Below, in pieces: positions 1-64,000 of a DNA stretch of 64,000 bases. Source of the DNA: Thermoproteus sp. (GTDB lineage Archaea; Thermoproteota; Thermoprotei; Thermoproteales; Thermoproteaceae). The stretch spans positions 1,911,824 to 1,975,823 of the forward strand of contig JAWARJ010000001.1 in assembly GCA_038893495.1 (NCBI GenBank). The letters are read 5' to 3'. Made by a program: the position numbers and the translations under genes. The notes under the pieces were generated by a model. The model saw nothing but the letters and a program-made list of their open reading frames with translations, had not been told where the DNA came from and did no database searches. Positions within the stretch are counted from its first letter, which is position 1, and the number at the start of each line of letters is the position of its first letter.

Positions 1-61
1 ACCGCCCTAATGAGACAACCCAGCCTTGCGGCGGAAATAAGGGCGGCGCTGAAAAAATGCG

Positions 62-517
62 TTACCTAATTGCGTTGAGGAGCTCCTCGAGCCTCTGCCT
101 CAACTCCTGAATTGTAGATCTACATTCCTTCAGCTCGTTTTGAAGCTCTACTAGTTTAGTATTGGAGACGAACCACTCGACTATAGGCTCCCCAAAGCTC
201 AACTTCCCGCCCTCAACCTTGGCCTCAACAGATATTCTGATTATATCCAGTTTGCCTACGCCCATCTTAGTCAGCTTTTCGTACAGAGCTTTATTCAGCT
301 CGGCGACCGCCCTCAATATCTCCTCCTGCTTTACCATGTTCTTAAACGCGGCGAAAGTGGCTCTGCGGAGCTTGTCAGCATATCGAGCGGCCACTATGAC
401 TCCAGTACGTATCTCGACGACATTTCCGCCCTTGACTAATACTCCGCCATAAAGCGCCGATTGCTCTTCAGCTTTCTCTAGGTCTCTTTCTATGTTTTCA
501 ACAGGTTTCCAGCTCAT
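62..517 (-). CDS. ThermoDBP-like ssDNA-binding protein (DUF2258 family)
   Basis: A 151-residue protein with a compact N-terminal domain (about residues 15-115) and a C-terminal heptad-type coiled coil (about 120-151, rich in Leu, Glu and Arg). This plan matches ThermoDBP, the single-stranded DNA-binding protein that replaces the OB-fold SSB in Thermoproteales and dimerises by its C-terminal zipper. Family assignment is from remembered architecture and overall sequence character, not a search. The ATG at 517 lies about 25 nt downstream of an A/T-rich TATA-like element, consistent with a leaderless transcript. It is divergent from the gene at 584. If it is not ThermoDBP itself it may be one of the ThermoDBP-related paralogues. 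Confidence 0.65.
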   Translation of the reverse strand: MSWKPVENIERDLEKAEEQSALYGGVLVKGGNVVEIRTGVIVAARYADKLRRATFAAFKNMVKQEEILRAVAELNKALYEKLTKMGVGKLDIIRISVEAKVEGGKLSFGEPIVEWFVSNTKLVELQNELKECRSTIQELRQRLEELLNAIR

Positions 518-583
518 GATATTAATGTACCCCTTAATATATTTATCTTAAACGTTAAAAAGGGGATTTTATCGTCTTAATCC
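518..583. promoter_or_regulatory. Divergent promoter region
   Basis: Short A/T-rich spacer between two genes transcribed outward. A TATA-like element reading leftward (around 538-550) sits about 25 nt from the ATG at 517, and another reading rightward (around 554-563) sits about 25 nt from the ATG at 584. Both spacings fit leaderless archaeal transcripts. No operator-like inverted repeat is obvious. Confidence 0.5.
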
Positions 584-889
584 ATGGCGAAGATGGTGGT
601 AAGCCTTTCCGTAACTCCTCTAGGCACAGGCTCAACGCACCTCTCGGCCTACGTCAGAGCCGCCACAGAAGTCTTAAGGGAAATGGGCATCAAGTACAGA
701 ACGGGGGCCGGATTCACCGATATAGAACTCGACGACTATTCCACCCTAGCTGAAATCTTGAAGAAAATAGAGGAGAAGCTGACGGCCATGGGCGTAAGGC
801 GTGTTGACTTCATAATTAAAATAGATAGGCGGATGGACGAAGAGCTCAGTATAGAGGGAAAAATATCGAAAGTCGAAAGGCGCCCGTAA
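584..889 (+). CDS. MTH1187/YkoF-like thiamine-binding family protein
   Basis: A 101-residue protein of the MTH1187/UPF0045 (DUF77) type: a small ferredoxin-like fold protein, usually tetrameric, that in characterised relatives binds thiamine or a related pyrimidine. Visible family features are the N-terminal beta strand followed by a P-L-G-T-G-S segment, the L-x-E-x-G-I-K-Y-x-T-G strand, and a late helix ending in V-D-F-I-I-K-I-D. Ligand is unknown here. Its 3' end overlaps the convergent cobS by 44 nt. Confidence 0.75.
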   Translation: MAKMVVSLSVTPLGTGSTHLSAYVRAATEVLREMGIKYRTGAGFTDIELDDYSTLAEILKKIEEKLTAMGVRRVDFIIKIDRRMDEELSIEGKISKVERRP

Positions 890-1520
890 AGACCAGAAAC
901 GCAGTCCTACTTATTTCTAGCAAATAGCCCAATACGTCGCCGTTGGCGCCGCCGAGATGTTTATACGCTATATAGTACAACAGAAAAGACGAGAACAAGG
1001 CCAACAACGCTGATGGGTACAACAAAATCGTTATAGCCAACGCCGGCAGGACTAAAGGCCATTTGCCCGCAGAAGAACGGATAAAAGAAGAGCCGAGGCC
1101 CTCCTTGAACGGCCGCGAGAAGCCTGCTAGTAAAACAACAAGCGACTTCGAGAAGATCTCTCCCAATAGTAGTTGCCATGGGCTTTTTAGGTACGCCGTG
1201 GAGAGAAGGACTGAAGCCACAACGGCGAAAATTCCGGCAGTACCTCTCCGAGGGTCTTCCAGTACGGCCCTGGCCTTCTCCCTATCTCTAACCATTAGGG
1301 CATCGGCGGTATCGGCCAGACCATCCAGATGGTTCAAGCCGGTCAGTAGGAGTAAGATCAAATACGAGACGAGGGGCCCCATCGCCGTGAAGGCCAAGGC
1401 GGAGATTCCACCCACTATGGGCGCCACCACATAGGGCAGAGCCCAGGCGCAGGAAAAGTCTAGATCGGCCTTGGCTGGCACCACCGTGAAGAAGGCGATC
1501 AGCGATTTGAGGCAACGCAT
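846..1520 (-). CDS. cobS: Adenosylcobinamide-GDP ribazoletransferase (cobalamin synthase)
   Basis: A 224-residue polytopic membrane protein joining AdoCbi-GDP with alpha-ribazole or its phosphate, the last assembly step of adenosylcobalamin synthesis. The diagnostic acidic motif N-H-L-D-G-L-A-D-T-A-D-A (about residues 63-74) follows the second hydrophobic segment, and the P-R-R-G-T-A-G block follows at about 90. The rest is hydrophobic helices. The start codon lies inside the end of the upstream cobD (22-nt overlap), indicating translational coupling in the cobalamin operon. Confidence 0.9.
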   Translation of the reverse strand: MRCLKSLIAFFTVVPAKADLDFSCAWALPYVVAPIVGGISALAFTAMGPLVSYLILLLLTGLNHLDGLADTADALMVRDREKARAVLEDPRRGTAGIFAVVASVLLSTAYLKSPWQLLLGEIFSKSLVVLLAGFSRPFKEGLGSSFIRSSAGKWPLVLPALAITILLYPSALLALFSSFLLYYIAYKHLGGANGDVLGYLLEISRTAFLVFTGAFRLSIFFPLY

Positions 1521-2416
1521 AGGGCCTTTATCAATATGTCGTTTTCCTCCCTCCCCTTTATCGACACCCTAGAGAGGCCGGCCAGGCCCAAATCGTCGAG
1601 AGGCCTTATTTTGACCACGTCTGTTCTGCCTCTAATTATAAAGAAGTGCAACGGCGATTTAAACACATCTACACATTTAGAGAGCGCGTCTTGCACTCTA
1701 GGGCTCTCCGCCGACACGTATTCTCGCGTAGCCGCTCTATGGCCCCTCAACGCCTCAGAGCCTATATGATACACGGCGTAGTCCGCTATGGAGTTAACCC
1801 GCCAGGGCGGCTTCAAGTCCGGATCTATATCGCCCAAAATCGCGCCGAGCCTCAAGCCAGGAACTGCTAATATCTTGCCATAAGACTTGACTACCAACAC
1901 GTCAGGAGCCGCCGATTCCTCCTCTACAAAATCCAAAAAGGATTCATCTACAATCAGGCTCGCACCCCGCAGAGACAGAGCTCTATTTAGCTCTAATACT
2001 TGGTCGCGGCGAAACAAAGCGCCTGTGGGGTTGTTGGGATTACACAGGATAAGTACATCTCTAGGCTCTGCCCTTCTCACCAATTCTCCTAACTCTCCTC
2101 TGACTACCTCCAAGCCGAACGCCCGCGCGATGCGGACGTAGTCGCTGTAGGTGGGCCAGGGCAGTAGAAGCCTCTTGGGCCTAAGCGACGACAAGGCAAC
2201 TTCAAGAGCCTCCGTGGCTCCATTGAACAACGTCACGTTAACGCCTTCATATTCCGAAAGGACTTCCTCAGCCAAATTTGCAGGGAACTTTAGGTATACC
2301 TTCCTCTCCACAGCCTCGCGTATGAGCTCTATGAGTCTCTGTGGAGGTCCCAGCGGGTTTAAATTATCACTGAAGTCTAATACCTCCCGCTCGGCCCAAG
2401 ACGTACCTCCATGCAC
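1499..2416 (-). CDS. cobD: Threonine-phosphate decarboxylase (CobD-type PLP enzyme)
   Basis: A 305-residue fold-type I PLP enzyme of the histidinol-phosphate aminotransferase superfamily. The N-terminus (H-G-G, then F-S-D-N-L-N-P-L-G-P-P) is the typical CobD/CobC start; N-P-N-N-P-T-G is at about 126-132 and the presumed PLP lysine is about K181 in S-Y-G-K. CobD decarboxylates L-threonine phosphate to (R)-1-amino-2-propanol phosphate, the nucleotide-loop linker. Shorter than many homologues, and it carries no fused kinase domain. A histidinol-phosphate aminotransferase role is possible from the family, but the overlap with cobS argues for cobalamin synthesis. Confidence 0.8.
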   Translation of the reverse strand: MHGGTSWAEREVLDFSDNLNPLGPPQRLIELIREAVERKVYLKFPANLAEEVLSEYEGVNVTLFNGATEALEVALSSLRPKRLLLPWPTYSDYVRIARAFGLEVVRGELGELVRRAEPRDVLILCNPNNPTGALFRRDQVLELNRALSLRGASLIVDESFLDFVEEESAAPDVLVVKSYGKILAVPGLRLGAILGDIDPDLKPPWRVNSIADYAVYHIGSEALRGHRAATREYVSAESPRVQDALSKCVDVFKSPLHFFIIRGRTDVVKIRPLDDLGLAGLSRVSIKGREENDILIKALCVASNR

Positions 2417-2434
2417 AAAAGGAAAAACAGCCGA

Positions 2435-3604
2435 TTATTTATAGCCGAATAGATTCGCCAAATAGCTCTGCTCCCAATTGTCCTTAGCTAGAGTGTAGTC
2501 CCTCTTGGGCTCCGGATCTTTTGTCGGCTTCGGCGGCTGGCTAGTGAAGTCGAGACCGAACCTCACCGAAAGGGTCTCTAGCCTGCCTTCCGGATTGCCT
2601 ACGTAGGCCCAGCCAACGAAGGCATATTGAACCGACGCCCTATAGGGCAGGCCCTCCATTTCCAGTATCTTATTTGCGGCGAACAGCGCGCTCTCGAAGG
2701 CTATTTCTTGGTTCTTGGGGAACGGCAGACCCGCCGCATCTCCAGCGGCCAGCACGTCGTCGTATTTGGGATGCCTCAAGTCTTGCGGACTCCTTACATC
2801 TATCCAGTTCTTGCCGAGGCCCGCCTCCTCGACGAATTTAGGCGCCCTATTGGGCTCCAATAGGGCCAGAATATCGTATTTATAACGCTCCCCAGATTTA
2901 GTAACAACCTCGTTCGCCCCAATCTCAACTATCTCTTGGTTAAGCACGAGGTCGATGCCCAACTTAGAATACAACTGGCCCACTACGTCCGCTATCACCG
3001 GCGGCTGGGTCTTGTCGTTAGCGTCTATATGTACAATTTTGAACTTGCCCCGCACGCCTCTACTACGTAACGCAGTGTCTATCAATAAGGCGGTCTCGGT
3101 AGGCGCTGGCGCACATCGATACGGCGCCTTGGGCGCGTACACTACCACATTGCCCCCCTCGGCGCTCCAGACCTTGCTCTTCAATAGATGCACCCTGCCG
3201 GGATCATATACGTTCAAGACGTTATGCCTGTACCTCTCATAGCCAGTTATGTTGGAGCCGTCCAACACGACGCCAGGCGCCAACAACAGATAGTCGTAGC
3301 TAAGCTCGCCAGTCCCGCCATTAGAGACATACCCGCCTACATACCTTACCTTTCTGTTTTCTGGGTCTATCGAGAAGACCGTGCCCACCACAAGTTTGAA
3401 ATTCCTCCTAGCGGCCTCCTCATAGCCCCTCACTATTCTGTCTAGCGACTGTTCGTTTGTGAGCAGTAGAGGCCTACTGGGCCCAGAGACGTAGTGGGGG
3501 TTTTGGGTTATCACAGTTATCTCCGCATCTATCTTGCCCTCCAATAGGGTCTTAACTGCGGCCATTCCAGCAATCCCGCCGCCAACCACGACTACCTTCT
3601 TCAT
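2435..3604 (-). CDS. FAD/NAD(P)-dependent oxidoreductase, sulfide:quinone reductase/FCSD-like
   Basis: Predicted 389-residue two-Rossmann flavoprotein. The N-terminal G-G-G-I-A-G dinucleotide motif begins at residue 7 and the C-terminal A-A-G-D-A-A-G FAD motif precedes a C-terminal extension. The segment [10 protein letters not shown] resembles the cysteine-containing block of sulfide:quinone oxidoreductases and flavocytochrome c sulfide dehydrogenases, but this is the only cysteine; the second redox cysteine of SQR is absent. I chose the ATG at 3604 because a TATA-like box lies about 24 nt upstream and the Rossmann strand starts at once; an in-frame ATG at 3625 is possible. It lies 18 nt upstream of cobD. 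A corrinoid reductase role is conceivable but unsupported. Confidence 0.65.
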
Positions 3605-3717
3605 AAAACCAGCTTCAAATTCCATTTTTAAAGATTTTCGATTATTATAGATAAAAATCAAAAAATAATATCTTAATAATAAAATAGTAAATAATTATTA
3701 AATATAATTTTATATTA

Positions 3718-4275
3718 CTAAAAATTTAATATTTTATTTATTAGAAAAGAAGTCTCAGCACCTATCTCTGTCGCGAGCCCGGCGTAATGTACATCGCCAG
3801 GCGGCGCCGCGACCAATATGGCGTCTGATGTAGTGCCCAGAGCAGGCCTCCCGCCGCACAGTCTGCGGGACGTCAAGACGGCCGCTTTGGCTTCGGCGGC
3901 CGTCCTAAATAGGTCTAAAAGCCCCCTACGGGACAGGGCCCTTTTCGACACCACCAATAGGTTTATTGTACCGCCTCTGGCGGGCGCCACGTCGCCTATA
4001 CATGCAGGATTGCTCAGACCTACCGTGGCGTATATAGTTACTTGTGTCCCCTCGACGCGCCTTATGTTTACTAGATCGATTGCCGTGAAGAACACGGCGG
4101 CCTTCCCAAGGAGCCCTAAGCCCTCCAGGAGGCTGTAGGCGTAGGACTCGAAGTCCTCGATATATTTATCTACTTGTTTGAAGACCACATATTCTATCTC
4201 GGCGAAGTCGCCACCGAACACTACATTGCCCAAGGCTGTCAGACGGGCCCCTAGGCTTAACACTAAGAGCGTCAA
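3718..4275 (-). CDS. cbiZ: Adenosylcobinamide amidohydrolase
   Basis: A 185-residue protein matching CbiZ, which hydrolyses the aminopropanol amide of (pseudo)cobinamide-type corrinoids to adenosylcobyric acid so that archaea can salvage and remodel cobamides. Visible family blocks are V-G-L-S-N-P-A near residue 87, an A-E-A-K-A-A segment, and G-T-T-S-D-A-I near residue 147. It follows cobO by 21 nt on the same strand and is probably co-transcribed with it. Downstream is a 113-nt A/T-rich gap carrying the promoter of the next gene. Confidence 0.85.
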   Translation of the reverse strand: MTLLVLSLGARLTALGNVVFGGDFAEIEYVVFKQVDKYIEDFESYAYSLLEGLGLLGKAAVFFTAIDLVNIRRVEGTQVTIYATVGLSNPACIGDVAPARGGTINLLVVSKRALSRRGLLDLFRTAAEAKAAVLTSRRLCGGRPALGTTSDAILVAAPPGDVHYAGLATEIGAETSFLINKILNF

Positions 4276-4296
4276 GGCCCGGCCGCCGAGACCATA

Positions 4297-4758
4297 TCAC
4301 CAATCGAGCCCCCTAACGCCCACCACGCCTCTAGAGTAGTAGTGCTTCACGGCCCTAATTTCGGATACTAAATCTGCTCGTTCCAGCTCGCCGAAATAAT
4401 AATTGCCGGTGACCACCACATGGGGCTTGAGTCCCACCAGCCTCCTGAATTCATCAGGTCTAATGAAGCCCTGCCTCACCGCGTAGTTAAACTCGTCGAG
4501 GACCACTAAGTCGTAGTTCTGCGCCTCCGACAGCGCCTCCTCTAGGAGGTCCCGAGGGCTCTTGTGGTCTTCTAGATACAACGCACGTATTCCCAGACGT
4601 CTCAACGCCTTGTATTCACCAGTATAGTCGTTGAGGTATCTAGGAGTCTTCATCATAAATACGGCGAGCACCTTCATGTCGTGACCCCACGCCCTCAACA
4701 ACAGCCCTAAGGCCGCCGTGGTCTTGCCCTTCCCGTCGCCAGTATATACGAGTATCAT
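4297..4758 (-). CDS. cobO: Cob(I)yrinic acid a,c-diamide adenosyltransferase (CobO/CobA/BtuR family)
   Basis: A 153-residue P-loop ATP:corrinoid adenosyltransferase that attaches the upper 5'-deoxyadenosyl ligand to the corrin cobalt. The P-loop G-D-G-K-G-K-T-T begins at residue 7 and the Walker B-like strand L-V-V-L-D-E-F-N is in the middle, both diagnostic for this family. It is slightly shorter than bacterial CobA (about 170-200), lacking part of the N-terminal lid. It sits 26 nt downstream of the cobY fusion gene and upstream of cbiZ. Confidence 0.9.
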   Translation of the reverse strand: MILVYTGDGKGKTTAALGLLLRAWGHDMKVLAVFMMKTPRYLNDYTGEYKALRRLGIRALYLEDHKSPRDLLEEALSEAQNYDLVVLDEFNYAVRQGFIRPDEFRRLVGLKPHVVVTGNYYFGELERADLVSEIRAVKHYYSRGVVGVRGLDW

Positions 4759-4784
4759 AGTGAGGTCTCGTCCGGTCTATAAGT

Positions 4785-5651
4785 CTATAGAGGGTCACAT
4801 CTGAGAGGTCTCACCTTAGACAGATCCTCTATATCGACTTCGATGTGTTGCAACTCCGAGACGTGCCTCCCGCCGTAATAATGACGCGTCGCCCTCACGC
4901 CGAGCCTCAAGCCACGAGAGGCAGCCGATACAACATAGAGTTTAGATACGTCCAGGCCCCCCGATTTGACGTCCACACGGGAGTAGTCCATGGGGACCAC
5001 AGGCGCGGGGAGTCCGCGCTCCATCAACGCGCGGAGCCTATGGTGGCCATCTAGAACTGTACATGTCCAAGCATCCACTACTATAGGCTTAACCCTCTGC
5101 CCCAACGTCAAGGCAGTCTCCACGTCTTCGTGGGGCAGAAGCGAACTGGGGTCCACCACTATGGGGTACGTCGGCCCCTCACGGCCTAGGCGCACAAGGT
5201 CGTCCCTCGCATCTACATCGTCCAGTTCGGGGAAGTAGACATCCACCCACCTCGTCGTATCTGCGCTTGGAAGCCACGTGACGCCTATATGTCCTCGCGC
5301 CCCGACGGCCGACGCCATGAGCGGCTCCGACATAAGCCGGGCGACGTGACTCGGCGAGAGAAACGGGACGTCACACGCCGCCAATACCGCCGGCGCGTAG
5401 CTAATGAGCTCCAAAAAATCGTGTTCGTAGCCGAGCCCGCTGGTGTATATCACGTCGAGACCCCAGAGACGCGCCAGCCAGACCACAGGGCCGTGCGATC
5501 TAGTGGTGGCTACAGCCAATGCGTCCACAAACGGCTGTAGAGCCGCGGCGACTCTCAACAACATAGGCACCCCTCCGACGGGGCGGAGACATTTAAACGG
5601 GTCGCCGAATCTAGAGCCCCTACCTCCAGCCAGCACGATGCCGAGTACCAC
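4785..5651 (-). CDS. cobY: CobY-type adenosylcobinamide-phosphate guanylyltransferase fused to a ParB/SerK-like kinase domain
   Basis: A 288-residue two-domain protein. Residues 1 to about 150 form a MobA-like nucleotidyltransferase with L-A-G-G-R-G-S-R-F-G (7-16), a conserved Lys-Cys after it, and an A-A-C-D-V-P-F metal-binding aspartate (about 91-97): this is archaeal CobY, the GTP:AdoCbi-phosphate guanylyltransferase replacing CobU. Residues about 155-288 look like the ParB-fold small-molecule kinases (ADP-dependent serine kinase SerK, SbnI): P-I-V-V-D, then L-D-G-H-H-R (200-205), then T-R-H near 255. From context I infer a free L-threonine (or serine) kinase feeding CobD. The start is a GTG at 5651 with a TATA-like box about 25 nt upstream. 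Confidence 0.75.
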   Translation of the reverse strand: MVLGIVLAGGRGSRFGDPFKCLRPVGGVPMLLRVAAALQPFVDALAVATTRSHGPVVWLARLWGLDVIYTSGLGYEHDFLELISYAPAVLAACDVPFLSPSHVARLMSEPLMASAVGARGHIGVTWLPSADTTRWVDVYFPELDDVDARDDLVRLGREGPTYPIVVDPSSLLPHEDVETALTLGQRVKPIVVDAWTCTVLDGHHRLRALMERGLPAPVVPMDYSRVDVKSGGLDVSKLYVVSAASRGLRLGVRATRHYYGGRHVSELQHIEVDIEDLSKVRPLRCDPL

Positions 5652-5698
5652 CCTCCCTGAAGACCGCGTTATTTAAAGATCTTATAGAAAAATGGTTC

Positions 5699-7147
5699 CT
5701 AGAAGCCTATGGCGGATAGGGCGAAGAATATGGCGAACAGTATCGCTATTACGATCACTCCGGGCTTTAAATCTGCGAACTTGCCGGCCGTCAACTTCAA
5801 CAACACGTAGAAGATAAAGCCAAGGCCTATGCCGGCCGTTATACTAAATGTAAACGGTATCCCTATTATAGTTAAAAACGCCGGCACGGTCTCCGTGTAG
5901 TCGTCCATTACCGACAACCTCCCCGCGAGGCCCAAGAAGAGGAGGCCCACCAACACCAAGACCCCGCCAGTCGCGAAGCCAGGCACTATAGTGAATACAG
6001 GAGCCAACGCAACAGAGGCGAAAAACAACAAGGAGACCACCAGCGCCGTGAGGCCTGTGCGCCCACCCTGCTCTATACCGGTTGCGCTCTCGACATATAT
6101 GACAGTGGTGGACGTGCCGAAGAAGGGGGCGAAAATTGAGGCCAGCGAGTCGGTTATCAAGGCTCTATCTATGCCGACTATATTGCCGTCTTTGACCAAG
6201 CCGGCCCTCATGGCGAGGCCAGTTATCGTGCCCAGCCCATCGAAGAAGTCGACGAGAAACAACGAGAAGGCTATGGGGAAGCCCAGCCCGAACAACGCGA
6301 AGTACAGATAGAACGAGCGCGGCAGGTCATTAGCTATCGAGGTGGTCAGACTCGGCGTTAACGTCAAAGTCGGCGGGGGGGTCACCAGGCCCAACGCGGC
6401 CCCCACTAGCGTCACCACTATAATCGCCACGAGAAAAGCCCCGGGGATCCTCTTGGAGAGAAGCGCGCCGGCTATTAGAGCGCCAGCGAGGCCCAAATAT
6501 AGGCCGGGCGTCGAGAAGGCCGACCAGTTTATGGTTATGGGGGTGCCCGTCCCCGCCGTGACTAGACCTATATCGGAGAGACCTATGAGCGATATGAAGA
6601 GGCCTATGCCTATGGAGATCCCCAGCCTTATCGACTCGGGCACCGAATTTATTATGAACCTCCTTATGCCACCCAACGAGAAAATCAGAAAGAGCACCCC
6701 ATTGAAGAACACCGAGACGAGCGCTAAATATATTGCCAACAATGGAGCCTCAGACGCCGGAGCTAATTGTTTAGACAGCAAAGCCGCCGTGAAGGCGGGA
6801 ACCACCGTGAAGCCTATAAAGGCGTTTTCGCCCATGCCGGGCGCCAAGGCGAAGGGAAGGCGGGCGTATAGGGCCATCACAAGCGTCGCGAAGCCTGCAG
6901 CCAGCGCAGTGGCTACGGTGAATCCCAGCCTCACGCTCTCTATGAGAGGCCCATATTGCGAACTAGCCAGTTGGCTCATCGGCATGTTTAAGGCGTGGCT
7001 TAATGCGAGTTCGAAGCCTCCAGTCAAAATACTCGGGTTCACGAAGAGGATATAGGCCATAGCCAGAAATGTCGTAAGGCCAGCGACCACCTCCCTCCTC
7101 GCGGTGCTACCCCGCTCAGATATCTGGAAGAACCTATCTAGACTCAT
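5699..7147 (-). CDS. NCS2-family purine permease (AzgA/PbuG-type)
   Basis: A 482-residue inner-membrane protein with about 12-14 hydrophobic helices. The N-terminus (T-x-R-R-E-V-V-A-G-L-T-T-F-L-A-M-A-Y) and the internal N-A-F-I-G-F-T-V and D-F-F-D-G-L-G-T blocks are characteristic of the AzgA-like branch of nucleobase:cation symporters that carry adenine, guanine or hypoxanthine. Transport specificity cannot be read from sequence alone. It is transcribed leftward, upstream of the cobalamin cluster but separated by 47 nt, and has its own A/T-rich upstream region. Confidence 0.85.
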   Translation of the reverse strand: MSLDRFFQISERGSTARREVVAGLTTFLAMAYILFVNPSILTGGFELALSHALNMPMSQLASSQYGPLIESVRLGFTVATALAAGFATLVMALYARLPFALAPGMGENAFIGFTVVPAFTAALLSKQLAPASEAPLLAIYLALVSVFFNGVLFLIFSLGGIRRFIINSVPESIRLGISIGIGLFISLIGLSDIGLVTAGTGTPITINWSAFSTPGLYLGLAGALIAGALLSKRIPGAFLVAIIVVTLVGAALGLVTPPPTLTLTPSLTTSIANDLPRSFYLYFALFGLGFPIAFSLFLVDFFDGLGTITGLAMRAGLVKDGNIVGIDRALITDSLASIFAPFFGTSTTVIYVESATGIEQGGRTGLTALVVSLLFFASVALAPVFTIVPGFATGGVLVLVGLLFLGLAGRLSVMDDYTETVPAFLTIIGIPFTFSITAGIGLGFIFYVLLKLTAGKFADLKPGVIVIAILFAIFFALSAIGF

Positions 7148-7306
7148 GCCGACATTTTTGAGCGACTATTTAAATTTATCGCAGAATTGCTTTAGTGTTA
7201 AGCGGGTTCCTTTAAGCCGAGAATTAATTCGGATACCCCTGGATCGATCATACGTCACTCGGCATGACTGTCCTCATCGTATATATACACCCCTGTGTTT
7301 ATATCC

Positions 7307-7699
7307 ATGTCGCTGGTGTTTAGAGTCCCGCCAGACGTAGAAGTAATGCAGTTCCTCAAGAGGGCGCTGGCCGAGGCGGGGCTGAAGAGCGGATTCCTCA
7401 TAGGCCTGGGCTCGCTCAAAACTGCAAGAATAGCTTGGTACGACCAAACCAATAAGAAGTATATCGAGAAGGAGTTGGAAGGCGGCCTCGAGGTGGCCTC
7501 TTTGACGGGAAACATAGCGCTTAAAGACGGCGAGCCGTTTTTACATATACACGTGGTACTCGGCGATCGGGAGGGCAGAGCCTACGCAGGGCATCTAGTC
7601 TCCGGCATATCCTTCCACTTGGAGGTCATGGCAATACAGTCGCCGAGAATTTTAGAGCGGAGGTACAGTGAGTACCACGGTCTTTACATATTTGAATGA
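7307..7699 (+). CDS. PPC (DUF296) domain protein
   Basis: A 130-residue single-domain protein of the PPC/DUF296 family, a trimeric fold also found in plant AT-hook proteins. Visible core features are L-V-F-R-V-P-P at the start, F-L-I-G-L-G-S-L-K-T-A, and the metal-binding histidine segment L-H-I-H-V-V-L-G-D followed by A-G-H-L-V-S-G. Function in archaea is unresolved. I place the start at the ATG 7307, about 25 nt after a T-A-repeat TATA box (7279-7286), rather than the in-frame GTG at 7295. The stop overlaps the start of the transporter gene by 4 nt, so the two are likely co-translated. Confidence 0.75.
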   Translation: MSLVFRVPPDVEVMQFLKRALAEAGLKSGFLIGLGSLKTARIAWYDQTNKKYIEKELEGGLEVASLTGNIALKDGEPFLHIHVVLGDREGRAYAGHLVSGISFHLEVMAIQSPRILERRYSEYHGLYIFE

Positions 7700-8589
7700 A
7701 AAAAGACCTCTTGTTATTGCCAGTAGCCATAACGGCGATATCTAGCGCATCAATTCTGATAAGGCTGACGAACGCCGATCCCGTCGCGATAACCTTCTGG
7801 CGGCTCGCCATAGCCACCGCGATAACCGCCGCGGTAGCCGAGGCATCAGGAAGAGGCATAAAGATAGGCGGTTGGTGGACCTCGGCGGCGGCCGCCGGGG
7901 CCTTCTTGGCGGTACATTTCATCTCTTGGATAACCTCGCTGTTCTACACCACAATAGCGATAAGCACCACCCTAGTGAACCTACACCCACTGGTCATGTT
8001 GGCGGTAAGCAGATATGGACTTGCAGAGAGAATCACGAGGAGGACGGCCCTTGGGGTCATCTCCTCGGTGGCCGGCAGCTCTCTAATGTTCCTAGCCGCC
8101 TTGAGGCTAGGCGGGACGAACCCGACGGGAGCGCTCTTGGCCCTAATAGGCGCACTTGCATTTTCCGGCTATCTATCTGTAGGGAGGCTAGTTAGATCTA
8201 AAGCCGACACTTTAAGCTATACAATGGTAGCCTACGGCTTCGCCGCGTTGTTCACGCTACTCGCCTCTCTACTACTGAGAGCCAAGCTCTTTGGCTACTC
8301 ACCTGAGGTTTACCTCCTATTCGCCGCAATAGCCATGGTGCCCATGTTGTTGGGACACACCATCTTCAACTACCTGCTGGGGAGGTATAGAGCCATAACG
8401 GTCGCCGTGAGTGCACTCGGCGAGCCCGTCGGCGCCACGCTATTGGCGATACCTATCTTTGGCCAGATGCCGACGCCGAGCGTGCTGGCCGGCATGGCAT
8501 TGATATTGGCCGGAGTCGCCGTTGTGTCGATCGAAGAGGTTCAGCCCAGAAAGCCCCTGGCACGCGCCTCGGCCAATATGTACGATTGA
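7696..8589 (+). CDS. EamA/DMT-superfamily transporter
   Basis: A 297-residue membrane protein with about ten hydrophobic helices arranged as two five-helix EamA repeats. Characteristic blocks include S-S-A-S-I-L-I-R-L-T near residue 16, followed by F-W-R-L-A, and a second-half G-x-L-x-x-A-x-x-F-S-G-Y segment. Such proteins export or import metabolites; the substrate is unknown. It overlaps the preceding PPC gene by 4 nt (ATGA) and overlaps the convergent PEP carboxylase gene by 49 nt at the 3' end. Confidence 0.85.
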   Translation: MKKDLLLLPVAITAISSASILIRLTNADPVAITFWRLAIATAITAAVAEASGRGIKIGGWWTSAAAAGAFLAVHFISWITSLFYTTIAISTTLVNLHPLVMLAVSRYGLAERITRRTALGVISSVAGSSLMFLAALRLGGTNPTGALLALIGALAFSGYLSVGRLVRSKADTLSYTMVAYGFAALFTLLASLLLRAKLFGYSPEVYLLFAAIAMVPMLLGHTIFNYLLGRYRAITVAVSALGEPVGATLLAIPIFGQMPTPSVLAGMALILAGVAVVSIEEVQPRKPLARASANMYD

Positions 8590-9917
8590 GATAAAATAAA
8601 GGGAGGAAGAGGCGTCTCGCGGTCGGCCTTAATTCCCAATACGTCCAACATCTCGTCGACAGTTCTAGTTATATCTCCGCCCAACAGCGATTCGGCCCTC
8701 TTCTTGTCGTAATATTGGGCGTCCAGCCTTATCTCCTGCAGGAAGGCGGGAAGCGCCTTGAACAAATAGTCGAGTCTATCCCGCCTATAGAGTTCGAGGA
8801 CATACGGCGCGTCCAGTAGAGTGGGGGGTATACCTACGGCATACCAAGCCGCTGTGAAGACAATGGCGCGAGGCACGTTGACCATAACGTTGCCACTTGA
8901 AATAGTCCTACCATAGGCACGCCACGAAACTCTATCCCTAGTTGAAGGAATCAGCGATGCCATCTCAGCGATTTTGTCGCTATATTTAGCCACGAGCTTT
9001 CTGTAGGAGTCTGACGCCTCCCTCACAATCGACGCGAGCTCCGCCGGACTTAACGACGAGTCGGGACGGCGACCTATAAAGGCGAGTATAGACTCCCTCA
9101 CCGTCAGATATTGCTGATAGGGCACGTCGTAACGCACGGCCGACTGTATAGTCGCAGTGGAGAAGCCCGAATACTGCGCGGCCTCTATAGGCGCGAGGAG
9201 CGGGTGGTTCAGCCCGCCCCTAAAGGGCGGCGAGCCCATGCCCAATATGGGAACCACCTCGTGATCCATCTCGGAATTCAAGGCGTCCACAACTGCCAAG
9301 GCCGCCCTCAAGGCAAGAGTCGAGGCCAGATGGCCGTGGCGCACAGCAGAGTCCGACTTGCCCAAAAAGACCCTCACATAGTCCAGGAAGACCCCCCGCC
9401 TCAAATACTCACCCACAACGGCCTTGATGAAGTCAGCTATCCTCAGATGTTTAAACGCGTCCTCGACAAGCGGAACCAGCTGGATTTCGGCCTTGCCGGA
9501 ATAGACGGCAGTCTTCTTCGCCAACATCTCAGCCGCAAGCCTCACCTCCTCAGGGTCCTCCGACATAGGCAAGACCACCCACTTGACGCCATGTACGCCC
9601 GCCTCTTTGTGGGCCCTCATGTCCGCCAGGACAGCCGCCTCCATCGCCAACATACTACGCTCAAAATCCTCAAGCGCCGGATTGGGTATCCTCGGCGTAA
9701 TGAAGAAACGCTCGCCTAGAGGAAGCCCAGCCTTAAGCGCCCTGAGCACCATATCTCTAGGCTGTATGTAGGGGGTGCCCTTGCCCTCGAAGTCGGACAT
9801 CACCTCGTCACAACCGTAAATCGCATAGGCCGACACGGCCTCTTCGACCTCCTCCTCCACCGAAATCTTTATGGTCGAGTCCGGATGTTGGGTACACATC
9901 AGGCGGGGTATATACAT
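8541..9917 (-). CDS. ppcA: Archaeal-type phosphoenolpyruvate carboxylase
   Basis: A 458-residue enzyme of the archaeal-type PEPC family that carboxylates PEP with bicarbonate to oxaloacetate. The N-terminus P-R-L-M-C-T-Q-H-P-D-S-T and the D-E-V-M-S-D-F-E-G-K segment are diagnostic, as are G-H-L-A-S and the G-M-G-S-P-P-F-R-G-G block. In Thermoproteus-type autotrophs the enzyme feeds the dicarboxylate/4-hydroxybutyrate cycle. The start ATG at 9917 follows a TATA-like stretch. Its 3' end overlaps the convergent transporter gene. Confidence 0.93.
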   Translation of the reverse strand: MYIPRLMCTQHPDSTIKISVEEEVEEAVSAYAIYGCDEVMSDFEGKGTPYIQPRDMVLRALKAGLPLGERFFITPRIPNPALEDFERSMLAMEAAVLADMRAHKEAGVHGVKWVVLPMSEDPEEVRLAAEMLAKKTAVYSGKAEIQLVPLVEDAFKHLRIADFIKAVVGEYLRRGVFLDYVRVFLGKSDSAVRHGHLASTLALRAALAVVDALNSEMDHEVVPILGMGSPPFRGGLNHPLLAPIEAAQYSGFSTATIQSAVRYDVPYQQYLTVRESILAFIGRRPDSSLSPAELASIVREASDSYRKLVAKYSDKIAEMASLIPSTRDRVSWRAYGRTISSGNVMVNVPRAIVFTAAWYAVGIPPTLLDAPYVLELYRRDRLDYLFKALPAFLQEIRLDAQYYDKKRAESLLGGDITRTVDEMLDVLGIKADRETPLPPFILSQSYILAEARARGFLG

Positions 9918-10092
9918 CGTATAGGGGCCGGACCGCCCATATATCCGTTAAGTCGAAAACAATGCCAAAGGCGACTCCGACCATAGGTATGTAGAGCCAA
10001 TATATTCCGCGAATTTAAGTACAAAGTATATTTTTATGCCGGATATACCGATAGGATGTATATTTTCGACAGAGACAAAAACATATTTTCGG

Positions 10093-10356
10093 CTATAGGT
10101 AATCTAGAAGAGACGACTTGCGCCTCGGCGGCCTATAGGGGCCGGCGCCCCGCAAGCTCTCCAACAGCGCAACCCCCCGAGGGCCCAATACATAAGTAGT
10201 GCTCAGCCCCAGCCTCCTCAAAAGGCCGAGACCCTCGGCGGCGTCTAAAACCACGAGGGCCAAATCGCCAAACGCGAGAACCACATCCCAATAGTCGACC
10301 CAGCCCCTTTCGCCGACGAGCTCCACCAACCTGAAGAACAAATCAGCCCTAAACAC
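10093..10356 (-). CDS. Small hypothetical protein, possibly winged-helix
   Basis: An 87-residue protein that I do not recognise. It starts at a GTG (10356) with a TATA-like box about 28 nt upstream. The pattern of alternating helices, a likely recognition-helix segment and a hairpin (T-T-Y-V-L-G-P-R-G) resembles small archaeal winged-helix proteins, and the tail is basic and proline-rich (P-P-R-R-K). No partner gene is adjacent; it lies between PEP carboxylase and tRNA-Thr. Confidence 0.5.
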   Translation of the reverse strand: MFRADLFFRLVELVGERGWVDYWDVVLAFGDLALVVLDAAEGLGLLRRLGLSTTYVLGPRGVALLESLRGAGPYRPPRRKSSLLDYL

Positions 10357-10424
10357 GTAGAAGGCACCCCAAGCCCATAAATGTCCATACGTAGCAGAGA
10401 CAAGCAGAGAGTAGACAAAATCTA

Positions 10425-10536
10425 AGCCCCGGCCGGGATTCGAACCCGGGACCTCCCGCTTACGAGGCGTACACGGAGCTTGCCCGCCAACGGGGCAACG
10501 CCCCTGGGCGCTCCAACCGGGCTGAGCTACCGGGGC
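10425..10536 (-). tRNA. tRNA-Thr(CGT) with non-canonical intron
   Basis: A full cloverleaf is visible on the minus strand: acceptor stem G-C-C-C-C-G-G/C-C-G-G-G-G-C, D stem GCTC/GAGC, T arm with TTCGAAT, discriminator T. The anticodon loop C-T-C-G-T-A-A gives anticodon CGT (plus-strand 10462-10464), reading ACG. The 5' half of the anticodon stem is interrupted by 37 nt (10469-10505); removal restores a perfect C-C-C-G-C/G-C-G-G-G stem, placing the intron at about position 29/30. The intron contains a G-G-G-G-C/G-C-C-C-C hairpin. Confidence 0.9.
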
Positions 10537-10629
10537 TAGCCCATTTGTCTCGTCATTTTTTAAGTCTTTCCTAAGGCCCCTTTATTTGATTACTAGAAAT
10601 ATTTAAATAGTAGTTATGCAGTCTACTAT

Positions 10630-10848
10630 GTGGCTGTGGTGAAGGTCACTAGGAACTACCAGATAACCATTCCGGCTGAAGTCAGGAGGCGGCTCGACAT
10701 CAAGGAGGGGGACCTCCTCATCGTGGAGGTTGAAGGCGATAGGATAGTCGTAAGGAAGGCGAGGAGCGAGCTACCGAGGATAAGGCTAGGCCTCGACCTC
10801 ACCCCAGACCTCATCGATAAGATAATCGAAGAGGGCGTTAATGAGTGA
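10630..10848 (+). CDS. vapB: AbrB/SpoVT-type antitoxin (VapB-like)
   Basis: A 72-residue protein with an N-terminal swapped-hairpin AbrB domain: V-T-R-N-Y-Q-I-T-I-P-A-E-V-R-R-R-L-D-I, then G-D-L-L-I-V-E-V, and a C-terminal acidic helix that would bind the toxin. It starts at a GTG (10630) about 22 nt after a TATA-like element (around 10603-10610). It overlaps the PIN toxin gene by 8 nt, the usual antitoxin-first arrangement. The complex would be expected to autoregulate at this promoter. Confidence 0.85.
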   Translation: MAVVKVTRNYQITIPAEVRRRLDIKEGDLLIVEVEGDRIVVRKARSELPRIRLGLDLTPDLIDKIIEEGVNE

Positions 10849-11221
10849 AGCCGTCGTGGACACAAACGCGTTGGTATACTACATAGTCGAGGACTCGCCC
10901 AACCACCTGGAGGCCGTGGAGAAGCTAGACGCGTTGGAGAGCTGGCACCTGCCGACTGTAGTCGTCCACGAGCTGGCGTGGTTCTTCAAGAAGGCCGCCC
11001 CTGACAGGGGGGCCGAAATCCTAAAGGCCCTACTGGACTACAAGAAGGTCGTAGTCCACTGCGAAGATCTGCCCGTCCTCAGAAGGGCCACAACCGCCGG
11101 CCTGGCCCACTACAACGACTTCGTGATACTCCATACAGCCAAGAAGTTGGGGCTACCCATAGTCACTTTCGACATCAAGATGAGGAAAAGGGCAGAGGCT
11201 CTAGGCGTGCCTATAATCTAA
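10841..11221 (+). CDS. vapC: PIN-domain ribonuclease toxin (VapC-like)
   Basis: A 126-residue PIN-domain protein: V-V-D-T-N-A-L-V-Y at residues 5-13 supplies the first catalytic Asp, V-V-V-H-E-L-A the conserved Glu, and N-D-F-V-I-L-H-T-A plus T-F-D the later acidic residues. VapC toxins cleave tRNA or rRNA when freed from VapB. It overlaps vapB by 8 nt. The pair sits between two intron-containing tRNA genes; tRNA vicinity is common for such modules, but nothing here shows mobility. Confidence 0.88.
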   Translation: MSEAVVDTNALVYYIVEDSPNHLEAVEKLDALESWHLPTVVVHELAWFFKKAAPDRGAEILKALLDYKKVVVHCEDLPVLRRATTAGLAHYNDFVILHTAKKLGLPIVTFDIKMRKRAEALGVPII

Positions 11222-11322
11222 TTAAACGCTGGCGTGCGTCCAACCACGCCTCAAGGACGCCGGCCGCGGAGGGGCAAGGCCTACGGCGGCCAGGCCGTTA
11301 TGAAGTTTAAAAATAGCACGAG

Positions 11323-11431
11323 CGGGCCCGGCGGGATTTGAACCCGCGACCTACGGCTCCGCAGGCTCGGCAGCGCCTAGGCGTTAGCCTAGGGTCTTCC
11401 GCCGCTCTGATCCAGGCTGAGCTACGGGCCC
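11323..11431 (-). tRNA. tRNA-Arg(GCG) with non-canonical intron
   Basis: Minus-strand cloverleaf with acceptor stem G-G-G-C-C-C-G/C-G-G-G-C-C-C, D stem GCTC/GAGC, T arm with TTCAAAT and discriminator G. The loop C-T-G-C-G-G-A gives anticodon GCG (plus-strand 11360-11362), an arginine decoder. The anticodon stem closes only when 33 nt (11366-11398) are removed, placing the intron near position 30/31 in the stem. Inside the intron a perfect 7-bp hairpin (C-C-T-A-G-G-C paired to its complement, loop TAAC) is visible. Confidence 0.9.
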
Positions 11432-11530
11432 GATGTCTTCCGAACAGCCACTTTTAAAATTATCTTCTTGATGGCGCGCCTCGCCCCAAGCGCCGTACTA
11501 AATTTTTAAAGCTGGATATTTTACTACCAG

Positions 11531-11630
11531 GGGGCCGTAGTCTAGCCTGGTAGGACGCACGGCTCGGTGCGGCGAAAACCCAGCCGCGAGTCTGCCCGTG
11601 TGATCCCGGGTTCAAATCCCGGCGGCCCCA
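11531..11630 (+). tRNA. tRNA-Pro(CGG) with intron in the anticodon loop
   Basis: Plus-strand cloverleaf with acceptor G-G-G-G-C-C-G/C-G-G-C-C-C-C, D stem GTCT/GGAC, T arm with TTCAAAT, discriminator A. The anticodon stem C-A-C-G-G/C-C-G-T-G is intact and the loop begins C-T-C-G-G, giving anticodon CGG (11565-11567). A 26-nt insertion remains in the loop. Canonical 37/38 placement gives an unusual T37; shifting by one (36/37) gives G37. The intron contains a G-C-G-G-C/G-C-C-G-C pairing. A TATA-like box lies near 11503-11511. Confidence 0.9.
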
Positions 11631-12031
11631 CTTAAGCCGGCTGTTTTCATCCTACCTACCTTACGCCAGCATGAGACGCAGATGATATGATGGCGATAGG
11701 ATCCAGCCGCTCCCAGACCGAGAGGCCGCAATGGCAGTCAGTCATATTTACAGGCCGAGCAGAGAAGCTAGGAGGTCTTCCACGACGACTTAGTGTTAGT
11801 CAGAATTAAGAGGCGGCGAATTCTTCGGCGTATTGAGGGCACCTAGACCGCTCCGGCTCAATATTTTTAGGACATCCGAGGGGCCGTGAGAAGAAGGTCA
11901 ATATGTGCCGCCACGATGAGATAACCGCAACGGCACATTGTTACGACTATTGTGTTTTCCTCGTCAGACAGGCCGTGTCGACGTAGAGCTGAGCTGTCAG
12001 TTGCCTTGAGGGCGGCGCTAGGAGGAGGTAG
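11631..12031. other. Gene-free interval between two tRNA-Pro genes
   Basis: About 400 nt with no convincing coding frame on either strand, no further tRNA cloverleaf and no direct repeats. I looked for RNase P RNA (including the minimal type T of Thermoproteales), SRP RNA, 5S rRNA and C/D-box RNA motifs and saw none that are convincing. Composition is mixed and GC-moderate, unlike the strongly A/T promoters elsewhere. It could hold an unrecognised small RNA or decayed DNA. Confidence 0.5.
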
Positions 12032-12123
12032 TGGGGCCGCCGGGATTTGAACCCGGGCTCACCGGCGCTCCGGTGCGGGGCCCAGCCCCAGGCCGGCATC
12101 CTACCAAGCTAGACTACGGCCCC
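12032..12123 (-). tRNA. tRNA-Pro(GGG) with short canonical intron
   Basis: Minus-strand cloverleaf nearly identical in acceptor, D and T arms to the tRNA-Pro(CGG) about 400 nt away: acceptor G-G-G-G-C-C-G/C-G-G-C-C-C-C, D stem GTCT/GGAT, discriminator A. Anticodon stem C-C-G-G-C/G-C-C-G-G, loop start C-T-G-G-G-G gives anticodon GGG (minus strand, 12089-12087). An 18-nt intron (about 12068-12085) fits the canonical 37/38 site. Confidence 0.9.
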
Positions 12124-12260
12124 CTCGCCTCTAAGGTCACTTTCTTATAAATTTTTCCTTTTACACGCAGAGTCGCGTTAGATCGATATGCGAGCCGTTT
12201 AGACGGGTGGTTGTCGGCGCATCGCGGATTTCGGAGCCGTGCAGGGTTGTGGGGGGCACG

Positions 12261-13037
12261 TTAAAGTTTGGCTGTCGTCAACGTCCCCTCTAGTGCCCTC
12301 GCCACTATTGATTCTATGAACTTCTCCAGTGGTTGTATCTTCTCGCCTAGGAGCTTCCTCAGGGACTTCATGGAACTCCGAATCTCCTCTACTATCGGCG
12401 TCATTTCGTTTCTAGCTCCCTCATCGGCCATATCGTCGGAATATTGATACAAGACGCCGAGGAGTCTGCCCAAAGTGGCGGCGGGCCTCAAGAGGTCTCT
12501 CCTCTTCAGTATAATGGTCGGCATGACGAAGGCCGCCTCTATCAGCGGCGCCGTTTTGAGCTCTGCGGCTTCTCTCCGCAGGCCCTTTATGTCGAGGGCC
12601 TGCCCCTCCGAGAGCCTCTTGGCGATATTGGCTAGATACCTCACGGCCTCCGAGCCTATGGCCATGGCCCTCTCTATGGCCTCCGCTATGAGCCAATCGC
12701 TGGCTATTACGGACATGCTGTCGCCGTAGACCGCCCGCGGCGTCTTGACGCCTCTCCTCTCGTCGTGTTTGTCGATCACGTCGTCTTGGAGCAGAGAGAC
12801 TATGTGGAGGACTTCCAATATCGACGCGGCGTTTATGATATTTTCGTCCTTAAGGCGCTCTGGGTCCAATATATATGTGAAGAACAACAACATGAGGGGC
12901 CTTATCATTTTGCCCGGCGTCTCTATGTAGTAACGTATGGCGGCCCTCAACGTGGGGTCGGAGACGCTCTGCCCTATGGAGTCCATATCCTCCTTTACTC
13001 TTCTCAACGCATCTAAAACCTCTTGAGGAATGGACAC
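12261..13037 (-). CDS. Polyprenyl (GGPP-type) synthase, short form
   Basis: A 258-residue trans-isoprenyl diphosphate synthase. The first aspartate-rich motif D-D-V-I-D lies at 85-89 and the second D-D-M-A-D at 201-205, with the G-K-M-I-R-P substrate-binding segment at 42-47. It would condense IPP with allylic diphosphates to make C15-C25 chains for archaeal lipids. It is clearly shorter than the usual 300-340 residues, mostly at the N-terminus and in the C-terminal basic tail. Chain-length specificity is not assignable with confidence. Confidence 0.82.
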   Translation of the reverse strand: MSIPQEVLDALRRVKEDMDSIGQSVSDPTLRAAIRYYIETPGKMIRPLMLLFFTYILDPERLKDENIINAASILEVLHIVSLLQDDVIDKHDERRGVKTPRAVYGDSMSVIASDWLIAEAIERAMAIGSEAVRYLANIAKRLSEGQALDIKGLRREAAELKTAPLIEAAFVMPTIILKRRDLLRPAATLGRLLGVLYQYSDDMADEGARNEMTPIVEEIRSSMKSLRKLLGEKIQPLEKFIESIVARALEGTLTTAKL

Positions 13038-13066
13038 GGGAGAAAAAACGGTTGTGCCAATATTTA

Positions 13067-13255
13067 TTATTTCGCCTTAAATCTGTGATCTACTGTCTCC
13101 TCTACTTTCCCCTCCTTCTTGAGCCTAGTCAGCTGGGCCTTGACTATGGCCACGCGGTCCACCCCTATGGCTTTCGCTATTTCCTCCGCCGTGAACTCCT
13201 TGCCCGGGTTTTGGGTCAAGAATTGATATACTTTATTCTTAACGCCCTCGGGCAT
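13067..13255 (-). CDS. Small winged-helix DNA-binding protein
   Basis: A 62-residue basic protein that looks like one compact winged helix: N-terminal helix, E-F-T-A-E-E-I-A-K-A-I-G-V as the first two helices of the HTH, R-V-A-I-V-K-A-Q-L-T-R-L as the recognition helix, and a G-K-V-E-E-T wing. Stand-alone proteins of this size act as small regulators or chromatin-associated factors in crenarchaea. It lies 29 nt downstream of no gene on its strand and is followed by the polyprenyl synthase gene; a regulatory link is not shown. Confidence 0.7.
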   Translation of the reverse strand: MPEGVKNKVYQFLTQNPGKEFTAEEIAKAIGVDRVAIVKAQLTRLKKEGKVEETVDHRFKAK

Positions 13256-13379
13256 AGTTATACACTACTCCCATTTTTTATATTTTTCTGTGGGGGCTTT
13301 TAATCCCCCTTCTTGCCGCTTGTATTTTCGCCTAATCGAAGTCGGCGAATTGTATTAATATAGGCGCTTCTTCGGCCAT

Positions 13380-13832
13380 ATGGTCAAGCTGGCGTTAGTG
13401 GTGGCTGAATTCAACTACGACGTGACTCAGCTCATGTTGCAGAAGGCTCTAGACCACGCCAAATTCCTGGGCGCCGAGGTCACCTATGTCGTGAAGGCGC
13501 CGGGGGTCTTCGACGTCCCTACCCTCTTGATAGATTTGGTGAAGAAGGAGGACGTGGACGCGGTGGCGGTGCTCGGCGCGGTGATACAAGGCGCCACTAA
13601 ACACGACGAGGTCGTGGCCAATCAAGCTGCGAGGAAGATACTAGATATATCTGTGGAGAGCGGAAAGCCTGTGGCTTTAGGCGTGATAGGGCCCGGCGCC
13701 AATAGGATGCAGGCCCTCGAGAGGGTCGAGGAGTATGCGCGGAGGGCCGTCGAGGCGGCGGTCAAAATGGCTAGAAGGAAGGCGAAATTGAAGGAGGCCA
13801 AATACGCCGGATCTACTGTGTTTATTGAGTAG
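13380..13832 (+). CDS. ribH: 6,7-dimethyl-8-ribityllumazine synthase
   Basis: A 150-residue lumazine synthase, condensing 5-amino-6-ribitylamino-uracil with dihydroxybutanone phosphate in riboflavin synthesis; the family forms pentamers or 60-mer capsids. Core motifs are V-A-E-F-N at 8-12, the P-G-V-F-D-V-P segment at 41-47, and [14 protein letters not shown] at 66-79 with the catalytic histidine at 75. The C-terminal helix is lysine-rich. Its 3' end overlaps the convergent coiled-coil gene by 11 nt. Confidence 0.9.
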
Positions 13833-14373
13833 TAGGCTCTAATATGTTCAACATTTCCCAGACGGCCTTCATGACTGCGATCTCCAGCTTGAATTTGGCG
13901 TAGGCCTCTTGGTCTATTGCCCCCGCTGAATAGGCGTCCTCTATCCTCTTCTCTAGGGCGACTAGGTCCACTTTAGAGAGCCTTTCTTTAGTCAAAGAGC
14001 GGGCCCACACATATCTAATCCTCGCGTCTATTTGGGCCATCCTGTCTCTAAGCGCTCTGGCTTTGTCCTCTAGCTCCGCAATTTTCTTCTTAGACTCCTC
14101 CGAGAGCTTTGTGAAGTCCTCGTCGGATATAAGCCCCAGCTCCTTTTTTGCCGTGAGGACCTCCAGCTCTTTGGTCAACTCCGCCACGACGCCTTGTATT
14201 TGTTCCAGCCGTATTTTTATCCTGGCCAGATCGCTGTCCCAAGACCCCTTGAGGGCTTGTGAGGAGTCCACGAAGGCCTTCCAAGTGTCCTCTACCCCCC
14301 TCAGCCTCTCTTCATACTGCGACAACAACTTCTCCAACTCGCCTATGGCTACGTAAGATATATCTACGCTCAT
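13822..14373 (-). CDS. Coiled-coil protein of unknown function
   Basis: A 183-residue, largely helical, highly charged protein. Residues about 10-125 are heptad-like coiled coil, and the last third contains [17 protein letters not shown] followed by a [11 protein letters not shown] segment that resembles the short tail motif of its upstream neighbour. No enzyme motif or membrane segment is visible. The start overlaps the stop of the upstream 240-residue coiled-coil gene by 4 nt (ATGA), so the two are probably made together and may interact. Unrecognised. Confidence 0.7.
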
Positions 14374-15092
14374 GTCAAGACGCCCTCCAGCTCCTTTTTA
14401 AGCCTCTCATACGCCTCTCTAGATATCTTCCCCTCCTTCAACAGCTCGTCGAGTCTGCCCAGCGAGACCCTTAAGTTTATGACTTCGGCGTTTGTGGAAG
14501 TAGCAAGCACCCTCTTGAAGTGTTGGTCTAAGACTTCCTGTATCGAGTTGTAGCGCTTCTCCATGTCGTCCAGCAACGCCTTAAGGCCGTTTAGCTTCTC
14601 CTCGATCTCCTGTCTGACCTTGTTGTACTGCTCTTCGGGGAGGAACTCCCTCTTTAGCTCCAACTCCCTCAGGGCCCTCTCGTAGTTGGCTATAGACGAG
14701 GAGAGGAGGTCTATGGACCTCTTGAGCACCAACTTCTCTACCTCCCACTGCTTCTTGTACGTCAAGACAGAGGACTCATAGCCCCGCCAAGACTCGTCCA
14801 GTTTCTTTAACACCTCGTCGTACTTCATGAGCACATTGTCGGCGACGGGCTTTATGGCCTTGTCGAAATCGGCTTCTGTCTTCTCGACGGCGGCCAGTTG
14901 CACCACCTGGACCACCTCGGCCTGTTGTGTCACCTCTTGGCGTTGCGCCGGCTGTTGCGACTTGTACCTCACATAGACGGGACATTCGGCGTAGTTGCCT
15001 ATACAGTACCAGTCGAACGGGTTGACGGGCTTGTTGGTATAGCCGCATACAAATCCGCCCTCAACTCTCCTTAGAGCAGGGCAAACGCTCAT
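14370..15092 (-). CDS. Coiled-coil protein with N-terminal cysteine module
   Basis: A 240-residue protein. Residues 4-40 hold five cysteines in a C-x8-C-x13-C-x6-C type spacing (including W-Y-C-I-G-N-Y-A-E-C-P-V-Y), a plausible zinc or Fe-S site. A Gln-rich linker (about 45-70) precedes a long coiled coil (about 75-215) and a short tail, G-K-I-S-R-E-A-Y-E-R-L, typical of SHOCT-like ends. Paired by a 4-nt overlap with the following coiled-coil gene. Function unknown; a cytoskeletal or membrane-remodelling scaffold is only a guess. Confidence 0.7.
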   Translation of the reverse strand: MSVCPALRRVEGGFVCGYTNKPVNPFDWYCIGNYAECPVYVRYKSQQPAQRQEVTQQAEVVQVVQLAAVEKTEADFDKAIKPVADNVLMKYDEVLKKLDESWRGYESSVLTYKKQWEVEKLVLKRSIDLLSSSIANYERALRELELKREFLPEEQYNKVRQEIEEKLNGLKALLDDMEKRYNSIQEVLDQHFKRVLATSTNAEVINLRVSLGRLDELLKEGKISREAYERLKKELEGVLT

Positions 15093-15153
15093 GTCGCCTA
15101 CTGTATAGAGTTATATATTTATTACGCTCCGACAACGAAGACCCCACACGACG

Positions 15154-15831
15154 TCAATCCAGATCGCCCGCCGCCGGCCTGGCCGACAAAAACGCCTTCA
15201 AGTCCTCTAGAGTCCCTATATCGTAGAACTTCGCGTCTGAGGGGTATACAATTACGTCGGGCATTAACGACTCGGCGAAGTGGTTGAAATCTAGGTACTT
15301 CTCTTCGAGCCTCTTAACGACAGAGCCCTCGACGACGTATATGCCGGTCGACACGACGTATTTAAACTTCGGCTTTTCCCTCCAGGCGGCCAGCCTACCG
15401 CCTGCTGTCTCAAGCACTCCGAACCTCAAGGAGGCCTCCACCTCCTGGCCCACTATCGTCAATTTGGCCGACGCCTCCACGTGCGCCTTTAAGACCGGCG
15501 CTATCTTTAAGTCCGTCAAGACGTCGCTGGGGGCCACCAAGACAGGCTCGTCGCCTATATACTCCTTGGCGTAATAGAGCTGTCCAGCAGTCCCCAACAG
15601 CTTTCTGGAGGGCACGAAGACGACCTCCGGATGGAACTCGGCCACATACCGCCTCAATATGTCCTGCATGTAGAAGCCCACTACATATATCTCCACGCCG
15701 TTGGACTTGAGCCACTCTATGGCGTAGTCCAAAATAGTCTTGTCGCCTATATTCGCTAGAGACTTGGGCGCGAAATAGGTCAGAGGCCTCAGCCTAGTGC
15801 CGAGCCCCGCCGCCAACAAAAAGGCCTTCAA
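15154..15831 (-). CDS. Sugar-phosphate nucleotidyltransferase
   Basis: A 225-residue nucleotidyltransferase of the glucose-1-phosphate thymidylyl/mannose-1-phosphate guanylyl superfamily, with L-L-A-A-G-L-G-T-R-L-R-P-L-T at residues 4-17 and P-K-S-L at about 21-24; a later V-A-P-S-D-V-L supplies the metal-binding Asp. I place the start at a TTG (15831): the reading frame is open further upstream, but that part lacks family similarity, and TTG overlaps the upstream stop as TTGA. It lacks the C-terminal beta-helix of long homologues. It probably makes NDP-sugars for glycoprotein or lipid glycosylation. Confidence 0.82.
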   Translation of the reverse strand: MKAFLLAAGLGTRLRPLTYFAPKSLANIGDKTILDYAIEWLKSNGVEIYVVGFYMQDILRRYVAEFHPEVVFVPSRKLLGTAGQLYYAKEYIGDEPVLVAPSDVLTDLKIAPVLKAHVEASAKLTIVGQEVEASLRFGVLETAGGRLAAWREKPKFKYVVSTGIYVVEGSVVKRLEEKYLDFNHFAESLMPDVIVYPSDAKFYDIGTLEDLKAFLSARPAAGDLD

Positions 15832-16163
15832 AGGTAGTCCTTGAGGCCGTACTTCTTCAGGTGATGTTCTATTTTCTTCACCTCCTTTTCCATCTTCTTG
15901 GCCTCCACAATTATGTCGGCCCGTTTCTCCTCGGCGCCTTTGCTCTTTATAGTGCAGAAGCCGTCGGGCGTCAGGGCGCGGGCCTCGCAGTAGGCATATT
16001 GGCACTTGGCCCCGATGCACTCGTCGTTGAGCCATGTGCACCAGAACACTATTTTGTTGCCCCTAATTGTGGGCTTTAGGGCCTTCTTCCCGCACCTAAA
16101 GAGCGAAGACCCATTCGGACCAAATGCGCACCTAGGGCCCAGACATGGCTCTCTACCGGACAC
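15828..16163 (-). CDS. Cysteine-rich small protein of unknown function
   Basis: A 111-residue protein with eight or nine cysteines in the first 70 residues (C7, C12, C24, C42, C49, C54, C59, C69 approximately), including F-W-C-T-W-L-N-D-E-C-I-G-A-K-C, then a charged helical tail (K-K-M-E-K-E-V-K-K). The spacing suggests metal binding, zinc or Fe-S. It is coupled to the nucleotidyltransferase gene by a 4-nt TTGA overlap. Unrecognised; the cysteine block recalls the one in the gene at 14370. Confidence 0.65.
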   Translation of the reverse strand: MSGREPCLGPRCAFGPNGSSLFRCGKKALKPTIRGNKIVFWCTWLNDECIGAKCQYAYCEARALTPDGFCTIKSKGAEEKRADIIVEAKKMEKEVKKIEHHLKKYGLKDYL

Positions 16164-16184
16164 AGTATAAAGCTTATGCTTCTA

Positions 16185-17117
16185 TTAAAATTTTACAGGG
16201 ACATTATATCCAAGAGACTTTAGGAATTCAGCTACCTCTTCGAATTTAGGCGAGGAGCGCGCGCCGGGCCGCGTCACCTTTATAGAGGCAGCCGCGTTGG
16301 CGAAAAGTAGACGTTCATATAGCGAAAAGCCGGCGAGCCTTGCCGCTATATAGGCCGCGGCGAACGTGTCGCCAGCGCCCGTCGTGTCCACCGGCTGGAG
16401 CCTAAAGGCGTCGACATATATGAACTCTCCGTCGCTGATGGCCATAGCCCCCTTGTCGCCTAGAGTCACTATGATCTCCCTAGCCGAGATGTTCTTGGCT
16501 ATGACGTCTAAAGCCGCTCTGTGGTCTGTAGAGCTCGCCAAAAGTTTGGCCTCCGCCTGGTTCATAAAGACCACATCGACGCCGGATAGGGCCTTAGAGG
16601 CCACCTCCAGCCCCTTCCTGGCCAGCGCGGTGCCGCCGTCTATCGATACGCTTCTGCCCAGTCTCTTCGCGACCTCTTTTGCCTTTAGTATCAACTCCAC
16701 GCGGCCGCTGGCCACGTGGACGTGGTCGACGCCGCCCAGAGCGGCCTCGTTTATATCGTCAGGCGAGAGGCCCATATTGGCGCCCCTGTAGGCTATCATG
16801 CGTTTAGCCCCGTCGGGCTGGACTAAAACCACTACGACGCCCGATCTGACCCCCTTTATCCTCTTCACGAAGCCCACATCTACTCCCTCTCCGGCGAGGT
16901 CCTTCAAGATCATATCGCCCAACACGTCGTCGCCGACAGAGCCTATAAACCTAGCCCTATGCCCCATTCTGGTTATGGCCACTGCGAAGTTGGCGGCGGA
17001 GCCGCCCCCGCCGGTGTATATGTCGACTGCCTCTACGGATTGATCTAAGCCGGGCAGTTCCGGCGTCTTTATGTATATATCGTAATTCAGATTGCCTATC
17101 GAGGCCACTAGAGCCAC
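16185..17117 (-). CDS. PfkB-family carbohydrate/nucleoside kinase
   Basis: A 310-residue ribokinase-fold kinase. The N-terminal G-G-G-G-S-A-A-N-F-A segment (36-45), the N-Q-A-E motif (about 186-189) and the C-terminal signature D-T-T-G-A-G-D-T-F (244-252, catalytic Asp 250) are all present. The substrate could be ribose, a nucleoside, or a keto-deoxy sugar; the sequence does not decide. It sits upstream of the cysteine-rich gene (21-nt gap) on the same strand. Confidence 0.85.
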   Translation of the reverse strand: MALVASIGNLNYDIYIKTPELPGLDQSVEAVDIYTGGGGSAANFAVAITRMGHRARFIGSVGDDVLGDMILKDLAGEGVDVGFVKRIKGVRSGVVVVLVQPDGAKRMIAYRGANMGLSPDDINEAALGGVDHVHVASGRVELILKAKEVAKRLGRSVSIDGGTALARKGLEVASKALSGVDVVFMNQAEAKLLASSTDHRAALDVIAKNISAREIIVTLGDKGAMAISDGEFIYVDAFRLQPVDTTGAGDTFAAAYIAARLAGFSLYERLLFANAAASIKVTRPGARSSPKFEEVAEFLKSLGYNVPVKF

Positions 17118-17148
17118 AAGTGTATTTAACCACCATATATATTGTTAT

Positions 17149-17646
17149 GTGGTGGAGGACCTCCTACAGTTGAGGAAGACAATCGAGGAGAGGATAGCCC
17201 AGCTGGAGAGGGAGTTGGAGCTCTACAAAAGGCTCCTGGCCGTATTGGACGAGGCAATAGGCAAGAAATCCTTCACGACCGCCGCCGAGGAGAAGGAGAG
17301 GCGCGCCAAAAAGCCTCTGGAGGTACAAGCCTTGAAGTCCAAAGAGGGGGAGGAGCTGGGCACCGCCGAGATATATGAAGACGAAATAGTGTTGAGGCCG
17401 AAGGCGCCCGTCAAGCTGGAGGGCGTATTGAGGCGTTTCTTCCTCGAAAAGCTGTTGGAGAGGTATAAAGAGGAGGACGAGGAGGCCGTCAGGCGGGGCG
17501 AGAGGCGGGCGGCGCTCGAATATCAGGTAGAGGAGGAGGGAGACGCCGTAAGGGCCATAATTGTGAGGAACTACGGCGACGAGAATAGACGTAGGGAAAT
17601 AATAAGGGCGTTCCGGTGGACTCTCGAAAGGGCCCTTAAGGCGTAG
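17149..17646 (+). CDS. Conserved-looking hypothetical protein with N-terminal coiled coil
   Basis: Predicted 165-residue protein. Residues 1-45 form a leucine-heptad coiled coil rich in Glu and Lys; a charged linker follows, and residues about 75-165 look like a small alpha/beta domain containing [11 protein letters not shown] and a C-terminal helix. I chose the GTG at 17149 because a TATA-like box lies about 22-25 nt upstream; an upstream in-frame ATG (17092) would run across that promoter. The 3' end overlaps the DNA ligase gene by 11 nt. Unrecognised. Confidence 0.65.
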
Positions 17647-19420
17647 CCTCCGGGCTCTGCTCCACTTTGACCTTCTTCTGGTTCTTATAGATCTCTAGGA
17701 GTTCGTCCACGGTGGTGGCCTCCTCGGGGCTCTTGTCGGTCCTATAGCGCCCCGTAAATCTGGGGAACCTAATGGCCAGCCCTACGTCCGGTCTCACGGC
17801 GCCTAGACAACAGGTGTGAAGGGGAGAGAGCGTTATCTCGGCCCCAATTATCTCCAAGACGACTCCCGGCGTGAACCAGACGTCCGGCTCCATCCGCGAG
17901 GATACCCTCGGATGTCTGTGGTCTATCTTGTAGGGCTCCAACATTTGGTACATCTTTTTGAGGTCGGCGTCGGTGAAGCCACTGCCGACTTTACATACCG
18001 TATAGAACATATCGGTCTTGGGGTCGTAGGCAGCGGTGAGGAAGGCCCCGTAGAGGCCGGCCCTCTTGCCCCTCCCGTAGAATGCGCCTACGACCACTAG
18101 GTCCACGGTGTCGCTCATCTCGCTCCTATAGTCCCTCTTGTATTTTATCCAGTTCCAGCCGCGGGCCCCCATCTCGTAGACTGACGTGGGGCTCTTACAG
18201 ACCAGGCCCTCCATGCCCATAGATATCGCCTCGTGGAAGAAGAGGTCCACCTTCTCTTCGTCGTCAAAGAGGGCCCATTTAGCTATAAGTACGTCTTCGC
18301 TCTCCTTGACGACTTCGGAGAGCCTCAGCCGCCTATATATCAACGGCTTGTCCGTGAGGTCCTCCCCGTCTAGATACAACAAGTCGAAGAGGTTGAGCTT
18401 AGCCGGGTACTCCCTGACGGCCTCCTCCACCTCGTGTTTACGCTTCCTATGCATCAACTCCTGGAAGGGCAACAGGTCGCCGGTGTCGGGGTCCACCGCC
18501 ACTATTTCGCCCTCAAGCACGGTCTCCTTGGCCGAGACCGCCTTTCTAACGGCCTCGACTACGTCGGGATAGGCGTGGGTTATGTTCTCGAGCCTCCTGC
18601 TGTATATAAACACATCCCTCCCAGATATGTGGATCTGCGCCCTCTCCCCATCGTATTTATATTCACATATAGCGGCGCCTCCCAGCTTGGTCAATATCTC
18701 GTGGGACGAGCTGAGCCTCTGGGCCAACATGGGCATCACCGGGACCCCCGGCGTTATTTTCACTTCGGCCAGGCCGGCCGCCCCCCTCTCGGCCACAAGT
18801 CTGGCCAAATAGCCCAAGTCGGGCCTTACGTTGTAGGCCCTCTCCAGAGCCTCCTCCGGGACCCCAAAGGCCTCGGCCAGCGCATCTATGACGGTCATAT
18901 CGGCGACGCCCAGCCTGAGCCGCCCCACCACGAAGCGAGCTATGTATTTGGCCTCGTCGGGCGACGCTTGGGAGAAGAGAGAGGACAACAACGATATCTT
19001 CAAGTCCTGCGAGCCCTCCCCGGAGGCCTTGGCGACTTTAAACAAATAGTCGTATACCTGACCCACCGAGAGGCCGCCCTTCTTGGCGCCCGCAAAGGCC
19101 AGGAGGGTCTGCGCCTGCCGTTTAGAGAGCGCCCTCCTCGCCACCTCCCCCATATCTCCAGTCCTCTTATAGAGCTCCTCCAGTTCCTCCACCTTGGCGC
19201 CGGAGGCCCTTGCGAGCGCTCTTAGGCAGAGCTTCTCGCCAACTCCGAGCTCTACGCCCTCCCAAGGCGGCCTTATGTCGCCCAGGATTATGTATATCGC
19301 CTTGTCTATCTCGTCGGGGCCTAACTTCTTGAAGAGCCCCACCAACAGCTTCACCATGACGGTCCTCTGGGTCGTCGACTCTATCGACGCGAGGGCCCTC
19401 GCGAGCTCTACAAACTCCAC
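17636..19420 (-). CDS. lig: ATP-dependent DNA ligase
   Basis: A 594-residue replicative ligase of the archaeal/eukaryotic ligase I type, sealing nicks at Okazaki fragments. It has the N-terminal DNA-binding domain (1 to about 220), the adenylation domain with the nucleophile motif E-Y-K-Y-D-G-E-R (lysine 255), L-E-G-E-I (motif III), E-G-L-V-C-K-S (motif IV) and the C-terminal OB domain with a I-R-F-P-R segment. Length is normal. It follows the CYTH gene by 17 nt and is probably in one transcription unit with the genes down to 21360. Confidence 0.95.
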
Positions 19421-19437
19421 GTATCTAACCGGCCAGC

Positions 19438-19959
19438 TTAAAAATATCGTTGTAGGTAGAGTTCCAGATATGTGGCGTCTACCCTCTCCTTGAGGCCTAA
19501 CCTCTCGGCGAGCGCCCTTATCTCCGCCTCGGCCGCCTTGACGGAGACCTCAGACGAGGCGAGCGCCTCCACCTCTACAAACTGCCCAAGCCCCTCCACG
19601 TCGTCGAGAGAGATAGTCAAAGGCCCATATGTGTAGTACTCCCTCTTTTTCTTTATCGCGGCGACCCTCTTAAAGCCCAGAGCCTCCAGTATTCGCTCCA
19701 CGTCGCCCTCAGCGGTGGCAGTCAGCTCGAGGCGGGTCTTGGCGCTTGAGGCAAGCCGAGGCCCCTTATAGGAGACCTCAGCAGAGCCCCCAGAAAGCCT
19801 AACACGCAACGCCTCGTCCGTCTTGGCGAAGTCGCGACAGGGATGTTGATAATAGATGTCGACCTCTTCCTTTTTCTCCAGAAGGGAGGCCCCCAGCCGT
19901 AAAAGCTCCTCTCTGACCTTGTCTATATCGGCGCGAAATTTGAGCTCAACTTCCAACAT
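19438..19959 (-). CDS. CYTH-domain protein (class IV adenylate cyclase/thiamine-triphosphatase-like)
   Basis: Predicted 173-residue triphosphate-tunnel enzyme. The signature E-V-E-L-K-F (Glu3, Glu5, Lys7) at the extreme N-terminus, D-I-Y-Y-Q-H-P, and A-L-R-V-R are the hallmark residues of the CYTH tunnel; later [10 protein letters not shown] also fits. Activity may be adenylate cyclase or inorganic/thiamine triphosphatase; sequence alone does not decide. I start at the ATG (19959) directly before the E-x-E-x-K motif; it overlaps the upstream gene's stop by 14 nt. Confidence 0.82.
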
Positions 19960-20746
19960 TCTTACAGGGCGGCCTCGCGGGATTCGACACCTCCAAGCCG
20001 AAGAGGTAGCACCGCGATGTGACCTCGCCGAAGTAGGCACATTCACGGCAGTCGTCAGGACGGCCCGGCACAATGCGGACAACAGCCTTAACGGGAGGCC
20101 GCGGAGGCGCAGGAGGCACTTGCGGAGGCGGCGGGGCGGCGGGTGGAGGGGCGGGCGGCTGTGGGGCGATAGGTTGCGGCTGGACTATGGGCGGCGGAGG
20201 AGGCGGCTGTGGGGCCGGCGGAGGCTGTTGGGCTGGTTGCTGTAAGGTATCGGCCAGCGGTTTGACCTCAGATGTGGGCTGAGTGGGAGTGGGCGGCAAT
20301 AGGGGCGGCGGAGGAGGAGCTGGGGCGGGCGCGGCCGCGGGCGGGGGAGCGGGCGGAGGCGTGGGGGCAGGCGGCGTTTGTGCGGCCGGGGCGCCTATTT
20401 GTATTCCAAACTCCTCGCTGGCTCTCCGATATACCGCCTCAAGCGCCCTGGGCACGTCCTCCACCCCCTCTAGGACCTTCTGGCCGTCTATCACCACCGC
20501 CGGGAAGGCAGTGACGTTATACCTTTTGAGTATAGAGACGAGAGAGCGGAAGTGGGGCGGTATCCTCTCCACGGGCTGGTCTATCAGCTTTACCACCTGC
20601 TCCGCCGCGTCCTGCCTAATTTTGACCGTGGCGAGCCTCACCTTATCCCTCCTCTCCACTTTAGACCTTATCTCCTCTATAGCCTTCTTGAGGGACTCCT
20701 CAAGCTCCTGGCTCTTCCCCGAGATTACGAACAGCTCTACGTACAC
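19946..20746 (-). CDS. Thioredoxin-like domain protein with long proline-rich linker and C-terminal cysteine motif
   Basis: A 266-residue protein in three parts. Residues 1 to about 115 resemble a thioredoxin/glutaredoxin-like fold (Y-V-E-L-F-V-I-S-G-K at the start, cis-Pro type F-P-A-V-V-I-D-G near 84) but with no C-x-x-C active site. Residues about 118-230 are a Pro/Ala/Gln-rich linker with many polyproline runs. Residues about 232-266 carry D-C-R-E-C-A-Y-F-G and two more cysteines, likely a metal site. Function is unknown; the linker would act as an extended tether. Confidence 0.7.
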   Translation of the reverse strand: MYVELFVISGKSQELEESLKKAIEEIRSKVERRDKVRLATVKIRQDAAEQVVKLIDQPVERIPPHFRSLVSILKRYNVTAFPAVVIDGQKVLEGVEDVPRALEAVYRRASEEFGIQIGAPAAQTPPAPTPPPAPPPAAAPAPAPPPPPLLPPTPTQPTSEVKPLADTLQQPAQQPPPAPQPPPPPPIVQPQPIAPQPPAPPPAAPPPPQVPPAPPRPPVKAVVRIVPGRPDDCRECAYFGEVTSRCYLFGLEVSNPARPPCKNVGS

Positions 20747-20754
20747 GTTTTCAA

Positions 20755-21360
20755 CTATGCCCCTCTATTTAAGCCTAGCGTTTGCGTGATTATACGCGAA
20801 CGCCAGAGCTCCCTCTCTATCACCTGCCCCTCGGGTCTAAGCTCGTAGAATATCTGTGTGTTGAAGACATATAGCCTCTCGGGGATCCCCACGCTACTCG
20901 TGACGTATCTGACGAGGGCATCGCCGAGGAGGCGCCTCTCCAACATGGTCTGGGGGAGCACCACGAAGTTGGGAGGGACGTATACGCCCTCGACGCCCCA
21001 TTTGAGGCCCTTTAGGGAGTCCAGAGAGGCCTCCCTCAAGCCGTTGACGAGGGTGGCCTCGATTAAAGAGCGGCGGAGTTCCATCTCCGAGAAACGAGGT
21101 ATCTGGAGGACGAGCTTCCCCGCTATTTTGGCCGAGTCGTGGGCGAGGTCCTTGACCGGCTGGACCACGCCGAGCGAGCCGCGGACCTCCCGCCTCTCCC
21201 ACCCGTTAGACCTAACGATGAACTCAACAGTGATGAAGACACCCAACTTGTAGTTAGAGAGGACCTCGTCGGAGGTCTTGAGGGGGACGCCCTTAATCTT
21301 CCTCTGCATGGAGGAACGGATGTGCGAAATAAGCCTGGCACCTTCCTCTAGAGAAAGCAT
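20755..21360 (-). CDS. AMMECR1-domain protein
   Basis: A 201-residue protein with the AMMECR1 fold pattern: G-V-F-I-T-V-E, then [10 protein letters not shown] in place of the usual R-G-C-I-G block, A-H-D-S-A near the middle, and a G-V-E-G-V-Y-V segment before the last third. The conserved cysteine of the R-G-C motif is replaced by Ser. Biochemical function is unsettled across the family; partners often include MEMO-like proteins, whose gene lies at 38293. It is 40 nt downstream of the giant surface-protein gene. Confidence 0.75.
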
Positions 21361-21400
21361 AAAAGAAAAAGGAGGTGGTTTTAAAAAGGTCTTGGGGGTA

Positions 21401-24400
21401 TTACTTGGGCGGCGCCAATATCTGCATTAAGCGCCTCCTCCTCCAGTTGCTGTACTCCATCAGCAGTATCGCCACGATTATCACTATCACTATGATCAGC
21501 ACTATCCACAACACCAGCTCGGGCAACGGTATCCTCACGCCGCCTATGGTGATACCTGCGGTGCCGGGCACCGTCACCTTAACGGCGACAGTCTGGCCGG
21601 CGGGCGGAGTTATGGTGGCGGAACCCACGTGGTTCTGCTGGGCCGTCACCTTAATGGTGTACTGCTGTCCGGCGAGTACCTCAACGCTGACGGGGGCAGA
21701 CGAGAAGCTCTTGTACAGCGTGCCGTTGGCGTAGAGGACGTCCACCTGCGACACCAAGTTGTTTATGGGATAGCCGTTGTCGTCGACGGCAGATATCTGC
21801 AATATGGCGGTGGGCACGGTTATGGTCTTAACGACGGTCTGCCCGACGGTAGGCACGAAGAAGCCAGTGCTGTTTGTGCCAAATGGCGTGTTAGCAACCA
21901 CGTTGTACTGTAGGGCCGTGCCGTTGGGGTACTGAGCCAACACCTCAGCGCTGACGGTGCCGGTGCCGGAGGCCACCACAGCGCCATTGGGGCCGATTAT
22001 CTGTATGGGCCACTGGCCGGTGGTGCCGTAGGCTTTGTCTACCACGGAGGCCGATATCTTGGCGGTGGGTATAGTTATCTGCACCGGCTTAGTCTGGCCG
22101 GGCTGAACGGATACAGTCTGGCTCCAAGTGTAGCCAAAGGCTTGCGCGGAGACAGTGTAGTTGTAATAGTGACGGGTACCGTTGGCGGAATAGTAGGCTA
22201 GCACCTCAGCCGTGACGGAGCCAGTGCCGGTAGCGACATTGGCTATCTGTATCGGCGAACTCGTGAGGGCGGTGCCGAAGGCGTCAACGACGGAAGCAGA
22301 TATCACGGCGGAAGGCACGCTAACCACGAATGAGGTAGTAGTCAGAGTAACATTAAATGAAGTGGTGTTAGTATAGGTGGCTCCGCTGGGCTGCTTGACG
22401 GTAGTGGGCACAGTGACGGTGTAGGAGGTACCCACGTACTTGCTCAACGGCAGGTAGGCGGTGACCTCGCCATTGCCAGTGACGACGGTCTGGCCGTTGA
22501 TAGATATCATGACAGGCCAATCGGTTCTAATTTTGCCGAAGCCGTCCACGGCCTGAACAGTGACCTGGCGCAACAACTGTAGTGACACTAAGTCAAGAGA
22601 GGTGGGCAGAGTCGTGGTGGTGAAGCTAACCTTAAACGGCGTGGCCAGCCTGACGGGCACACCGTTGACATAGACTGTGTCAACCTCCATGGTCAACGGG
22701 TAGCTGACGCTGGTGGGTATGGGCTGGGACGGCACTATGTAGCTGGTGCCGGAGACCGTGACGGTCTTAAACGGTATAGCCACAGTGCCCTGCGGTGTGA
22801 CGTTTAGGTAGAAGGTGCCGGAGGCGCCTACGCCTGACTGCGCTATGGGCAACTGTTGCATGAACGTGACGGTCGAAGTTATGGAGTAGCCGCTACTGGG
22901 CACGGTGGCGCCACGCTGTATTGAGAAGGTGCCGGTGGCAACGGGCACCCATATCTGGGCGTCGGCGGGAGCTGCGGCGGTGCTAGTGGAGTACGGATAT
23001 AGTATCTGGTAGTCGAAGTTAGTGGACGGTAACTGCGACAGGAAGCCAGCCGGATAGCTGGATATTAGTCTGTCGTATACAGTCACGGCGCCAGTGGAGC
23101 CGGTGGTGCCGTTGAAGTAGAACATGGCGCCCTTAGTGCTGTCGTCATATACCTGTACCACCACGCCTGCTAGCGGCTGGCCGTTGGGGCCATAGACGGT
23201 CAACGTAGCCGGATAGACATAGGTTCTGATCTCTACGGTGGAGCTGGCATTGCCCAGCTGGTATATGTCGTTGCCTATATCCTGCTGGTATATCCATATG
23301 AGGTACGCCGGATCTTTAGTTATCACGCTCAGCGGATAGCCGTCGAACCAGCTGACGTAGACGACGCTCCTCTTGCCCATGGAGCTTATATCAGGCAGGT
23401 CGTAGAACAGCTGGCCTCTGTTGTTAGTGAATATTATAGCGTAGACGTTGTGGTTCTGGTCGAACAGCACTACGGTCTGGTTGGCCAGAGGCCTGGCGTT
23501 CCAGTCGAGTATGTACTTCAGCGGCAACTCGGGGAAGCTGAAGTAGTACTTGAAGTCGTAGTCGCTGGAGTTGACAGTCAAGGCACCCCAAGTGCCGGCA
23601 GTGTACTGAGCACCAGGCATCACAATGGAGCCATTGACCACAAGGATGAAGTCGGTGACATTAAGCTTGAGGCCATTCTCGAGGACTAAGCCGTTGAAGT
23701 AGAATTGCCAGCTCGGCGTCTCGGCGTGGCTTGCGTATAGCACGTTCTCGGTGTATGTGGCAGAGCTTAATGGCTGTAGGTTGAAGGTCTCTATCAACCA
23801 CGTGTAGTTGTTCAACATCTTCTGCATCTGGAGTGTGGCGTTGTTCAATTCGGCCTTGATGACAGACGACAGAGTCCTATTGGCCTGCTGATACACCACG
23901 GGCAGGAAGTGTTGTATCAAATCAACCACACCGCCGTAGTAGGCAGACAGCGAGTAGCTGTACGGCCGCGGGAACATGTCTAGGCTCCAAGTCCCGCTGG
24001 CATTGATGGCGTAGGAGAAGCCAAAGCCGTAGTCGCTCAAAGGCACGGTGACGTTGCTGTACATAGGCACGTAAACGCCGCCCTGCGCGGATATGGGTAT
24101 AGTGTAGCTGGAGCTACCAGGACACATCGTAACGTTGTATCCAGCAATTTGGATCGGGATCGGGAATGAGTGTATGACGACATTGGAGACTATTATCGGG
24201 AATGAGGCGTTGTTATAGACAGTCAAGTAGTCAAGCGCAGTGGTGGGCAGCTTCAGCGAGGTGACGCCAGCTTGATACAAGGCGGTGACGTTCCACACGG
24301 GCAGGCTGGTGTAGTTGTCTATGGCCAGAGTGCTGGTGCCGCCTATCGGGAAGCCTAACCCGGCGACCTTGCCGCTACCGTCGTAGAACTCGTCTAGGTT

Positions 24401-27400
24401 GGTCCTAGTCCATACAGGCACGGAGGATTTGCTCTGCGGCGTCGAGGCGGGGACGTAGTTCACCACTAGATACGTCTTGCCGAAGAAGTCGTAGCCGCGT
24501 ATGTTGGCGCCCTTAGCGTCGGTCAGAGGTCCTAGTACGTTGGGGGCGTTGGTGCACAGCGCCTCAGTGGAGCCAGCAGCAATTATCCATATCCTAGATA
24601 TGTAGGAGCCGGCGGCGGCAGTGCCAGTCGCCCACGCAGGCAGTAGCGCTACTTGGCCGGAGGGCACTATGTAGGTGATGGGCATGCCGAAGCCGCCCCA
24701 TACAGTCCACGGCTTGGAGGCGATGAAGTTCACCACGGTGAAGTTGGCGGGAGTGCCAGCGACGCCCAACGTGACGTTCTTATACACGGCATAGCCGTAG
24801 ACTCCGGCGTACAACGTGCCGTTAGGCGTTGTGTAGTATGAGGTGGTGGGCCCGCTGGTGTACACCACGGTCACATTGAACTTAACGTCCACCTTGGCGT
24901 AGCCGGGCACCTTAGCCACTTGTAGCGCGAGGTCGCGCAGGTCAATAGTGTAGGTTAGGAGGTTCTGCGGCAGGCTGGAATACTGCGACAGCGGGTAGAC
25001 GAAGGTCTGGCTGTAGCCGTTGCTGGAGTTGGTGACTGTCACGTAGATCGTGGCGTTAGTGCCGGCGCCCCACGGCAAGTATAGCACCAAGGTCCTGTTG
25101 TTCAGCAGGTCCTTGCCGTTGCCGCTGTATATAGGCAAGTGGAAGGTCGCAGTGTATACTCCGCTCGACGGGTTTGTGAAGTTGTTTATCTGTGTGAAGT
25201 TACCACCAGACAGCAAGCTCCAGAACAAGTTCCTCTCGAAGACGTCATATGTGCGTATTAAGGCGGCCGGGTACTGCAATAACAGCCACCTGTCGAAGCT
25301 GGCGAGGTACTCAGTGCCGTTTGCTACATTCACAGTCGACATGTACATGGGCAACGTGGCGTTGCGCGACACAAATAGGTCGGGCAGGTAAATTATGTCG
25401 GCACCAGCATTAGCCGTCTTGTACTCGCCGAAGTACGAATACCTGCCGGTTAGGTTGTAGAAGACCTTGGTGTTGTAGGGCGTAGGTAGAGTAATGTTGG
25501 AAGCGTTGGTCAGCAGATAGTTCAACGTGCCGTTGACGAAGCTGGCATTGAATGGAGCCAGCAAGCTCTTGACAAACTTGAGCGCGGTGAAGTTGTACCC
25601 ATTGAGACTGTGGTAGGCTATGCCGAAGTAAGCGTTGGCCAGCGTGAAGCCCACATAGGAGTTCACAGGTAGCCTCAAGTCCTTGGTATAGGCTGTGACG
25701 TTGACGGGGTAGACGTCGGCGCGTATGTCGACGGTGGGCTTGGTCAGAGTGACGTAGCCGTCGTAGACCTTATAGCCCATGTACCACACCTGCACGTGTA
25801 GCGTCATGTTGGGCAGGAACAGGCGGGCTATATCGTAAGTCCCGACAGTACTGGCCGTTAAGTTGCATATGGATGGCACCGCGTCCTTGGGCTGGAACGA
25901 CTGTAGCGTGAAGACGGCAGAGTAGAGGTTTGTCGAAGAGTTGGCGAGCCAGCCAGCCATGGCGGCATAGGCGAAGTTGGTAGTTACATAGGAGACATTG
26001 CCATAGGGCGTAGCGGTGCAACCAGCCTGCGCTTGGGCAGTGCTGAGGTACTGCTGGGCCAAATTGAGATACAACGACTGCATTCCGGTCATGCCCACAG
26101 CTCTGAAGTCAGTCAGCACTATGTAGTCTCTATCGGTGAAGTTCAGCCACCTCGAGGCGTATAGGTAGGGGCTGTTGTCGTCGGCCACCACTAGGGTCAC
26201 GTTGGCCAGTATGGGCTTAGCCGCGCCGGGGTAGGGGCCGGGCACTACGTACTGGCTGGACAGCAGGTACTTGCCGGTCTTGTCGAACACCCTGAAGACG
26301 GGGTTGAACACTTGCGCTTCGAAGGTCTGTGGGCCGGTACACCAGGTGGTGAGCGTCAACGTAGTCGAATTCGCCACGAGGCCGGCGTCTATGGGACCTC
26401 TAGTGCCCAACGTGTAGACGTAGTCGTTAGCGCTGAGGCCCAGCCATTGGGCATAGGCGCTGTAGGAGTTGTCATATAGGGTCTGGGCGGCGGTGAACGG
26501 CCACTCCATGTCGGTCATGGGGTCTATGGTGCGCACAATCATCTTGAAGGGCACGCCCAACGGCAACTCGTCGAAGTAGGCGAGACCGCTGGCGTTGCTT
26601 ATGGACTCGCCCATCCTAACGCCGACGTAGCCGGGCGCAAGGCTCGTGGGCACCAACACGAAGCCGACAAGCGGGAACTGCGGACCTAGATAGACCTCTT
26701 GCACCTGTTGCGGGCTGTCGTTCTCGGTCCAGATGGCGGCCATCACCTTGAAGGTAGCGGGCGCTATGGGCAGATACACCACAGGCTTGAAGTAGGGCGC
26801 GTTCTGTAGGGCGAAGGATATGGCCACAGGCGAGGTCGGTATGGCGGTGTTGCTGGTAGTGCCGTAGAGTCTATAGCCGAAGTAGTTCAGCGTCACGTAG
26901 GCCGTGGCGGTGGTGGCTACGGGCTTGCCCCACTGGTCCACCGCGACAGGCACCGTGACGGGCACCTCGGCTGCGACGGGTAGACTGGGCAGAGTGAAGT
27001 TGGCATTGCCGTAGATTACAGTCAAGCTGATTGTCCCGTTGACTACAGAGGGCACGTTGCCGCAGAAGTCTCTGAACAGGAAGTTAATAGTCTTGAGGTT
27101 GATGGCTATGTTTATGGCGTGTTCGAGGTTGTAGAAGCCCAGCTTCTCCGCTTGTAGCCCGTAGACGCCGGCCGTAGTGTTGTAATACACGGCCTGCACG
27201 GTATAGGCGTCGTCATAGACGGCGGGCCCGTACTGGGCCTTAAGGACATTGGCGACGTTGCTGGACGTCTCGACCATAGTGCCGTTGGCATATACTTGCG
27301 GGTATGTGGCTATGACGTTGGCGGTGCCCACCAGCACCGAGCCGGCGTATATCCTGAAGTTGTAAGTATATTGGGTCGTGCCGATAGACAATCCGTACTG

Positions 27401-29407
27401 GCTGAAGGTGTTGCTCAGCCCTACCGCTTGGGACCAGTTGAGATACTTAAAGCCGTATTTAATAGAGGTTGGAGAGCTCTCATTGATTAGTATGGCATTG
27501 AGGGTCGGTAGCGGCAGGTAGCCGCTGGCGTTGAACAAAGTGAGCAGGTCCATGTAGGTGCCGGGTGTGACCGGCACCATCTCGAAGGGTGGTAGAGCCC
27601 ATAGGTACAGCGTGTTGACTTGGTTGGTGCCAGCCATCTGGCTACTCCACGGATCTGCGACGACGGCGTACTGTCCCGTCTCGGTCAGATAGGCTGTCGT
27701 CCCGGTCAAGACGAAGGTCAGACCTTGCGCCAAGGCGAAGGCGTTAAACGGCTGGCCGTTGGGCAGAGTTACGTTGTTGCGCCACCACAACGGTATCTGT
27801 ACCGGAAGCACCGAGACTGTTAAATTGGCCTTCGCGTTCACGAGACTTGAGGCGTTAAGCGGCGCCTGGAGCACTACAGCTTGTATGTAGCCGCTAGTGG
27901 GTTGCTGGACGCCGGAGAACGGCGTAGCCTGGTAGGAGTACTCGACTATCAGTCTCGGCGAGAGGTTGACCGAACTAAGGCTCAACGAGGCGTCTGACAA
28001 CGTTATCGTGCCGCTTATCCAAGCCACCGTAACCGGCCTATATATTGAGAAGACCGCATTCGCGAATTTAGCGCGGTTTGCGTTCAAGTTGTTGAAGCAA
28101 GTCACCAAGTCGCTGAAGGACGTGATGGAGCCGCCACATAGGGTGTGTAGGAGGCCGAACCTCAAGTCGGTTATGTCGGTGCTCCATCCGCCTTGTTGTT
28201 GCGATATGGTCAGCGAGGCGCCGCCTATGTTCTCCTGCACCTTGAAGATGAAGTACTCAGGCGCGAGTATGGGGTTGCCCTTAATATCGTAAAGACCAGT
28301 TATCGTCAAATTGCTTAGAGGCAACGTCCAGTACACTATCTGCTGGCATGTGGCATTTACCGGAGGCGGCGTCGGGGTATACTGTGTAAAGTTGGCAGTC
28401 GTTATGACGTAGGTCACATTAGGCCGGGGAGTTGTGGAGTTAGGCGCACTCTTTGCAGTGAAGTTTCCGTAGTGTATCCCGTTGGTGCTGGTTATGAGGT
28501 TCTGCGTTACGTAAGAGCCCGTCTGGGCGTTGTATATCGAGATCTGCACCGCGAATGTGTACTGGACGCTCGACGGCGAGAGGTTCTTGGTGACGGCCGT
28601 GCCGGCGGCGCCCGGCAACGCAGTGACGTAGGTGCCTAGGTATGTGATGGGCCCGAAATAAGGCCATCCTGTAACGTTTAACTTGCCAGCGGGCTTATAG
28701 GTCCACGTGTAGACTGTGGTGCCGCCTATGGATAGAGTCTCTACTAACGTCAAGTTGTAGGATTGGCCGACAGTGTTTATGCCTAGGTAGAACTGGTGTA
28801 TAGCGGCACTGGTTAAGTTGCCGAAGCTGGCCGTCCCATTAATGCTTAATACGCCCCAAGAGTTCGGGACAGTAGTGTAATTAACTTTAGTTATATAGTT
28901 GCGACTAACCACTGTGCTATTCTGTAACACTGTGTAGTAGTGTCCGGTTAGGTTGGCGACTAGGTCGGCGAGGGTGCCGTTTATCTGGAGGTCGTAAACG
29001 AGGAAATAGTAGCCGTGCCAGTTGACCAGCAAGGCGGCCTCCCAAGTACTCCAAGTATTAACAGTAGTAGGTGAGGCCTTTAGCTTAAACGCCACGAAGC
29101 CCGTGCTGTTGGCCGTGCTGTTTAGGGCCGCGTAGAAGGTGGTAGCTGTAGTGTTTAGGCTTTGGACCACCAGCGTGAACTGCTTGCCAGCAGCCCAGGC
29201 GTGCGGGTTAGTGTAATTGAATATGTGGACGCCGAGGCTTTTACAATAGGGGCACTCCGTGTTGACCTGTAGGGTTATGTTGTAGGTTATGGGGGCTACC
29301 GGTATTGAGACTCCGCCCCCAGCCTGGCTCCCTTGGGCGTATGTTAGGGCTGTTAGCGCTATTAGCCCGATGAGTGTCAGTAGTAGTATTGTTTTGGGGT
29401 TATGCAT
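21401..29407 (-). CDS. Giant secreted, membrane-anchored glycoprotein (S-layer or surface-stalk candidate)
   Basis: A 2,668-residue protein. Residues 1-25 are a signal peptide (hydrophobic core rich in Leu/Ile/Thr, likely cleavage after Tyr-Ala). The body is Thr/Ser/Tyr/Val-rich beta-structure with very frequent N-x-S/T sequons (about a dozen in the first 300 residues) and few cysteines. Near the C-terminus are about four Ig-like repeats, then a single transmembrane helix (about 2625-2646) and a basic tail with R-R-R-R. Codons favour AAC, TAC, TTC, as in highly expressed genes. It is most likely an S-layer or stalk component; a surface protease inhibitor or adhesin is possible. No catalytic domain is recognised. 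Confidence 0.8.
21557..22566 (-). repeat. About four tandem Ig-like repeats in the giant glycoprotein
   Basis: Residues about 2,285-2,617 comprise four divergent units of 80-86 residues. Units 2 and 3 begin with I-S-A-S-V-V-D, unit 4 with L-Q-I-S-A-V-D, unit 1 with V-T-V-Q-A-V-D; each continues with a G-x-P/I strand, V-S/T-A/V-E-V-L-A, and closes with V-x-V-T-I/V-P. They resemble carboxypeptidase-regulatory/Ig-type beta-sandwiches and would form a rod just outside the membrane anchor. Confidence 0.7.
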
Positions 29408-29427
29408 AACCGTGTGGCCGAGGGTAT

Positions 29428-29445
29428 ATTTAAACTTTTCGCATC
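29428..29445 (-). promoter_or_regulatory. TATA/BRE element of the giant glycoprotein gene
   Basis: On the minus strand the segment reads GCGAAAAGTTTAAATATA: a purine-rich BRE-like stretch followed by a strong TTTAAATATA box. The box lies roughly 25 nt upstream of the ATG at 29407, the spacing expected for leaderless transcription, and it is one of the best matches to the archaeal consensus in the window. Confidence 0.65.
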
Positions 29446-29450
29446 CTAAA

Positions 29451-31364
29451 TTATGATATCTGGCCGTATACGGTCAGCTGAAGGGGCCCGGAGGTGCTCA
29501 GGCCCCCGTTGAAGTAGAAGCGTATCGTGTGGCCGGCGGCGTCGGTCATCACCACGTACTGGCCGTTGTACTCGCTGTCGACTATGTAGTCGCTGGAGCT
29601 TTTGGCGAAGAGGTTCGCCAGCTGGACGCCGAGCCTGTCGGCCGGTATGGAGCCCGTCGGCGGGCTTTGGTACATGAAGGGCGGCACCGGCATGAACTGC
29701 GGACAGCTCACCCCGTCGTATTGCAACTTCGTGGTGACGGAGCCCCCGCTGAACTGTACGGTGGCCGTATGGCCCGCGACCGTGATGGTGACCTGTCCGG
29801 AGCCTCCGTTGGAGCTTCCGCTGAAGGTCCCTGTATAGGTGTTTCCGGGGTAACTCAGGTAGACAGTGAAGGTTCCAGAGAAGCTTATGGCGCCTCCCGA
29901 GTACGTCACGGAGCCCTGCATGTTGTATATCTTCACGGTCACAGTGACGGCGCCTCCGGGTGTGTTGCATGTCACTTGCGCCTCGTAGGGCCTGTCGTCC
30001 ACGAAGTCTATCCTGTATATCGAGGCCACGTTGATTGTGGGCGCGACCAACTGCGCATATATCTGGATGGAGTACATAGTCCCGTTGATTGTTATAGAGG
30101 CTGAGTTCCAGCCGTTGAGCCGCGCTTGCAACGTCCCGTTTATTATGGCCTCCCCTCCGGACGGGATCACGTATGTGCTCCCATTTGCGACTACCGCCAC
30201 GCTCCTCGTCGTCGCGTTGGTTTTCACGATCCATTGGTAGGACATCTGCGCCTGGCTGGTCGACACCACTATCGAGGGGGACAGGGATGGGTTGTACAGC
30301 CGGCCGCCTATGTAGAACAACACGGTTATCCCTATCGCCGTGACGTTAAGCGTCCAGCGGTATGTAGTCCCGTTGACCGACAGCGACACCTGCCTGTGGG
30401 CGTATGCGGGCACCGTGAAGTTGGCCCAGATGGAGCCTCCCGGCCCTATGGTGTACACCGTCCCGTTGACCACGAGGGTCTCTGTGGCGTTTCCCGTGTT
30501 CCTCAATAGGAACGATACGGGGATTCCCTCGCCGGGCGTCGCCTCTACCGCCGGCGACCATATGGACACGGAGTACCCGGTGGCCAGATATATCACGTCC
30601 ACCTCCGCCTTGACGCCGTCTATGTTGACGTAGTAACGTCCGGCAGCCGTGATGTTGAGGGACGTCTCCACTGTGGCGTTTCCGCCCGGCGGGACCGCCG
30701 CGCCGGCGATATAGCCCGTATAGTTTCCGATGTTCCTAACGGTGACGTTAAGCGCCACTACCGCCGGTAGCTTGTAGGTCCTCACCGTTACGGGCTCGGC
30801 GACGAGGACCGGCGTGTAGAACAGCACCTCTACCGGAAATTGGACGGGGGTCCCGTTCACCATCAACAAGACGTAGTTGACGCCAGCGTGTAGGACCTCC
30901 ACTGTGGCGTTGATCCTCTTGACCTCGCCTGGCCCCAATCTCACGGCCGACCCGTTGATCGTCACCGCGCCGCTCCCCGAGCCCCTATTGGCCACCAGGA
31001 AGGTCAACGTGACGTTTAGAGGCAACTTGGTCGTGTTGAAGGCCTTAGTCTTCAGCTCGACCGTTACGTTGGACCTAGGAGGGGGCGCCGACGTCGTCGT
31101 TGTGTTCGCGACGGCGGTTGTGGTGGTAGTGACAACGGCCGTCGTGGTCGCGGCCAGCGGGACACTCGTCGTTGTCGACGCACTGACGATGGGGCCGCTT
31201 GTGATCGACGTAGTTGCGGCGCCCGTCGCACTTGACGTGGTCGCGACGCCGGACGTCATCGAGCTCGCGCCGGAGGGGCCACTCGGCGTCAAGCTGGGCA
31301 GGAGGACGTAAAGCGCTATTCCCGCAATAGCAGCTGCAATTAAGAGTATAAGAAGGGGCCTCAC
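29451..31364 (-). CDS. N-terminally anchored secreted protein with Ser/Thr-rich linker and CARDB-like domains
   Basis: Predicted 637 residues from the GTG at 31364, which overlaps the enolase stop as GTGA; GTG codons a few residues upstream are alternatives. Residues 3-24 form a hydrophobic helix (signal anchor or signal peptide). A mucin-like Thr/Ser/Ala linker (about 25-95) with many T-T-T runs follows, then beta-sandwich domains with CARDB character (N-R-G-S-G, L-G-P-G-E, N-I-G-N-Y-T-G), each rich in N-glycosylation sequons, and a C-terminal Gly/Ser-rich beta region with two cysteines. It is directly upstream of the giant glycoprotein gene, so a joint cell-surface role is likely. Confidence 0.75.
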   Translation of the reverse strand: MRPLLILLIAAAIAGIALYVLLPSLTPSGPSGASSMTSGVATTSSATGAATTSITSGPIVSASTTTSVPLAATTTAVVTTTTTAVANTTTTSAPPPRSNVTVELKTKAFNTTKLPLNVTLTFLVANRGSGSGAVTINGSAVRLGPGEVKRINATVEVLHAGVNYVLLMVNGTPVQFPVEVLFYTPVLVAEPVTVRTYKLPAVVALNVTVRNIGNYTGYIAGAAVPPGGNATVETSLNITAAGRYYVNIDGVKAEVDVIYLATGYSVSIWSPAVEATPGEGIPVSFLLRNTGNATETLVVNGTVYTIGPGGSIWANFTVPAYAHRQVSLSVNGTTYRWTLNVTAIGITVLFYIGGRLYNPSLSPSIVVSTSQAQMSYQWIVKTNATTRSVAVVANGSTYVIPSGGEAIINGTLQARLNGWNSASITINGTMYSIQIYAQLVAPTINVASIYRIDFVDDRPYEAQVTCNTPGGAVTVTVKIYNMQGSVTYSGGAISFSGTFTVYLSYPGNTYTGTFSGSSNGGSGQVTITVAGHTATVQFSGGSVTTKLQYDGVSCPQFMPVPPFMYQSPPTGSIPADRLGVQLANLFAKSSSDYIVDSEYNGQYVVMTDAAGHTIRFYFNGGLSTSGPLQLTVYGQIS

Positions 31365-32608
31365 CACTTTAACGCGGCCATTCTGCCCCACTTGCCCAGA
31401 TATTCGCCTATCCTAATTAGCTCGTTGAGCTTGGCCGTCCTCTCGCCGCCTACTATGCCCGTCTTTATGACCTCAGCCCCGAAGGCCACCGCCACATGCG
31501 CGAGGGTGTCGTACTCCGTGTCGCCCGAGCGGTGCGAGGCCACTACCTTCATGCCGTACCTCCTGGCGGTCCTCACTGCCTCGAAGGCCCTCGTCAAGGT
31601 GCCGGTCTGGTCCGGCTTTATCAAGACTGCTGTCGTCGCCTTTAGCTTTCCCCCCTCTTCTATCCGCGAGGCGTTGGTCACATATAGGTCGTCCCCCACT
31701 ATCAGCCTGTCCCTATACCTATCGGTCAGCTCGGCGAACGACTGGAAGTCGTCCTCCTGGAAGGGGTCCTCCAGGTAGACCAGCCCGAATTCGTCCAACA
31801 GCCTCGCCATGTACTCCAACTGCTCTCTGGGTGTCCTCTCCCTCCCTTCGTTCTGGTAGACGTACTTGGAGCCGTTCCAGAGGCTGGACGCCGCGGCGTC
31901 GACGCCCAGCCCTATCTCTACCCCCATCTCCTTGGCCACCTCGCCGGCCGCCTCCTTCAATATCTTCAAGGCCGTCTCCGCCGAAATCCTCGGAGTCCAG
32001 GCCCCCTCGTCGTTCTTGCCCCCCGTGAAGTGGGGGTCCGCCTTGATTATATACTTGAGGGCCCTCTTGTGGACCTCCAAGTTGGCCAACACCGCGGTCG
32101 CCGCGTCGGGGGGATTCAGCGGTATCACAAGGAACTCCTGTAGGTCCGGCCCCAAGCCCCTGCTGTGTTTGCCTCCCCCTATGGCGTTCCCCAAGGGCAA
32201 CGGCAGAGTTCTGGCCAGCGCCCCGCCCAGATGCCTAAAGAGCGGCACGCCGAGGGTGTTGGCGGCCGCTCTGGCCGCGGCCATGGACGTAGCCACCGCG
32301 ACAGCCCCTCCGATACGTTCGAAACGGGGCGTGCCGTCTATTTCCTCCAGCTTTCCGTCTACCAGGTACTGCTCCGCCGAATCCGCGCCGACCAGCTCGG
32401 GCGCCACTAGCCTCTCGAAGGCCGAGAGGGCCGCGTCGATGCCGCCCTCGGGCAGGAAGGCCACTTCGTGTTTGCCCTTAGAGGCGCCGGCGGGCGCGGC
32501 GGCCTTGCCGAAGCCGTCGGCTGTATATACCTCCACCTCTATGGTCTGGTCGCCCCTCCCGGTTAAGACCCTTCTAGCCGCCAGCTCCTCTATGGTGGTG
32601 TCCGCCAT
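31361..32608 (-). CDS. eno: Enolase (phosphopyruvate hydratase)
   Basis: Predicted 415-residue enolase, interconverting 2-phosphoglycerate and PEP. Markers include A-A-R-R-V-L-T-G-R-G near the start, G-A-S-K-G-K-H-E, the metal-binding Asp/Glu set with L-E-D-P-F, V-G-D-D-L-Y-V-T-N, and S-H-R-S-G-D-T-E-Y near the C-terminus. I start at the ATG 32608, about 30 nt after a TATA-like box; an open frame extends further upstream but lacks family similarity and would cross the divergent promoter. It overlaps the surface-protein gene by 4 nt. Confidence 0.93.
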   Translation of the reverse strand: MADTTIEELAARRVLTGRGDQTIEVEVYTADGFGKAAAPAGASKGKHEVAFLPEGGIDAALSAFERLVAPELVGADSAEQYLVDGKLEEIDGTPRFERIGGAVAVATSMAAARAAANTLGVPLFRHLGGALARTLPLPLGNAIGGGKHSRGLGPDLQEFLVIPLNPPDAATAVLANLEVHKRALKYIIKADPHFTGGKNDEGAWTPRISAETALKILKEAAGEVAKEMGVEIGLGVDAAASSLWNGSKYVYQNEGRERTPREQLEYMARLLDEFGLVYLEDPFQEDDFQSFAELTDRYRDRLIVGDDLYVTNASRIEEGGKLKATTAVLIKPDQTGTLTRAFEAVRTARRYGMKVVASHRSGDTEYDTLAHVAVAFGAEVIKTGIVGGERTAKLNELIRIGEYLGKWGRMAALKW

Positions 32609-32671
32609 ATCTCGGCTGGGGCCCGTACTTAAATATTTATAAACATAGGACGGCAGAGGGGACATGTCGGG

Positions 32672-34105
32672 GTGCCTCTGAGGATATACAACACGGCTAC
32701 TAGGAGGGTGGAGCAGTTCTCGGTTAGGACTCCCGGCGTAGCTACGGGCTACGTCTGCGGCATTACGCCCTACGACTCGGTGCACGTAGGCCACGGCAGG
32801 GTCTACGTCTTTTTCGACATGTTTAGGCGTTATTTAGAGCGCCTGGGCCTACAAGTCAAGCTCGTGGTGAACTTCACCGACATTGACGACAAGATAATAA
32901 ATAGGGCTAAGGAGGAGTTCGGCGCGGACGCAATAAGGCGCTGGAGGGAGGTGCCCGAGCGGTATATAGCTGAGTACTACGACGTCATGAAGAGGCTCTA
33001 CGTGAAGCCCGCCTACGCCAACCCCCGCGTCACCGAGAACGTAGGCGACATGTTGGAGTGGATAAAGGCGCTTGTCGATAGGGGCTTCGCCTACGTGGCG
33101 CCGGACGGCTCGGTCTACTTCGAGGTGGGGAAGGTGCCTAGATACGGAGAGTTTTCCGGCCAGAAGATAGAGGAGCTCATCGCGGGCGCCCGCGTGGAGC
33201 CAGAGCCCGGCAAAAAGAACCCTCTGGACTTCGCTCTCTGGAAGAGCTGGTCGCCGGGAGAGCCTTGGTGGGACTCGCCGTGGTGTCCAGGCAGACCGGG
33301 CTGGCATCTAGAGTGCGTCGTCATGTCGACTAAACATCTCGGCGTTCCCTTCGACTTCCACGGGGGAGGGGCCGATTTGATATTCCCCCACCACGAGAAC
33401 GAAATAGCCATAGCCCGCGCCTATTTCGGCGTGGACTACTTCGCGAGGTATTGGATACATGTGGGCTATCTGACCGTCAGAGGCGAGAAGATGTCTAAGT
33501 CCTTAGGCAACATAATAACCCTTAGGGACGTGTTGTCTAAATACAGCGGCGAGGCGTTGAGGCTGGCGTACGCCATGAGCCACTACCGCAAGCCCATGGA
33601 GTTCAGCTTTGAGCTCCTCGATAGGGCCGAGGAGATGGTCGCCACTATGTATACGGCATACGACGAGCTCAGCCAAGCGTTGAGGGACGTAGGCGAGAAG
33701 GACGTGGAGTCTCTGGCGGATCAAGTGCGGAGGTACTACGAGGAGTTTTACGCCGCGCTTGAAGACGACTTTTCGACCAACGAGGCGGCCCAGAGGCTCT
33801 ACGACTTGTCCCGCTACATAATATCCACTATATTACATAAGATAGATAAGATCTCGCGCGAGACTGCGCTCGACGTGCTCGCCAAATACGTCGAGATGGC
33901 CGACGTGCTCGGCGTGCTGGAGAGGAGGGAGGTGCCGAAGGCGGTTGAGGAGGCGGTAAAGGCGCTCGTCGAGACGCGCTCCAAGTTGCGCCAAGAGAGG
34001 CAGTACCAACTCGCCGACTATCTCCGCGAGAGGGCTAAAGCCCTAGGCGTCGAGCTTCACGACTTCGGCGCCAGGACTTATTACACCATTAGGCGTAGGC
34101 CTTAA
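32672..34105 (+). CDS. cysS: Cysteinyl-tRNA synthetase
   Basis: A 477-residue class I synthetase. The HIGH-type motif appears as H-V-G-H (38-41), the zinc-binding cysteine is C29, W-H-L-E-C and H-H-E-N-E-I-A occur mid-protein, and K-M-S-K-S lies at about 273-277. The C-terminal DALR-like domain and a short C-terminal region are present. The start is a GTG (32672) about 25-30 nt downstream of an A/T-rich TATA box shared with the divergent enolase promoter region. Confidence 0.95.
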   Translation: MPLRIYNTATRRVEQFSVRTPGVATGYVCGITPYDSVHVGHGRVYVFFDMFRRYLERLGLQVKLVVNFTDIDDKIINRAKEEFGADAIRRWREVPERYIAEYYDVMKRLYVKPAYANPRVTENVGDMLEWIKALVDRGFAYVAPDGSVYFEVGKVPRYGEFSGQKIEELIAGARVEPEPGKKNPLDFALWKSWSPGEPWWDSPWCPGRPGWHLECVVMSTKHLGVPFDFHGGGADLIFPHHENEIAIARAYFGVDYFARYWIHVGYLTVRGEKMSKSLGNIITLRDVLSKYSGEALRLAYAMSHYRKPMEFSFELLDRAEEMVATMYTAYDELSQALRDVGEKDVESLADQVRRYYEEFYAALEDDFSTNEAAQRLYDLSRYIISTILHKIDKISRETALDVLAKYVEMADVLGVLERREVPKAVEEAVKALVETRSKLRQERQYQLADYLRERAKALGVELHDFGARTYYTIRRRP

Positions 34106-34161
34106 CAGTTCGGCGTACCGTGAGCTCATCACGACTCGGCTTAGGTACATCTCCTCATCGT

Positions 34162-35505
34162 CTAATCGCCGAGACGTATTTTTATAGTATGCACGCCGCC
34201 CTTAATGCCATACGTAGCCACTAGCATTTTGTCGGGGAATTTAGATAGGAGCTTCTCCAAGCCCTCCTCGTATGTCTGGGCCGGAATTAGGAGGGGCTCG
34301 ACACCCCATATCAAGGCCAGCCTCCTCGCCACATGGGGGTCCTTAACGCCGGCATATATCCTCGCGGGCGGCCTAAATTTAGCTATACGTTTCGCCAAGG
34401 TTCCCGTCATGGAGTATACAGCTATCTCGGCGCCTAGGTCCTCCGCCATGTCGGCCACAGCCTCGGCGAATCTATCCCTGGCGTTTGTGGGCCTCGGCCT
34501 TATGTGCGTCTGCACCTCAACCAGCGATATTATCCTTCTGAGCCACGACGCGGCCTCTACTGGATGCTCGCCGCTGGCGGTCTCGTTAGTCAGCCATAAG
34601 GAGTCTACCCCCAAACTGGCCGTCGTATAGACGTCGTTCACCTCGGCCCTAGTTGGAGCTGGGCTGGTCTGCATGGAGTCCAACAGCTGGGTGGCAACGG
34701 CGACCGGCTTGCCCATCGACAAGGCCCTCTCTACCAGCGCTCTCTGCACCTTGGGGATATATTCGAGGCCGTAGTGTAGGGCCAAATCGCCTCTGGCTAT
34801 CACTATGTAGTCAGCTGACTCGATCATTTCATCTATACGGTCCACCGCGCTCTTCGTCTCTATTTTGGCCATCACGTGTGGGGAGAGGCCTTGCTCCTCC
34901 ACGACTTTCCTCATCAACGAGACCTCAGCCCCGTTTTTCACTAAGCTCAAAGCTATATAGTCTATATCGTCCCGATATTTCGCCAATATCCTCAACGCGG
35001 CCAGGTCCTCCTCCACCGGCAGTTGTATGTCGAAGTCTTTACCCCTAATTACTATCGCCTTATTGCTAGTTATAACACCCGACGACGAGGCCAGAGCCTC
35101 CACTAGGCCGCCTCCGACCTTTACGGCCTTTAACACTAGCTTTCCGTCTAACATCAACAGCTCGTCGCCCTCTTCAACTGCCTCGAAGAACTCCCGTCTG
35201 GGCACCGGCACGAACGTCCCGTCGCTCCTATCGGCCAGCTTGAAGGCCACCTTGGCTCCGGCCTCTACCTGTAGGGGCTGCATGAGGCCGGTCCTCACGC
35301 TCGGCCCTCTTAGATCCGCTATTACTGCTATGGGCTTGCCTCTGGCCTCTTCAAATTTCCTCACGGCCTTCAGCCTGGCCTCCAGCTCGCCCTCTGTGGC
35401 ATGTGACATGTTTATCCTAACGCCGTCTATCAGCTCCAACAACTGCCCTATATCGGCTAGTCTGTCTGTAGACGGGCCCAATGTGGCTACTACTTTAGTG
35501 AACAC
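34162..35505 (-). CDS. pyk: Pyruvate kinase
   Basis: A 447-residue pyruvate kinase, making pyruvate and ATP from PEP. T-K-V-V-A-T-L-G-P-S at the N-terminus, the active-site helix segment M-A-K-I-E-T-K-S-A-V, the A-R-G-D-L-A block and A-V-A-T-Q-L-L-D-S-M are all present; the C-terminal domain is somewhat short, as usual for archaeal forms. With enolase 1.5 kb away it completes lower glycolysis here, though the genes are not co-transcribed. Confidence 0.93.
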   Translation of the reverse strand: MFTKVVATLGPSTDRLADIGQLLELIDGVRINMSHATEGELEARLKAVRKFEEARGKPIAVIADLRGPSVRTGLMQPLQVEAGAKVAFKLADRSDGTFVPVPRREFFEAVEEGDELLMLDGKLVLKAVKVGGGLVEALASSSGVITSNKAIVIRGKDFDIQLPVEEDLAALRILAKYRDDIDYIALSLVKNGAEVSLMRKVVEEQGLSPHVMAKIETKSAVDRIDEMIESADYIVIARGDLALHYGLEYIPKVQRALVERALSMGKPVAVATQLLDSMQTSPAPTRAEVNDVYTTASLGVDSLWLTNETASGEHPVEAASWLRRIISLVEVQTHIRPRPTNARDRFAEAVADMAEDLGAEIAVYSMTGTLAKRIAKFRPPARIYAGVKDPHVARRLALIWGVEPLLIPAQTYEEGLEKLLSKFPDKMLVATYGIKGGVHTIKIRLGD

Positions 35506-35545
35506 GAGGTCATTTGAAGTCCTAATTTAAGTTATTGAGGTATAC

Positions 35546-35842
35546 CTAACGGCCTCTGGGGGACAACTCACGTATAGTCTCATTTATGTCGGTACTTTCT
35601 AAAATCTTCTCAGACCCTCTATATACCTCTATCTTCTTGATGCGGCATTGGTCGAGGACGTTTTGTACTGAAATGCCAGGGAATACCCTATTCCATGGGG
35701 CTATATTGCCATATTCGTCAAGAGCCTTTATCTCTTTATCTATGAACAATCTTCCTTTACATCTAATGAATGATATCTCTATTTTAACTCCATTCTCTCT
35801 AGATATAGATATAAGTCTTTCAAGTAGTTTGAGCATGGACAT
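35546..35842 (-). CDS. Small hypothetical protein
   Basis: A 98-residue protein that I do not recognise. It has an amphipathic N-terminal helix, a central beta-rich stretch (V-K-I-E-I-S-F-I-R-C-K-G-R-L-F-I-D) and a Glu/Arg-rich C-terminal helix. Two cysteines, no membrane segment. The start overlaps the end of the upstream 99-residue gene by 23 nt, so the pair is probably translated together and may form one complex. Confidence 0.6.
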   Translation of the reverse strand: MSMLKLLERLISISRENGVKIEISFIRCKGRLFIDKEIKALDEYGNIAPWNRVFPGISVQNVLDQCRIKKIEVYRGSEKILESTDINETIRELSPRGR

Positions 35843-36119
35843 TTCTAGGAAGTCTCAATTTGTAGGCCGAATAGTAGGTCACAACGCCGTCGTTGCTGAC
35901 TAAGGCGAGCACCACGGGCGTAGATATGCTTTCCCCCATGTTGAGCACCCTATAGAGTTGCCTTAACGGCTTCTCTACGCCTTCGGCCAATACGTAGAAT
36001 AGATATCGCTGGCCCTTCTCGGCTATGAAGAGGCCGCTATCTATCTTTTCGACGATCTTAAAGCCCCTAGACTTTAAGTCGTTGATGACTTGCTCTTCGA
36101 GGACGTCCACGGAGCTCAT
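35820..36119 (-). CDS. Small hypothetical protein, first gene of a two-gene unit
   Basis: Predicted 99-residue alpha/beta protein. Its pattern (helix, L-K-S-R-G-F-K-I-V-E-K-I-D-S-G-L-F-I-A-E, Q-R-Y-L-F-Y-V-L-A-E) is somewhat reminiscent of small restriction-like nuclease folds, but no complete catalytic motif can be claimed. I start at the ATG 36119, about 25 nt after a C-T-A-T-A-T-A-A-A element; a longer frame exists but would run through the promoter of the divergent uL2 gene. Confidence 0.55.
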   Translation of the reverse strand: MSSVDVLEEQVINDLKSRGFKIVEKIDSGLFIAEKGQRYLFYVLAEGVEKPLRQLYRVLNMGESISTPVVLALVSNDGVVTYYSAYKLRLPRNVHAQTT

Positions 36120-36156
36120 TACGGTAATGTTTATATAGCTTGAGACTTCGCGTGGC
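36120..36156. promoter_or_regulatory. Compact bidirectional promoter for uL2 and the divergent small-gene pair
   Basis: Only 37 nt separate the two start codons. The A/T core TTTATATAG (about 36130-36138) can be read as a TATA box in either direction: it lies about 20-25 nt before the GTG of uL2 (36157) and about 15-25 nt before the ATG at 36119. Both transcripts would be essentially leaderless, so transcription in the two directions may compete. Confidence 0.55.
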
Positions 36157-36891
36157 GTGGGTAAGCGCATATTGGTGCAGAGGAGGGGCAGAGGAGGGAG
36201 CCAGTTTAGATCGCCCAGCTGGAAGAGAGACGGCGCCGTTAGGTATCCCTACGGCATATCCGGCTACGGCTACGTCGTGGAGTTGCTACACGAGCCGGGG
36301 CTCAACGCGCCTGTGGCTCGAATAAGGCTGGCTGACGGGACCGAGTTCTTCAACTTCGCCGCCGAGGGCATGTACGTGGGGCAGAGGATAGAAATAGGCG
36401 AGGGCGCGGCGGTTAAGCCCGGCAACATACTGCCCCTGAGGAGGATACCGGAGGGCACTATGATCTACAACGTCGAGAAGATGTTCGGCGACGGCGGCAA
36501 GTATGCGAGGTCGGGCGGTAGCTATGCCGTGGTGTTAGCCCATAAGGTCGAAGAGGGGAGGACCTCCATAAGGCTTCCCAGCGGCCGCGTGATCGATGTG
36601 AGCTCCGACGCGAGGGCGTCCATAGGCATAGTGGCCGGGGGCGGCAGGATAGAAAAGCCCATGTTGAAGGCCGGAGCTAAATACCATAGGTCTAGGGCCA
36701 AGGCGTGGAAGTGGCCGCTGGTGAGAGGCAAGGCCATGTCGCCTTACGCCCACCCGCATGGAGGTGGTAGCCACCCGAAGGGCGGCACACCCGTGCCCAA
36801 GACCGCGCCGCCAGGCCAGAAGGTCGGCTTTATCGCCTCGAAGTGTACTGGACGCGGCTGTAGGAGAGCCCGCGCCCAACAGAAGATCTAA
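36157..36891 (+). CDS. rpl2p: Large ribosomal subunit protein uL2
   Basis: A 244-residue uL2 with the normal archaeal length. G-K-R-I-L-V-Q-R-R-G at the start, R-Y-P-Y-G-I-S-G-Y-G, and the peptidyl-transferase-near signature H-P-H-G-G-G-S-H-P-K-G-G (about 198-209) are clear. The start is a GTG at 36157. It is not in the usual S10 gene cluster here; neighbours are unrelated small genes. The 3' end overlaps the convergent zinc-ribbon gene by 4 nt. Confidence 0.97.
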   Translation: MGKRILVQRRGRGGSQFRSPSWKRDGAVRYPYGISGYGYVVELLHEPGLNAPVARIRLADGTEFFNFAAEGMYVGQRIEIGEGAAVKPGNILPLRRIPEGTMIYNVEKMFGDGGKYARSGGSYAVVLAHKVEEGRTSIRLPSGRVIDVSSDARASIGIVAGGGRIEKPMLKAGAKYHRSRAKAWKWPLVRGKAMSPYAHPHGGGSHPKGGTPVPKTAPPGQKVGFIASKCTGRGCRRARAQQKI

Positions 36892-37208
36892 CACTTATCG
36901 ATAGACGCCTTCAACTCCTCCTTCTCCCTCCTGTCGTTTGTAAGTTTTATGTTCCTCCTCACAATCCTTCTGGCAACCTTGGCGGCCTCGTCGGGGCTCA
37001 GCCCCCTCTTTATAATTTCCTCCCTCAACTTGGCGCAATCGGCCTTGGTGTTCTTCAACTCCTCATATAGCCTTTCGGACGTGAAGATCTTTTGGGCCCA
37101 ACTCAAATCCGCCTCAGGTATAGGCCAAGAATAGCCGCAAGATTTACATACATACATAGCCGAAGGCGTCACTTTGACGTCCTTACTGCCGCACTTCGGG
37201 CAGGCCAT
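36888..37208 (-). CDS. Zinc-ribbon protein of unknown function
   Basis: A 106-residue protein with an N-terminal zinc ribbon, C-P-K-C-G (3-7) and C-K-S-C-G (21-25), followed by a helical, highly charged region ending in a cysteine. The ribbon is of the generic transcription-factor/ribosomal type. It is 29 nt downstream of the IPP isomerase gene on the same strand. No function is assigned; small basic ribbons of this kind often act in transcription or translation. Confidence 0.7.
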   Translation of the reverse strand: MACPKCGSKDVKVTPSAMYVCKSCGYSWPIPEADLSWAQKIFTSERLYEELKNTKADCAKLREEIIKRGLSPDEAAKVARRIVRRNIKLTNDRREKEELKASIDKC

Positions 37209-37237
37209 CGCCTAGTTTAACGCCCCGATTTTTAACG

Positions 37238-38296
37238 TTAGCAACTTATTCCTCGTTGTCTCAACCAAGACTCCAAGCGGGGCCCGAATATCCTAGGCGC
37301 CTTTTTTAGGTCGTCTATCTTAGAGCTACCCGTCAGGAACATGGCTATTTTCAGCTCTTGTTTTATTCTGGAGAGAGCCTCGGCGACTTTATCCTCCAGC
37401 GCTGCCTTCAATAAGGGCTGTGATGCCGAGAAGTAATCGGCGCCGAGACTCAACGCCTTTGCCCCATCGAGGCCGCTCCTAATTCCGCCAGACGCTATAA
37501 CGGGGCCCTTAAACGCCGATTTGACTTCGCATATAGCGACGGCGGTCGGGATGCCCCAAGTCTTGAACTCCTCGGAGAGCTCGTATAGCTCGGGCCGCGT
37601 CTCTCTGGCCCTCAGCCCCTCTATGGCGATAAAAGAGGTGCCCCCCAGCCCGGCGACGTCAATTATATCGGCCACGCCGCTCAGCGCCGCGGCGACCTCT
37701 TTAGATATGCCGTTGCCCACCTCCTTTACTATTAGCGGTATTTTTAATCTACCTTTTATAAATTTAAGTTTATTTAAGACGTTCCTAAAGTGGGGCTCAC
37801 CCTCGGGCTGGAAGACCTCTTGGGCGGGATTTAAATGTACTGCAAGAGCCGAGGCGTCTATCATATCTACGGCCTCTTCGGCCCAACGTAATAGCTCCTC
37901 GTCGGACAGTCTCGATATCTGCGGCGCGCCTAAATTAGCTATCTTCGGCACGCTGGGGGCATACATCTTCACCACTTCGAAGCTCCTCCTCGCCTCGGGC
38001 TTCATTATGCCTATACGTTGCGACCCGACATACATAGGCACTTGCAGCTCTTCGGCGGCCTTTGCGAGCCTAACGTTTATCTTCTCAGCCAGCTCGGTCC
38101 CGCCAGTCATAGCCCCTATGATGAACGGCATCGATATCTCGCGCCCCAGAAACTCGGCCTTTACGTCTACGTCGTCGAGGTCTATTTCAGGCAACGCATT
38201 GTGTATCAAGATGACCTCGTCAAACCAGTTTCCGCTCACTTGAGACTCTTGCGACGAGGCGAGGAGTATATGGTCGTTTTTACGTTTATCTATCAT
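37238..38296 (-). CDS. fni: Type 2 isopentenyl-diphosphate delta-isomerase (FMN-dependent)
   Basis: A 352-residue FMN/NADPH-requiring isomerase converting IPP to DMAPP for archaeal lipid synthesis. R-K-N-D-H-I near the start, [25 protein letters not shown] and the phosphate-binding A-S-G-G-I-R-S-G block are typical. The ATG overlaps the MEMO stop by 4 nt. In many archaea the uS2-MEMO-(kinase)-fni-idsA order is conserved; here the kinase and prenyl synthase genes are missing from the run. Confidence 0.93.
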
Positions 38297-39138
38297 GCGT
38301 AGAAGAGTATACTGGCGTAGCCCACAGTCTCCTCCCTATAACCGCTAGTATCGCCCGAAGTGGCGTGTTTCAACAGCTTGGCCTTAAAGCCCAGAGTCGA
38401 GGCCGCCTTCATCAACGCGCCTATGGGCCCTATCCCGCAGGCAGATATGTCGTATTTGGACACCACGTCGAAGAACTTGTCGACGTCGCCTTTAAGTATT
38501 TCGGATATGGCCAACTCGTCCTTTTTTGTGGTTATGTCGTGATGCTCGTAGTGGTTAAAGTCGCTACTTGCTATTATGTAGATCTTCTTGTTTAGGCGCG
38601 GGATTATTTTGGCGAGCGCGACCCCGAGCTCCTTAGCTGTAGAGAGCGTCTGCCGCCACAGAGCTATCGGCACTATCTTGACGTCGCCGAAGAAATACTG
38701 AATAAAAGGCAGATGTACCTCTATCGAGTGCTCCTTAGAGAACGCGTAGAAGTCGTCCTCCAACGCCTTATATTCAGAAGCCAGCATGCCTGCGACCTCT
38801 TCGTCTACCTCCAAAGAGCCGAGGGGGGTCTCCCAGACGCCCGACTTCATTATAGCCACGGGCGCCCCCACGCCGTAGTGGTTGGGGCCCATCACGATTA
38901 CGGTATCGGGCCTCCCGTAGCCCTTAAGCGCCGCATATGCCCACGCCGCCACGGGGCCTGAGTACATATAGCCCGCGTGAGGCGCCACTACGCCGAGTGC
39001 GCGAGAGCCCTCTGCGCCCAAAAGCTCGGCCTTGGGGCCCAGCTCGTGGCCTATAGACCACCTTATCCTATCCAATAGGGACTGTCTATCCGACTCGTAA
39101 AAATAGCCGGCGACTGCAGGCTTTCTGACTCTAGCCAT
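38293..39138 (-). CDS. MEMO1-family protein
   Basis: A 281-residue MEMO-like protein (extradiol dioxygenase-related fold). [11 protein letters not shown] at the start, [14 protein letters not shown] near 50 and G-P-N-H-Y-G are the typical metal-site blocks, with the E-H-S-I-E-V-H-L-P segment later. The enzymatic role is unresolved in archaea; it lies between uS2 and fni, a conserved neighbourhood linked to isoprenoid synthesis. It overlaps fni by 4 nt. Confidence 0.92.
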
Positions 39139-39158
39139 ATAGGGATATCCTCCTAAAT

Positions 39159-39794
39159 TTATCTAGTCTCTACGAGCTTCGTCTCGAACTCCTCGGGCGG
39201 GACCGGAAGGTCTTGATCGGGCTTTAGCTCTCCCCTTTCGCGCAACACCTGGCGGGCTAGGATCCAGAAAATAAGCGCGAGGCTACGCCTCCCCTTATTG
39301 TTGCAAGGTATCATCAGATCTATGAACTCATGTGGTGTGTCTGTATCGACAAGCGCGACGACGGGTATTCCCATTATGGCGGCCTCCCTGACGGCTTGGA
39401 AGTCCAACTTGGGGTCGACCACCATGAGTAGGTCTATCTCCATATATTCGGGCAGATATGGGTTGGTCAATATGCCCGGCGTGAACCTGCCCGCTATGTG
39501 CCTACAGCCCACATATTTGCAAAACATCTCTATGGGCTTGAAGCCGTAGGGCCTAGTTGTGTGGACTAGGATCTTGTCTGGACTGTATCTAGCTATAAAC
39601 TTCGCCGCTATCCTCAACCTCTCGTCTATTTTCCTTATGTCGAATATCCTAAGGCCGTCGGGCCTTACGGCATATATGAAGCCCTTCTTCTCTAAATATT
39701 TATTAGACATCTTAGTGCCGAGCCTTATCCCTGAAGACAGATACCTCTCCAACGGCACTAAATACTCGTAGCTCTCACCGCTTTCGCTCATCAA
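39159..39794 (-). CDS. rps2p: Small ribosomal subunit protein uS2
   Basis: A 211-residue archaeal uS2. Blocks include G-T-K-M-S-N-K near residue 26, [19 protein letters not shown], and A-L-V-D-T-D-T-P in the last third. Two adjacent in-frame ATG codons mark the start; either is possible. First gene of a uS2-MEMO-fni-zinc-ribbon unit with spacings of 20 nt, a 4-nt overlap and 29 nt. Confidence 0.95.
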
Positions 39795-39819
39795 AGGCGC
39801 CTATTCCTCGGTCTTTTAT

Positions 39820-39880
39820 TTTTTCTGCTCCCGGCGCAACTCGTTCATGTCAGAACCCAGATTTATCATCAATCGTCAGC
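39820..39880 (-). ncRNA. Possible C/D-box guide RNA (weak candidate)
   Basis: On the minus strand a C-like box TTGATGA (39872-39866) is followed by a 12-nt spacer and a canonical CTGA D' box (39853-39850), the exact C-to-D' spacing of archaeal C/D sRNAs. A degenerate C' box (ATGAACG) follows immediately, then a second possible guide and a CAGA in place of the D box (39827-39824). Overall size, about 60 nt, is right, but the first C-box base and the D box are non-canonical and the rRNA target is not identified. Confidence 0.25.
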
Positions 39881-39935
39881 GATGACGGGCCGACTCCATC
39901 GATAACTATGAAAAGACCTCCATATAAACGCGATT

Positions 39936-40415
39936 ATGTGTGACGAGACGGCCCGATTTGCGGAATGGCTGTTCCAGAACTACTCTGGCGTGTGGGGCCT
40001 CTATAGGCCCTACATCGCCGCCTTCGAGGGCTTAGTCATGGCCGGCATAAACTTCGAGAGGAGCTCGGCCGTGTCCGGCGGCGTGCCCGTCGGCGTAGTG
40101 CTATATGGGCTCGGGGACCGCGTGGAGGCCTATTGTAGCCTCCCGATGGCCTGTCGATCGGCCGATAGAGAACTAAGCATGGGCTCTATCGCGATCTCAG
40201 AGGCGGGACCGCACGACGTAGAGCTACCGCTCGTCCGGGAGTTGGGGCTGGAGGTGATCTGTCTGGATGGACACGTAGCCGTGATGAAATCGGCCAACTG
40301 CGCGGATATATACAACCACATGGCCCAATTCGTAGTTGCGTGCGGCTTGCTCAACAAATGGGCCCGCACTGGCGGCGACATATTGGAGGAGTTCAAGAGG
40401 GCGATGAGGGCGTGA
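39936..40415 (+). CDS. Hypothetical protein
   Basis: A 159-residue protein that I do not recognise. It is alpha/beta with a helical N-terminus (A-E-W-L-F-Q-N-Y-S-G), several cysteines (about five) and a V-E-L-P-L-V-R-E-L-G-L-E-V-I-C-L-D-G segment; it has no membrane helix. The ATG at 39936 is preceded by an A/T-rich element closer than the usual 25 nt. It lies 46 nt upstream of the Mrp gene on the same strand but Mrp has its own TATA box. Confidence 0.6.
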   Translation: MCDETARFAEWLFQNYSGVWGLYRPYIAAFEGLVMAGINFERSSAVSGGVPVGVVLYGLGDRVEAYCSLPMACRSADRELSMGSIAISEAGPHDVELPLVRELGLEVICLDGHVAVMKSANCADIYNHMAQFVVACGLLNKWARTGGDILEEFKRAMRA

Positions 40416-40461
40416 TCGCGTGTGGCGTCATGGATATATATCTACTTCGGATTAGAGTGCT

Positions 40462-41385
40462 ATGAGCAATATAAAAGTCAATATACGCGGCGGATCAGCG
40501 CCTCCCGGGTCTCTTGCAGATTTTCTCAAAAACGTAAAGGTGAAGCTCGTCACGATTTCGGGCAAGGGCGGAGTCGGCAAGTCTTTAGTTACAGCCGCGG
40601 TGAGTCTCGGCTTGGCTTTAAAAGGCTATAAAGTCGGAGTGCTCGACGGAGATATATACGGGCCCACCATACCGAAGCTGTTAGGCGTCACGAACTCTTC
40701 GCTCTATGTGGACTCCAAAACGGGCAAGATCGTGCCCGTTGAGGGGCCCTTCGGCGTGAAGGTAGTCTCCATAGACTTCATGTTGCCCAGCGAGGACACA
40801 GCCGTCATCTGGAGGGGGGCCCTCGTCACACAAGCCCTAAGGGACTTCATATCCCAAGTGGACTGGGGGCCTCTGGACGTCCTGTTGGTGGACTTGCCGC
40901 CGGGCACTGGCGACGCCCCGTTGACCATAGCGCAGAGCCTACAAGGGGGGATAGACGGCAGCATTATCGTCACCATACCCTCAGAGGTCTCCCGCCGCAT
41001 AGTGGTGAAGGCCATAGACTTCTCTAGGAAGGTGCAGGTGCCCATCGCGGGGATAGTCGAGAATATGTGTTGTTTCGTCTGTCCGGACAATGGCAAGACT
41101 TACTACATCTTCGGCGAGGGGGCGGGCAAGAAAATAGCCGAAAAGGCCGGCGTGCCGTTCTTAGGGCAGATACCCATGGACCCCGTGCTCTCGAGGCATC
41201 TCGACGAGGGGAGGCTCCACGAGTTCCTAACTCAAGACAATAATACCGTAAGGCACATCATGTCTATAGTCGACTCGTTGGCGTCTAAATACGCCGAGAA
41301 GTTTAAACAACAAGTTAAAGAGGAGAAGCCCAGGAGGGTTTCGCTCATGAGACTGCCGGGTGAGGAGGAAGAGGGCGAGCAGTAG
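40462..41385 (+). CDS. Mrp/NBP35-family ATP-binding Fe-S carrier protein
   Basis: A 307-residue deviant-Walker P-loop ATPase. G-K-G-G-V-G-K-S at 34-41, L-D-G-D-I-Y-G-P-T-I-P, L-L-V-D-L-P-P-G-T-G-D-A-P, and N-M-C-C-F-V-C-P near 195-202 with the C-x-x-C that holds a bridging Fe-S cluster. It delivers Fe-S clusters to apoproteins. The ATG at 40462 is about 25 nt from a T-A-T-A-T-A-T-A box. Probably important for the Fe-S enzymes nearby (MoaA). Confidence 0.93.
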   Translation: MSNIKVNIRGGSAPPGSLADFLKNVKVKLVTISGKGGVGKSLVTAAVSLGLALKGYKVGVLDGDIYGPTIPKLLGVTNSSLYVDSKTGKIVPVEGPFGVKVVSIDFMLPSEDTAVIWRGALVTQALRDFISQVDWGPLDVLLVDLPPGTGDAPLTIAQSLQGGIDGSIIVTIPSEVSRRIVVKAIDFSRKVQVPIAGIVENMCCFVCPDNGKTYYIFGEGAGKKIAEKAGVPFLGQIPMDPVLSRHLDEGRLHEFLTQDNNTVRHIMSIVDSLASKYAEKFKQQVKEEKPRRVSLMRLPGEEEEGEQ

Positions 41386-41414
41386 GGGAAAATAAATACT
41401 GGACGTTTTAACTT

Positions 41415-42716
41415 ATGGCGCATTACCCCGAAGACGTCAAAAAGATTGTAGACATCCTTGTGGAGCACAACCTCTGGCGGCGTAGGGATTCCGTGAACCT
41501 CATAGCCGCCGAAAACGTCATGTCGCCGCTTGCAGAATTGGTGTATCTTAACGACCTAATGGGCAGATACGCCGAGGGTACAATAGGCAAGCGATATTAC
41601 AGAGGCACTAAATATGTTGACATGTTGGAGGACTTGTTGTCTAGAGGATTCGCCGAGGCGCTCGGAGCTCGTTACGTCGACGTAAGGCCTATATCCGGCA
41701 CCATAGCCAACCTGGCGGCCTTCCACGGCCTGGCGCCAGAAGGCGGCGTCTTGGCCTCCCTCCCCACACGCGCCGGAGGCCACATCAGCCACAACCAAGT
41801 GGGCGGCCCCAAGGCCCTTAAGTTCAAGGTCGTCGAGCTACCCTGGGACCTCGAAAACTTCAATATAGATGTGGATAGGGCGAGGAAGGTAATAGAGGAG
41901 AACAGGCCCAATATCGTGGTGGTGGGCGCCTCTCTTTACCTATTTCCACATCCAATAAGAGAAATAGCGGAGGCGGCGCACGCCGTGGGCTCCTATGTGG
42001 TCCACGACTCTGCTCACGTCTTCGGGCTGATCCTAGGCGGGAAGTTCCCGAACCCCCTCAAGGAGGGGGCCGACGTAACTACCTCATCTACCCACAAGAC
42101 GTTCCCAGGGCCCCAGGGAGGCCTTATAGCGAGCAATTTAAGCGACGAGGTCAACGAATCGATAGCGAGAGCCGTCTTCCCCGTCTTCACCTCCAACTAC
42201 CATACCCACAGATATGCCGCCACCTATGTGACTCTAGCGGAGATGAAGGAGTTCGGGGCCCAATACGCCGAACAGATAGTAAGGAACGCCAAGGCCCTGG
42301 CGGAGGCCCTACACGAGAGGGGGTTCAACGTGGTGGCGGAGGGCTTGGGCTTCACGAGGACGCACCAAGTGGCCGTGGACGTCTCCAAGCTGGGCGGCGG
42401 CGAGTCCGTCTCAAAGCTACTTGAGGACGCCAACATAATTGTTAACAAGAACATGTTGCCTTGGGACAAAAGCGCCGTCAAGCCCAGCGGGATTAGGTTG
42501 GGAGTGCAGGAGGTCACTAGGTGGGGCATGGGCGTAGACGAGATGCGGGAAATAGCGGACTTCTTCAAGGCCGTCTTGTTGGACGGCGTGGAACCGCGTA
42601 AAGTGGCCGAGAGGGTTAGGGAATTCAGACGGGAGTTCTTGGAGGTAAAATTCGGCTATAATTTAGATGGAGATGTAGCCAAGAGGGTTTTAGACAGTAT
42701 AGGGATTAGGCTCTAG
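41415..42716 (+). CDS. glyA: Serine hydroxymethyltransferase
   Basis: A 433-residue PLP enzyme interconverting serine and glycine with a one-carbon carrier. [12 protein letters not shown] near the N-terminus, [17 protein letters not shown] and the PLP-lysine signature [12 protein letters not shown] (Lys about 229) are clear. Archaeal forms may use a modified pterin; that cannot be seen here. It overlaps the convergent SDR gene by 4 nt. Confidence 0.95.
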
Positions 42717-43492
42717 AGGCATTGGACGTAGCCGCCATCTATTGTTATCAACGACCCCGTGATGTAAGATGCCCTGTCGGAGGCCAAGAATGCGACAAGC
42801 TCGCCTATCTCCTCCGGCTTTGCCATTCTGCCCAACGGTATCTCGGCCGCCATAGACTTAAGGATCTCCTCGACGGGCTTGCCCTCGCGCCTAGACCTAT
42901 CTTCCGCCAGAGACCTCGTGCGTTCAGTCTCCACGTAGCCTTGTAACACGCCGTTCACCAGCACGTTATAGGGCGCCAGTTGGTAGCTCAAAGTCTTCAC
43001 GAGCCCTGCTATGCTTAACCTGACCACATTTGAGAGAGTCAAGTTGGGCAACGGCCTTTTTAGCGTCAAGGAGGTTATATAGATGAGGCGGCCCCATCGC
43101 CTCTCCATCATGTAGGGCAGGACATCTTTTGTGAGCCAGACTGCGCTCATCAGTAATAACTTCACCGCATAGTCCCAGTCCTCCTCCGATAATTCGAGAA
43201 ACGTCCCCGGCTTGGGGGGCCCTGTGTTGTACACCAATATGTCCACCGCGTTAAACTTCTCGACTGCAGTCGAGACGATCCTCCTCACGTCCTCTCTAAC
43301 AGTCAAGTCGGCCGCCACGGGGATCACCTCGGCGCCTGTCTCGGCCTTTATCTCCTCCGCCGCCTTAACGATCCTATCCCGATCTCGAGACGCTATGACC
43401 AGCCGAGCCCCCTCTCTGGCCAGTACCCTAGCTATCCCCTTGCCTATACCCCTACTGGCCGCCGTGACTATAGCAACCTTCCCCTTAACCAT
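42713..43492 (-). CDS. Short-chain dehydrogenase/reductase lacking the usual catalytic Tyr
   Basis: A 259-residue Rossmann-fold [13 protein letters not shown] at 10-19 is the cofactor motif, and the Y-N-T-G block replaces the usual N-N-A-G. At the active site the segment after the catalytic Ser (S-L-T-L-K-R) reads L-S-N-V-V-R rather than Y-x-x-x-K, so neither Tyr nor Lys is in its expected place. A G-G-Y motif closes the C-terminus. A bacterial-type subgroup without the Tyr exists; activity is uncertain. It is 2 nt downstream of the Fe-S protein gene. Confidence 0.75.
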
Positions 43493-43494
43493 AA

Positions 43495-44427
43495 TTATTT
43501 AACTTGTATGAATATATATTTCTTACAGACGTCCCGTATGGGACATTGATCGCATTTAAGCTTGGCGCAGTAGTTCTTGCCTATGTGGTAGGCCCCCCTC
43601 TCGTAGCTCACAGGCTCGCCGCTTAGATAAGCCACGGACCTCACCAAGCCCCTTACAGATCCCAACCGCACTTTGAGCTCGCCACAACGTCTGTCTCTAC
43701 TTCTGCAAAGTAGCATTTTGGCTATTCTCTGTTTTAACTTCTCGGCAGATGGCGTCTTTACGTCCTCAAAGGCGCCGCTACGTAGCGTTACCAATGTGGT
43801 ATAGAAGTCGCCGTGTATTCTATATTTTCTAACTTCTTCTTTGTTATATGCTATCCTATATGCTAAAGGTATATTATTTCTATCTATAAAAATTCTTAAA
43901 AATAATTTAATTCCTCTATCTATAGAGTTGCCTCCATCGTTGTTAAAAATAAATCTTCTAATATCTTCTTCGAACTTTTCTATACGTTTTTCTTTTAAAA
44001 TCCAAATATATGTCCCTCCCTTATTTTCTATTGATTCTATTATATTTATCAATTTATTAACATGTATATTTATATTATCAATTTTATTATTTGAAGACGA
44101 GAGTAAGAGGGACCTCAATTTAGATGCCGAAATCTCCCCGCCCGTGCTTTCAAAAGCTTGGGGGTAATTTTCTAGGAGCTCGTCGGTCTTTACTCTACTG
44201 TAACTTACTAGATATGTCAAGATAATAATATATCTCATTAATTCATTGATATTCTTTATATTAGATATATTAGTTATAATAGTTGAGATATCAGAATTTC
44301 TGTAGGTTTCTATTATTGATTTTATTTGAGATACAATATATTTTAGGTCTTTAGGCATAGTGGATACTACGCTGTCCTCCAGCTCGGCTCCATATTTCGC
44401 TATTGCGTCCCTTACAGATTGAGCCAC
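43495..44427 (-). CDS. Fe-S cluster protein, possible divergent HhH-GPD-type DNA glycosylase relative
   Basis: A 310-residue protein. The C-terminal C-x4-C-x2-C-x5-C group (about residues 286-301, in Y-C-A-K-L-K-C-D-Q-C-P-I-R-D-V-C) resembles the cluster loop of endonuclease III-type enzymes (C-x6-C-x2-C-x5-C). A central G-I-K-L-F-L-R-I-F-I-D-R segment recalls the L-F-L-R-W block of related archaeal glycosylase-like proteins, but the catalytic helix-hairpin-helix Lys/Asp are not evident. The middle is Ile/Asn/Lys-rich and written in A/T-rich codons. A nuclease or glycosylase role is inference only. Confidence 0.45.
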   Translation of the reverse strand: MAQSVRDAIAKYGAELEDSVVSTMPKDLKYIVSQIKSIIETYRNSDISTIITNISNIKNINELMRYIIILTYLVSYSRVKTDELLENYPQAFESTGGEISASKLRSLLLSSSNNKIDNINIHVNKLINIIESIENKGGTYIWILKEKRIEKFEEDIRRFIFNNDGGNSIDRGIKLFLRIFIDRNNIPLAYRIAYNKEEVRKYRIHGDFYTTLVTLRSGAFEDVKTPSAEKLKQRIAKMLLCRSRDRRCGELKVRLGSVRGLVRSVAYLSGEPVSYERGAYHIGKNYCAKLKCDQCPIRDVCKKYIFIQVK

Positions 44428-44453
44428 TAAACCTTCTTTTCCCTTAAATTTTT

Positions 44454-44846
44454 ATGGAGAGCCTTATCGAGAAGGCTCGAGAGGCGCTTAAAAACGCCTA
44501 TGCGCCCTACTCGAAGTTCAGAGTGGGCGCGGCGGTGTTGACTAAAAGCGGTAAGATATACACAGGGGCCAATGTGGAAAATGCCAGCTATGGCTTGACT
44601 GTATGTGCCGAGAGGGTCGCCGTGTTTAAGGCGGTGTCGGAGGGAGATAGAGACATAGAGGCAGTCGCCGTGGTTGTAGAGTCGGAGGAGCCCGTAGCTC
44701 CCTGCGGCGCATGTAGGCAGGTCATAGCGGAGTTCAACCCCAACGCGCTTGTGATAATGGCCACTGCAGACGGGAGGAAGGTAGTCACAGCCAACTTGAA
44801 GGACCTCTTGCCTATGGCCTTTAGGGGCGACGCGTTAAAGCCCTAG
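44454..44846 (+). CDS. cdd: Cytidine deaminase
   Basis: A 130-residue tetrameric-type cytidine deaminase: A-P-Y-S-K-F-R-V-G-A-A near the start, N-V-E-N-A-S-Y-G, C-A-E-R (Zn ligand Cys and catalytic Glu) and P-C-G-A-C-R-Q-V (two further Cys ligands). Converts cytidine to uridine in pyrimidine salvage. The 3' end overlaps the convergent moaC gene by 12 nt. Confidence 0.93.
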   Translation: MESLIEKAREALKNAYAPYSKFRVGAAVLTKSGKIYTGANVENASYGLTVCAERVAVFKAVSEGDRDIEAVAVVVESEEPVAPCGACRQVIAEFNPNALVIMATADGRKVVTANLKDLLPMAFRGDALKP

Positions 44847-45575
44847 CTCTATATAGGTGTTGGGGTACTGGCCCTTTTCGTCCTTCTCGTATTTCTTCAC
44901 CATATCCCATATCGCCAGTAGGGCCGTGCCTGTGGCGAATAGGGCCTCTAGGCTCGGCGAGGCGTCTCTGCCCTTCAGTACGACCTCCATAAAGACGTAG
45001 TCGCTCCCAACTTCTATCCTGCTATTGGCGTATTCCAGCTTGACGCAATCTATCGGCAGGATTTCGCAGAGCCTTTTGGCGTTGAGGGGAGCGGTTATCT
45101 TCGCCGCACATATCGGGTCTCCCTTCTCCAAGGCGCCTGACTTTATGGGCTCTGTCGAGGTCAAATGTATATATCCTGACGACCTAATTATGTAGCCTAA
45201 ATCGGGCCTCTCCACTTTAGCTGGGGGGGCCGGCCCCTCCTCCAACCTGAGCCCGACGCCTTTGACCTTGACGGCCACGCCCAACTTTCTTATGTCGGTG
45301 GCACCGGCCGCTATGGAGCCCACCAACGCGCCGAAAAGGGCGTCCATCTCCACGCCTGTCTTCCAGGTCGTCCACGCCTTGACCTCCACCAAGTCGTTCC
45401 CACATGTAGCTGAGGCGAATAGAGGTAGCGGATGTAGTAAGGGTATATACCTATACGCCGCCTTGACGGAACGGGGACCGTAGGCCAAACACGCACCTAC
45501 ATTCTTCACGTCGGCTATCGCGAAGCCTTCGGCGTACCTTTCGACGTCGCTTTTGGCGGATATGTCGACCATCAT
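44835..45575 (-). CDS. moaC: MoaC with internal duplication (cyclic pyranopterin monophosphate synthase)
   Basis: A 246-residue protein, against about 160 in E. coli. Residues 2 to about 125 match MoaC from the M-V-D-I-S-A-K start, through S-V-K-A-A-Y-R-Y-I-P-L-L-H-P-L-P and K-T-G-V-E-M-D-A-L, to T-D-I-R-K. By alignment this half keeps the counterparts of E. coli K51, H77, E112, D128 and K131 (E114 is Asp). Residues about 130-246 match MoaC again: E-K-G-D, N-A-K-R-L-C-E-I-L-P, S-L-E-A-L and I-W-D-M-V-K-K, but the His and first Glu are lost. It would form a fused dimer. Divergent from the ModE-like gene. Confidence 0.8.
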   Translation of the reverse strand: MMVDISAKSDVERYAEGFAIADVKNVGACLAYGPRSVKAAYRYIPLLHPLPLFASATCGNDLVEVKAWTTWKTGVEMDALFGALVGSIAAGATDIRKLGVAVKVKGVGLRLEEGPAPPAKVERPDLGYIIRSSGYIHLTSTEPIKSGALEKGDPICAAKITAPLNAKRLCEILPIDCVKLEYANSRIEVGSDYVFMEVVLKGRDASPSLEALFATGTALLAIWDMVKKYEKDEKGQYPNTYIELGL

Positions 45576-45643
45576 GACCCGAAATGACGATCTGATAGAA
45601 AAGTTATCTGCGCAAAGTAAATAACGACGACCTATCCTTATAT

Positions 45644-46078
45644 GTGCCTAATGACGTTAAGGTGAAGTACAGGATCTGGGTCGAGTGGAACGGCAACCAG
45701 ATCATAGGGCCGGGGATATACGATATATTGAAGGCCATCGACGAGACGGGCTCTATAGCTTCTGCCGCTAGGAAGCTTGGCTTTTCATATAAATTTATCT
45801 GGACATACCTAAAGAAATTAGAAGATATACTGCAAGTTCCTTTAGTCCAATCTAAGAGGGGTGGGCGCGAGAGGGGGAAGACCGAGCTGACAGAGATAGG
45901 GCAACTACTACTGAAACACTACGAAGAGCTGAGCGCCGAGATCAACAGGTTAATCCCCACCTGGGAGGCCAAATTCCAGGAGGTGGTGAATTCTTTAGAT
46001 AGATACAGGGCGGAGGTCGGCTCAGAGGGGAGCGAGGAAGGTGAGGAGGAACTTCCGTTCTACAGCGAGGAGGAATAA
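45644..46078 (+). CDS. ModE-like winged-helix regulator without molybdate-binding domain
   Basis: A 144-residue protein with the LysR/ModE-type winged helix: L-K-A-I-D-E-T-G-S-I-A-S-A-A-R-K-L-G (31-48) followed by Y-K-F-I-W-T-Y-L-K-K and R-G-G-R-E-R-G wing. The C-terminal third is acidic (many Glu) and there is no MOP domain, so metal sensing would need a partner. Between divergent moaC and convergent moaA it is the likely regulator of molybdopterin genes. The start is a GTG (45644). Its 3' end overlaps moaA by 19 nt. Confidence 0.82.
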   Translation: MPNDVKVKYRIWVEWNGNQIIGPGIYDILKAIDETGSIASAARKLGFSYKFIWTYLKKLEDILQVPLVQSKRGGRERGKTELTEIGQLLLKHYEELSAEINRLIPTWEAKFQEVVNSLDRYRAEVGSEGSEEGEEELPFYSEEE

Positions 46079-46998
46079 TGCACCTTAAATGTGGGCTCTC
46101 TGGCATAAACTACGCGCGCTACTATGTCGTATATCTTTTCGGCGTTTCTCTCCTTGATGGGGCCGTAGAGGTCCGCCGTAGCCTCTTTATATAGGCAAGG
46201 CTTAAGCTTACCGTCGCTTGTGAGCCTCATTGTGGTGCATCCAGCGCAGAAGTAGGGGTTGTTCCAATTCTTCACGATTTCTATGTTCACGCCGGCTAGA
46301 TTCAAGATGGGCCTGTTGTGTAGGTCCTTCCTAGTATAAACGGGCCTGGCGCCCATGCTCTCCAACATCTGAACCACGTCGTCTATTGGCGCATATAGGT
46401 CCCCGAACGCCTTAACTCCAAGGCCGACAGGCATGAGCTCTATCAATTGCACCGAGGCCCCCACCGCCGACGCGAACTTAAGTATTGACTTCAAGGAGCT
46501 CTTGTCGTCGTTTATGTCCTTCAGGACGACCACGTTTAATTTCACCTTCATGCCCGTCTTAGACGCGGCAATTATCCCGTCGACCACCTTGAAAAACCAG
46601 CCTTTAGGCACGCCGGTCACCTTAGAGAACTTAGCCGGGTCTGTCGAATGTAGGGATACATTTATCCTCCGGAGGCCCGCCTCGGCGAGCTCTACTGCCA
46701 TCTCGGCGAGCCTGAAGCCGTTAGTGGTCATCGAAATATCGACGCCGCTTCTGTTCATTTTCCTCACGATATCCACTACGTCGCTCCTCAGAAGGGGCTC
46801 GCCCCCTGTGATTTTGTAGTCCCGCACTCCCATCTTGGACAAAACATCTACGAGGAACCCGTAATCGTCGGCATCGAGGCGCCTCCCAATTCCTCTTTGT
46901 TGCCCTTCAAAATGGCAAAAAATACAGGAGAAGTTACAGACGTCATTTACGACGACTCTCAACTTGAGGAAAGGCCTCCCGAATTTGTCGAACAGCAC
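46060..46998 (-). CDS. moaA: GTP 3',8-cyclase (molybdopterin biosynthesis MoaA)
   Basis: A 312-residue radical-SAM enzyme making 3',8-cyclo-GTP, the substrate of MoaC. The SAM-cluster motif C-N-F-S-C-I-F-C is at residues 21-28, with T-G-G-E-P-L-L-R at about 67-74 and the second cluster ligands C-A-G-C-T-T-M-R-L and P-C-L-Y in the C-terminus. The terminal double glycine of some MoaA is replaced. It faces the ModE-like gene with a 19-nt overlap. Confidence 0.93.
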   Translation of the reverse strand: MLFDKFGRPFLKLRVVVNDVCNFSCIFCHFEGQQRGIGRRLDADDYGFLVDVLSKMGVRDYKITGGEPLLRSDVVDIVRKMNRSGVDISMTTNGFRLAEMAVELAEAGLRRINVSLHSTDPAKFSKVTGVPKGWFFKVVDGIIAASKTGMKVKLNVVVLKDINDDKSSLKSILKFASAVGASVQLIELMPVGLGVKAFGDLYAPIDDVVQMLESMGARPVYTRKDLHNRPILNLAGVNIEIVKNWNNPYFCAGCTTMRLTSDGKLKPCLYKEATADLYGPIKERNAEKIYDIVARVVYAREPTFKVHYSSSL

Positions 46999-47068
46999 TA
47001 GAAATTAACGATCTGCATTTTTATGTAGACGTGTAGTATACGTATACTTTAAAGGTGGAGTACTTCAG

Positions 47069-48577
47069 TTGGCTGGAATGTTCCTTTCGGCGATACCTCT
47101 GGCCTATCAAGCCAGGAAGCTTCTATCAAAAAACTTAATTATATATATAATTTTAATTCTATTAATGATAATTCAATCTTTTCTACTAAAAAATAATATA
47201 GTTAACTCACTATATATGGTATTATTATCTATTTTATATATACGAAGCATTATAGGCAGATACGGCGTAATGTTACGCGTAGTCCTCTACGGGGTTATTG
47301 TCGGGCTGATTATAGTCGATTCGAATTTATTCTTGACAGAAATTTATAATATATACAACATTATAATTGATTCTGTTATAGTATTTCTTACAATTGTTCT
47401 ATTTGAATTATATGAATATACATATTATAAATTAGATAAAATAAAGGACATTGCGGTGCCTGCATTGTTGTCGATATTGTTACAGGGGCCTTATATGTTC
47501 GCCCTACCTATACTTCAAGGCTTAATTTTCGCTGTATTTAATCTGCCAATTCAACTCTATGGCCCTCTGACATTTCTTATATATTTGTTGAATTATTATG
47601 TATTAATAAAAATTTTTAACATAAATATTAATATATTATTTGTTTTTATAAATATATTTTTATTTTTGATGAGTTTCTTTTTATTTAATAGGAGAGTGTC
47701 CTATAGAGCCGCAACGCCGCCTATAGGCTGGCTGAACTCGTGGCTCGGCGGCAAGTACTATGTGGAGGATGTGGTGGGCGTTGGGGGATTTAGCTACGTC
47801 CTGAAGGTGGCTTCAGGTAAGCAGAAATTTGCCGCTAAGGTCTTGAGGTACGTCGACGATAGGGGGGTTCCTCTGGCGTCAAGTTGGGATGTCATCAAGA
47901 TTTTTGGACAGGAGATGAATAGATATCTGGAGGTCCTGTCTGAATATGTCGTCAGAGCCTACGAGGTGTCTATACCGTCAGCCGAATATAGGTCGATAGA
48001 CGATTATATGAAGAACCCGCCGTATATGATACTGGAATATATGGAGGGAGGATCCCTTAGGGAATATTTAGTGGAGCGGAAAACCCTTTCTATAGATGAA
48101 TTTATAAGGATATTTATACAGATAGTAAGAGGTATAAACGATATTCATCGGAACAATTTAGTTCATTTAGATATAAAGCCAGAAAATATTATGTTTAAGG
48201 ATAGGGAGAGAACTAGGGTGAAGATCGGTGATTTGGGCATAGCGAAGTTGGCTGTGGGGAAGGCGGTAGCCGCGTCGTACTTATCGCCCGCATATGCGGC
48301 CCCCGAGGTCTTTCGTAGCCAGATGGGCTCTAAGGCCTCAGACATATATTCGTTGGGTTGCGTCATGTATGAAAGCCTTACTGGGATAAATCCGCAGTCG
48401 TTTGTGCTTAATGGGTACGAGATTCCTCCGCCTGATAGATATAGGCCAGAGATCCCGCCGTGGCTTTCAGCGCTAATAATGTCGACTTTGTCTCAAAAGC
48501 CCGAGGCCAGACCCACTGCTGAGCAGATCTTGGCTGTTTTAGAGAATTACTTAAATAATACGGACGCCGTGAGGTAA
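47069..48577 (+). CDS. Polytopic membrane Ser/Thr protein kinase
   Basis: About 502 residues. Residues 1 to about 210 contain about seven hydrophobic helices; residues about 225-495 form a eukaryotic-like kinase domain with G-V-G-G-F-S-Y-V (about 237), A-A-K-V-L (ATP Lys), H-L-D-I-K-P-E-N (about 365, catalytic Asp), G-D-L-G (Mg loop, D-L-G for D-F-G) and A-A-P-E. All catalytic residues are present, so it should be active, with the kinase inside the cell. The start may be the TTG at 47069, preceded by a G-G-T-G-G-A-G element, or the ATG at 47078. The membrane half is strikingly A/T-rich. The FHA gene follows immediately. Confidence 0.88.
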   Translation: MAGMFLSAIPLAYQARKLLSKNLIIYIILILLMIIQSFLLKNNIVNSLYMVLLSILYIRSIIGRYGVMLRVVLYGVIVGLIIVDSNLFLTEIYNIYNIIIDSVIVFLTIVLFELYEYTYYKLDKIKDIAVPALLSILLQGPYMFALPILQGLIFAVFNLPIQLYGPLTFLIYLLNYYVLIKIFNININILFVFINIFLFLMSFFLFNRRVSYRAATPPIGWLNSWLGGKYYVEDVVGVGGFSYVLKVASGKQKFAAKVLRYVDDRGVPLASSWDVIKIFGQEMNRYLEVLSEYVVRAYEVSIPSAEYRSIDDYMKNPPYMILEYMEGGSLREYLVERKTLSIDEFIRIFIQIVRGINDIHRNNLVHLDIKPENIMFKDRERTRVKIGDLGIAKLAVGKAVAASYLSPAYAAPEVFRSQMGSKASDIYSLGCVMYESLTGINPQSFVLNGYEIPPPDRYRPEIPPWLSALIMSTLSQKPEARPTAEQILAVLENYLNNTDAVR

Positions 48578-49036
48578 ATGCCTTGGCGATGTCCGATATG
48601 CGGCACCGAGAATCCTGACGAGGTCGATGTCTGTAGGATCTGCGGCGCGTATAGGCCTACTGCCAATACGGTGAGCGCGTCGGACTGGAGGGGCGCTAGG
48701 ATATTGCCCCCATATAAGCGCCTAATTGTGGAGATCTTAGATTCGTCGGTCAAAAGCTTAGTTGGGCTCTCCAGACAGATAGATCTGACTGCAACTGGCA
48801 ATATCATAACTATCGGGCGCGCCCTAGACAACCACTTAGTGATTCCCGACCCTACAGTCTCTAGGAGACATTTGAGGATAATTGTCTCTTCCGACGGCTT
48901 GGTGATAGAGGACTTGGGGAGCACCAACGGCACATATCTACTTCCTGAAGGCAAGAAGATAAACACGGCTAAAGTGGGCGAAGAGGCCTCAATAAAGATA
49001 GGTAATTCTGTTATAAAACTGTCATTAAGGAAATAG
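48578..49036 (+). CDS. Zinc-ribbon/FHA-domain protein
   Basis: A 152-residue protein. Residues 5-25 form a double-C-x-x-C ribbon (C-P-I-C-G, C-R-I-C-G); residues about 70-150 form a forkhead-associated phosphothreonine-binding domain with I-G-R-A, S-R-R-H and S-T-N-G-T in order. It begins with no gap after the kinase stop, so kinase and FHA protein are almost certainly one operon and a phosphorylation-dependent partner pair. Confidence 0.9.
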   Translation: MPWRCPICGTENPDEVDVCRICGAYRPTANTVSASDWRGARILPPYKRLIVEILDSSVKSLVGLSRQIDLTATGNIITIGRALDNHLVIPDPTVSRRHLRIIVSSDGLVIEDLGSTNGTYLLPEGKKINTAKVGEEASIKIGNSVIKLSLRK

Positions 49037-49038
49037 CG

Positions 49039-49914
49039 CTATATCAGCTCTAAAGTCCTGGCGAGGGGCCTCGCCCCGTCTTCTTCTATTAGGAAGGTGT
49101 CCTCAAATTGCGCCACGAAGCCCCTGCCTTCCTCCACGAGGACCTCGTAGCCGTAGAGAACTCCCTCGGACAAGCCCTCCCTATAGAAGTCTTCGGGTAT
49201 TTGGTCGAACCATCTGGGCGAGAACGGCAGATTATTCGAATAATTATATATAATATCTATGTATTTTTGATATTTTTTAGATTTTCTTTTCATTAACCTA
49301 AATATTGTAATAATATTATTATCTATAACAAACCCTTTACCATTTGTAGCAAAAGGCTCTACGGCATAGACGTCGTGGACCTTAAAGGCTTGAGAGGCGG
49401 ACTTATCGCTATAGTTGGGCACTACATCTCCTGCATGTAAATTATAGCGCTCTATTCTGTGTCCGGTTAAGTTGTAAATAGGCTTATATCCAGCCTCCTT
49501 TATGCTGGCCTCTATGGCCCCTCCTACCTGCCAGGCCTTAACTCCAGGTTTTATCATATCTTGGGCGCTCTTCAAGGCCTTGTAGGCCGCCTTAACTAGC
49601 CCGTCGTACGCGTTGGTGCCTAGGGCTACAGTAACGGCAGCATCTACTATATATCCATCCCTATGGGCTCCTATATCTATTTTCACCACAGAATTTTTCG
49701 GAATTTTCTTTTCGTCGGCCTTCACGGCGGTGTAATGTGCGGCGACTTCGTTAATGCCTATATTGACTGGAAACGCCGGCCTTGCGCCTTGCGCTATTAT
49801 GAATTGTTCTATCTTCTCACAGAGCTCCAACACGGGCATGTCTGGGTGGATCATATCGAGGGCGTAGTTGAGCGCTTTATGGACTATGTCGCCGACTGTC
49901 ACCAACTCATTCAT
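49039..49914 (-). CDS. map: Methionine aminopeptidase, type II
   Basis: Predicted 291-residue enzyme removing N-terminal Met. Metal ligands are visible in K-I-D-I-G-A-H (Asp), V-D-A-A-V-T-V (Asp), G-H-R-I-E-R-Y (His), V-E-P-F-A-T (Glu) and Q-F-E-D-T (Glu). The archaeal type II insertion is present but short. I start at the ATG 49914, about 26 nt after a C-T-T-A-T-A-T-A-T box; the in-frame ATG at 49938 lies inside that box. An A/T-rich in-frame patch spans 49230-49340. Confidence 0.93.
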   Translation of the reverse strand: MNELVTVGDIVHKALNYALDMIHPDMPVLELCEKIEQFIIAQGARPAFPVNIGINEVAAHYTAVKADEKKIPKNSVVKIDIGAHRDGYIVDAAVTVALGTNAYDGLVKAAYKALKSAQDMIKPGVKAWQVGGAIEASIKEAGYKPIYNLTGHRIERYNLHAGDVVPNYSDKSASQAFKVHDVYAVEPFATNGKGFVIDNNIITIFRLMKRKSKKYQKYIDIIYNYSNNLPFSPRWFDQIPEDFYREGLSEGVLYGYEVLVEEGRGFVAQFEDTFLIEEDGARPLARTLELI

Positions 49915-50083
49915 GGAAAACGTCTTTACGATGAACATATATAAGATTTTATTCCATAATGTTAAAATTAAATATAATATTCTTATTGTTAATATTATAT
50001 TCTATATTTACAATTAAAAGAGATATTGCGGTTTTAGTCATAGGAACACAAATAATTTAAAGGATTAGAGCCAGAGGACTCAC

Positions 50084-51307
50084 ATGGGTGCCTTAACCAT
50101 AGTCTCCAAGTACATGATCGTAGCCCAGATCGAAGTAAATGGAGCTGTAGATAAATCCGACATAATCGGCGCCCTCTTCTCGCAGACGGAGGGCCTATTG
50201 GGCAAAGACATGGATTTAAGGGAGTTACAGATGATGGGGAGGATAGGCAGGATAGAAATCGACATACTCGAAAAAGACGGCCGTACGAAGGCTAGGATAA
50301 ACATTCCGTCAAACCTAGACCGCTACGAGACCGCGCTGGTCGCTGCGTTAATCGAAAGCGTGGAGAGGGTAGGGCCCTATCCTGCGACTGTTAAGATAAT
50401 AGAAGTTAGAGACTTAAGGGAGGAGAAACGGAATAGAATAATCGAGAGGGCTAAAGAGCTCGTGAAGATGTTGGAGGAGGAGATACTGCCCGACACAAAG
50501 GAGATCTTGGAGAAGTTAAAAGAGGATGTAGCCAAGGCCGAGATAATAGAATATGGGCCCGAGAAGCTTCCTGCAGGTCCCGATATAGATAAATCGGACA
50601 GTATAATTATAGTCGAAGGCCGCGCCGACGTCGTCAACTTGGTGAAACACGGCTATAGGAACGTGATAGCGATAGAAGGTATAAGTCAGGGGATTCCTCA
50701 GACCATTATAGAGTTGAGCAAAAAGAGGACCGTCACGGCCTTCGTCGATGGCGACAAGGGCGGCGAGCTGGTCCTCCGCGATCTGTTAAAGGTGGCGCAT
50801 GTGGACTATATAGCCAGGGCGCCTCCGGGCAAGGAGGTGGAACAACTAACGGCCAAGGAGATAGCGAGGGCCTTGAGGAACAAGATGTCGGTTGAGGAAT
50901 ATTTGGCTCAACAGAAGGCGCAAGAGCAAGCCCCGGCCCAACAGCCGCAACAACAAGCCCCGGCCGTAGAGACGCAACAACAGCCCCCGCAAGCCCGTTC
51001 GCCGTCTGGGCTTCCCGAGTTCCTGAAGGGCAAGATAGACGAAATGTTGGGGACTTTAGAGGCCGAGGTCTACGACGATAAGTGGGGACTTATTAAGAGG
51101 CTCGCCGTGAGGGAGTTGCCCGACTTCTTGGCGTCTAACGAGAGCAATATATATGCGATATTAATGGACGGCATAGCTACACAAAGGATAGTGGACCTAG
51201 CGGCCAAGAGGGGCGTAAAGTACATAATTGCCGCGAGGATAGGGCCTATCGCCAAGGCGCCGGAGGACATGTCGGTGATCTCTTTCGACGAGGTGAAGAC
51301 TAGTTAA
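50084..51307 (+). CDS. dnaG: DnaG-like primase (archaeal, exosome-associated)
   Basis: A 407-residue archaeal DnaG. Residues 1 to about 140 are the N-terminal domain (G-L-L-G-K-D-M-D-L-R-E-L), then the TOPRIM domain with I-I-V-E-G-R-A-D-V (about 174-182) and V-D-G-D-K-G-G (about 222-228). A Gln/Pro/Ala-rich linker (about 283-318) separates it from the C-terminal domain. In crenarchaea this protein is a subunit of the RNA exosome and has primase activity in vitro. Its 3' end overlaps polB by 8 nt. Confidence 0.93.
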   Translation: MGALTIVSKYMIVAQIEVNGAVDKSDIIGALFSQTEGLLGKDMDLRELQMMGRIGRIEIDILEKDGRTKARINIPSNLDRYETALVAALIESVERVGPYPATVKIIEVRDLREEKRNRIIERAKELVKMLEEEILPDTKEILEKLKEDVAKAEIIEYGPEKLPAGPDIDKSDSIIIVEGRADVVNLVKHGYRNVIAIEGISQGIPQTIIELSKKRTVTAFVDGDKGGELVLRDLLKVAHVDYIARAPPGKEVEQLTAKEIARALRNKMSVEEYLAQQKAQEQAPAQQPQQQAPAVETQQQPPQARSPSGLPEFLKGKIDEMLGTLEAEVYDDKWGLIKRLAVRELPDFLASNESNIYAILMDGIATQRIVDLAAKRGVKYIIAARIGPIAKAPEDMSVISFDEVKTS

Positions 51308-53654
51308 GGAAATCGAGTAGGCTTTTACCTCCTCTCCCGGTAAGCAAATCGGACTCCTTTACGCCGATGACTTCGGCGATTCTCAAAGCAGCGGGTACTA
51401 TTTGTTTCTCGATATAGTAGTCTATATCTATCTCTTTTATGTCCTCTACTAATATGTACGGCTTGGCCCTTAGGCTCAACTTTTCGCCGCCCTTAACTAT
51501 TACATACCCTATAGTGGTCCCTTTATGTACTTTAAATCCATGTTTCTCGAGGAGCCTTGCCGCATATACGTGAGGAGGTATGACTTTATATTCACCTAGT
51601 TCTTTGTCTAAAGTTTTCCATATTATTAAATCATCTATATCTATATTATATTTCTTTATTTTATCTATTATAGATTTTATATAATTAATTATTTTATTTC
51701 TAGCTTCATTTATATTTTGAGAATTTAGCACTTGCCCTATCACGTTAAGTTGTACCTCTTTTGCGAGTTCGCACCAGTCGCCCCTAACGACCTCAAAGCC
51801 TACAATATCTATCCTGCCGTCGTCTAGAAGGCCCGCGTAGCGCTTCTTAGATTCCGTAAATAAAATCTTTTTATATATTTTTTCTAATTTTATTTCAATA
51901 TTATATTTATTATCTACATATTCAATTATTTTATCTATATTTGGAGAATATTTGACGAAGAGGCTATCTGTATCGCCATATATTACATTCATGCCGATAC
52001 TCTTAGCGTAATTTATCACGTCCATCAAGATGTTCCTAGCGAAAGCCGTGACGGACTCGGCTACTTCGCGTTTATACCACCTAGCCCCCATCCAGCCCAT
52101 ATAGCCGTACATGGCGTTTGCCAGAACCTTCAAGGCCCTTTGTCTTTCATCCAACAGCTTATACTCAACGCTATTGGGGTCGAGGCCCGACATGGTTTTT
52201 TTAACCTCCCGCCTTAACCTCACGAGCGACGCCAATACTTGCGGTATGAAGCCCGTAGGCGCCTTTCTGAACCTATGGCCGACCTCGGGAGCCCTGTAGG
52301 CCCCCTCTGGCGGGTCGGGCTCGTCGGGCTCCAGATAGGTGTCTGGAGACAGGTTGTACTTCATCATTATGTTGGGGTACATCGATGTGAAGTCTAGCAC
52401 CGCCACGTCTTGATATATGCCGGGCCTCGGCTCCAACACGATGGCGCCTCTATAGGTCTCGTAGGGCCTCTCCTCCCTGTTTGGAGCTATCTCGCCCATA
52501 CGGTATGCATACCGCATGAGAAGCCACTCGACTCTGGCCCCTACAGACGCCGCGGCCACTTGGTCTAACGGCACGCCCGATACCGACGAGAGCTGTATTA
52601 AGTAGGGCAGGAGCTTTTCGCCAAGGCCGAAAGTCGATACGGCGTCCTCTATGGCGTATTTTATCAATAGGGGCCGTCTGGACGGATCGTCCCAGTACTC
52701 GTATATTCTGTGGCCAGGTATCAACGTCCGCTCGTCGCGCCTCATTACGCCGAAATATTCCGCGGCCCTATCTAGCGTCTTCACCTTGATCTCCTGTATC
52801 TCGTCGATAAGGTTGAAGAGGTCGACGTTGGCTCTGCCCAAGACGGACCAATGTCCGTATACGCTCTGTTGAGGGACGCCGCCTAATCTATCAACGCCCA
52901 GCGTTATGCCCAACCTTCTAGACCTCTCTACTAGATACGGCCAGTCGAAGCCGTTGGAGTTGTACCCCAATATTACATCGGGGTCGTATTCGTTTACATA
53001 ATTTATGAATTCGCGTATGGCGTTTCTGTCATCCTTGTCGTTGGCAGCAATGGCAGTAGTCTTACCGCTCGAATCTTTAAGCGATATGACTATAACCGGA
53101 TCTCTGGTGGGATCCGCCGTTCCGCGCTCGTTGTAGACCTCTATGTCGAATGCCAAAATCCTAAGATCCGGCAAGACGCCTGACTTCTCGGCTAGAGGTT
53201 CCGGAGGCCTTTTGGCTAAGTATTTCCTGTACTTACCGATTTTGCCCTCCTCGGAGACCTCTACGACGTGCCATGTGGACGGCGTGACGCCGGTATCTAT
53301 CATATATCTCATGTAGAACCTTATATCGGCCTCGTACACCTCGGTCCCTTTCAGCGACAACGCGGCCTCTCGAAGCCTCCTCACGTCTTCAGGGATTTTC
53401 GCGGTAACTCTAAATAAGGCTATGGGCCTCCCGAAATACTTCCTCTCCACAGCCTCTATCGACTCCACCGGCGCGGCCTTAATTAACACTTGTTTTAGGT
53501 TGGGCGAATCCGTACGTACGTAGAAATAGGGCTTGAAGCTCCTATCGATAACAACTACGCGCTCTCCCCCATCTGTTATTCCGAACATTCTGATCTCGGG
53601 GGTCCCTCCAACGACCGAATACGTTATGTCAAGCAGCCAGAACTTCAGCTCCAC
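51300..53654 (-). CDS. polB: Family B DNA polymerase (PolB3-like)
   Basis: A 784-residue replicative polymerase. The 3'-5' exonuclease motifs are F-D-I-E-V-Y (about 169-174), N-S-N-G-F-D and Y-A-I-E-D-A; polymerase motifs are D-F-T-S-M-Y-P-N-I (about 419), K-V-L-A-N-A-M-Y-G and Y-G-D-T-D-S-L (about 552-558). Length fits the crenarchaeal PolB3 group rather than the longer PolB1. The thumb portion (51590-51960) is written in A/T-rich codons with Ile/Lys/Asn enriched; it aligns to the normal thumb, so it is not an insertion. Confidence 0.94.
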   Translation of the reverse strand: MELKFWLLDITYSVVGGTPEIRMFGITDGGERVVVIDRSFKPYFYVRTDSPNLKQVLIKAAPVESIEAVERKYFGRPIALFRVTAKIPEDVRRLREAALSLKGTEVYEADIRFYMRYMIDTGVTPSTWHVVEVSEEGKIGKYRKYLAKRPPEPLAEKSGVLPDLRILAFDIEVYNERGTADPTRDPVIVISLKDSSGKTTAIAANDKDDRNAIREFINYVNEYDPDVILGYNSNGFDWPYLVERSRRLGITLGVDRLGGVPQQSVYGHWSVLGRANVDLFNLIDEIQEIKVKTLDRAAEYFGVMRRDERTLIPGHRIYEYWDDPSRRPLLIKYAIEDAVSTFGLGEKLLPYLIQLSSVSGVPLDQVAAASVGARVEWLLMRYAYRMGEIAPNREERPYETYRGAIVLEPRPGIYQDVAVLDFTSMYPNIMMKYNLSPDTYLEPDEPDPPEGAYRAPEVGHRFRKAPTGFIPQVLASLVRLRREVKKTMSGLDPNSVEYKLLDERQRALKVLANAMYGYMGWMGARWYKREVAESVTAFARNILMDVINYAKSIGMNVIYGDTDSLFVKYSPNIDKIIEYVDNKYNIEIKLEKIYKKILFTESKKRYAGLLDDGRIDIVGFEVVRGDWCELAKEVQLNVIGQVLNSQNINEARNKIINYIKSIIDKIKKYNIDIDDLIIWKTLDKELGEYKVIPPHVYAARLLEKHGFKVHKGTTIGYVIVKGGEKLSLRAKPYILVEDIKEIDIDYYIEKQIVPAALRIAEVIGVKESDLLTGRGGKSLLDFLN

Positions 53655-53680
53655 ATATTTAATACTGCATCTTTTTATCT

Positions 53681-53809
53681 ATGCGGCCCCTCTTTAAATG
53701 CCTAGAGGACTTTGCCAAGATGTACGCCCCCGGATCTCTGGCTCGAAGCATTTTAGAGTGGCAGATAAAGGAGATCGAACGTAAGGACGTCAGAGGGGAA
53801 AATCCTTAA
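53681..53809 (+). CDS. Small open reading frame, 42 residues
   Basis: ATG at 53681 to TAA at 53807-53809. An A/T-rich element (about 53655-53665) sits about 20-25 nt upstream, the normal leaderless promoter spacing. The predicted peptide is helical, with two amphipathic stretches (C-L-E-D-F-A-K-M and W-Q-I-K-E-I-E-R-K-D), and uses codons like its neighbours. Divergent from polB and 23 nt upstream of SmAP1, which has its own box. Not recognised; it could be a polymerase-associated peptide, but it may be a chance frame. Confidence 0.4.
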   Translation: MRPLFKCLEDFAKMYAPGSLARSILEWQIKEIERKDVRGENP

Positions 53810-53832
53810 ATATCCGGGGCAAGGCGGACGTT

Positions 53833-54072
53833 ATGTCCAGCGATATGTCAAAATGCCTAGCGACTCTAGGCGCGACACTTCAAGACTCCATAGGGAAGAG
53901 AGTACTCGTCAAGTTGAGAGATGGGTATGAGATAAGGGGCATCTTGAAGTCCTTCGATCAACATGTGAACTTGCTCCTAGAAGACGCGGAGGAGGTGATA
54001 GACAACAACATCTTAAAGAGGGGCACGATGGTCGTTAGAGGCGAAAACGTCCTCTTCGTGTCTCCAACATGA
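53833..54072 (+). CDS. Sm-like archaeal protein SmAP1
   Basis: A 79-residue Lsm protein with Sm1 ([23 protein letters not shown] in part; key residues D, G and N-L-L-L) and Sm2 (V-R-G-E-N-V) motifs. It forms a ring that binds U-rich RNA. The stop overlaps the eL37 start as ATGA, an arrangement conserved in archaea. A TATA-like box (53804-53812) is about 22 nt before the ATG. Confidence 0.93.
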
Positions 54073-54230
54073 AGGGCACGCCCTCGATGGGGAAACACAG
54101 CAGGGGGAAGAGCCATATACGTTGTCCTAGATGCGGCCGGCACTCCTATAATGTCGCCAAGGGGTATTGTGCCAGTTGCGGCTGGGGCCGCTCCAAGCGC
54201 CTAAGGAGATATAATTGGGCTAAAAGCTAG
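54069..54230 (+). CDS. rpl37e: Large ribosomal subunit protein eL37
   Basis: A 53-residue zinc-binding ribosomal protein. M-K-G-T-P-S-M-G-K at the start, C-P-R-C-G and C-A-S-C-G zinc ligands, then [11 protein letters not shown] are the eL37 signature. The ATG overlaps the SmAP1 stop (ATGA); its stop overlaps the convergent aCPSF1 gene by 4 nt. Both proteins would be made from one transcript. Confidence 0.95.
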
Positions 54231-56134
54231 AGGGCCCTTATCCTCTCGCCTACCTTAGGGATTATCGTAGTGATCTTATAGCGTATCTCTATCGAAGTAG
54301 CTAAGCTGACTATTTTAGAGGGCTCGCCATGTATTAAAACGACCTTACGGGGCCTCGGCTCTAAAGTCTCGACATACTTCATGAGCTCCCTCCTATCGCT
54401 ATGGCCCGAAAATCCAGGTATCGAGACTACGCCCATCCTCATGGACACCTTAGTCTCCCCCATGGAGATACTCCTCACTACGAAGTCCCGCTCGCCGTTG
54501 AGTATGCGCCTGCCCAAAGTGTTCTCTGCTTGGTACGAGACGAAGACCAGCTTGTTGGCGGGGTCTGGAGCCAAGTGGACGAAATAGTCCAATATGGGCC
54601 CTCCATTTAACATGCCGTGCGGGGCGATTATTACGCCCGGCCCCTCGTCTTGAGTTATACGGGCTATTTGATTTATTCTGTCTTCAATCCTCTTTGCCCT
54701 TTCGATTACCTCGATACTTCCCGACGAAGTGAAGGGATTGACGCCGCTATATATCTCGTCGGCAACCTCTTTATTTAAGAAATGCGGATACATCAAATAT
54801 GCATTTAATGTCTCTACAATCATACCATCTACATATATAGGTATCTTTTTTAAATTTCCTTTATTTATTTCTCTATTAAGTATATATAGAATTTCTTGAG
54901 CTCTGCCAGTGCTAAAAGCTGGAATCAACACCTTGCCTTTATTCTCTACGGTCTCAAGGATGGTCTTCACTAATGTGTTCTCGGCCTCTATTCTGGGCGG
55001 TTGTACGTCGTCCCGACCGCCGTATGTGGATTCCATAATCAACATTTCTACTCTCCTGAATTTATTCACAGCTCTATTTAGTAGATTCGTTTTTCCGAAC
55101 TTGAAGTCGCCCGTATATAATATGTTATAACGTCCATTACCTATATGTAGGTGAACCAAAGCGGAGCCTATCTCGTGCCCAGCGTCGTATAACGTCAACT
55201 TCACGTCGGGCGCTATGTCCGTAACCTCCTCATAGTCTAAAGTCACTACGTGATACATAAGGGTCTCTATGTCGCTTTTGCTGTATGGCGGAATTAAGCC
55301 TTCTCTTTCTTTCAGCTCTACGTAGTCGGTTAGGAGGATATACGCGAGGTACTTAGTGGGGTCTGTCATATAGATGGGCCCCTTATAGCCGTACTTGTAG
55401 AGATACGGCAGACAGCCCACGTGGTCCATATGCGCGTGGGATAACACCACTGCGTCCAGCGAGTCGAGATCTATTTCCTCCAACAACGGGAATTCCTCCT
55501 CGTATTGGGAGGGCTTAAGGCCACAGTCTAGGAGTATCCTGCTCTCTGTCGTGTCGACCAATATAGCGCTTCTCCCCACCTCCATGGAGGCGCCCAGGAA
55601 GGACACAGTTATGGGCCCCTCTTTAACTACAGGCTCGTGATGTATACGCATACCTAGTTCTCTCATCATCGCCATCCTCTTATCGAAGGCGTTGTGGTAT
55701 ATCGTCCTCACGTCTATTATGTCCTTAGATGGCAACCTCATCATGCTGGGGACCCCCATTTCTATTATGGCGCGCCACCCTGTAGATGAAAATATGTCCC
55801 GCGCCAACTTCTTGAAGTCCCTCTCAGGCACGGCCTTCGAGAGGTAGACATATACGTCGCCTACATCCTCGAAGTATATGCTCTCGATTAGGTCGGAGGC
55901 AAGAGACCTAATGGTCTTTTCGGCCTCTTTTTTAGGCAACCGCACCGATGCGTCGCTCCTAACTACAATCCGCTTTTTTAAGGTCTTTGCGAGTTCGGCG
56001 ACCTCCTCGACGCTTAAATTTGCCGGATTTTTTACATAAACGCAAATAGAAGGCCCCTCAACTTCTATTTTAGATACTTCAACACTAGATAAAATCTCTT
56101 TAATTTTAGATTCTAGGTCTAAAGAATGCGCCAC
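54227..56134 (-). CDS. aCPSF1, beta-CASP ribonuclease
   Basis: A 635-residue archaeal CPSF/FttA-type nuclease: N-terminal KH domains (about 1-145), metallo-beta-lactamase domain with H-A-H-M-D-H (about 234-239), D-C-G-L upstream, and the beta-CASP cap with S-T-Y-G-G and S-G-H-S-D-R motifs. In archaea this protein processes and terminates transcripts at U-rich sites. Convergent with eL37, overlapping by 4 nt, so it sits at a 3' end it may itself process. A/T-rich in-frame patch at 54780-54900. Confidence 0.94.
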
Positions 56135-56166
56135 GCCTCAAGTAGGACTATGCCTTATATATTTTT

Positions 56167-56766
56167 CTATTCGGCGACTACGACCCTCTGTCGGGCCGAG
56201 AGCACTCTCTTGAAGCCGTCTTTAGTTATCACGACTATGTCTATGCCCTCGCCGGAGCCCGGATCGTTGCGCATGGCGGCCCTCACGGCGTTTTCCGCCA
56301 ACTTGACGGCCTCGTCCACGCTGATGTCGTCCTTATACCCCACTTCAAGTACGCCCATGGCGTACGGCGATCCGCTCCCAGTTGATATATACCGCTCGGC
56401 GCTAAAACTGCCCAGCCAGTCTAACATATAGAGCTGAGGCCCCTCGTCGTCTACGCCGCCGAAAATAGAATGGACTATGTATATCATAGGCCTTGAATAG
56501 AATAGGAGTAGCGATGCGTAATTGACTAGAGTCCTGACCGGTATGGGCCTTCTATGTTCCGCCTTGTAGTCCCTAGCTAATACGGTCAATACATTAAGCA
56601 GGCCCTGTAGGTCCGCCACGCCGCCGCTCATGGTGGCGGCCACATGTTCGTCTATCTTCCAGATCTTTTCGCCCCGTTTATGAGCTATGTAGTACCCCGC
56701 GGTGACCCTCTTATCTGTGGCCAAGACCACGCCGTCGCGCGCCTTTATGCCCACAGTAGTTGTCAT
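56167..56766 (-). CDS. psmB: Proteasome beta subunit
   Basis: A 199-residue N-terminal-nucleophile beta subunit. M is followed directly by T-T-T-V-G-I, so the catalytic Thr1 is exposed by Met removal alone; no propeptide is present and no in-frame start lies upstream. D-K-R-V-T-A (Asp17/Lys33-type residues) and S-G-G-V-A-D match active subunits. It is 22 nt downstream of the FKBP gene, in a unit eS17-FKBP-psmB. Confidence 0.92.
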   Translation of the reverse strand: MTTTVGIKARDGVVLATDKRVTAGYYIAHKRGEKIWKIDEHVAATMSGGVADLQGLLNVLTVLARDYKAEHRRPIPVRTLVNYASLLLFYSRPMIYIVHSIFGGVDDEGPQLYMLDWLGSFSAERYISTGSGSPYAMGVLEVGYKDDISVDEAVKLAENAVRAAMRNDPGSGEGIDIVVITKDGFKRVLSARQRVVVAE

Positions 56767-56788
56767 ATACGCGCGTGGAGTCGCGTTT

Positions 56789-57484
56789 TTATTTCTTCAA
56801 CTCGACCTCCTCTGAGAAGTTTATCTTTTTCAACTCGCCAAATCTACTGCCTATATCGGACGCTACCTGCAACAAGATATTTCCTATCTTTTCATACAGT
56901 AGAACTTCGGCAGGCAGTTTGATCTGGGCCTCGCTACCGTCTTGAGAGAACACCACATTAATTTTGTCTGGAGATATCCTGGGCATATACTGCCTTATTA
57001 TATAAACGACTTTCTCCTCCTTGCTTGCCAGCTTCTTGACTATTTTACCTCTCACTATGAGGGTCTTCCCGGCCAGCGGATGGTTGAAATCCAGAGTGAC
57101 GCGTCCGCCCGATATAGAAATCACCCTAGCCCTATTGCCCTCTATCTCCACTACATCATCCACATGAGGCACTATGCCGTGTCTGTGGAACTCCCTTATC
57201 GAGAGTATCTTTATCTTATTGGGGTCCCTCTGGCCGTAGGCCTTTTCGGGCGGTATTTCGATCTCTACGTCCTTCCCCTCGTCGGCGTTTAGGAGAGCGT
57301 TCTCCAAGGGCTCCCACAATTTTGTCTCTCCCAGAATGATAAGCCTAGGCTCGTAAATCTCCTCAGGCTTGTATATCCCGGCCTCCTTCGCCACGGCCTC
57401 GCTCGTCGTCTCTACCACCTTGTTGTCGTCCTTGACTATAACGGTGTAATCGAAGAGTATATAATCTCCCTTGCTTAAAGTCAT
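56789..57484 (-). CDS. FKBP-type peptidyl-prolyl isomerase, SlyD-like
   Basis: A 231-residue archaeal long-type FKBP. Residues 1 to about 85 form the first FKBP half (L-F-D-Y-T-V-I-V and later L-I-L-G-E), interrupted by an insert-in-flap domain (about 85-135 with P-P-E-K-A-Y-G and F-N-H-P-L-A-G-K-T), then a C-terminal extension. It acts as chaperone and prolyl isomerase. The ATG overlaps the eS17 stop by 4 nt, and psmB follows 22 nt later. Confidence 0.9.
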
Positions 57485-57708
57485 GGCGACGCCACGCCGA
57501 CCTCTTTTTGTTTCTGCGAGGCCTTCTTGGCCTTGACCATCCTCGTTATGTAGCCCGCTATTCTGTTCCTAACTCTTTTGCTCTGCACGTCGGCGAGCTC
57601 CGCCACGGCCTTCTTGTTGTCGTCGAAGTTTTCAGTAAATCTGTCGGGATATGCCTCCATTAGCTTTTCGGCCATGGACTTGATGTAACGAGGTTTAACT
57701 CTGCCCAT
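57481..57708 (-). CDS. rps17e: Small ribosomal subunit protein eS17
   Basis: Predicted 75-residue eS17: [13 protein letters not shown] at the start, [25 protein letters not shown]. The ATG at 57708 follows a TATA-like box by about 26 nt. A longer frame extends upstream but crosses the thermosome promoter and lacks similarity. Overlaps the FKBP start as ATGA. Confidence 0.93.
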
Positions 57709-57816
57709 TGGAGGGCCACAAATACTGCCTAAAAATACTTTTGCGCTAGAGGCACTACGCCGACCTAAATCGTTGCGTCTAGAAAAGTTTTTATATACGC
57801 GAAATTCGTAAAACCC
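57709..57816. promoter_or_regulatory. Divergent promoter between eS17 and thermosome genes
   Basis: A 108-nt spacer. The rightward box TTTTTATATA (about 57788-57797), preceded by an A/G-rich BRE-like stretch, lies about 20-25 nt before the thermosome ATG (57817), giving a leaderless transcript. The leftward box near 57731-57741 lies about 26 nt before the eS17 ATG. No heat-shock-type inverted repeat was noticed. Confidence 0.6.
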
Positions 57817-59487
57817 ATGAGTTCCCAAACTGCCTACTTGACGCAAATAGGCGGAGTTCCGGTACTTATATTCAAGGAGGGCACCCAGAGGGCTTTCGGC
57901 AAGGAGGCGATGAGGCTGAATATAATGATAGCGAGGGCAGTCTCTGAGGTGTTACGCACCACGTTGGGCCCGAAGGGCATGGACAAGATGCTAATCGACA
58001 GCCTCGGCGATATAACTATAACCAACGACGGCGCCACGATATTGGACGAGATGGACGTACAGCACCCCATAGCGAAGTTGCTAGTCGAGATCGCGAAGAG
58101 CCAAGAGGAGGAGGCTGGCGATGGGACCACCACAGCGGTGGTGCTCGCAGGTGCCCTCCTAGACGAGGCCGAAAAGCTCCTCGAGAAGAACATACACCCG
58201 ACGGTGGTGGTCTCGGGCTTCAAGAAGGCCTTAGATGTGGCCGTAGAGACCCTCAGGAAGGTCGCAGTGCCCGTTAATAGAAACGACGCGGAGACCCTTA
58301 AGCGCATAGCGATCACCTCTATGGGCGGCAAGATATCCGAGACAGTGAAGGACTACTTCGCCGACCTGGCAGTAAAGGCCATATTGCAAATAGCGGAGCA
58401 GAGAGGCGACAGGTGGGTCGCCGATTTGGATAACGTACAGCTCGTTAAGAAGCACGGAGGCTCCCTATTGGACACCCAACTGGTCTACGGCATTGTGGTG
58501 GACAAGGAGGTGGTCCACCCGGCTATGCCTAAACGCGTGGTTAACGCCAAGATCGCTCTGCTCGACGCGCCTTTGGAGGTAGAAAAGCCCGAGATAGACG
58601 CGGAGATAAGGATAAACGACCCCACCCAGATGAGGGCGTTCCTAGAGGAGGAGGAGACCATATTGAAGGGTTACGTCGACAAGCTCAAGGCCGCCGGCGT
58701 GAACGTGGTCTTTACGACTAAGGGCATCGACGACATAGCTCAGTACTATCTGGCCAAGGCCGGAATTCTAGCCGTGAGGCGCGTCAAGCGGAGCGACATA
58801 GAGAAACTAGTGAGGGCCACCGGGGCCCGTTTGGTGACCAGCATAGAGGACCTATCGGAGGCCGATTTGGGCTTTGCCGGTCTAGTCGAGGAGCGCCGCG
58901 TCGGCGACGAGAAGATGGTCTTCGTGGAGCAGTGCAAGAACCCCAAGGCCGTCTCGATACTCATAAGGGGAGGCTTCGAGAGGCTAGTAGACGAGGCCGA
59001 GAGGAACCTTGACGACGCGCTCTCAGTTGTGGCCGACGTGGTCGAAGAGCCGTTCATACTGCCCGCCGGCGGCGCGCCGGAGATGGAGGCGGCCAAGGCC
59101 GTGAGGGCCTTCGCCACGAAGGTCGGCGGTAGGGAGCAATACGCCATAGAGGCCTTCGCCAATGCGTTGGAGGCAATACCGAAGGCTCTGGCCGAAAACG
59201 CCGGTTTAGATGCGGTGGATATACTCACCGAGTTGAGGCATAAACACGAGCTCGCGGACGGCTGGAAGTACGGCCTCGACGTATATCAGGGCAAGGTGGT
59301 GGACATGGTGTCGCTGGGCCTAATAGAGCCGCTGTCCGTTAAGGTAAACGCCTTCAAGGTCGCCGTCGAGGCGGCCTCGATGATCCTACGCATAGACGAG
59401 ATAATCGCCGCATCTAAGCTCGAGAAGGAGGAGAAGAAAGGCGAGGAGAAGAAGGAGGGCGGAGAAGGCGAGACTAAATTCGACTAA
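57817..59487 (+). CDS. Thermosome subunit (group II chaperonin)
   Basis: A 556-residue CCT/thermosome subunit. [18 protein letters not shown] (ATP-binding) and N-D-G-A-T-I-L equatorial motifs are present, and the C-terminus ends in a Gly/Glu/Lys-rich tail. It folds proteins in an eight- or nine-fold ring. The 3' end is 3 nt from the convergent membrane-protein gene. One subunit only is visible in the window; others may be elsewhere. Confidence 0.95.
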
Positions 59488-59490
59488 TTT

Positions 59491-60051
59491 TTATAGACGG
59501 TCTACACGATATAAAAGAACTATAGAAATTACTGCAAACATTATTTTTATCGATAGAGGGGCTGGCAATACTATAATCAATATAATATTGGCTGTTATGC
59601 CCGCAATAGACGATATGCGGATTTTTGACTTGACTGAGGATATTAAGCTCCTATACATATCCAAGGAGGCCTTTAGTCTCCTCTCCTCGGCCTCCTCTAG
59701 TTCCGTCAAGACTCTTATGTTCTCCTTCTCTAAGGTCTTAATGTGATCCAGGCCCCCCGGCGAGAACTGGTCCTCTACGGTGTTAGAGTATTCCCTAAAC
59801 TCCTTGAGGTCCAATGCCCTCCTCAACAACGCGTTTAGCTTGGCCTCGAGCCTCCTCCGGCTTACCTCTAACAACACGAAATAGGCTAAGTAAGAAAATA
59901 GTGAGAGGTACAGCAAGGCGCTAGATGTAAATAAGGAGAGCCCTGCAGTCAATATGCCCAGAAGCATGAAGGCGCCGTTGGTAATAATATATCTATTATA
60001 TTCTCTGTCTATTATCTTTCTTATTTTTATGTTAATAATTTCATCCAACAT
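59491..60051 (-). CDS. Membrane protein with coiled-coil loop, secretion-ATPase operon
   Basis: A 186-residue protein with about four hydrophobic helices: two near residues 28-70 and two near 145-185, separated by a Glu/Lys/Leu-rich cytosolic coiled-coil loop (about 70-140). It could be the membrane partner of the upstream ATPase, in place of a GspF/TadB-type platform protein, but I see no clear T2SSF signature. The start overlaps the ATPase stop by 11 nt. Unrecognised. Confidence 0.65.
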   Translation of the reverse strand: MLDEIINIKIRKIIDREYNRYIITNGAFMLLGILTAGLSLFTSSALLYLSLFSYLAYFVLLEVSRRRLEAKLNALLRRALDLKEFREYSNTVEDQFSPGGLDHIKTLEKENIRVLTELEEAEERRLKASLDMYRSLISSVKSKIRISSIAGITANIILIIVLPAPLSIKIMFAVISIVLLYRVDRL

Positions 60052-61072
60052 AAATCTCTTCTATTTTTCTTATAATTTTATTTGAATATATTTTACTTAG
60101 TTGTATTATAACGAGATTTTTAACGGATATGCCGGCCTCCTCCAGTCTCCTCTTAGCGCCCTCCAGGCTTGTGGCGTGCATGGTGCCTAGAGTCTGTAGC
60201 CCTATTTCCTGCGCTGTTTTGTAGGCTTGGAAGTGTTCGGGATACTGTAATTCCCCTATGATAAACAAATCTATATTTCTATTCATTGAGGTAAATATCT
60301 CCTTTATTTTATTTGTAGAAGAAATTTTTATTTGATTGAAGTGAGGCAAATCTAAAAACTCATCGGCTTCATCTATATAAACTCTTTGCAACCAATAAGG
60401 CATCTCTAAATCCACTGCCTGTAGTAAAGTCGTCTTGCCGCTGCCGGGAGGCCCCGATACTATTAAGTTCTTGCCTCCCCTCACGACCTCCCTAAGCACG
60501 ACCTCGGCCTCGCGCTCGCCCATGAAGCCGTCCCGTACTAGGTCCTTTAGGGTAGAAGCTCTGCGGTGCACCCTAATATACACATGAGGAGACGATACGA
60601 CTGGCGGGAGATCCACCGAAATTCTAAGCCTCAGAGGGCCTAGCTTCAAGCCGTAGCGAAACGACGGATTCGCCCTAAGTAGCTTCAAGCCCTTAGCCCT
60701 TGCAAAGACCAGAAATTTCTCGACCAACGCACTCGATGTATATACATTTGTTATTTTTTTACCATATTTATTTGTTATATAAACATATTTATTTGGTATC
60801 AAAATGATATCCTCTATATCATCATCTATAAGAAAATTGAAGAGATCCTCCAATCCCAAAGATTTGAGGAGGTAATAGACGGCGTGCCTTTTGGATCTAA
60901 GCGCCTTGTAGTAAAGCCTATACCTCAAATCTATAGTGGAGTCCAAATCCCTAGAATACACCCTACCTATAACCTTCAGAACGAAGTCCCCCCTGGCGAA
61001 TAGCGGATCTTTATCGCTAATATGGTCTAGCTCTAGAAGTCTGACTAAACTCCTTAACGCAGATCCTTGCAT
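60041..61072 (-). CDS. Type II/IV secretion-system ATPase (PilT/VirB11/TadA superfamily)
   Basis: A 343-residue secretion/filament ATPase. The N-terminal domain has D-I-E-D-I-I-L-I-P and V-Y-I-T-N-K-Y-G-K; the core has Walker A G-P-P-G-S-G-K-T-T (about 207-215), an Asp box, Walker B-type D-L-F-I-I-G-E-L-Q (Gln where Arg is usual) and T-M-H-A-T-S-L-E-G-A-K-R-R-L. Energises a pilus, secretion or DNA-transport machine. It overlaps the mini-TFB gene by 19 nt and the membrane-protein gene by 11 nt, so one operon. Confidence 0.85.
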   Translation of the reverse strand: MQGSALRSLVRLLELDHISDKDPLFARGDFVLKVIGRVYSRDLDSTIDLRYRLYYKALRSKRHAVYYLLKSLGLEDLFNFLIDDDIEDIILIPNKYVYITNKYGKKITNVYTSSALVEKFLVFARAKGLKLLRANPSFRYGLKLGPLRLRISVDLPPVVSSPHVYIRVHRRASTLKDLVRDGFMGEREAEVVLREVVRGGKNLIVSGPPGSGKTTLLQAVDLEMPYWLQRVYIDEADEFLDLPHFNQIKISSTNKIKEIFTSMNRNIDLFIIGELQYPEHFQAYKTAQEIGLQTLGTMHATSLEGAKRRLEEAGISVKNLVIIQLSKIYSNKIIRKIEEIYVG

Positions 61073-61542
61073 ATCCTCCTCAAAAACGTGGCGGCGTCCC
61101 TTACGCTCAATTTACTTACGCCCAGTCTCTTAGCTATGGCGTCCTTATCATATATCAGCCTACGCCTATTAGACACCAAGTAGAATATAGCCGCGGCGAG
61201 CACCCTCGGGTTTTTCCCTTGTATTTTCCGCCTATCTATAGACTCTACGACCTTAAAGGCCTCTAAAAGGACTTCTTTAGGCGCCTCTAAATCTTTAGAT
61301 AGAGTCTCTATATATCTCTTTATTTTTTCCTTTTGATTTACTCCAACGGGGGTCGATGTGACCTCTTTATTTAATTCATATAGTAGTATTTTTATTGACA
61401 ACTTCTTGACGGCGCTGTCGTATAGAGGAAGTTTGGCGCGGGGCACATATAGGACAGGGCCCAAGACGCTACCACAATCGGCACATACATATTCGCCACT
61501 AGATACAACAACCCTCCTAGAGCCGCAATAAGGACAATTCAT
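61054..61542 (-). CDS. Short TFB-like protein (zinc ribbon plus a single cyclin repeat)
   Basis: A 162-residue protein, about half the size of normal TFB. Residues 3-23 form the TFB-type zinc ribbon (C-P-Y-C-G and C-A-D-C-G), a short B-reader-like linker follows, and residues about 68-162 make one cyclin fold with A-A-A-I-F-Y-L-V-S and a helix-turn-helix (K-D-A-I-A-K-R-L-G-V-S-K). The second cyclin repeat is missing and the frame is intact, so this is unlikely to be a pseudogene. As first gene of the ATPase operon it may regulate it or act as an alternative factor. Confidence 0.75.
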   Translation of the reverse strand: MNCPYCGSRRVVVSSGEYVCADCGSVLGPVLYVPRAKLPLYDSAVKKLSIKILLYELNKEVTSTPVGVNQKEKIKRYIETLSKDLEAPKEVLLEAFKVVESIDRRKIQGKNPRVLAAAIFYLVSNRRRLIYDKDAIAKRLGVSKLSVRDAATFLRRICKDLR

Positions 61543-61607
61543 GCGGTCTAGATGTATTCAGGGAATAAGCTTATTACATATTGGAGAGGAGTAGAGTGGG
61601 GGAGTAG

Positions 61608-61940
61608 TTAAGAAGTAAGCTTTAACCCAATATATATTTTGTCACCTACATTAAATGGCAAATCTATTTTAATTTTAAATATGAGACCACCAATAGATAT
61701 ATATGATATATTATTATTTTTGTAGTATAATATACCCCACATATAAATATCATATTTATTTTTATAATCATCATCTTTATTTTTATCTATATTAACTAAA
61801 ATACTACTATTTTTATTTATACTTATATTTAACATATCTAGTGGGAGTTCTAACTCAGCCTCGGCATCGCCCTCCATAAGGAGCCTCTTTAGCGGCCTCT
61901 CTAGATCGACTACGTCCCTAACTACTTCTTTTAACAGCAT
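61608..61940 (-). CDS. Probable RNA polymerase subunit Rpo8 (RpoG/Rpb8 homologue)
   Basis: A 110-residue protein. The C-terminal half reads D-I-Y-M-W-G-I-L-Y-Y then S-Y-I-S-I-G-G-L-I-F-K-I, matching the Y-x-M-x-G-x-x-Y and S-x-G-G-L-L core of Rpb8/RpoG, and ends in a V-G-D-K-I-Y-I strand. RpoG is a crenarchaeal RNA polymerase subunit. The first half is GC-coded and the second half strongly A/T-coded. Assignment is by pattern, not search; the N-terminus is poorly conserved. Confidence 0.6.
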   Translation of the reverse strand: MLLKEVVRDVVDLERPLKRLLMEGDAEAELELPLDMLNISINKNSSILVNIDKNKDDDYKNKYDIYMWGILYYKNNNISYISIGGLIFKIKIDLPFNVGDKIYIGLKLTS

Positions 61941-62104
61941 GATGCGTTCAAATTCGCCGAAAATATAAAGTTTTTAATGTCTTTTTCTCAATATTTCTTT
62001 GTTAAAAATACAATAAATATAAAAGTTATTAAAATGAAGTTATTTATATGAAATAGAATGAACTATAAGAATAAAAGCTTTAAAGGCTGTAGATCGAATA
62101 ACAT

Positions 62105-62533
62105 ATGTCGGTGTTGGCTGAAGCCAACAAGAGATTTGTCGCCGAGATAAATAATCTATTAGGCAAAGAGGTAATAGTAGGACTCTCCAACGGAGATGAA
62201 TATAAAGGAACTCTCCATGCGATCGACAGCCAGCTAAATATAATATTGCTAAATGTTACAACAAAATCTGGGAATAAATATACTAAATCTATTTTGATCT
62301 CTAGGTATATCATATATATAAATGCTGTGGAGAAAGAAATAGATCTAAGAGGCTTCGCCAAATACGCCGAGAAGTACTTCCCCGGAATGGTGAGGTATGT
62401 AGAGGAATCCAACGTAGTGCTCATAAGCGATAAGGTGAGGGTGAGCGAAATAGGCATAGAGGGGTCGGGCCCGCTTGCCGAGAGGGTTAAACAGATATAT
62501 GAAGAATTTATGAGGAGGCAACGCTCCGAATGA
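62105..62533 (+). CDS. Sm-like archaeal protein SmAP3 (Lsm with C-terminal domain)
   Basis: A 142-residue Lsm protein. Residues about 10-75 are the Sm domain (V-I-V-G-L-S-N-G-D-E-Y-K-G, I-D-S-Q-L-N-I-I-L), with an A/T-coded second motif, and residues about 80-142 form the extra C-terminal domain typical of Pyrobaculum SmAP3. The C-terminal R-R-Q-R-S-E is basic. The stop overlaps the tgtA start as ATGA. Confidence 0.88.
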   Translation: MSVLAEANKRFVAEINNLLGKEVIVGLSNGDEYKGTLHAIDSQLNIILLNVTTKSGNKYTKSILISRYIIYINAVEKEIDLRGFAKYAEKYFPGMVRYVEESNVVLISDKVRVSEIGIEGSGPLAERVKQIYEEFMRRQRSE

Positions 62534-64000
62534 GCTTTGAGGTAGCCGCGAAGGACCTTCTGGGGAGGGTTGGAAAGCTCTATACGAAATCTGGCGTCCT
62601 AGAGACGCCTACAATATTTCCAGTAGTAGACCCCAAAAAACAAGAGTTATCACTAAATATAATAAAGAAATATTTTAATAACATTATAACAAATTCATAT
62701 TTTATTTATAGTATATATAAGAAGCCGGTAGACGCAAAGAGGATATTGGGCTGGAGCGGCATCTTGATGACGGACTCAGGCGCATATCAGATACTCCAAT
62801 ACGGCGTTATAGACATAAGGCCTGAAGACATCTTGAAGTACCAATCAGATATAGGTAGCGACATAGGGGTCATGTTGGACCTCCCCATGGACTCCGAGGA
62901 GTCGTACTTCTCGGCGTCGATAAAGGTGGAGGAGACTCTCAGAAGGGCCCTCGCGGCCATCGAGATGCGCGAACAGCTGGGCGGCATGTTGTTGGTGGGC
63001 CCAATACAGGGAGGGACACATAGAGACCTCCTCGTTAGATCCGCCAGATTTATGTCTAGACTGCCCTTCGATATATACGCTATAGGTAGCCCCACCACCC
63101 TACTTGAAGAATATAGATTCGATGAGATTATCGATATGGTGCTGACGGCGAAGCTCCATATGGGCCGCGAGGCGCCTCTACATCTATTCGGCGCCGGCCA
63201 CCCGTTAATTCTGCCCTTCGCCGTAGCCGTCGGCGTTGACCTCTTCGACAGTGCCTCGTACATATTATACGCCAGAGACGACAGAATCATGTTGAGAGAC
63301 AGGACCGTCAGGCTCGAAGACGTAAAGACCGACTATCTGCCTTGTAGCACTAAGCTCTGCGAGATTCCAGTCGAAGAGCTCAAAGAAATGCCGAAGATAG
63401 ACAGAACTCTGCTAATAGCCGAGCACAACTTGGCCGTGCTCAGAGAAGAAATTCTAGAAATAAGGCAGAGGATATACGAGGGAACGCTTTGGGAGTACCT
63501 AGAAGAAAAGGCGCGTGCCCACAAGTCCCTCTACAATGCGCTCAAGAGGATGAAGAAATACGTCAAGTTGATTGAGGAATACGACCCGGCGACACACCCC
63601 ATGCCAAGCGGCCTCTTGTTTTTCGGCGATACGGCTGATTCCAGGCCCGAGCCCTATAGACATAGGGCGAGGATAAAATACAACTACGAGGCGCCCGAGA
63701 AGCCAATTGCAATATTTTTAAAGGTATACTTCAAGCCATATAATAAATCTTGGGAATATATTTTCATAAATAAAATATTAAATAATTATAGAAAATATAT
63801 ACATATTTTATTTGTAGATGATATATTCGGCGTGGTCCCCGAAGAGGTCGCGGAGGTCTATCCGCTATCTCAACATGAATCTTGGGGCGCAGTAGAGGCG
63901 CTATATGACGATATAGCCGGCCTCTTAAAGAAATACAAGTATATAATTGCTTACGGTATCTATATAGGCGGTAAAAATGTAATAAATCTAGATAGATTAG
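62530..64000 (+). CDS. tgtA: Archaeosine tRNA-guanine transglycosylase, partial (runs off the window)
   Basis: At least 490 residues, open at the window edge. It exchanges guanine-15 of tRNA for preQ0 on the archaeosine pathway. T-D-S-G-A-Y-Q (catalytic-site Asp), F-G-A-G-H-P, D-L-F-D-S-A-S-Y and the zinc-binding C-S-T-K-L-C are visible, so the catalytic domain is complete. The C-terminal PUA-type region continues beyond the end. The ATG overlaps the SmAP3 stop (ATGA). Two strongly A/T-coded patches lie at 62640-62720 and 63700-63830. Confidence 0.92.
   Translation, partial: MSFEVAAKDLLGRVGKLYTKSGVLETPTIFPVVDPKKQELSLNIIKKYFNNIITNSYFIYSIYKKPVDAKRILGWSGILMTDSGAYQILQYGVIDIRPEDILKYQSDIGSDIGVMLDLPMDSEESYFSASIKVEETLRRALAAIEMREQLGGMLLVGPIQGGTHRDLLVRSARFMSRLPFDIYAIGSPTTLLEEYRFDEIIDMVLTAKLHMGREAPLHLFGAGHPLILPFAVAVGVDLFDSASYILYARDDRIMLRDRTVRLEDVKTDYLPCSTKLCEIPVEELKEMPKIDRTLLIAEHNLAVLREEILEIRQRIYEGTLWEYLEEKARAHKSLYNALKRMKKYVKLIEEYDPATHPMPSGLLFFGDTADSRPEPYRHRARIKYNYEAPEKPIAIFLKVYFKPYNKSWEYIFINKILNNYRKYIHILFVDDIFGVVPEEVAEVYPLSQHESWGAVEALYDDIAGLLKKYKYIIAYGIYIGGKNVINLDRL

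What the first reader, a model, noticed from the sequence alone, without database searches (positions are those of the whole stretch)
4785..5651. CobY fused to a ParB/SerK-like kinase domain: candidate threonine kinase for cobalamin synthesis
Seen: a complete CobY nucleotidyltransferase followed by a domain with the L-D-G-H-H-R motif and later T-R-H of the ParB-fold serine kinases (SerK, SbnI). Known: CobD needs L-threonine phosphate; bacteria use PduX, and Methanosarcina has a bifunctional CobD with a kinase domain. Here CobD (1499-2416) has no kinase domain and no PduX gene is seen. Inference: the CobY C-terminus phosphorylates threonine, joining two nucleotide-loop enzymes in one chain.
Basis: partly seen in the sequence, partly recalled or inferred. 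Interest (0 to 1): 0.7.

Follow-up and report, generated by a model that had tools for sequence, protein, structure and literature searches.

The report
CobY fused to SerK-type kinase domain
In heat-loving Thermoproteus and Pyrobaculum archaea, a vitamin B12-making enzyme (CobY) is fused to a small kinase domain related to enzymes that phosphorylate free serine, and relatives of that domain also sit as separate genes in other archaeal B12 operons, making it a good but untested candidate for the threonine kinase that most archaea appear to lack.

Summary
In detail: 4785-5651 (minus strand, 288 aa) is a CobY-type guanylyltransferase (1-157) fused to a compact SerK-type domain (158-288). The fusion is conserved in 14 Thermoproteus/Pyrobaculum genomes. 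It is present in 12/12 family genomes with CobS and absent from 4/4 without. New here: standalone SerK-like genes also lie in the cobamide operon, mostly directly after CbiB, in a distant family (8 genomes), as two different SerK types. The genome has no PduX-like kinase. So a SerK-family kinase acting in nucleotide-loop assembly is well supported. That its substrate is threonine is inference: characterised SerK rejects threonine, the fusion has lost about 10 residues after the catalytic Glu, and several CobS-positive relatives have no SerK-like gene. Rivals: cobinamide kinase (a CobU analogue), serine kinase for norcobamides, or a nucleotide-sensing domain. Verdict: partly supported; new variant of a known kind.

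The parts
4785..5651 (-). Fusion gene, 288 aa: CobY-type guanylyltransferase + compact SerK-type kinase domain
   Evidence: ORF; conserved whole in 14 genomes; model pLDDT 96.8, pTM 0.94
5181..5651 (-). N-domain (residues 1-157), CobY-type NTP transferase with LAGGRGSR...K motif
   Evidence: PF12804 E 4.4e-17; 3rsb CobY top Foldseek hit, Z 17.9
4788..5180 (-). C-domain (residues 158-288), compact SerK-type kinase domain
   Evidence: Profile vs 5x0b E 7e-8; model vs SerK Z 14.7, 117 residues, 2.2 A
5127..5135 (-). P-H-E motif (residues 173-175); E175 aligns with catalytic Glu30 of SerK
5037..5054 (-). L-D-G-H-H-R motif (residues 200-205; SerK 68-73)
   Evidence: invariant in 14 fusions
4881..4889 (-). 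T-R-H motif (residues 255-257; SerK T223-R224-H225); W replaces R in all 8 g3 (Pyrobaculum-type) fusions
4297..4758 (-). CobA/CobO/BtuR corrinoid adenosyltransferase, same operon
   Evidence: PF02572 E 8e-35
3718..4275 (-). CbiZ adenosylcobinamide amidohydrolase, same operon
   Evidence: PF01955 E 5e-34
1499..2416 (-). CobD threonine-phosphate decarboxylase type, 305 aa, no extra domain
   Evidence: TIGR01140 E 1.9e-46, below its cut-off; PF00155
846..1520 (-). CobS cobamide-phosphate synthase
   Evidence: PF02654 E 1.5e-37; TIGR00317 over cut-off

Best explanation
A bifunctional nucleotide-loop enzyme. The N-domain is CobY, which transfers GMP from GTP to adenosylcobinamide phosphate (inferred from family, structure and operon). 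The C-domain is a compact SerK-fold kinase that phosphorylates the hydroxyl of a free beta-hydroxy amino acid, with Glu175 as the catalytic glutamate (the residue aligned with SerK Glu30). Most likely it makes L-threonine-O-3-phosphate, which CobD in the same operon decarboxylates to the aminopropanol phosphate that CbiB attaches to adenosylcobyric acid. Shown here: fold, homology, active-site conservation, operon context, co-inheritance with CobS, and independent linkage of SerK-like genes to cobamide operons. Inferred: kinase activity, threonine as substrate, and the phosphate donor (ADP, ATP or another NTP is open).
For: SerK homology by profile and structure. The model fits the phosphoserine+AMP SerK complexes 5x0e/5x0j (Z 13.8) better than AMP-only 5x0b or ADP-only 5x0g (Z 10.6-10.7), though E30Q+AMP 5x0k also scores 13.8. 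Glu30, Asp69, Gly70, His71, His72, Arg73, Tyr92, Thr223 and His225 (SerK numbering) are invariant in all 14 fusions. Family f1: fusion in 12/12 CobS-positive genomes and 0/4 CobS-negative ones. Standalone SerK-like gene within 7 kb of CobS in 8 of the 15 CobS-positive genomes of family f47, read in order CobY-CobD-CobS-CbiB-SerK-like in L123, L124, L126, L160, L161 and L167. Those genes match the NCBIfam SerK model at 8.5e-15 (L126) and 5.8e-16 (L167). The only SerK-like match in G000 is the fusion. Its five GHMP kinases match galactokinase, shikimate, mevalonate, homoserine and pantoate kinase models, not PduX. CbiB is present. CobD is near the fusion in the complete clusters read.
Against: T. 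kodakarensis SerK rejects threonine. The fusions lack about 10 residues (the helix after the catalytic Glu) that the standalone relatives aligned have, which may alter nucleotide binding. The order relatives f2 (Vulcanisaeta/Caldivirga-type) and f3 mostly have CobS but no SerK-like gene, so this class of kinase is not essential for archaeal cobamide synthesis. Other SerK-like genes sit beside CysK or SerA/glycine-cleavage genes, implying serine as the ancestral substrate. CobY and threonine kinase are not consecutive steps.
Confidence: 0.55

Rival explanations
1. The C-domain is an adenosylcobinamide kinase: with CobY it recreates in one chain the two activities of bacterial CobU/CobP (kinase plus guanylyltransferase), phosphorylating the aminopropanol hydroxyl of salvaged cobinamide.
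For: Fusion partner is exactly the enzyme that lacks CobU's kinase activity; the aminopropanol hydroxyl is the former threonine hydroxyl; no CbiZ was found in the cluster of one Thermoproteus genome, L196.
Against: CbiZ, the archaeal cobinamide salvage enzyme, is in the window operon and in most fusion clusters; CobD is nearby and needs a phosphorylated amino acid; known SerK/SbnI substrates are small.
Confidence: 0.15
2. The C-domain keeps the ancestral serine specificity: it makes O-phosphoserine, CobD decarboxylates it to ethanolamine phosphate, and the organisms make norcobamides.
For: The characterised relatives SerK and SbnI use serine; ethanolamine phosphate as linker of norpseudo-B12 is proposed in Sulfurospirillum (PMC4585668).
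Against: No norcobamide is known to me from Thermoproteales; position 224 is basic in all Cys-linked SerKs but W/Y/C/L in g3 (Pyrobaculum-type) fusions and the long operon type, which hints at changed specificity but is unproven.
Confidence: 0.12
3. The C-domain is a non-catalytic nucleotide- or amino-acid-sensing domain that regulates CobY.
For: The ParB fold is a versatile NTP-binding module often used in fusions (PMC12704722); loss of the helix after the catalytic Glu.
Against: Catalytic Glu30 and the DGHHR and T-x-H residues are invariant across 14 divergent fusions; standalone relatives occupy the same operons without CobY fused.
Confidence: 0.1
4. Serine kinase for cysteine or serine metabolism that only happens to be fused to CobY.
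For: Compact SerK relatives are next to CysK-like genes in L063, L068, L087 and L130.
Against: The fusion disappears with CobS in four family members, including complete genome G016.
Confidence: 0.05

Closest known systems
CobY of Methanocaldococcus jannaschii (3rsb), GTP:AdoCbi-P guanylyltransferase
   Same: N-domain fold (Z 17.9, 2.0 A/150) and operon setting
   Different: Known CobY is a single domain; here a kinase-type domain follows. Sequence score to the methanogen CobY model is only 16.3 bits against a cut-off of 250
SerK, ADP-dependent free serine kinase of Thermococcus kodakarensis (TK0378; 5x0b, 5x0e)
   Same: Fold (Z up to 13.8 for TkSerK, 14.7 for the P. furiosus homologue, over 117 residues), catalytic Glu30, DGHHR, T-x-H
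   Different: 130 instead of 242 residues: the central insert (about 90 aa) and part of the helix after Glu30 are missing; fused to CobY; cobamide rather than cysteine context
SbnI, ATP-dependent free serine kinase of staphylococci
   Same: Same fold, Z 12.2
   Different: Siderophore pathway, longer, with an extra regulatory region
PduX/BluE L-threonine kinases
   Same: Proposed reaction only
   Different: Unrelated GHMP fold (fold assignment from my own knowledge); no such gene among the five GHMP kinases of this genome
Methanosarcina mazei MM2060 (CobD with threonine kinase activity)
   Same: Proposed reaction only
   Different: There the kinase activity belongs to the CobD protein itself (recalled from memory; title cited in PMC9986279)

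Membership tests
CobY guanylyltransferase | NTP_transf_3 domain with GGxGxR...K loop | tested here: met
   PF12804 E 4.4e-17; motif invariant in 14
CobY guanylyltransferase | Fold of CobY | tested here: met
   3rsb first in Foldseek; Z 17.9; other nucleotidyltransferases (GlmU, NeuA) score as high, so fold alone does not single out CobY
CobY guanylyltransferase | Curated model NF045495 (methanogen CobY) cut-off | tested here: not met
   16.3 bits against 250; model is for methanogens
CobY guanylyltransferase | Cobamide operon context, tracks CobS | tested here: met
CobY guanylyltransferase | GMP transfer to AdoCbi-P | not testable with these tools
   needs assay
SerK/SbnI free amino acid kinase superfamily | SerK fold, distinct from ParB | tested here: met
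   Z 14.7 SerK, 12.2 SbnI, 5.5 ParB/Noc
SerK/SbnI free amino acid kinase superfamily | Catalytic Glu30, D69-G-H-H-R73, T223-x-H225 | tested here: met
   invariant in all 14 fusions
SerK equivalog (NF053625, ADP-dependent L-serine kinase) | Curated cut-off 380 bits | tested here: not met
   window C-domain E 0.16; best fusion E 2.7e-5; 12 of 14 match weakly
SerK equivalog (NF053625, ADP-dependent L-serine kinase) | Full 242-residue architecture with central insert | tested here: not met
   131 residues; insert absent
L-threonine kinase (EC 2.7.1.177) | Phosphorylates free L-threonine | not testable with these tools
   only context evidence
PduX-type threonine kinase | GHMP kinase fold | tested here: not met
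   C-domain is SerK fold

The most novel reading that the evidence does not exclude
A new, ParB-fold class of L-threonine kinase for cobamide synthesis exists in archaea, probably recruited more than once from free serine kinases, once fused to CobY (Thermoproteaceae) and otherwise encoded next to CbiB (family f47). It would fill the open EC 2.7.1.177 step in part of the archaea.
Probability: 0.5. Interest if true: 0.75.

Novelty: new variant of a known kind. Interest (0 to 1): 0.6.

Why it matters
Threonine phosphate is needed for the aminopropanol linker of B12. The enzyme making it (EC 2.7.1.177) is listed as an open pathway gap in haloarchaea (PMC8305020), and from memory only one archaeal protein with the activity (MM2060) has been reported. 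A 131-residue domain from a hyperthermophile with a defined catalytic residue makes the question directly testable. If true, free amino acid kinases of the SerK fold changed substrate from serine to threonine, and a further unrelated protein family carries out this step.

Tried and rejected
Pfam does not detect the C-domain (ParBc_2 E 0.1 only), and phmmer with the single window sequence gave no SerK hit: a multi-sequence profile was needed. MobA as identity of the N-domain: MobA models score best in NCBIfam, but the genome has a separate MobA-like gene (L207) and context plus structure favour CobY. Structure search with the full model lists only nucleotidyltransferases, so the C-domain was modelled and searched alone. 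A literature search for a CobY-SerK fusion or a SerK-type threonine kinase found none in the open library; absence from that library is not proof. One origin for all operon-linked SerK-like types: weakly rejected (AU p 0.035), but fusion plus the long operon type as one clade is not rejected (p 0.24), so 'three independent recruitments' is not claimed; two further AU tests did not finish. I did not test directly for a PduX model, only for all GHMP kinases.

Full report
Observation. The gene at 4785-5651 is real and on the minus strand: 288 aa, GTG start. It lies in an all-minus cobamide operon: CobS 846-1520, CobD 1499-2416, an FAD oxidoreductase 2435-3661, CbiZ 3718-4275, CobA 4297-4758, then the fusion, with gaps of 21-56 bp between the last four.

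N-domain. PF12804 E 4.4e-17. The AlphaFold2 model (pLDDT 96.8, pTM 0.94) has M. jannaschii CobY 3rsb as first Foldseek hit, Z 17.9 and 2.0 A over 150 residues. GlmU and NeuA folds score as high, so the assignment to CobY rests also on context: the operon, co-inheritance with CobS, and a separate MobA-like gene elsewhere in the genome.

C-domain. Single-sequence searches fail and Pfam gives nothing significant. A profile of the 14 fusions hits free serine kinase of T. kodakarensis/P. furiosus at 7e-8, with no other match better than E 0.3. Pooled with standalone relatives the profile reaches 2.4e-19 for SerK and 6e-11 for SbnI. The domain model alone (pLDDT 95.9) matches SerK at Z 14.7, 2.2 A, 117 residues, 26% identity, and SbnI at Z 12.2; ParB and Noc drop to 5.5. 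It fits the SerK complexes with phosphoserine plus AMP (5x0e, 5x0j; Z 13.8) better than AMP-only or ADP-only forms at Z 10.6-10.7, although E30Q plus AMP (5x0k) also scores 13.8. It is a compact SerK: the roughly 90-residue insert between DY and the C-terminal T-x-H motif is absent.

Active site. In SerK numbering Glu30 (mutated in 5x0e/5x0g/5x0j/5x0k), Asp69, Gly70, His71, His72, Arg73, Tyr92, Thr223 and His225 are invariant in all fusions; in the window Glu30 is E175. Position 224 is Arg or Lys in SerK and in all five cysteine- or serine-linked relatives, but Trp in the eight g3 (Pyrobaculum-type) fusions and Tyr, Cys or Leu in the long operon-type standalone proteins; the six Thermoproteus fusions keep Arg but change 219-222. 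I note this as a possible specificity marker, not as proof. The fusions also lack about ten residues after the P-H-E motif that standalone relatives have; this is the main structural reason for caution about donor binding.

Distribution. In the window's family the fusion is present in 12 of 12 genomes with CobS and in none of 4 without it (uncorrected Fisher p about 5e-4). One CobS-negative member, G008, holds a frame-disrupted remnant of the CobY part. No fusion was found outside Thermoproteus/Pyrobaculum by the genome-contig scan.

Independent context. Across 299 genomes of the phylum, standalone SerK-like genes are common. In family f47 (G201 has the size of Ignisphaera aggregans, an inference from contig length), 15 of 18 genomes have CobS, and in 8 of these a SerK-like gene lies within 7 kb of it. 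In six loci it directly follows CbiB on the same strand: L123, L124, L126, L160, L161, L167. Two different SerK types occupy this slot, a compact one (L123, L167) and a long one (L124, L126, L160, L161). In L129 (G114) the SerK-like gene is about 13 kb from CobS but next to a second DUF71/PP-loop gene pair of the kind found in cobamide clusters. Tree: fusions form one clade (support 99), the long operon type another (95), the compact operon type lies elsewhere. Holding all three together is weakly rejected (AU p 0.035); fusions plus long type is not (p 0.24). So at least two origins are suggested, not proven. Other compact relatives sit beside CysK (L063, L068, L087, L130) or between a SerA-like gene and glycine cleavage genes (L088), fitting serine phosphorylation as the ancestral role; these neighbour names are my reading of sequences, not profile hits.

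Missing kinase argument. The whole genome has five GHMP kinases, best matched by galactokinase, archaeal shikimate kinase, mevalonate kinase, homoserine kinase and pantoate kinase models (the first and last below their cut-offs); none matches a PduX model. The only SerK-like match is the fusion. CbiB is present at C1:1135060. So threonine phosphate has no other obvious source, except a bifunctional CobD of the MM2060 kind or a side activity of homoserine kinase. The argument is not watertight: CobS-positive relatives in families f2 and f3 mostly have no SerK-like gene.

Mechanism. Most likely the C-domain transfers phosphate from a nucleotide to the hydroxyl of threonine with E175 as the catalytic glutamate, CobD decarboxylates the product, CbiB attaches it, and the CobY domain of the same chain later activates the resulting AdoCbi-P with GTP. 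The steps joined are not consecutive, so the fusion need not mean channelling. A CobU-like reading (cobinamide kinase plus guanylyltransferase) is the best rival; serine/norcobamide and regulatory readings follow.

Literature. SerK is specific for free serine and rejects threonine (PMC5120207). A 2025 survey of ParB-fold fusions mentions neither CobY nor cobalamin in its main text and found a SerK-like protein binding CTP (PMC12704722), so the donor is open. EC 2.7.1.177 is an open gap in haloarchaea (PMC8305020). The papers on MM2060 were not readable here.

Verdict. Observation confirmed; SerK-family membership of the fold confirmed; role in cobamide nucleotide-loop assembly likely; threonine as substrate plausible and untested.

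Noticed in passing
window 2435-3661 (-): FAD-dependent (FCSD/SQR-like, by eye) oxidoreductase embedded between CobD and CbiZ in the cobamide operon; also in the clusters of L195 and L196. Role in corrinoid metabolism (e.g. cobalt reduction for CobA) unknown.
   Followed up: partly
L088:7983-8405, L087:7734-8369, L063:7904-8356, L068:8057-8692: Compact SerK-like genes beside SerA/glycine cleavage or CysK genes in Micrarchaeota, an uncultured bacterium and archaeal genomes of the window's class: SerK-type kinases seem far wider than the 2016 statement (Thermococcales and Desulfurococcales only).
   Followed up: partly
L126, L124, L160, L161, L167, L078, L199: A DUF71 gene and a PP-loop (NadE/AsnB-like) gene travel as a pair with archaeal cobamide clusters; the PP-loop partner's role is unclear to me.
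   Followed up: no
L080 / G008:C8:3280-3764: Frame-disrupted remnant of the CobY-type gene in a family member that has lost CobS: apparent decay of the cobamide operon.
   Followed up: partly
window 846-5651 versus L195, L196: CobT-like (DBI_PRT) gene is inside the cluster of other Thermoproteus genomes but not in the window cluster.
   Followed up: no
G019-G028 (families f2, f3): CobS-positive Thermoproteales with no SerK-like gene; their source of threonine phosphate is unaccounted for.
   Followed up: no

Follow-up and report, generated by a model that had tools for sequence, protein, structure and literature searches.

The gene for MoaC (cyclic pyranopterin monophosphate synthase) in the analysed window, a stretch of 64,000 nucleotides from Thermoproteus sp., encodes two MoaC domains in tandem within a single chain of 246 residues (44835-45575, reverse strand). 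The explanation that we favor, with a probability of about 0.86, is that this chain is a fused MoaC pseudo-dimer in which both halves contribute to one composite catalytic site, and in which the second site is dead. On the basis of profile matches, a residue census and an AF2 model, the N-terminal half was assigned to residues 1-115 (45231-45575, reverse strand) and the C-terminal half to residues 125-246 (44838-45203, reverse strand). In the numbering of E. coli MoaC, the H77/E112 side of the site is retained in the N-half, where helix alpha-1 and the K51 loop are missing and helix alpha-3 is short; the C-half has the K51/D128/K131 side and stops short of the K147 strand.

Profile PF01967 produced two separate matches on the 246-residue protein, with a score of 68.2 bits (gathering cut-off 27), and recognized each half alone above this cut-off: 29.7 bits (7.2e-07) for the N-half and 43.3 bits (4.6e-11) for the C-half. 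The NCBIfam equivalog profiles TIGR00581 and NF008999 also matched in both halves, with scores of 70.7 and 107.5 bits that fall below their cut-offs of 141.5 and 171, respectively. Judged by these scores, the protein is a divergent MoaC variant and not a standard equivalog member. When a profile of the N-halves of 14 tandem proteins was compared by hhalign with a profile of the 14 C-halves, the two aligned over 118 columns with an E value of 9.6e-18. BLASTP of the N-half against the C-half of the 246-residue protein detected no similarity (E 22), and a DNA repeat search between the halves detected none that was convincing. The fact that the halves align as profiles and not by BLASTP indicates that the duplication is genuine but old, and the evidence for it consequently consists of the profiles and the fold.

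An AF2 model of all 246 residues, for which the input was an alignment of proteins from the window and from other retrieved loci, has a pLDDT of 96.2 and a pTM of 0.93; the latter value indicates that the placement of the halves relative to each other is predicted with confidence. Its N-terminal part consists of strands 11-21, 53-58, 62-71 and 94-105 and helices 26-37 and 76-89, and its C-terminal part of strands 129-137, 179-189, 193-203 and 241-245 and helices 142-146, 154-166 and 208-230. Helix alpha-1 is missing from the N-half set and alpha-3 is short, and the fold of the C-half is complete. A Foldseek search with the whole model matched the MoaC of S. tokodaii (1.1 A rmsd), and the identity of 42% shows that the matched part is the C-half. 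Residues 1-112 modeled alone gave a pLDDT of 94.2, and all 28 PDB matches of this model at E<=0.001 were MoaC, with TM values of at most 0.85 on the query. At E<=1e-5 the matches of both halves were exclusively MoaC structures. Canonical MoaCs were present in the alignments behind both models, and the predicted folds therefore depend in part on sequence homology. The view of the initial annotation that the 246 residues contain two MoaC-like modules is thus supported by PF01967, by hhalign and by the models; the C-half did not take on another fold, and the duplication stands.

The known MoaC site offers a framework for the residues of the two halves. In M. tuberculosis MoaC2, chain A contacts the ligand through Lys62, Asp137 and Lys140, and chain B through His88 (PMC3602415). 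Converted via E. coli MoaC, the first three become K51, D128 and K131, and the last becomes H77 on the opposite chain; the chain assignment taken from that work covers these four residues. We compared these and other positions in an alignment of 66 single MoaCs with both halves of each of 38 tandem MoaCs; 37 of the tandems come from the order and the remaining one from a different family of the class. K51, K67, H77, E112, D128 and K131 were present in 66/66 single MoaCs, a set that is biased to conserved motifs because it was retrieved by patterns from the 246-residue protein; the E. coli MoaC, chosen independently, has every census residue. The few missing cells of the N-half census are mostly due to truncated sequences.

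In the 38 tandems, each catalytic position that is invariant in the single MoaCs was retained in at least one half. The N-half of the 246-residue protein has K8 (E. coli K21; 45552-45554), R13 (R26; 45537-45539), the catalytic histidine H48 (H77; 45432-45434), E76 (E112; 45348-45350), D78 (E114; 45342-45344) and K103 (K147; 45267-45269), all on the reverse strand. Counterparts of K21 were found in 36 of the 38 N-halves and in no C-half, those of R26 in 37 N-halves and three C-halves, those of E112 in all N-halves and no C-half, and those of K147 in 37 N-halves and no C-half. H77 was kept in all N-halves and also in 17/38 C-halves. The C-half contributes K151-G152-D153 (K51-G52-D53; 45117-45125, reverse strand) and D224-M-V-K227 (D128/K131; 44895-44906, reverse strand). 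The lysine of the former and the Asp and Lys of the latter were present in all 38 C-halves; among the N-halves K51 and D128 were never found and D53 in two. Position 114 does not segregate cleanly, being Asp in 38/38 N-halves, Glu in 35/38 C-halves and Glu in 64 of the 66 single MoaCs. The surviving set of the 246-residue protein is therefore K8, R13, H48, E76, D78 and K103 from the N-half together with K151, D153, D224 and K227 from the C-half.

In none of the 38 tandem proteins did either half alone have the full set K51, H77, E112, D128 and K131; it occurs once per chain, by combining both halves. As far as can be judged from the residues present, both halves are degenerate and reciprocally complementary, and the only complete set is drawn from both. 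Only the C-half has all chain A residues, and only the N-half has all chain B residues; this is the pattern expected of a fused dimer that kept one of its sites and abandoned the other. This split matches the known site, with K51, D128 and K131 on one chain and H77 on the other, and hence points to one composite site. The co-retention of K21, R26, E112 and K147 with H77 suggests that they lie on the H77 side.

These results bear directly on the initial annotation, which regarded the N-half as active, with its K, H, E, D and K counterparts kept, and the C-half as degenerate. The histidine, the glutamate and the aspartate at position 114 (H48, E76 and D78) are indeed present in the N-half, as are K8, R13 and K103, and the Glu-to-Asp change at 114 was correctly noted; counterparts of K51, D128 and K131 are absent. 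That of K51 went with the deletion of helix alpha-1 and of the loop that carries K-G-D. The residues taken as D128 and K131, namely D94 and K97, are offset by two positions in the alignment; in the AF2 model they come after helix 76-89 has ended, and close relatives carry other residues at the D94 position. The alignment agrees with the description of the C-half: E-K-G-D, A-K-R and W-D-M-x-K are retained, and the His and the first Glu are missing. A self-sufficient N-half accompanied by a structural remnant is nevertheless very hard to maintain, even though the counterparts of H77, E112, R26, K21 and K147 are retained: K51 and D128 are missing from 38/38 N-halves and invariant in 38/38 C-halves, and a mere remnant would not retain K51, D128 and K131 in all 38 proteins. 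In addition, the structure matches include 4pya, which is MoaC K51A with substrate bound, and 1eks, which is D128A; the deposition of these structures indicates that both positions are treated as key. After the residue census we therefore rejected a complete N-half. The same annotation also proposed that the protein is a fused pseudo-dimer in which each chain has a single catalytic site; the split residue set supports this, and catalysis would take place at the composite site.

The composite site could also be formed between chains, the N-half of one pairing with the C-half of another, so that the fusion would tether a larger oligomer and no simple pseudo-dimer would exist. Intrachain and interchain pairing are indistinguishable by sequence, and the linker joining the halves is short (about 20 residues in the 246-residue protein). 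We consider such a domain swap unlikely, however, because the single-chain model has both halves placed with a pTM of 0.93, and because the intra-dimer interface of MoaC is twice the inter-dimer interface (PMC3602415), so that fused halves are expected to pair first. Under the favored fused pseudo-dimer, pairing would be intrachain and unswapped, and three pseudo-dimers would assemble into a trimer that has three sites in all.

The genomic context indicates that the protein should be functional. The tandem is the sole MoaC in the complete genome of 1,995,394 bases, which also encodes MoaE and four molybdopterin oxidoreductases away from moaC. With molybdoenzymes present and no other MoaC, the cell should need a working tandem MoaC. 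Close to it lies moaA (46060-46998, reverse strand), identified by a domain search (radical SAM and Mob_synth_C), the product of which supplies the MoaC substrate. A C-terminal double glycine has been reported in bacterial and eukaryotic MoaA; the MoaA of the window ends in VHYSSSL and has none. Between moaC and moaA is a gene for a LysR/ModE-type winged-helix regulator (45644-46078, forward strand; PF00126, 3.5e-11), which may have a ModE-like role. On the other side, a cytidine deaminase gene (44454-44846, forward strand) is convergent with moaC, and the 3' ends of the two overlap by 12 bases (44835-44846). The MoaE (L138, G000:C1:955339-955677) sits in a frame of 259 residues, a length that would accommodate the MoaD-MoaE fusion reported in Thermoproteales. 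It could be argued that the protein has abandoned catalysis for a moonlighting function, or that its second site has turned into a regulatory site that binds a ligand, as one site has strongly diverged and a Cys pair and Cys-rich inserts (see below) occur on the dead side. This is improbable, given that the protein is the sole MoaC in a genome with MoaE and molybdoenzymes and that one full catalytic set is conserved across all lineages.

The search among other genomes of the order extended the split to the whole lineage. MoaC was found in 42 of 45 genomes, in the tandem form in all of these except G001 (family f2), which has a single MoaC of 157 residues. Outside the order, a 288-residue tandem with the same residue split, directly adjoining moaA, was found in G053, from another family of the class. 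No further tandems were seen among the matches listed for the phylum (329 genomes, 236 with MoaC; limit of E 0.001 per half). Extra MoaC matches in G244 and G330, outside the class, turned out to represent incomplete copies located on other contigs; a 605-residue frame in G090 is an upstream extension of an ordinary MoaC. Another genome of the class, G045, encodes a MoaC of 304 residues (L127, 166-1080) whose C-terminal domain reads like MoaB/MogA; it resembles the MoaC-MoaB fusions already catalogued.

Tandem moaC frames are broken in four genomes (G041, G012, G016 and G021). In the complete genome G041 (1,841,542 bases) the frame changes at the start of the C-half (L126, about 1000-1060), giving overlapping frames of 187 and 115 residues; sequencing error, true mutation and recoding are possible causes. 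Such broken frames, and the suggestion that frameshifts in syntenic blocks are a source of archaeal MoaC fusions (PMC11237513), might be taken to mean that assembly or frameshift artefacts have joined two adjacent moaC genes. The chance of this is negligible: over 30 genomes from different species, complete ones among them, have a single intact ORF, and two functional neighboring genes would each have the full residue set, which neither half has. Artefactual joining was rejected on account of these intact ORFs.

In the phylogenetic tree the N-halves form one clade (SH-aLRT 100), and the C-halves are on one side of a branch with moderate support (SH-aLRT 77). A single ancient fusion would suffice for this tree. 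The tandems of the Thermocladiaceae (Vulcanisaeta, Caldivirga and Thermocladium) have a total length of about 330 residues, with longer domains, and have not lost H77 and K131 on the dead side. Their N-halves carry K51L, D53N and D128N, and their C-halves K21E, R26G, E112A and A, S, T or N in place of K147. The Thermoproteaceae show further trimming of the dead side: their N-halves have neither alpha-1 nor the K51 loop and an alpha-3 without its end, and their C-halves no longer include the K147 strand. All 17 Thermoproteaceae sequences have two cysteines in the His loop of the C-half, at the dead site (C170-x6-C177; 45045-45068, reverse strand), which could form a disulfide. In the N-domains of the Thermocladiaceae (L004-L020), the segment that links alpha-3 to the last strand has a Cys-containing insert immediately behind the dead-site helix, with the pattern C-x3-C...C in Vulcanisaeta and C-x-C...C in Caldivirga and Thermocladium; it may form a metal site or a disulfide. 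Pyrobaculum-like C-halves have KGH in place of KGD.

We propose that an ancestral moaC was duplicated in tandem and fused before the Thermoproteaceae, the Thermocladiaceae and one further family split. The fused chain would be a covalent MoaC pseudo-dimer that kept one of the two symmetry-related dimer sites, where K8, R13, H48, E76, D78 and K103 of the N-half would meet K151, D153, D224 and K227 of the C-half; this composite site would produce cPMP from 3',8-cH2GTP, the product of MoaA. The other site would have decayed from both sides, by loss of the K21, R26, H77, E112 and K147 counterparts from the C-half and of those of K51, D128 and, later, K131 from the N-half. Structures that served only the dead site would have been trimmed afterwards, namely the last strand of the C-half and, in the N-half, helix alpha-1 together with the final part of alpha-3; the dead-site His loop would also have acquired its conserved Cys pair. 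The living tandems probably represent a natural series in which a symmetric homodimeric enzyme became a pseudo-dimer that is obligately asymmetric and has a single site; a pseudo-hexamer would then have three sites. In such a series point changes would come first (K51L and D128N in one half; E112A, R26G and K147A in the other), followed by deletion of supporting elements and the gain of the Cys pair in the pocket loop.

MoaC fused "with itself" has been catalogued as cluster 625.1 in a survey of archaeal gene fusion and fission (mSystems 2024, PMC11237513), which very probably includes these tandem proteins. The survey considers MoaC self-fusions to be multiple independent events that are not restricted to specific groups and are possibly derived from frameshifts. 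Our tandems resemble those fusions in that MoaC is joined to MoaC in Archaea; they differ in that one origin fits, in being confined to three families among the genomes sampled, and in the reciprocal decay of the active sites. The literature searched, to which subscription papers mostly did not belong, contained no description of such decay in a fused MoaC. Hence, of the remark that no description was known, the part concerning the active-site split holds as far as found, and the part concerning self-fusion does not.

A whole lineage of hot-spring archaea appears to run its Mo/W cofactor pathway on a single-site, asymmetric MoaC. MoaC is near-universal and structurally symmetric; the tandem illustrates how a symmetric enzyme may become irreversibly lopsided, and its graded living intermediates how a fused oligomer loses one site. 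The split also amounts to an independent side assignment made by evolution, with K21, R26, H77, E112 and K147 facing K51, D53, D128 and K131 across the MoaC interface, which is checkable against existing structures. Moreover, the tandem allows mutagenesis of a single site, which is impossible in the homo-oligomer. Readings of the protein as an ordinary MoaC, or as one active and one dead domain, are corrected accordingly.

Canonical MoaC (PF01967, TIGR00581) is a homo-hexamer, a trimer of dimers, with its site at the intra-dimer interface; examples are the structures 1EKR/4PYD from E. coli, 2OHD from S. tokodaii and 4FDF from M. tuberculosis. The tandem shares with it the fold of both halves, all catalytic residues once per chain, the proximity of moaA and, presumably, a pocket between two MoaC modules. 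In contrast to canonical MoaC, each tandem chain contains two modules, one of the two sites of a dimer is intact, and E114 is replaced by Asp; helix alpha-1 and part of alpha-3 are absent from the N-half and the tail from the C-half, and the scores fall below the equivalog cut-offs.

Fused duplicates with one surviving composite site are known from other enzymes: the monomeric herpesvirus dUTPase, which has a trimeric ancestor, the eukaryotic-type chorismate mutase and the double hot-dog hydratases. As in the tandem MoaC, a homo-oligomer with interface sites has given way to a single chain that has fewer sites and whose halves are asymmetric, although the folds and pathways are unrelated. Unlike those enzymes, the tandem MoaC has intermediate stages that are still alive, in the Thermocladiaceae, with H77 and K131 on the dead side.
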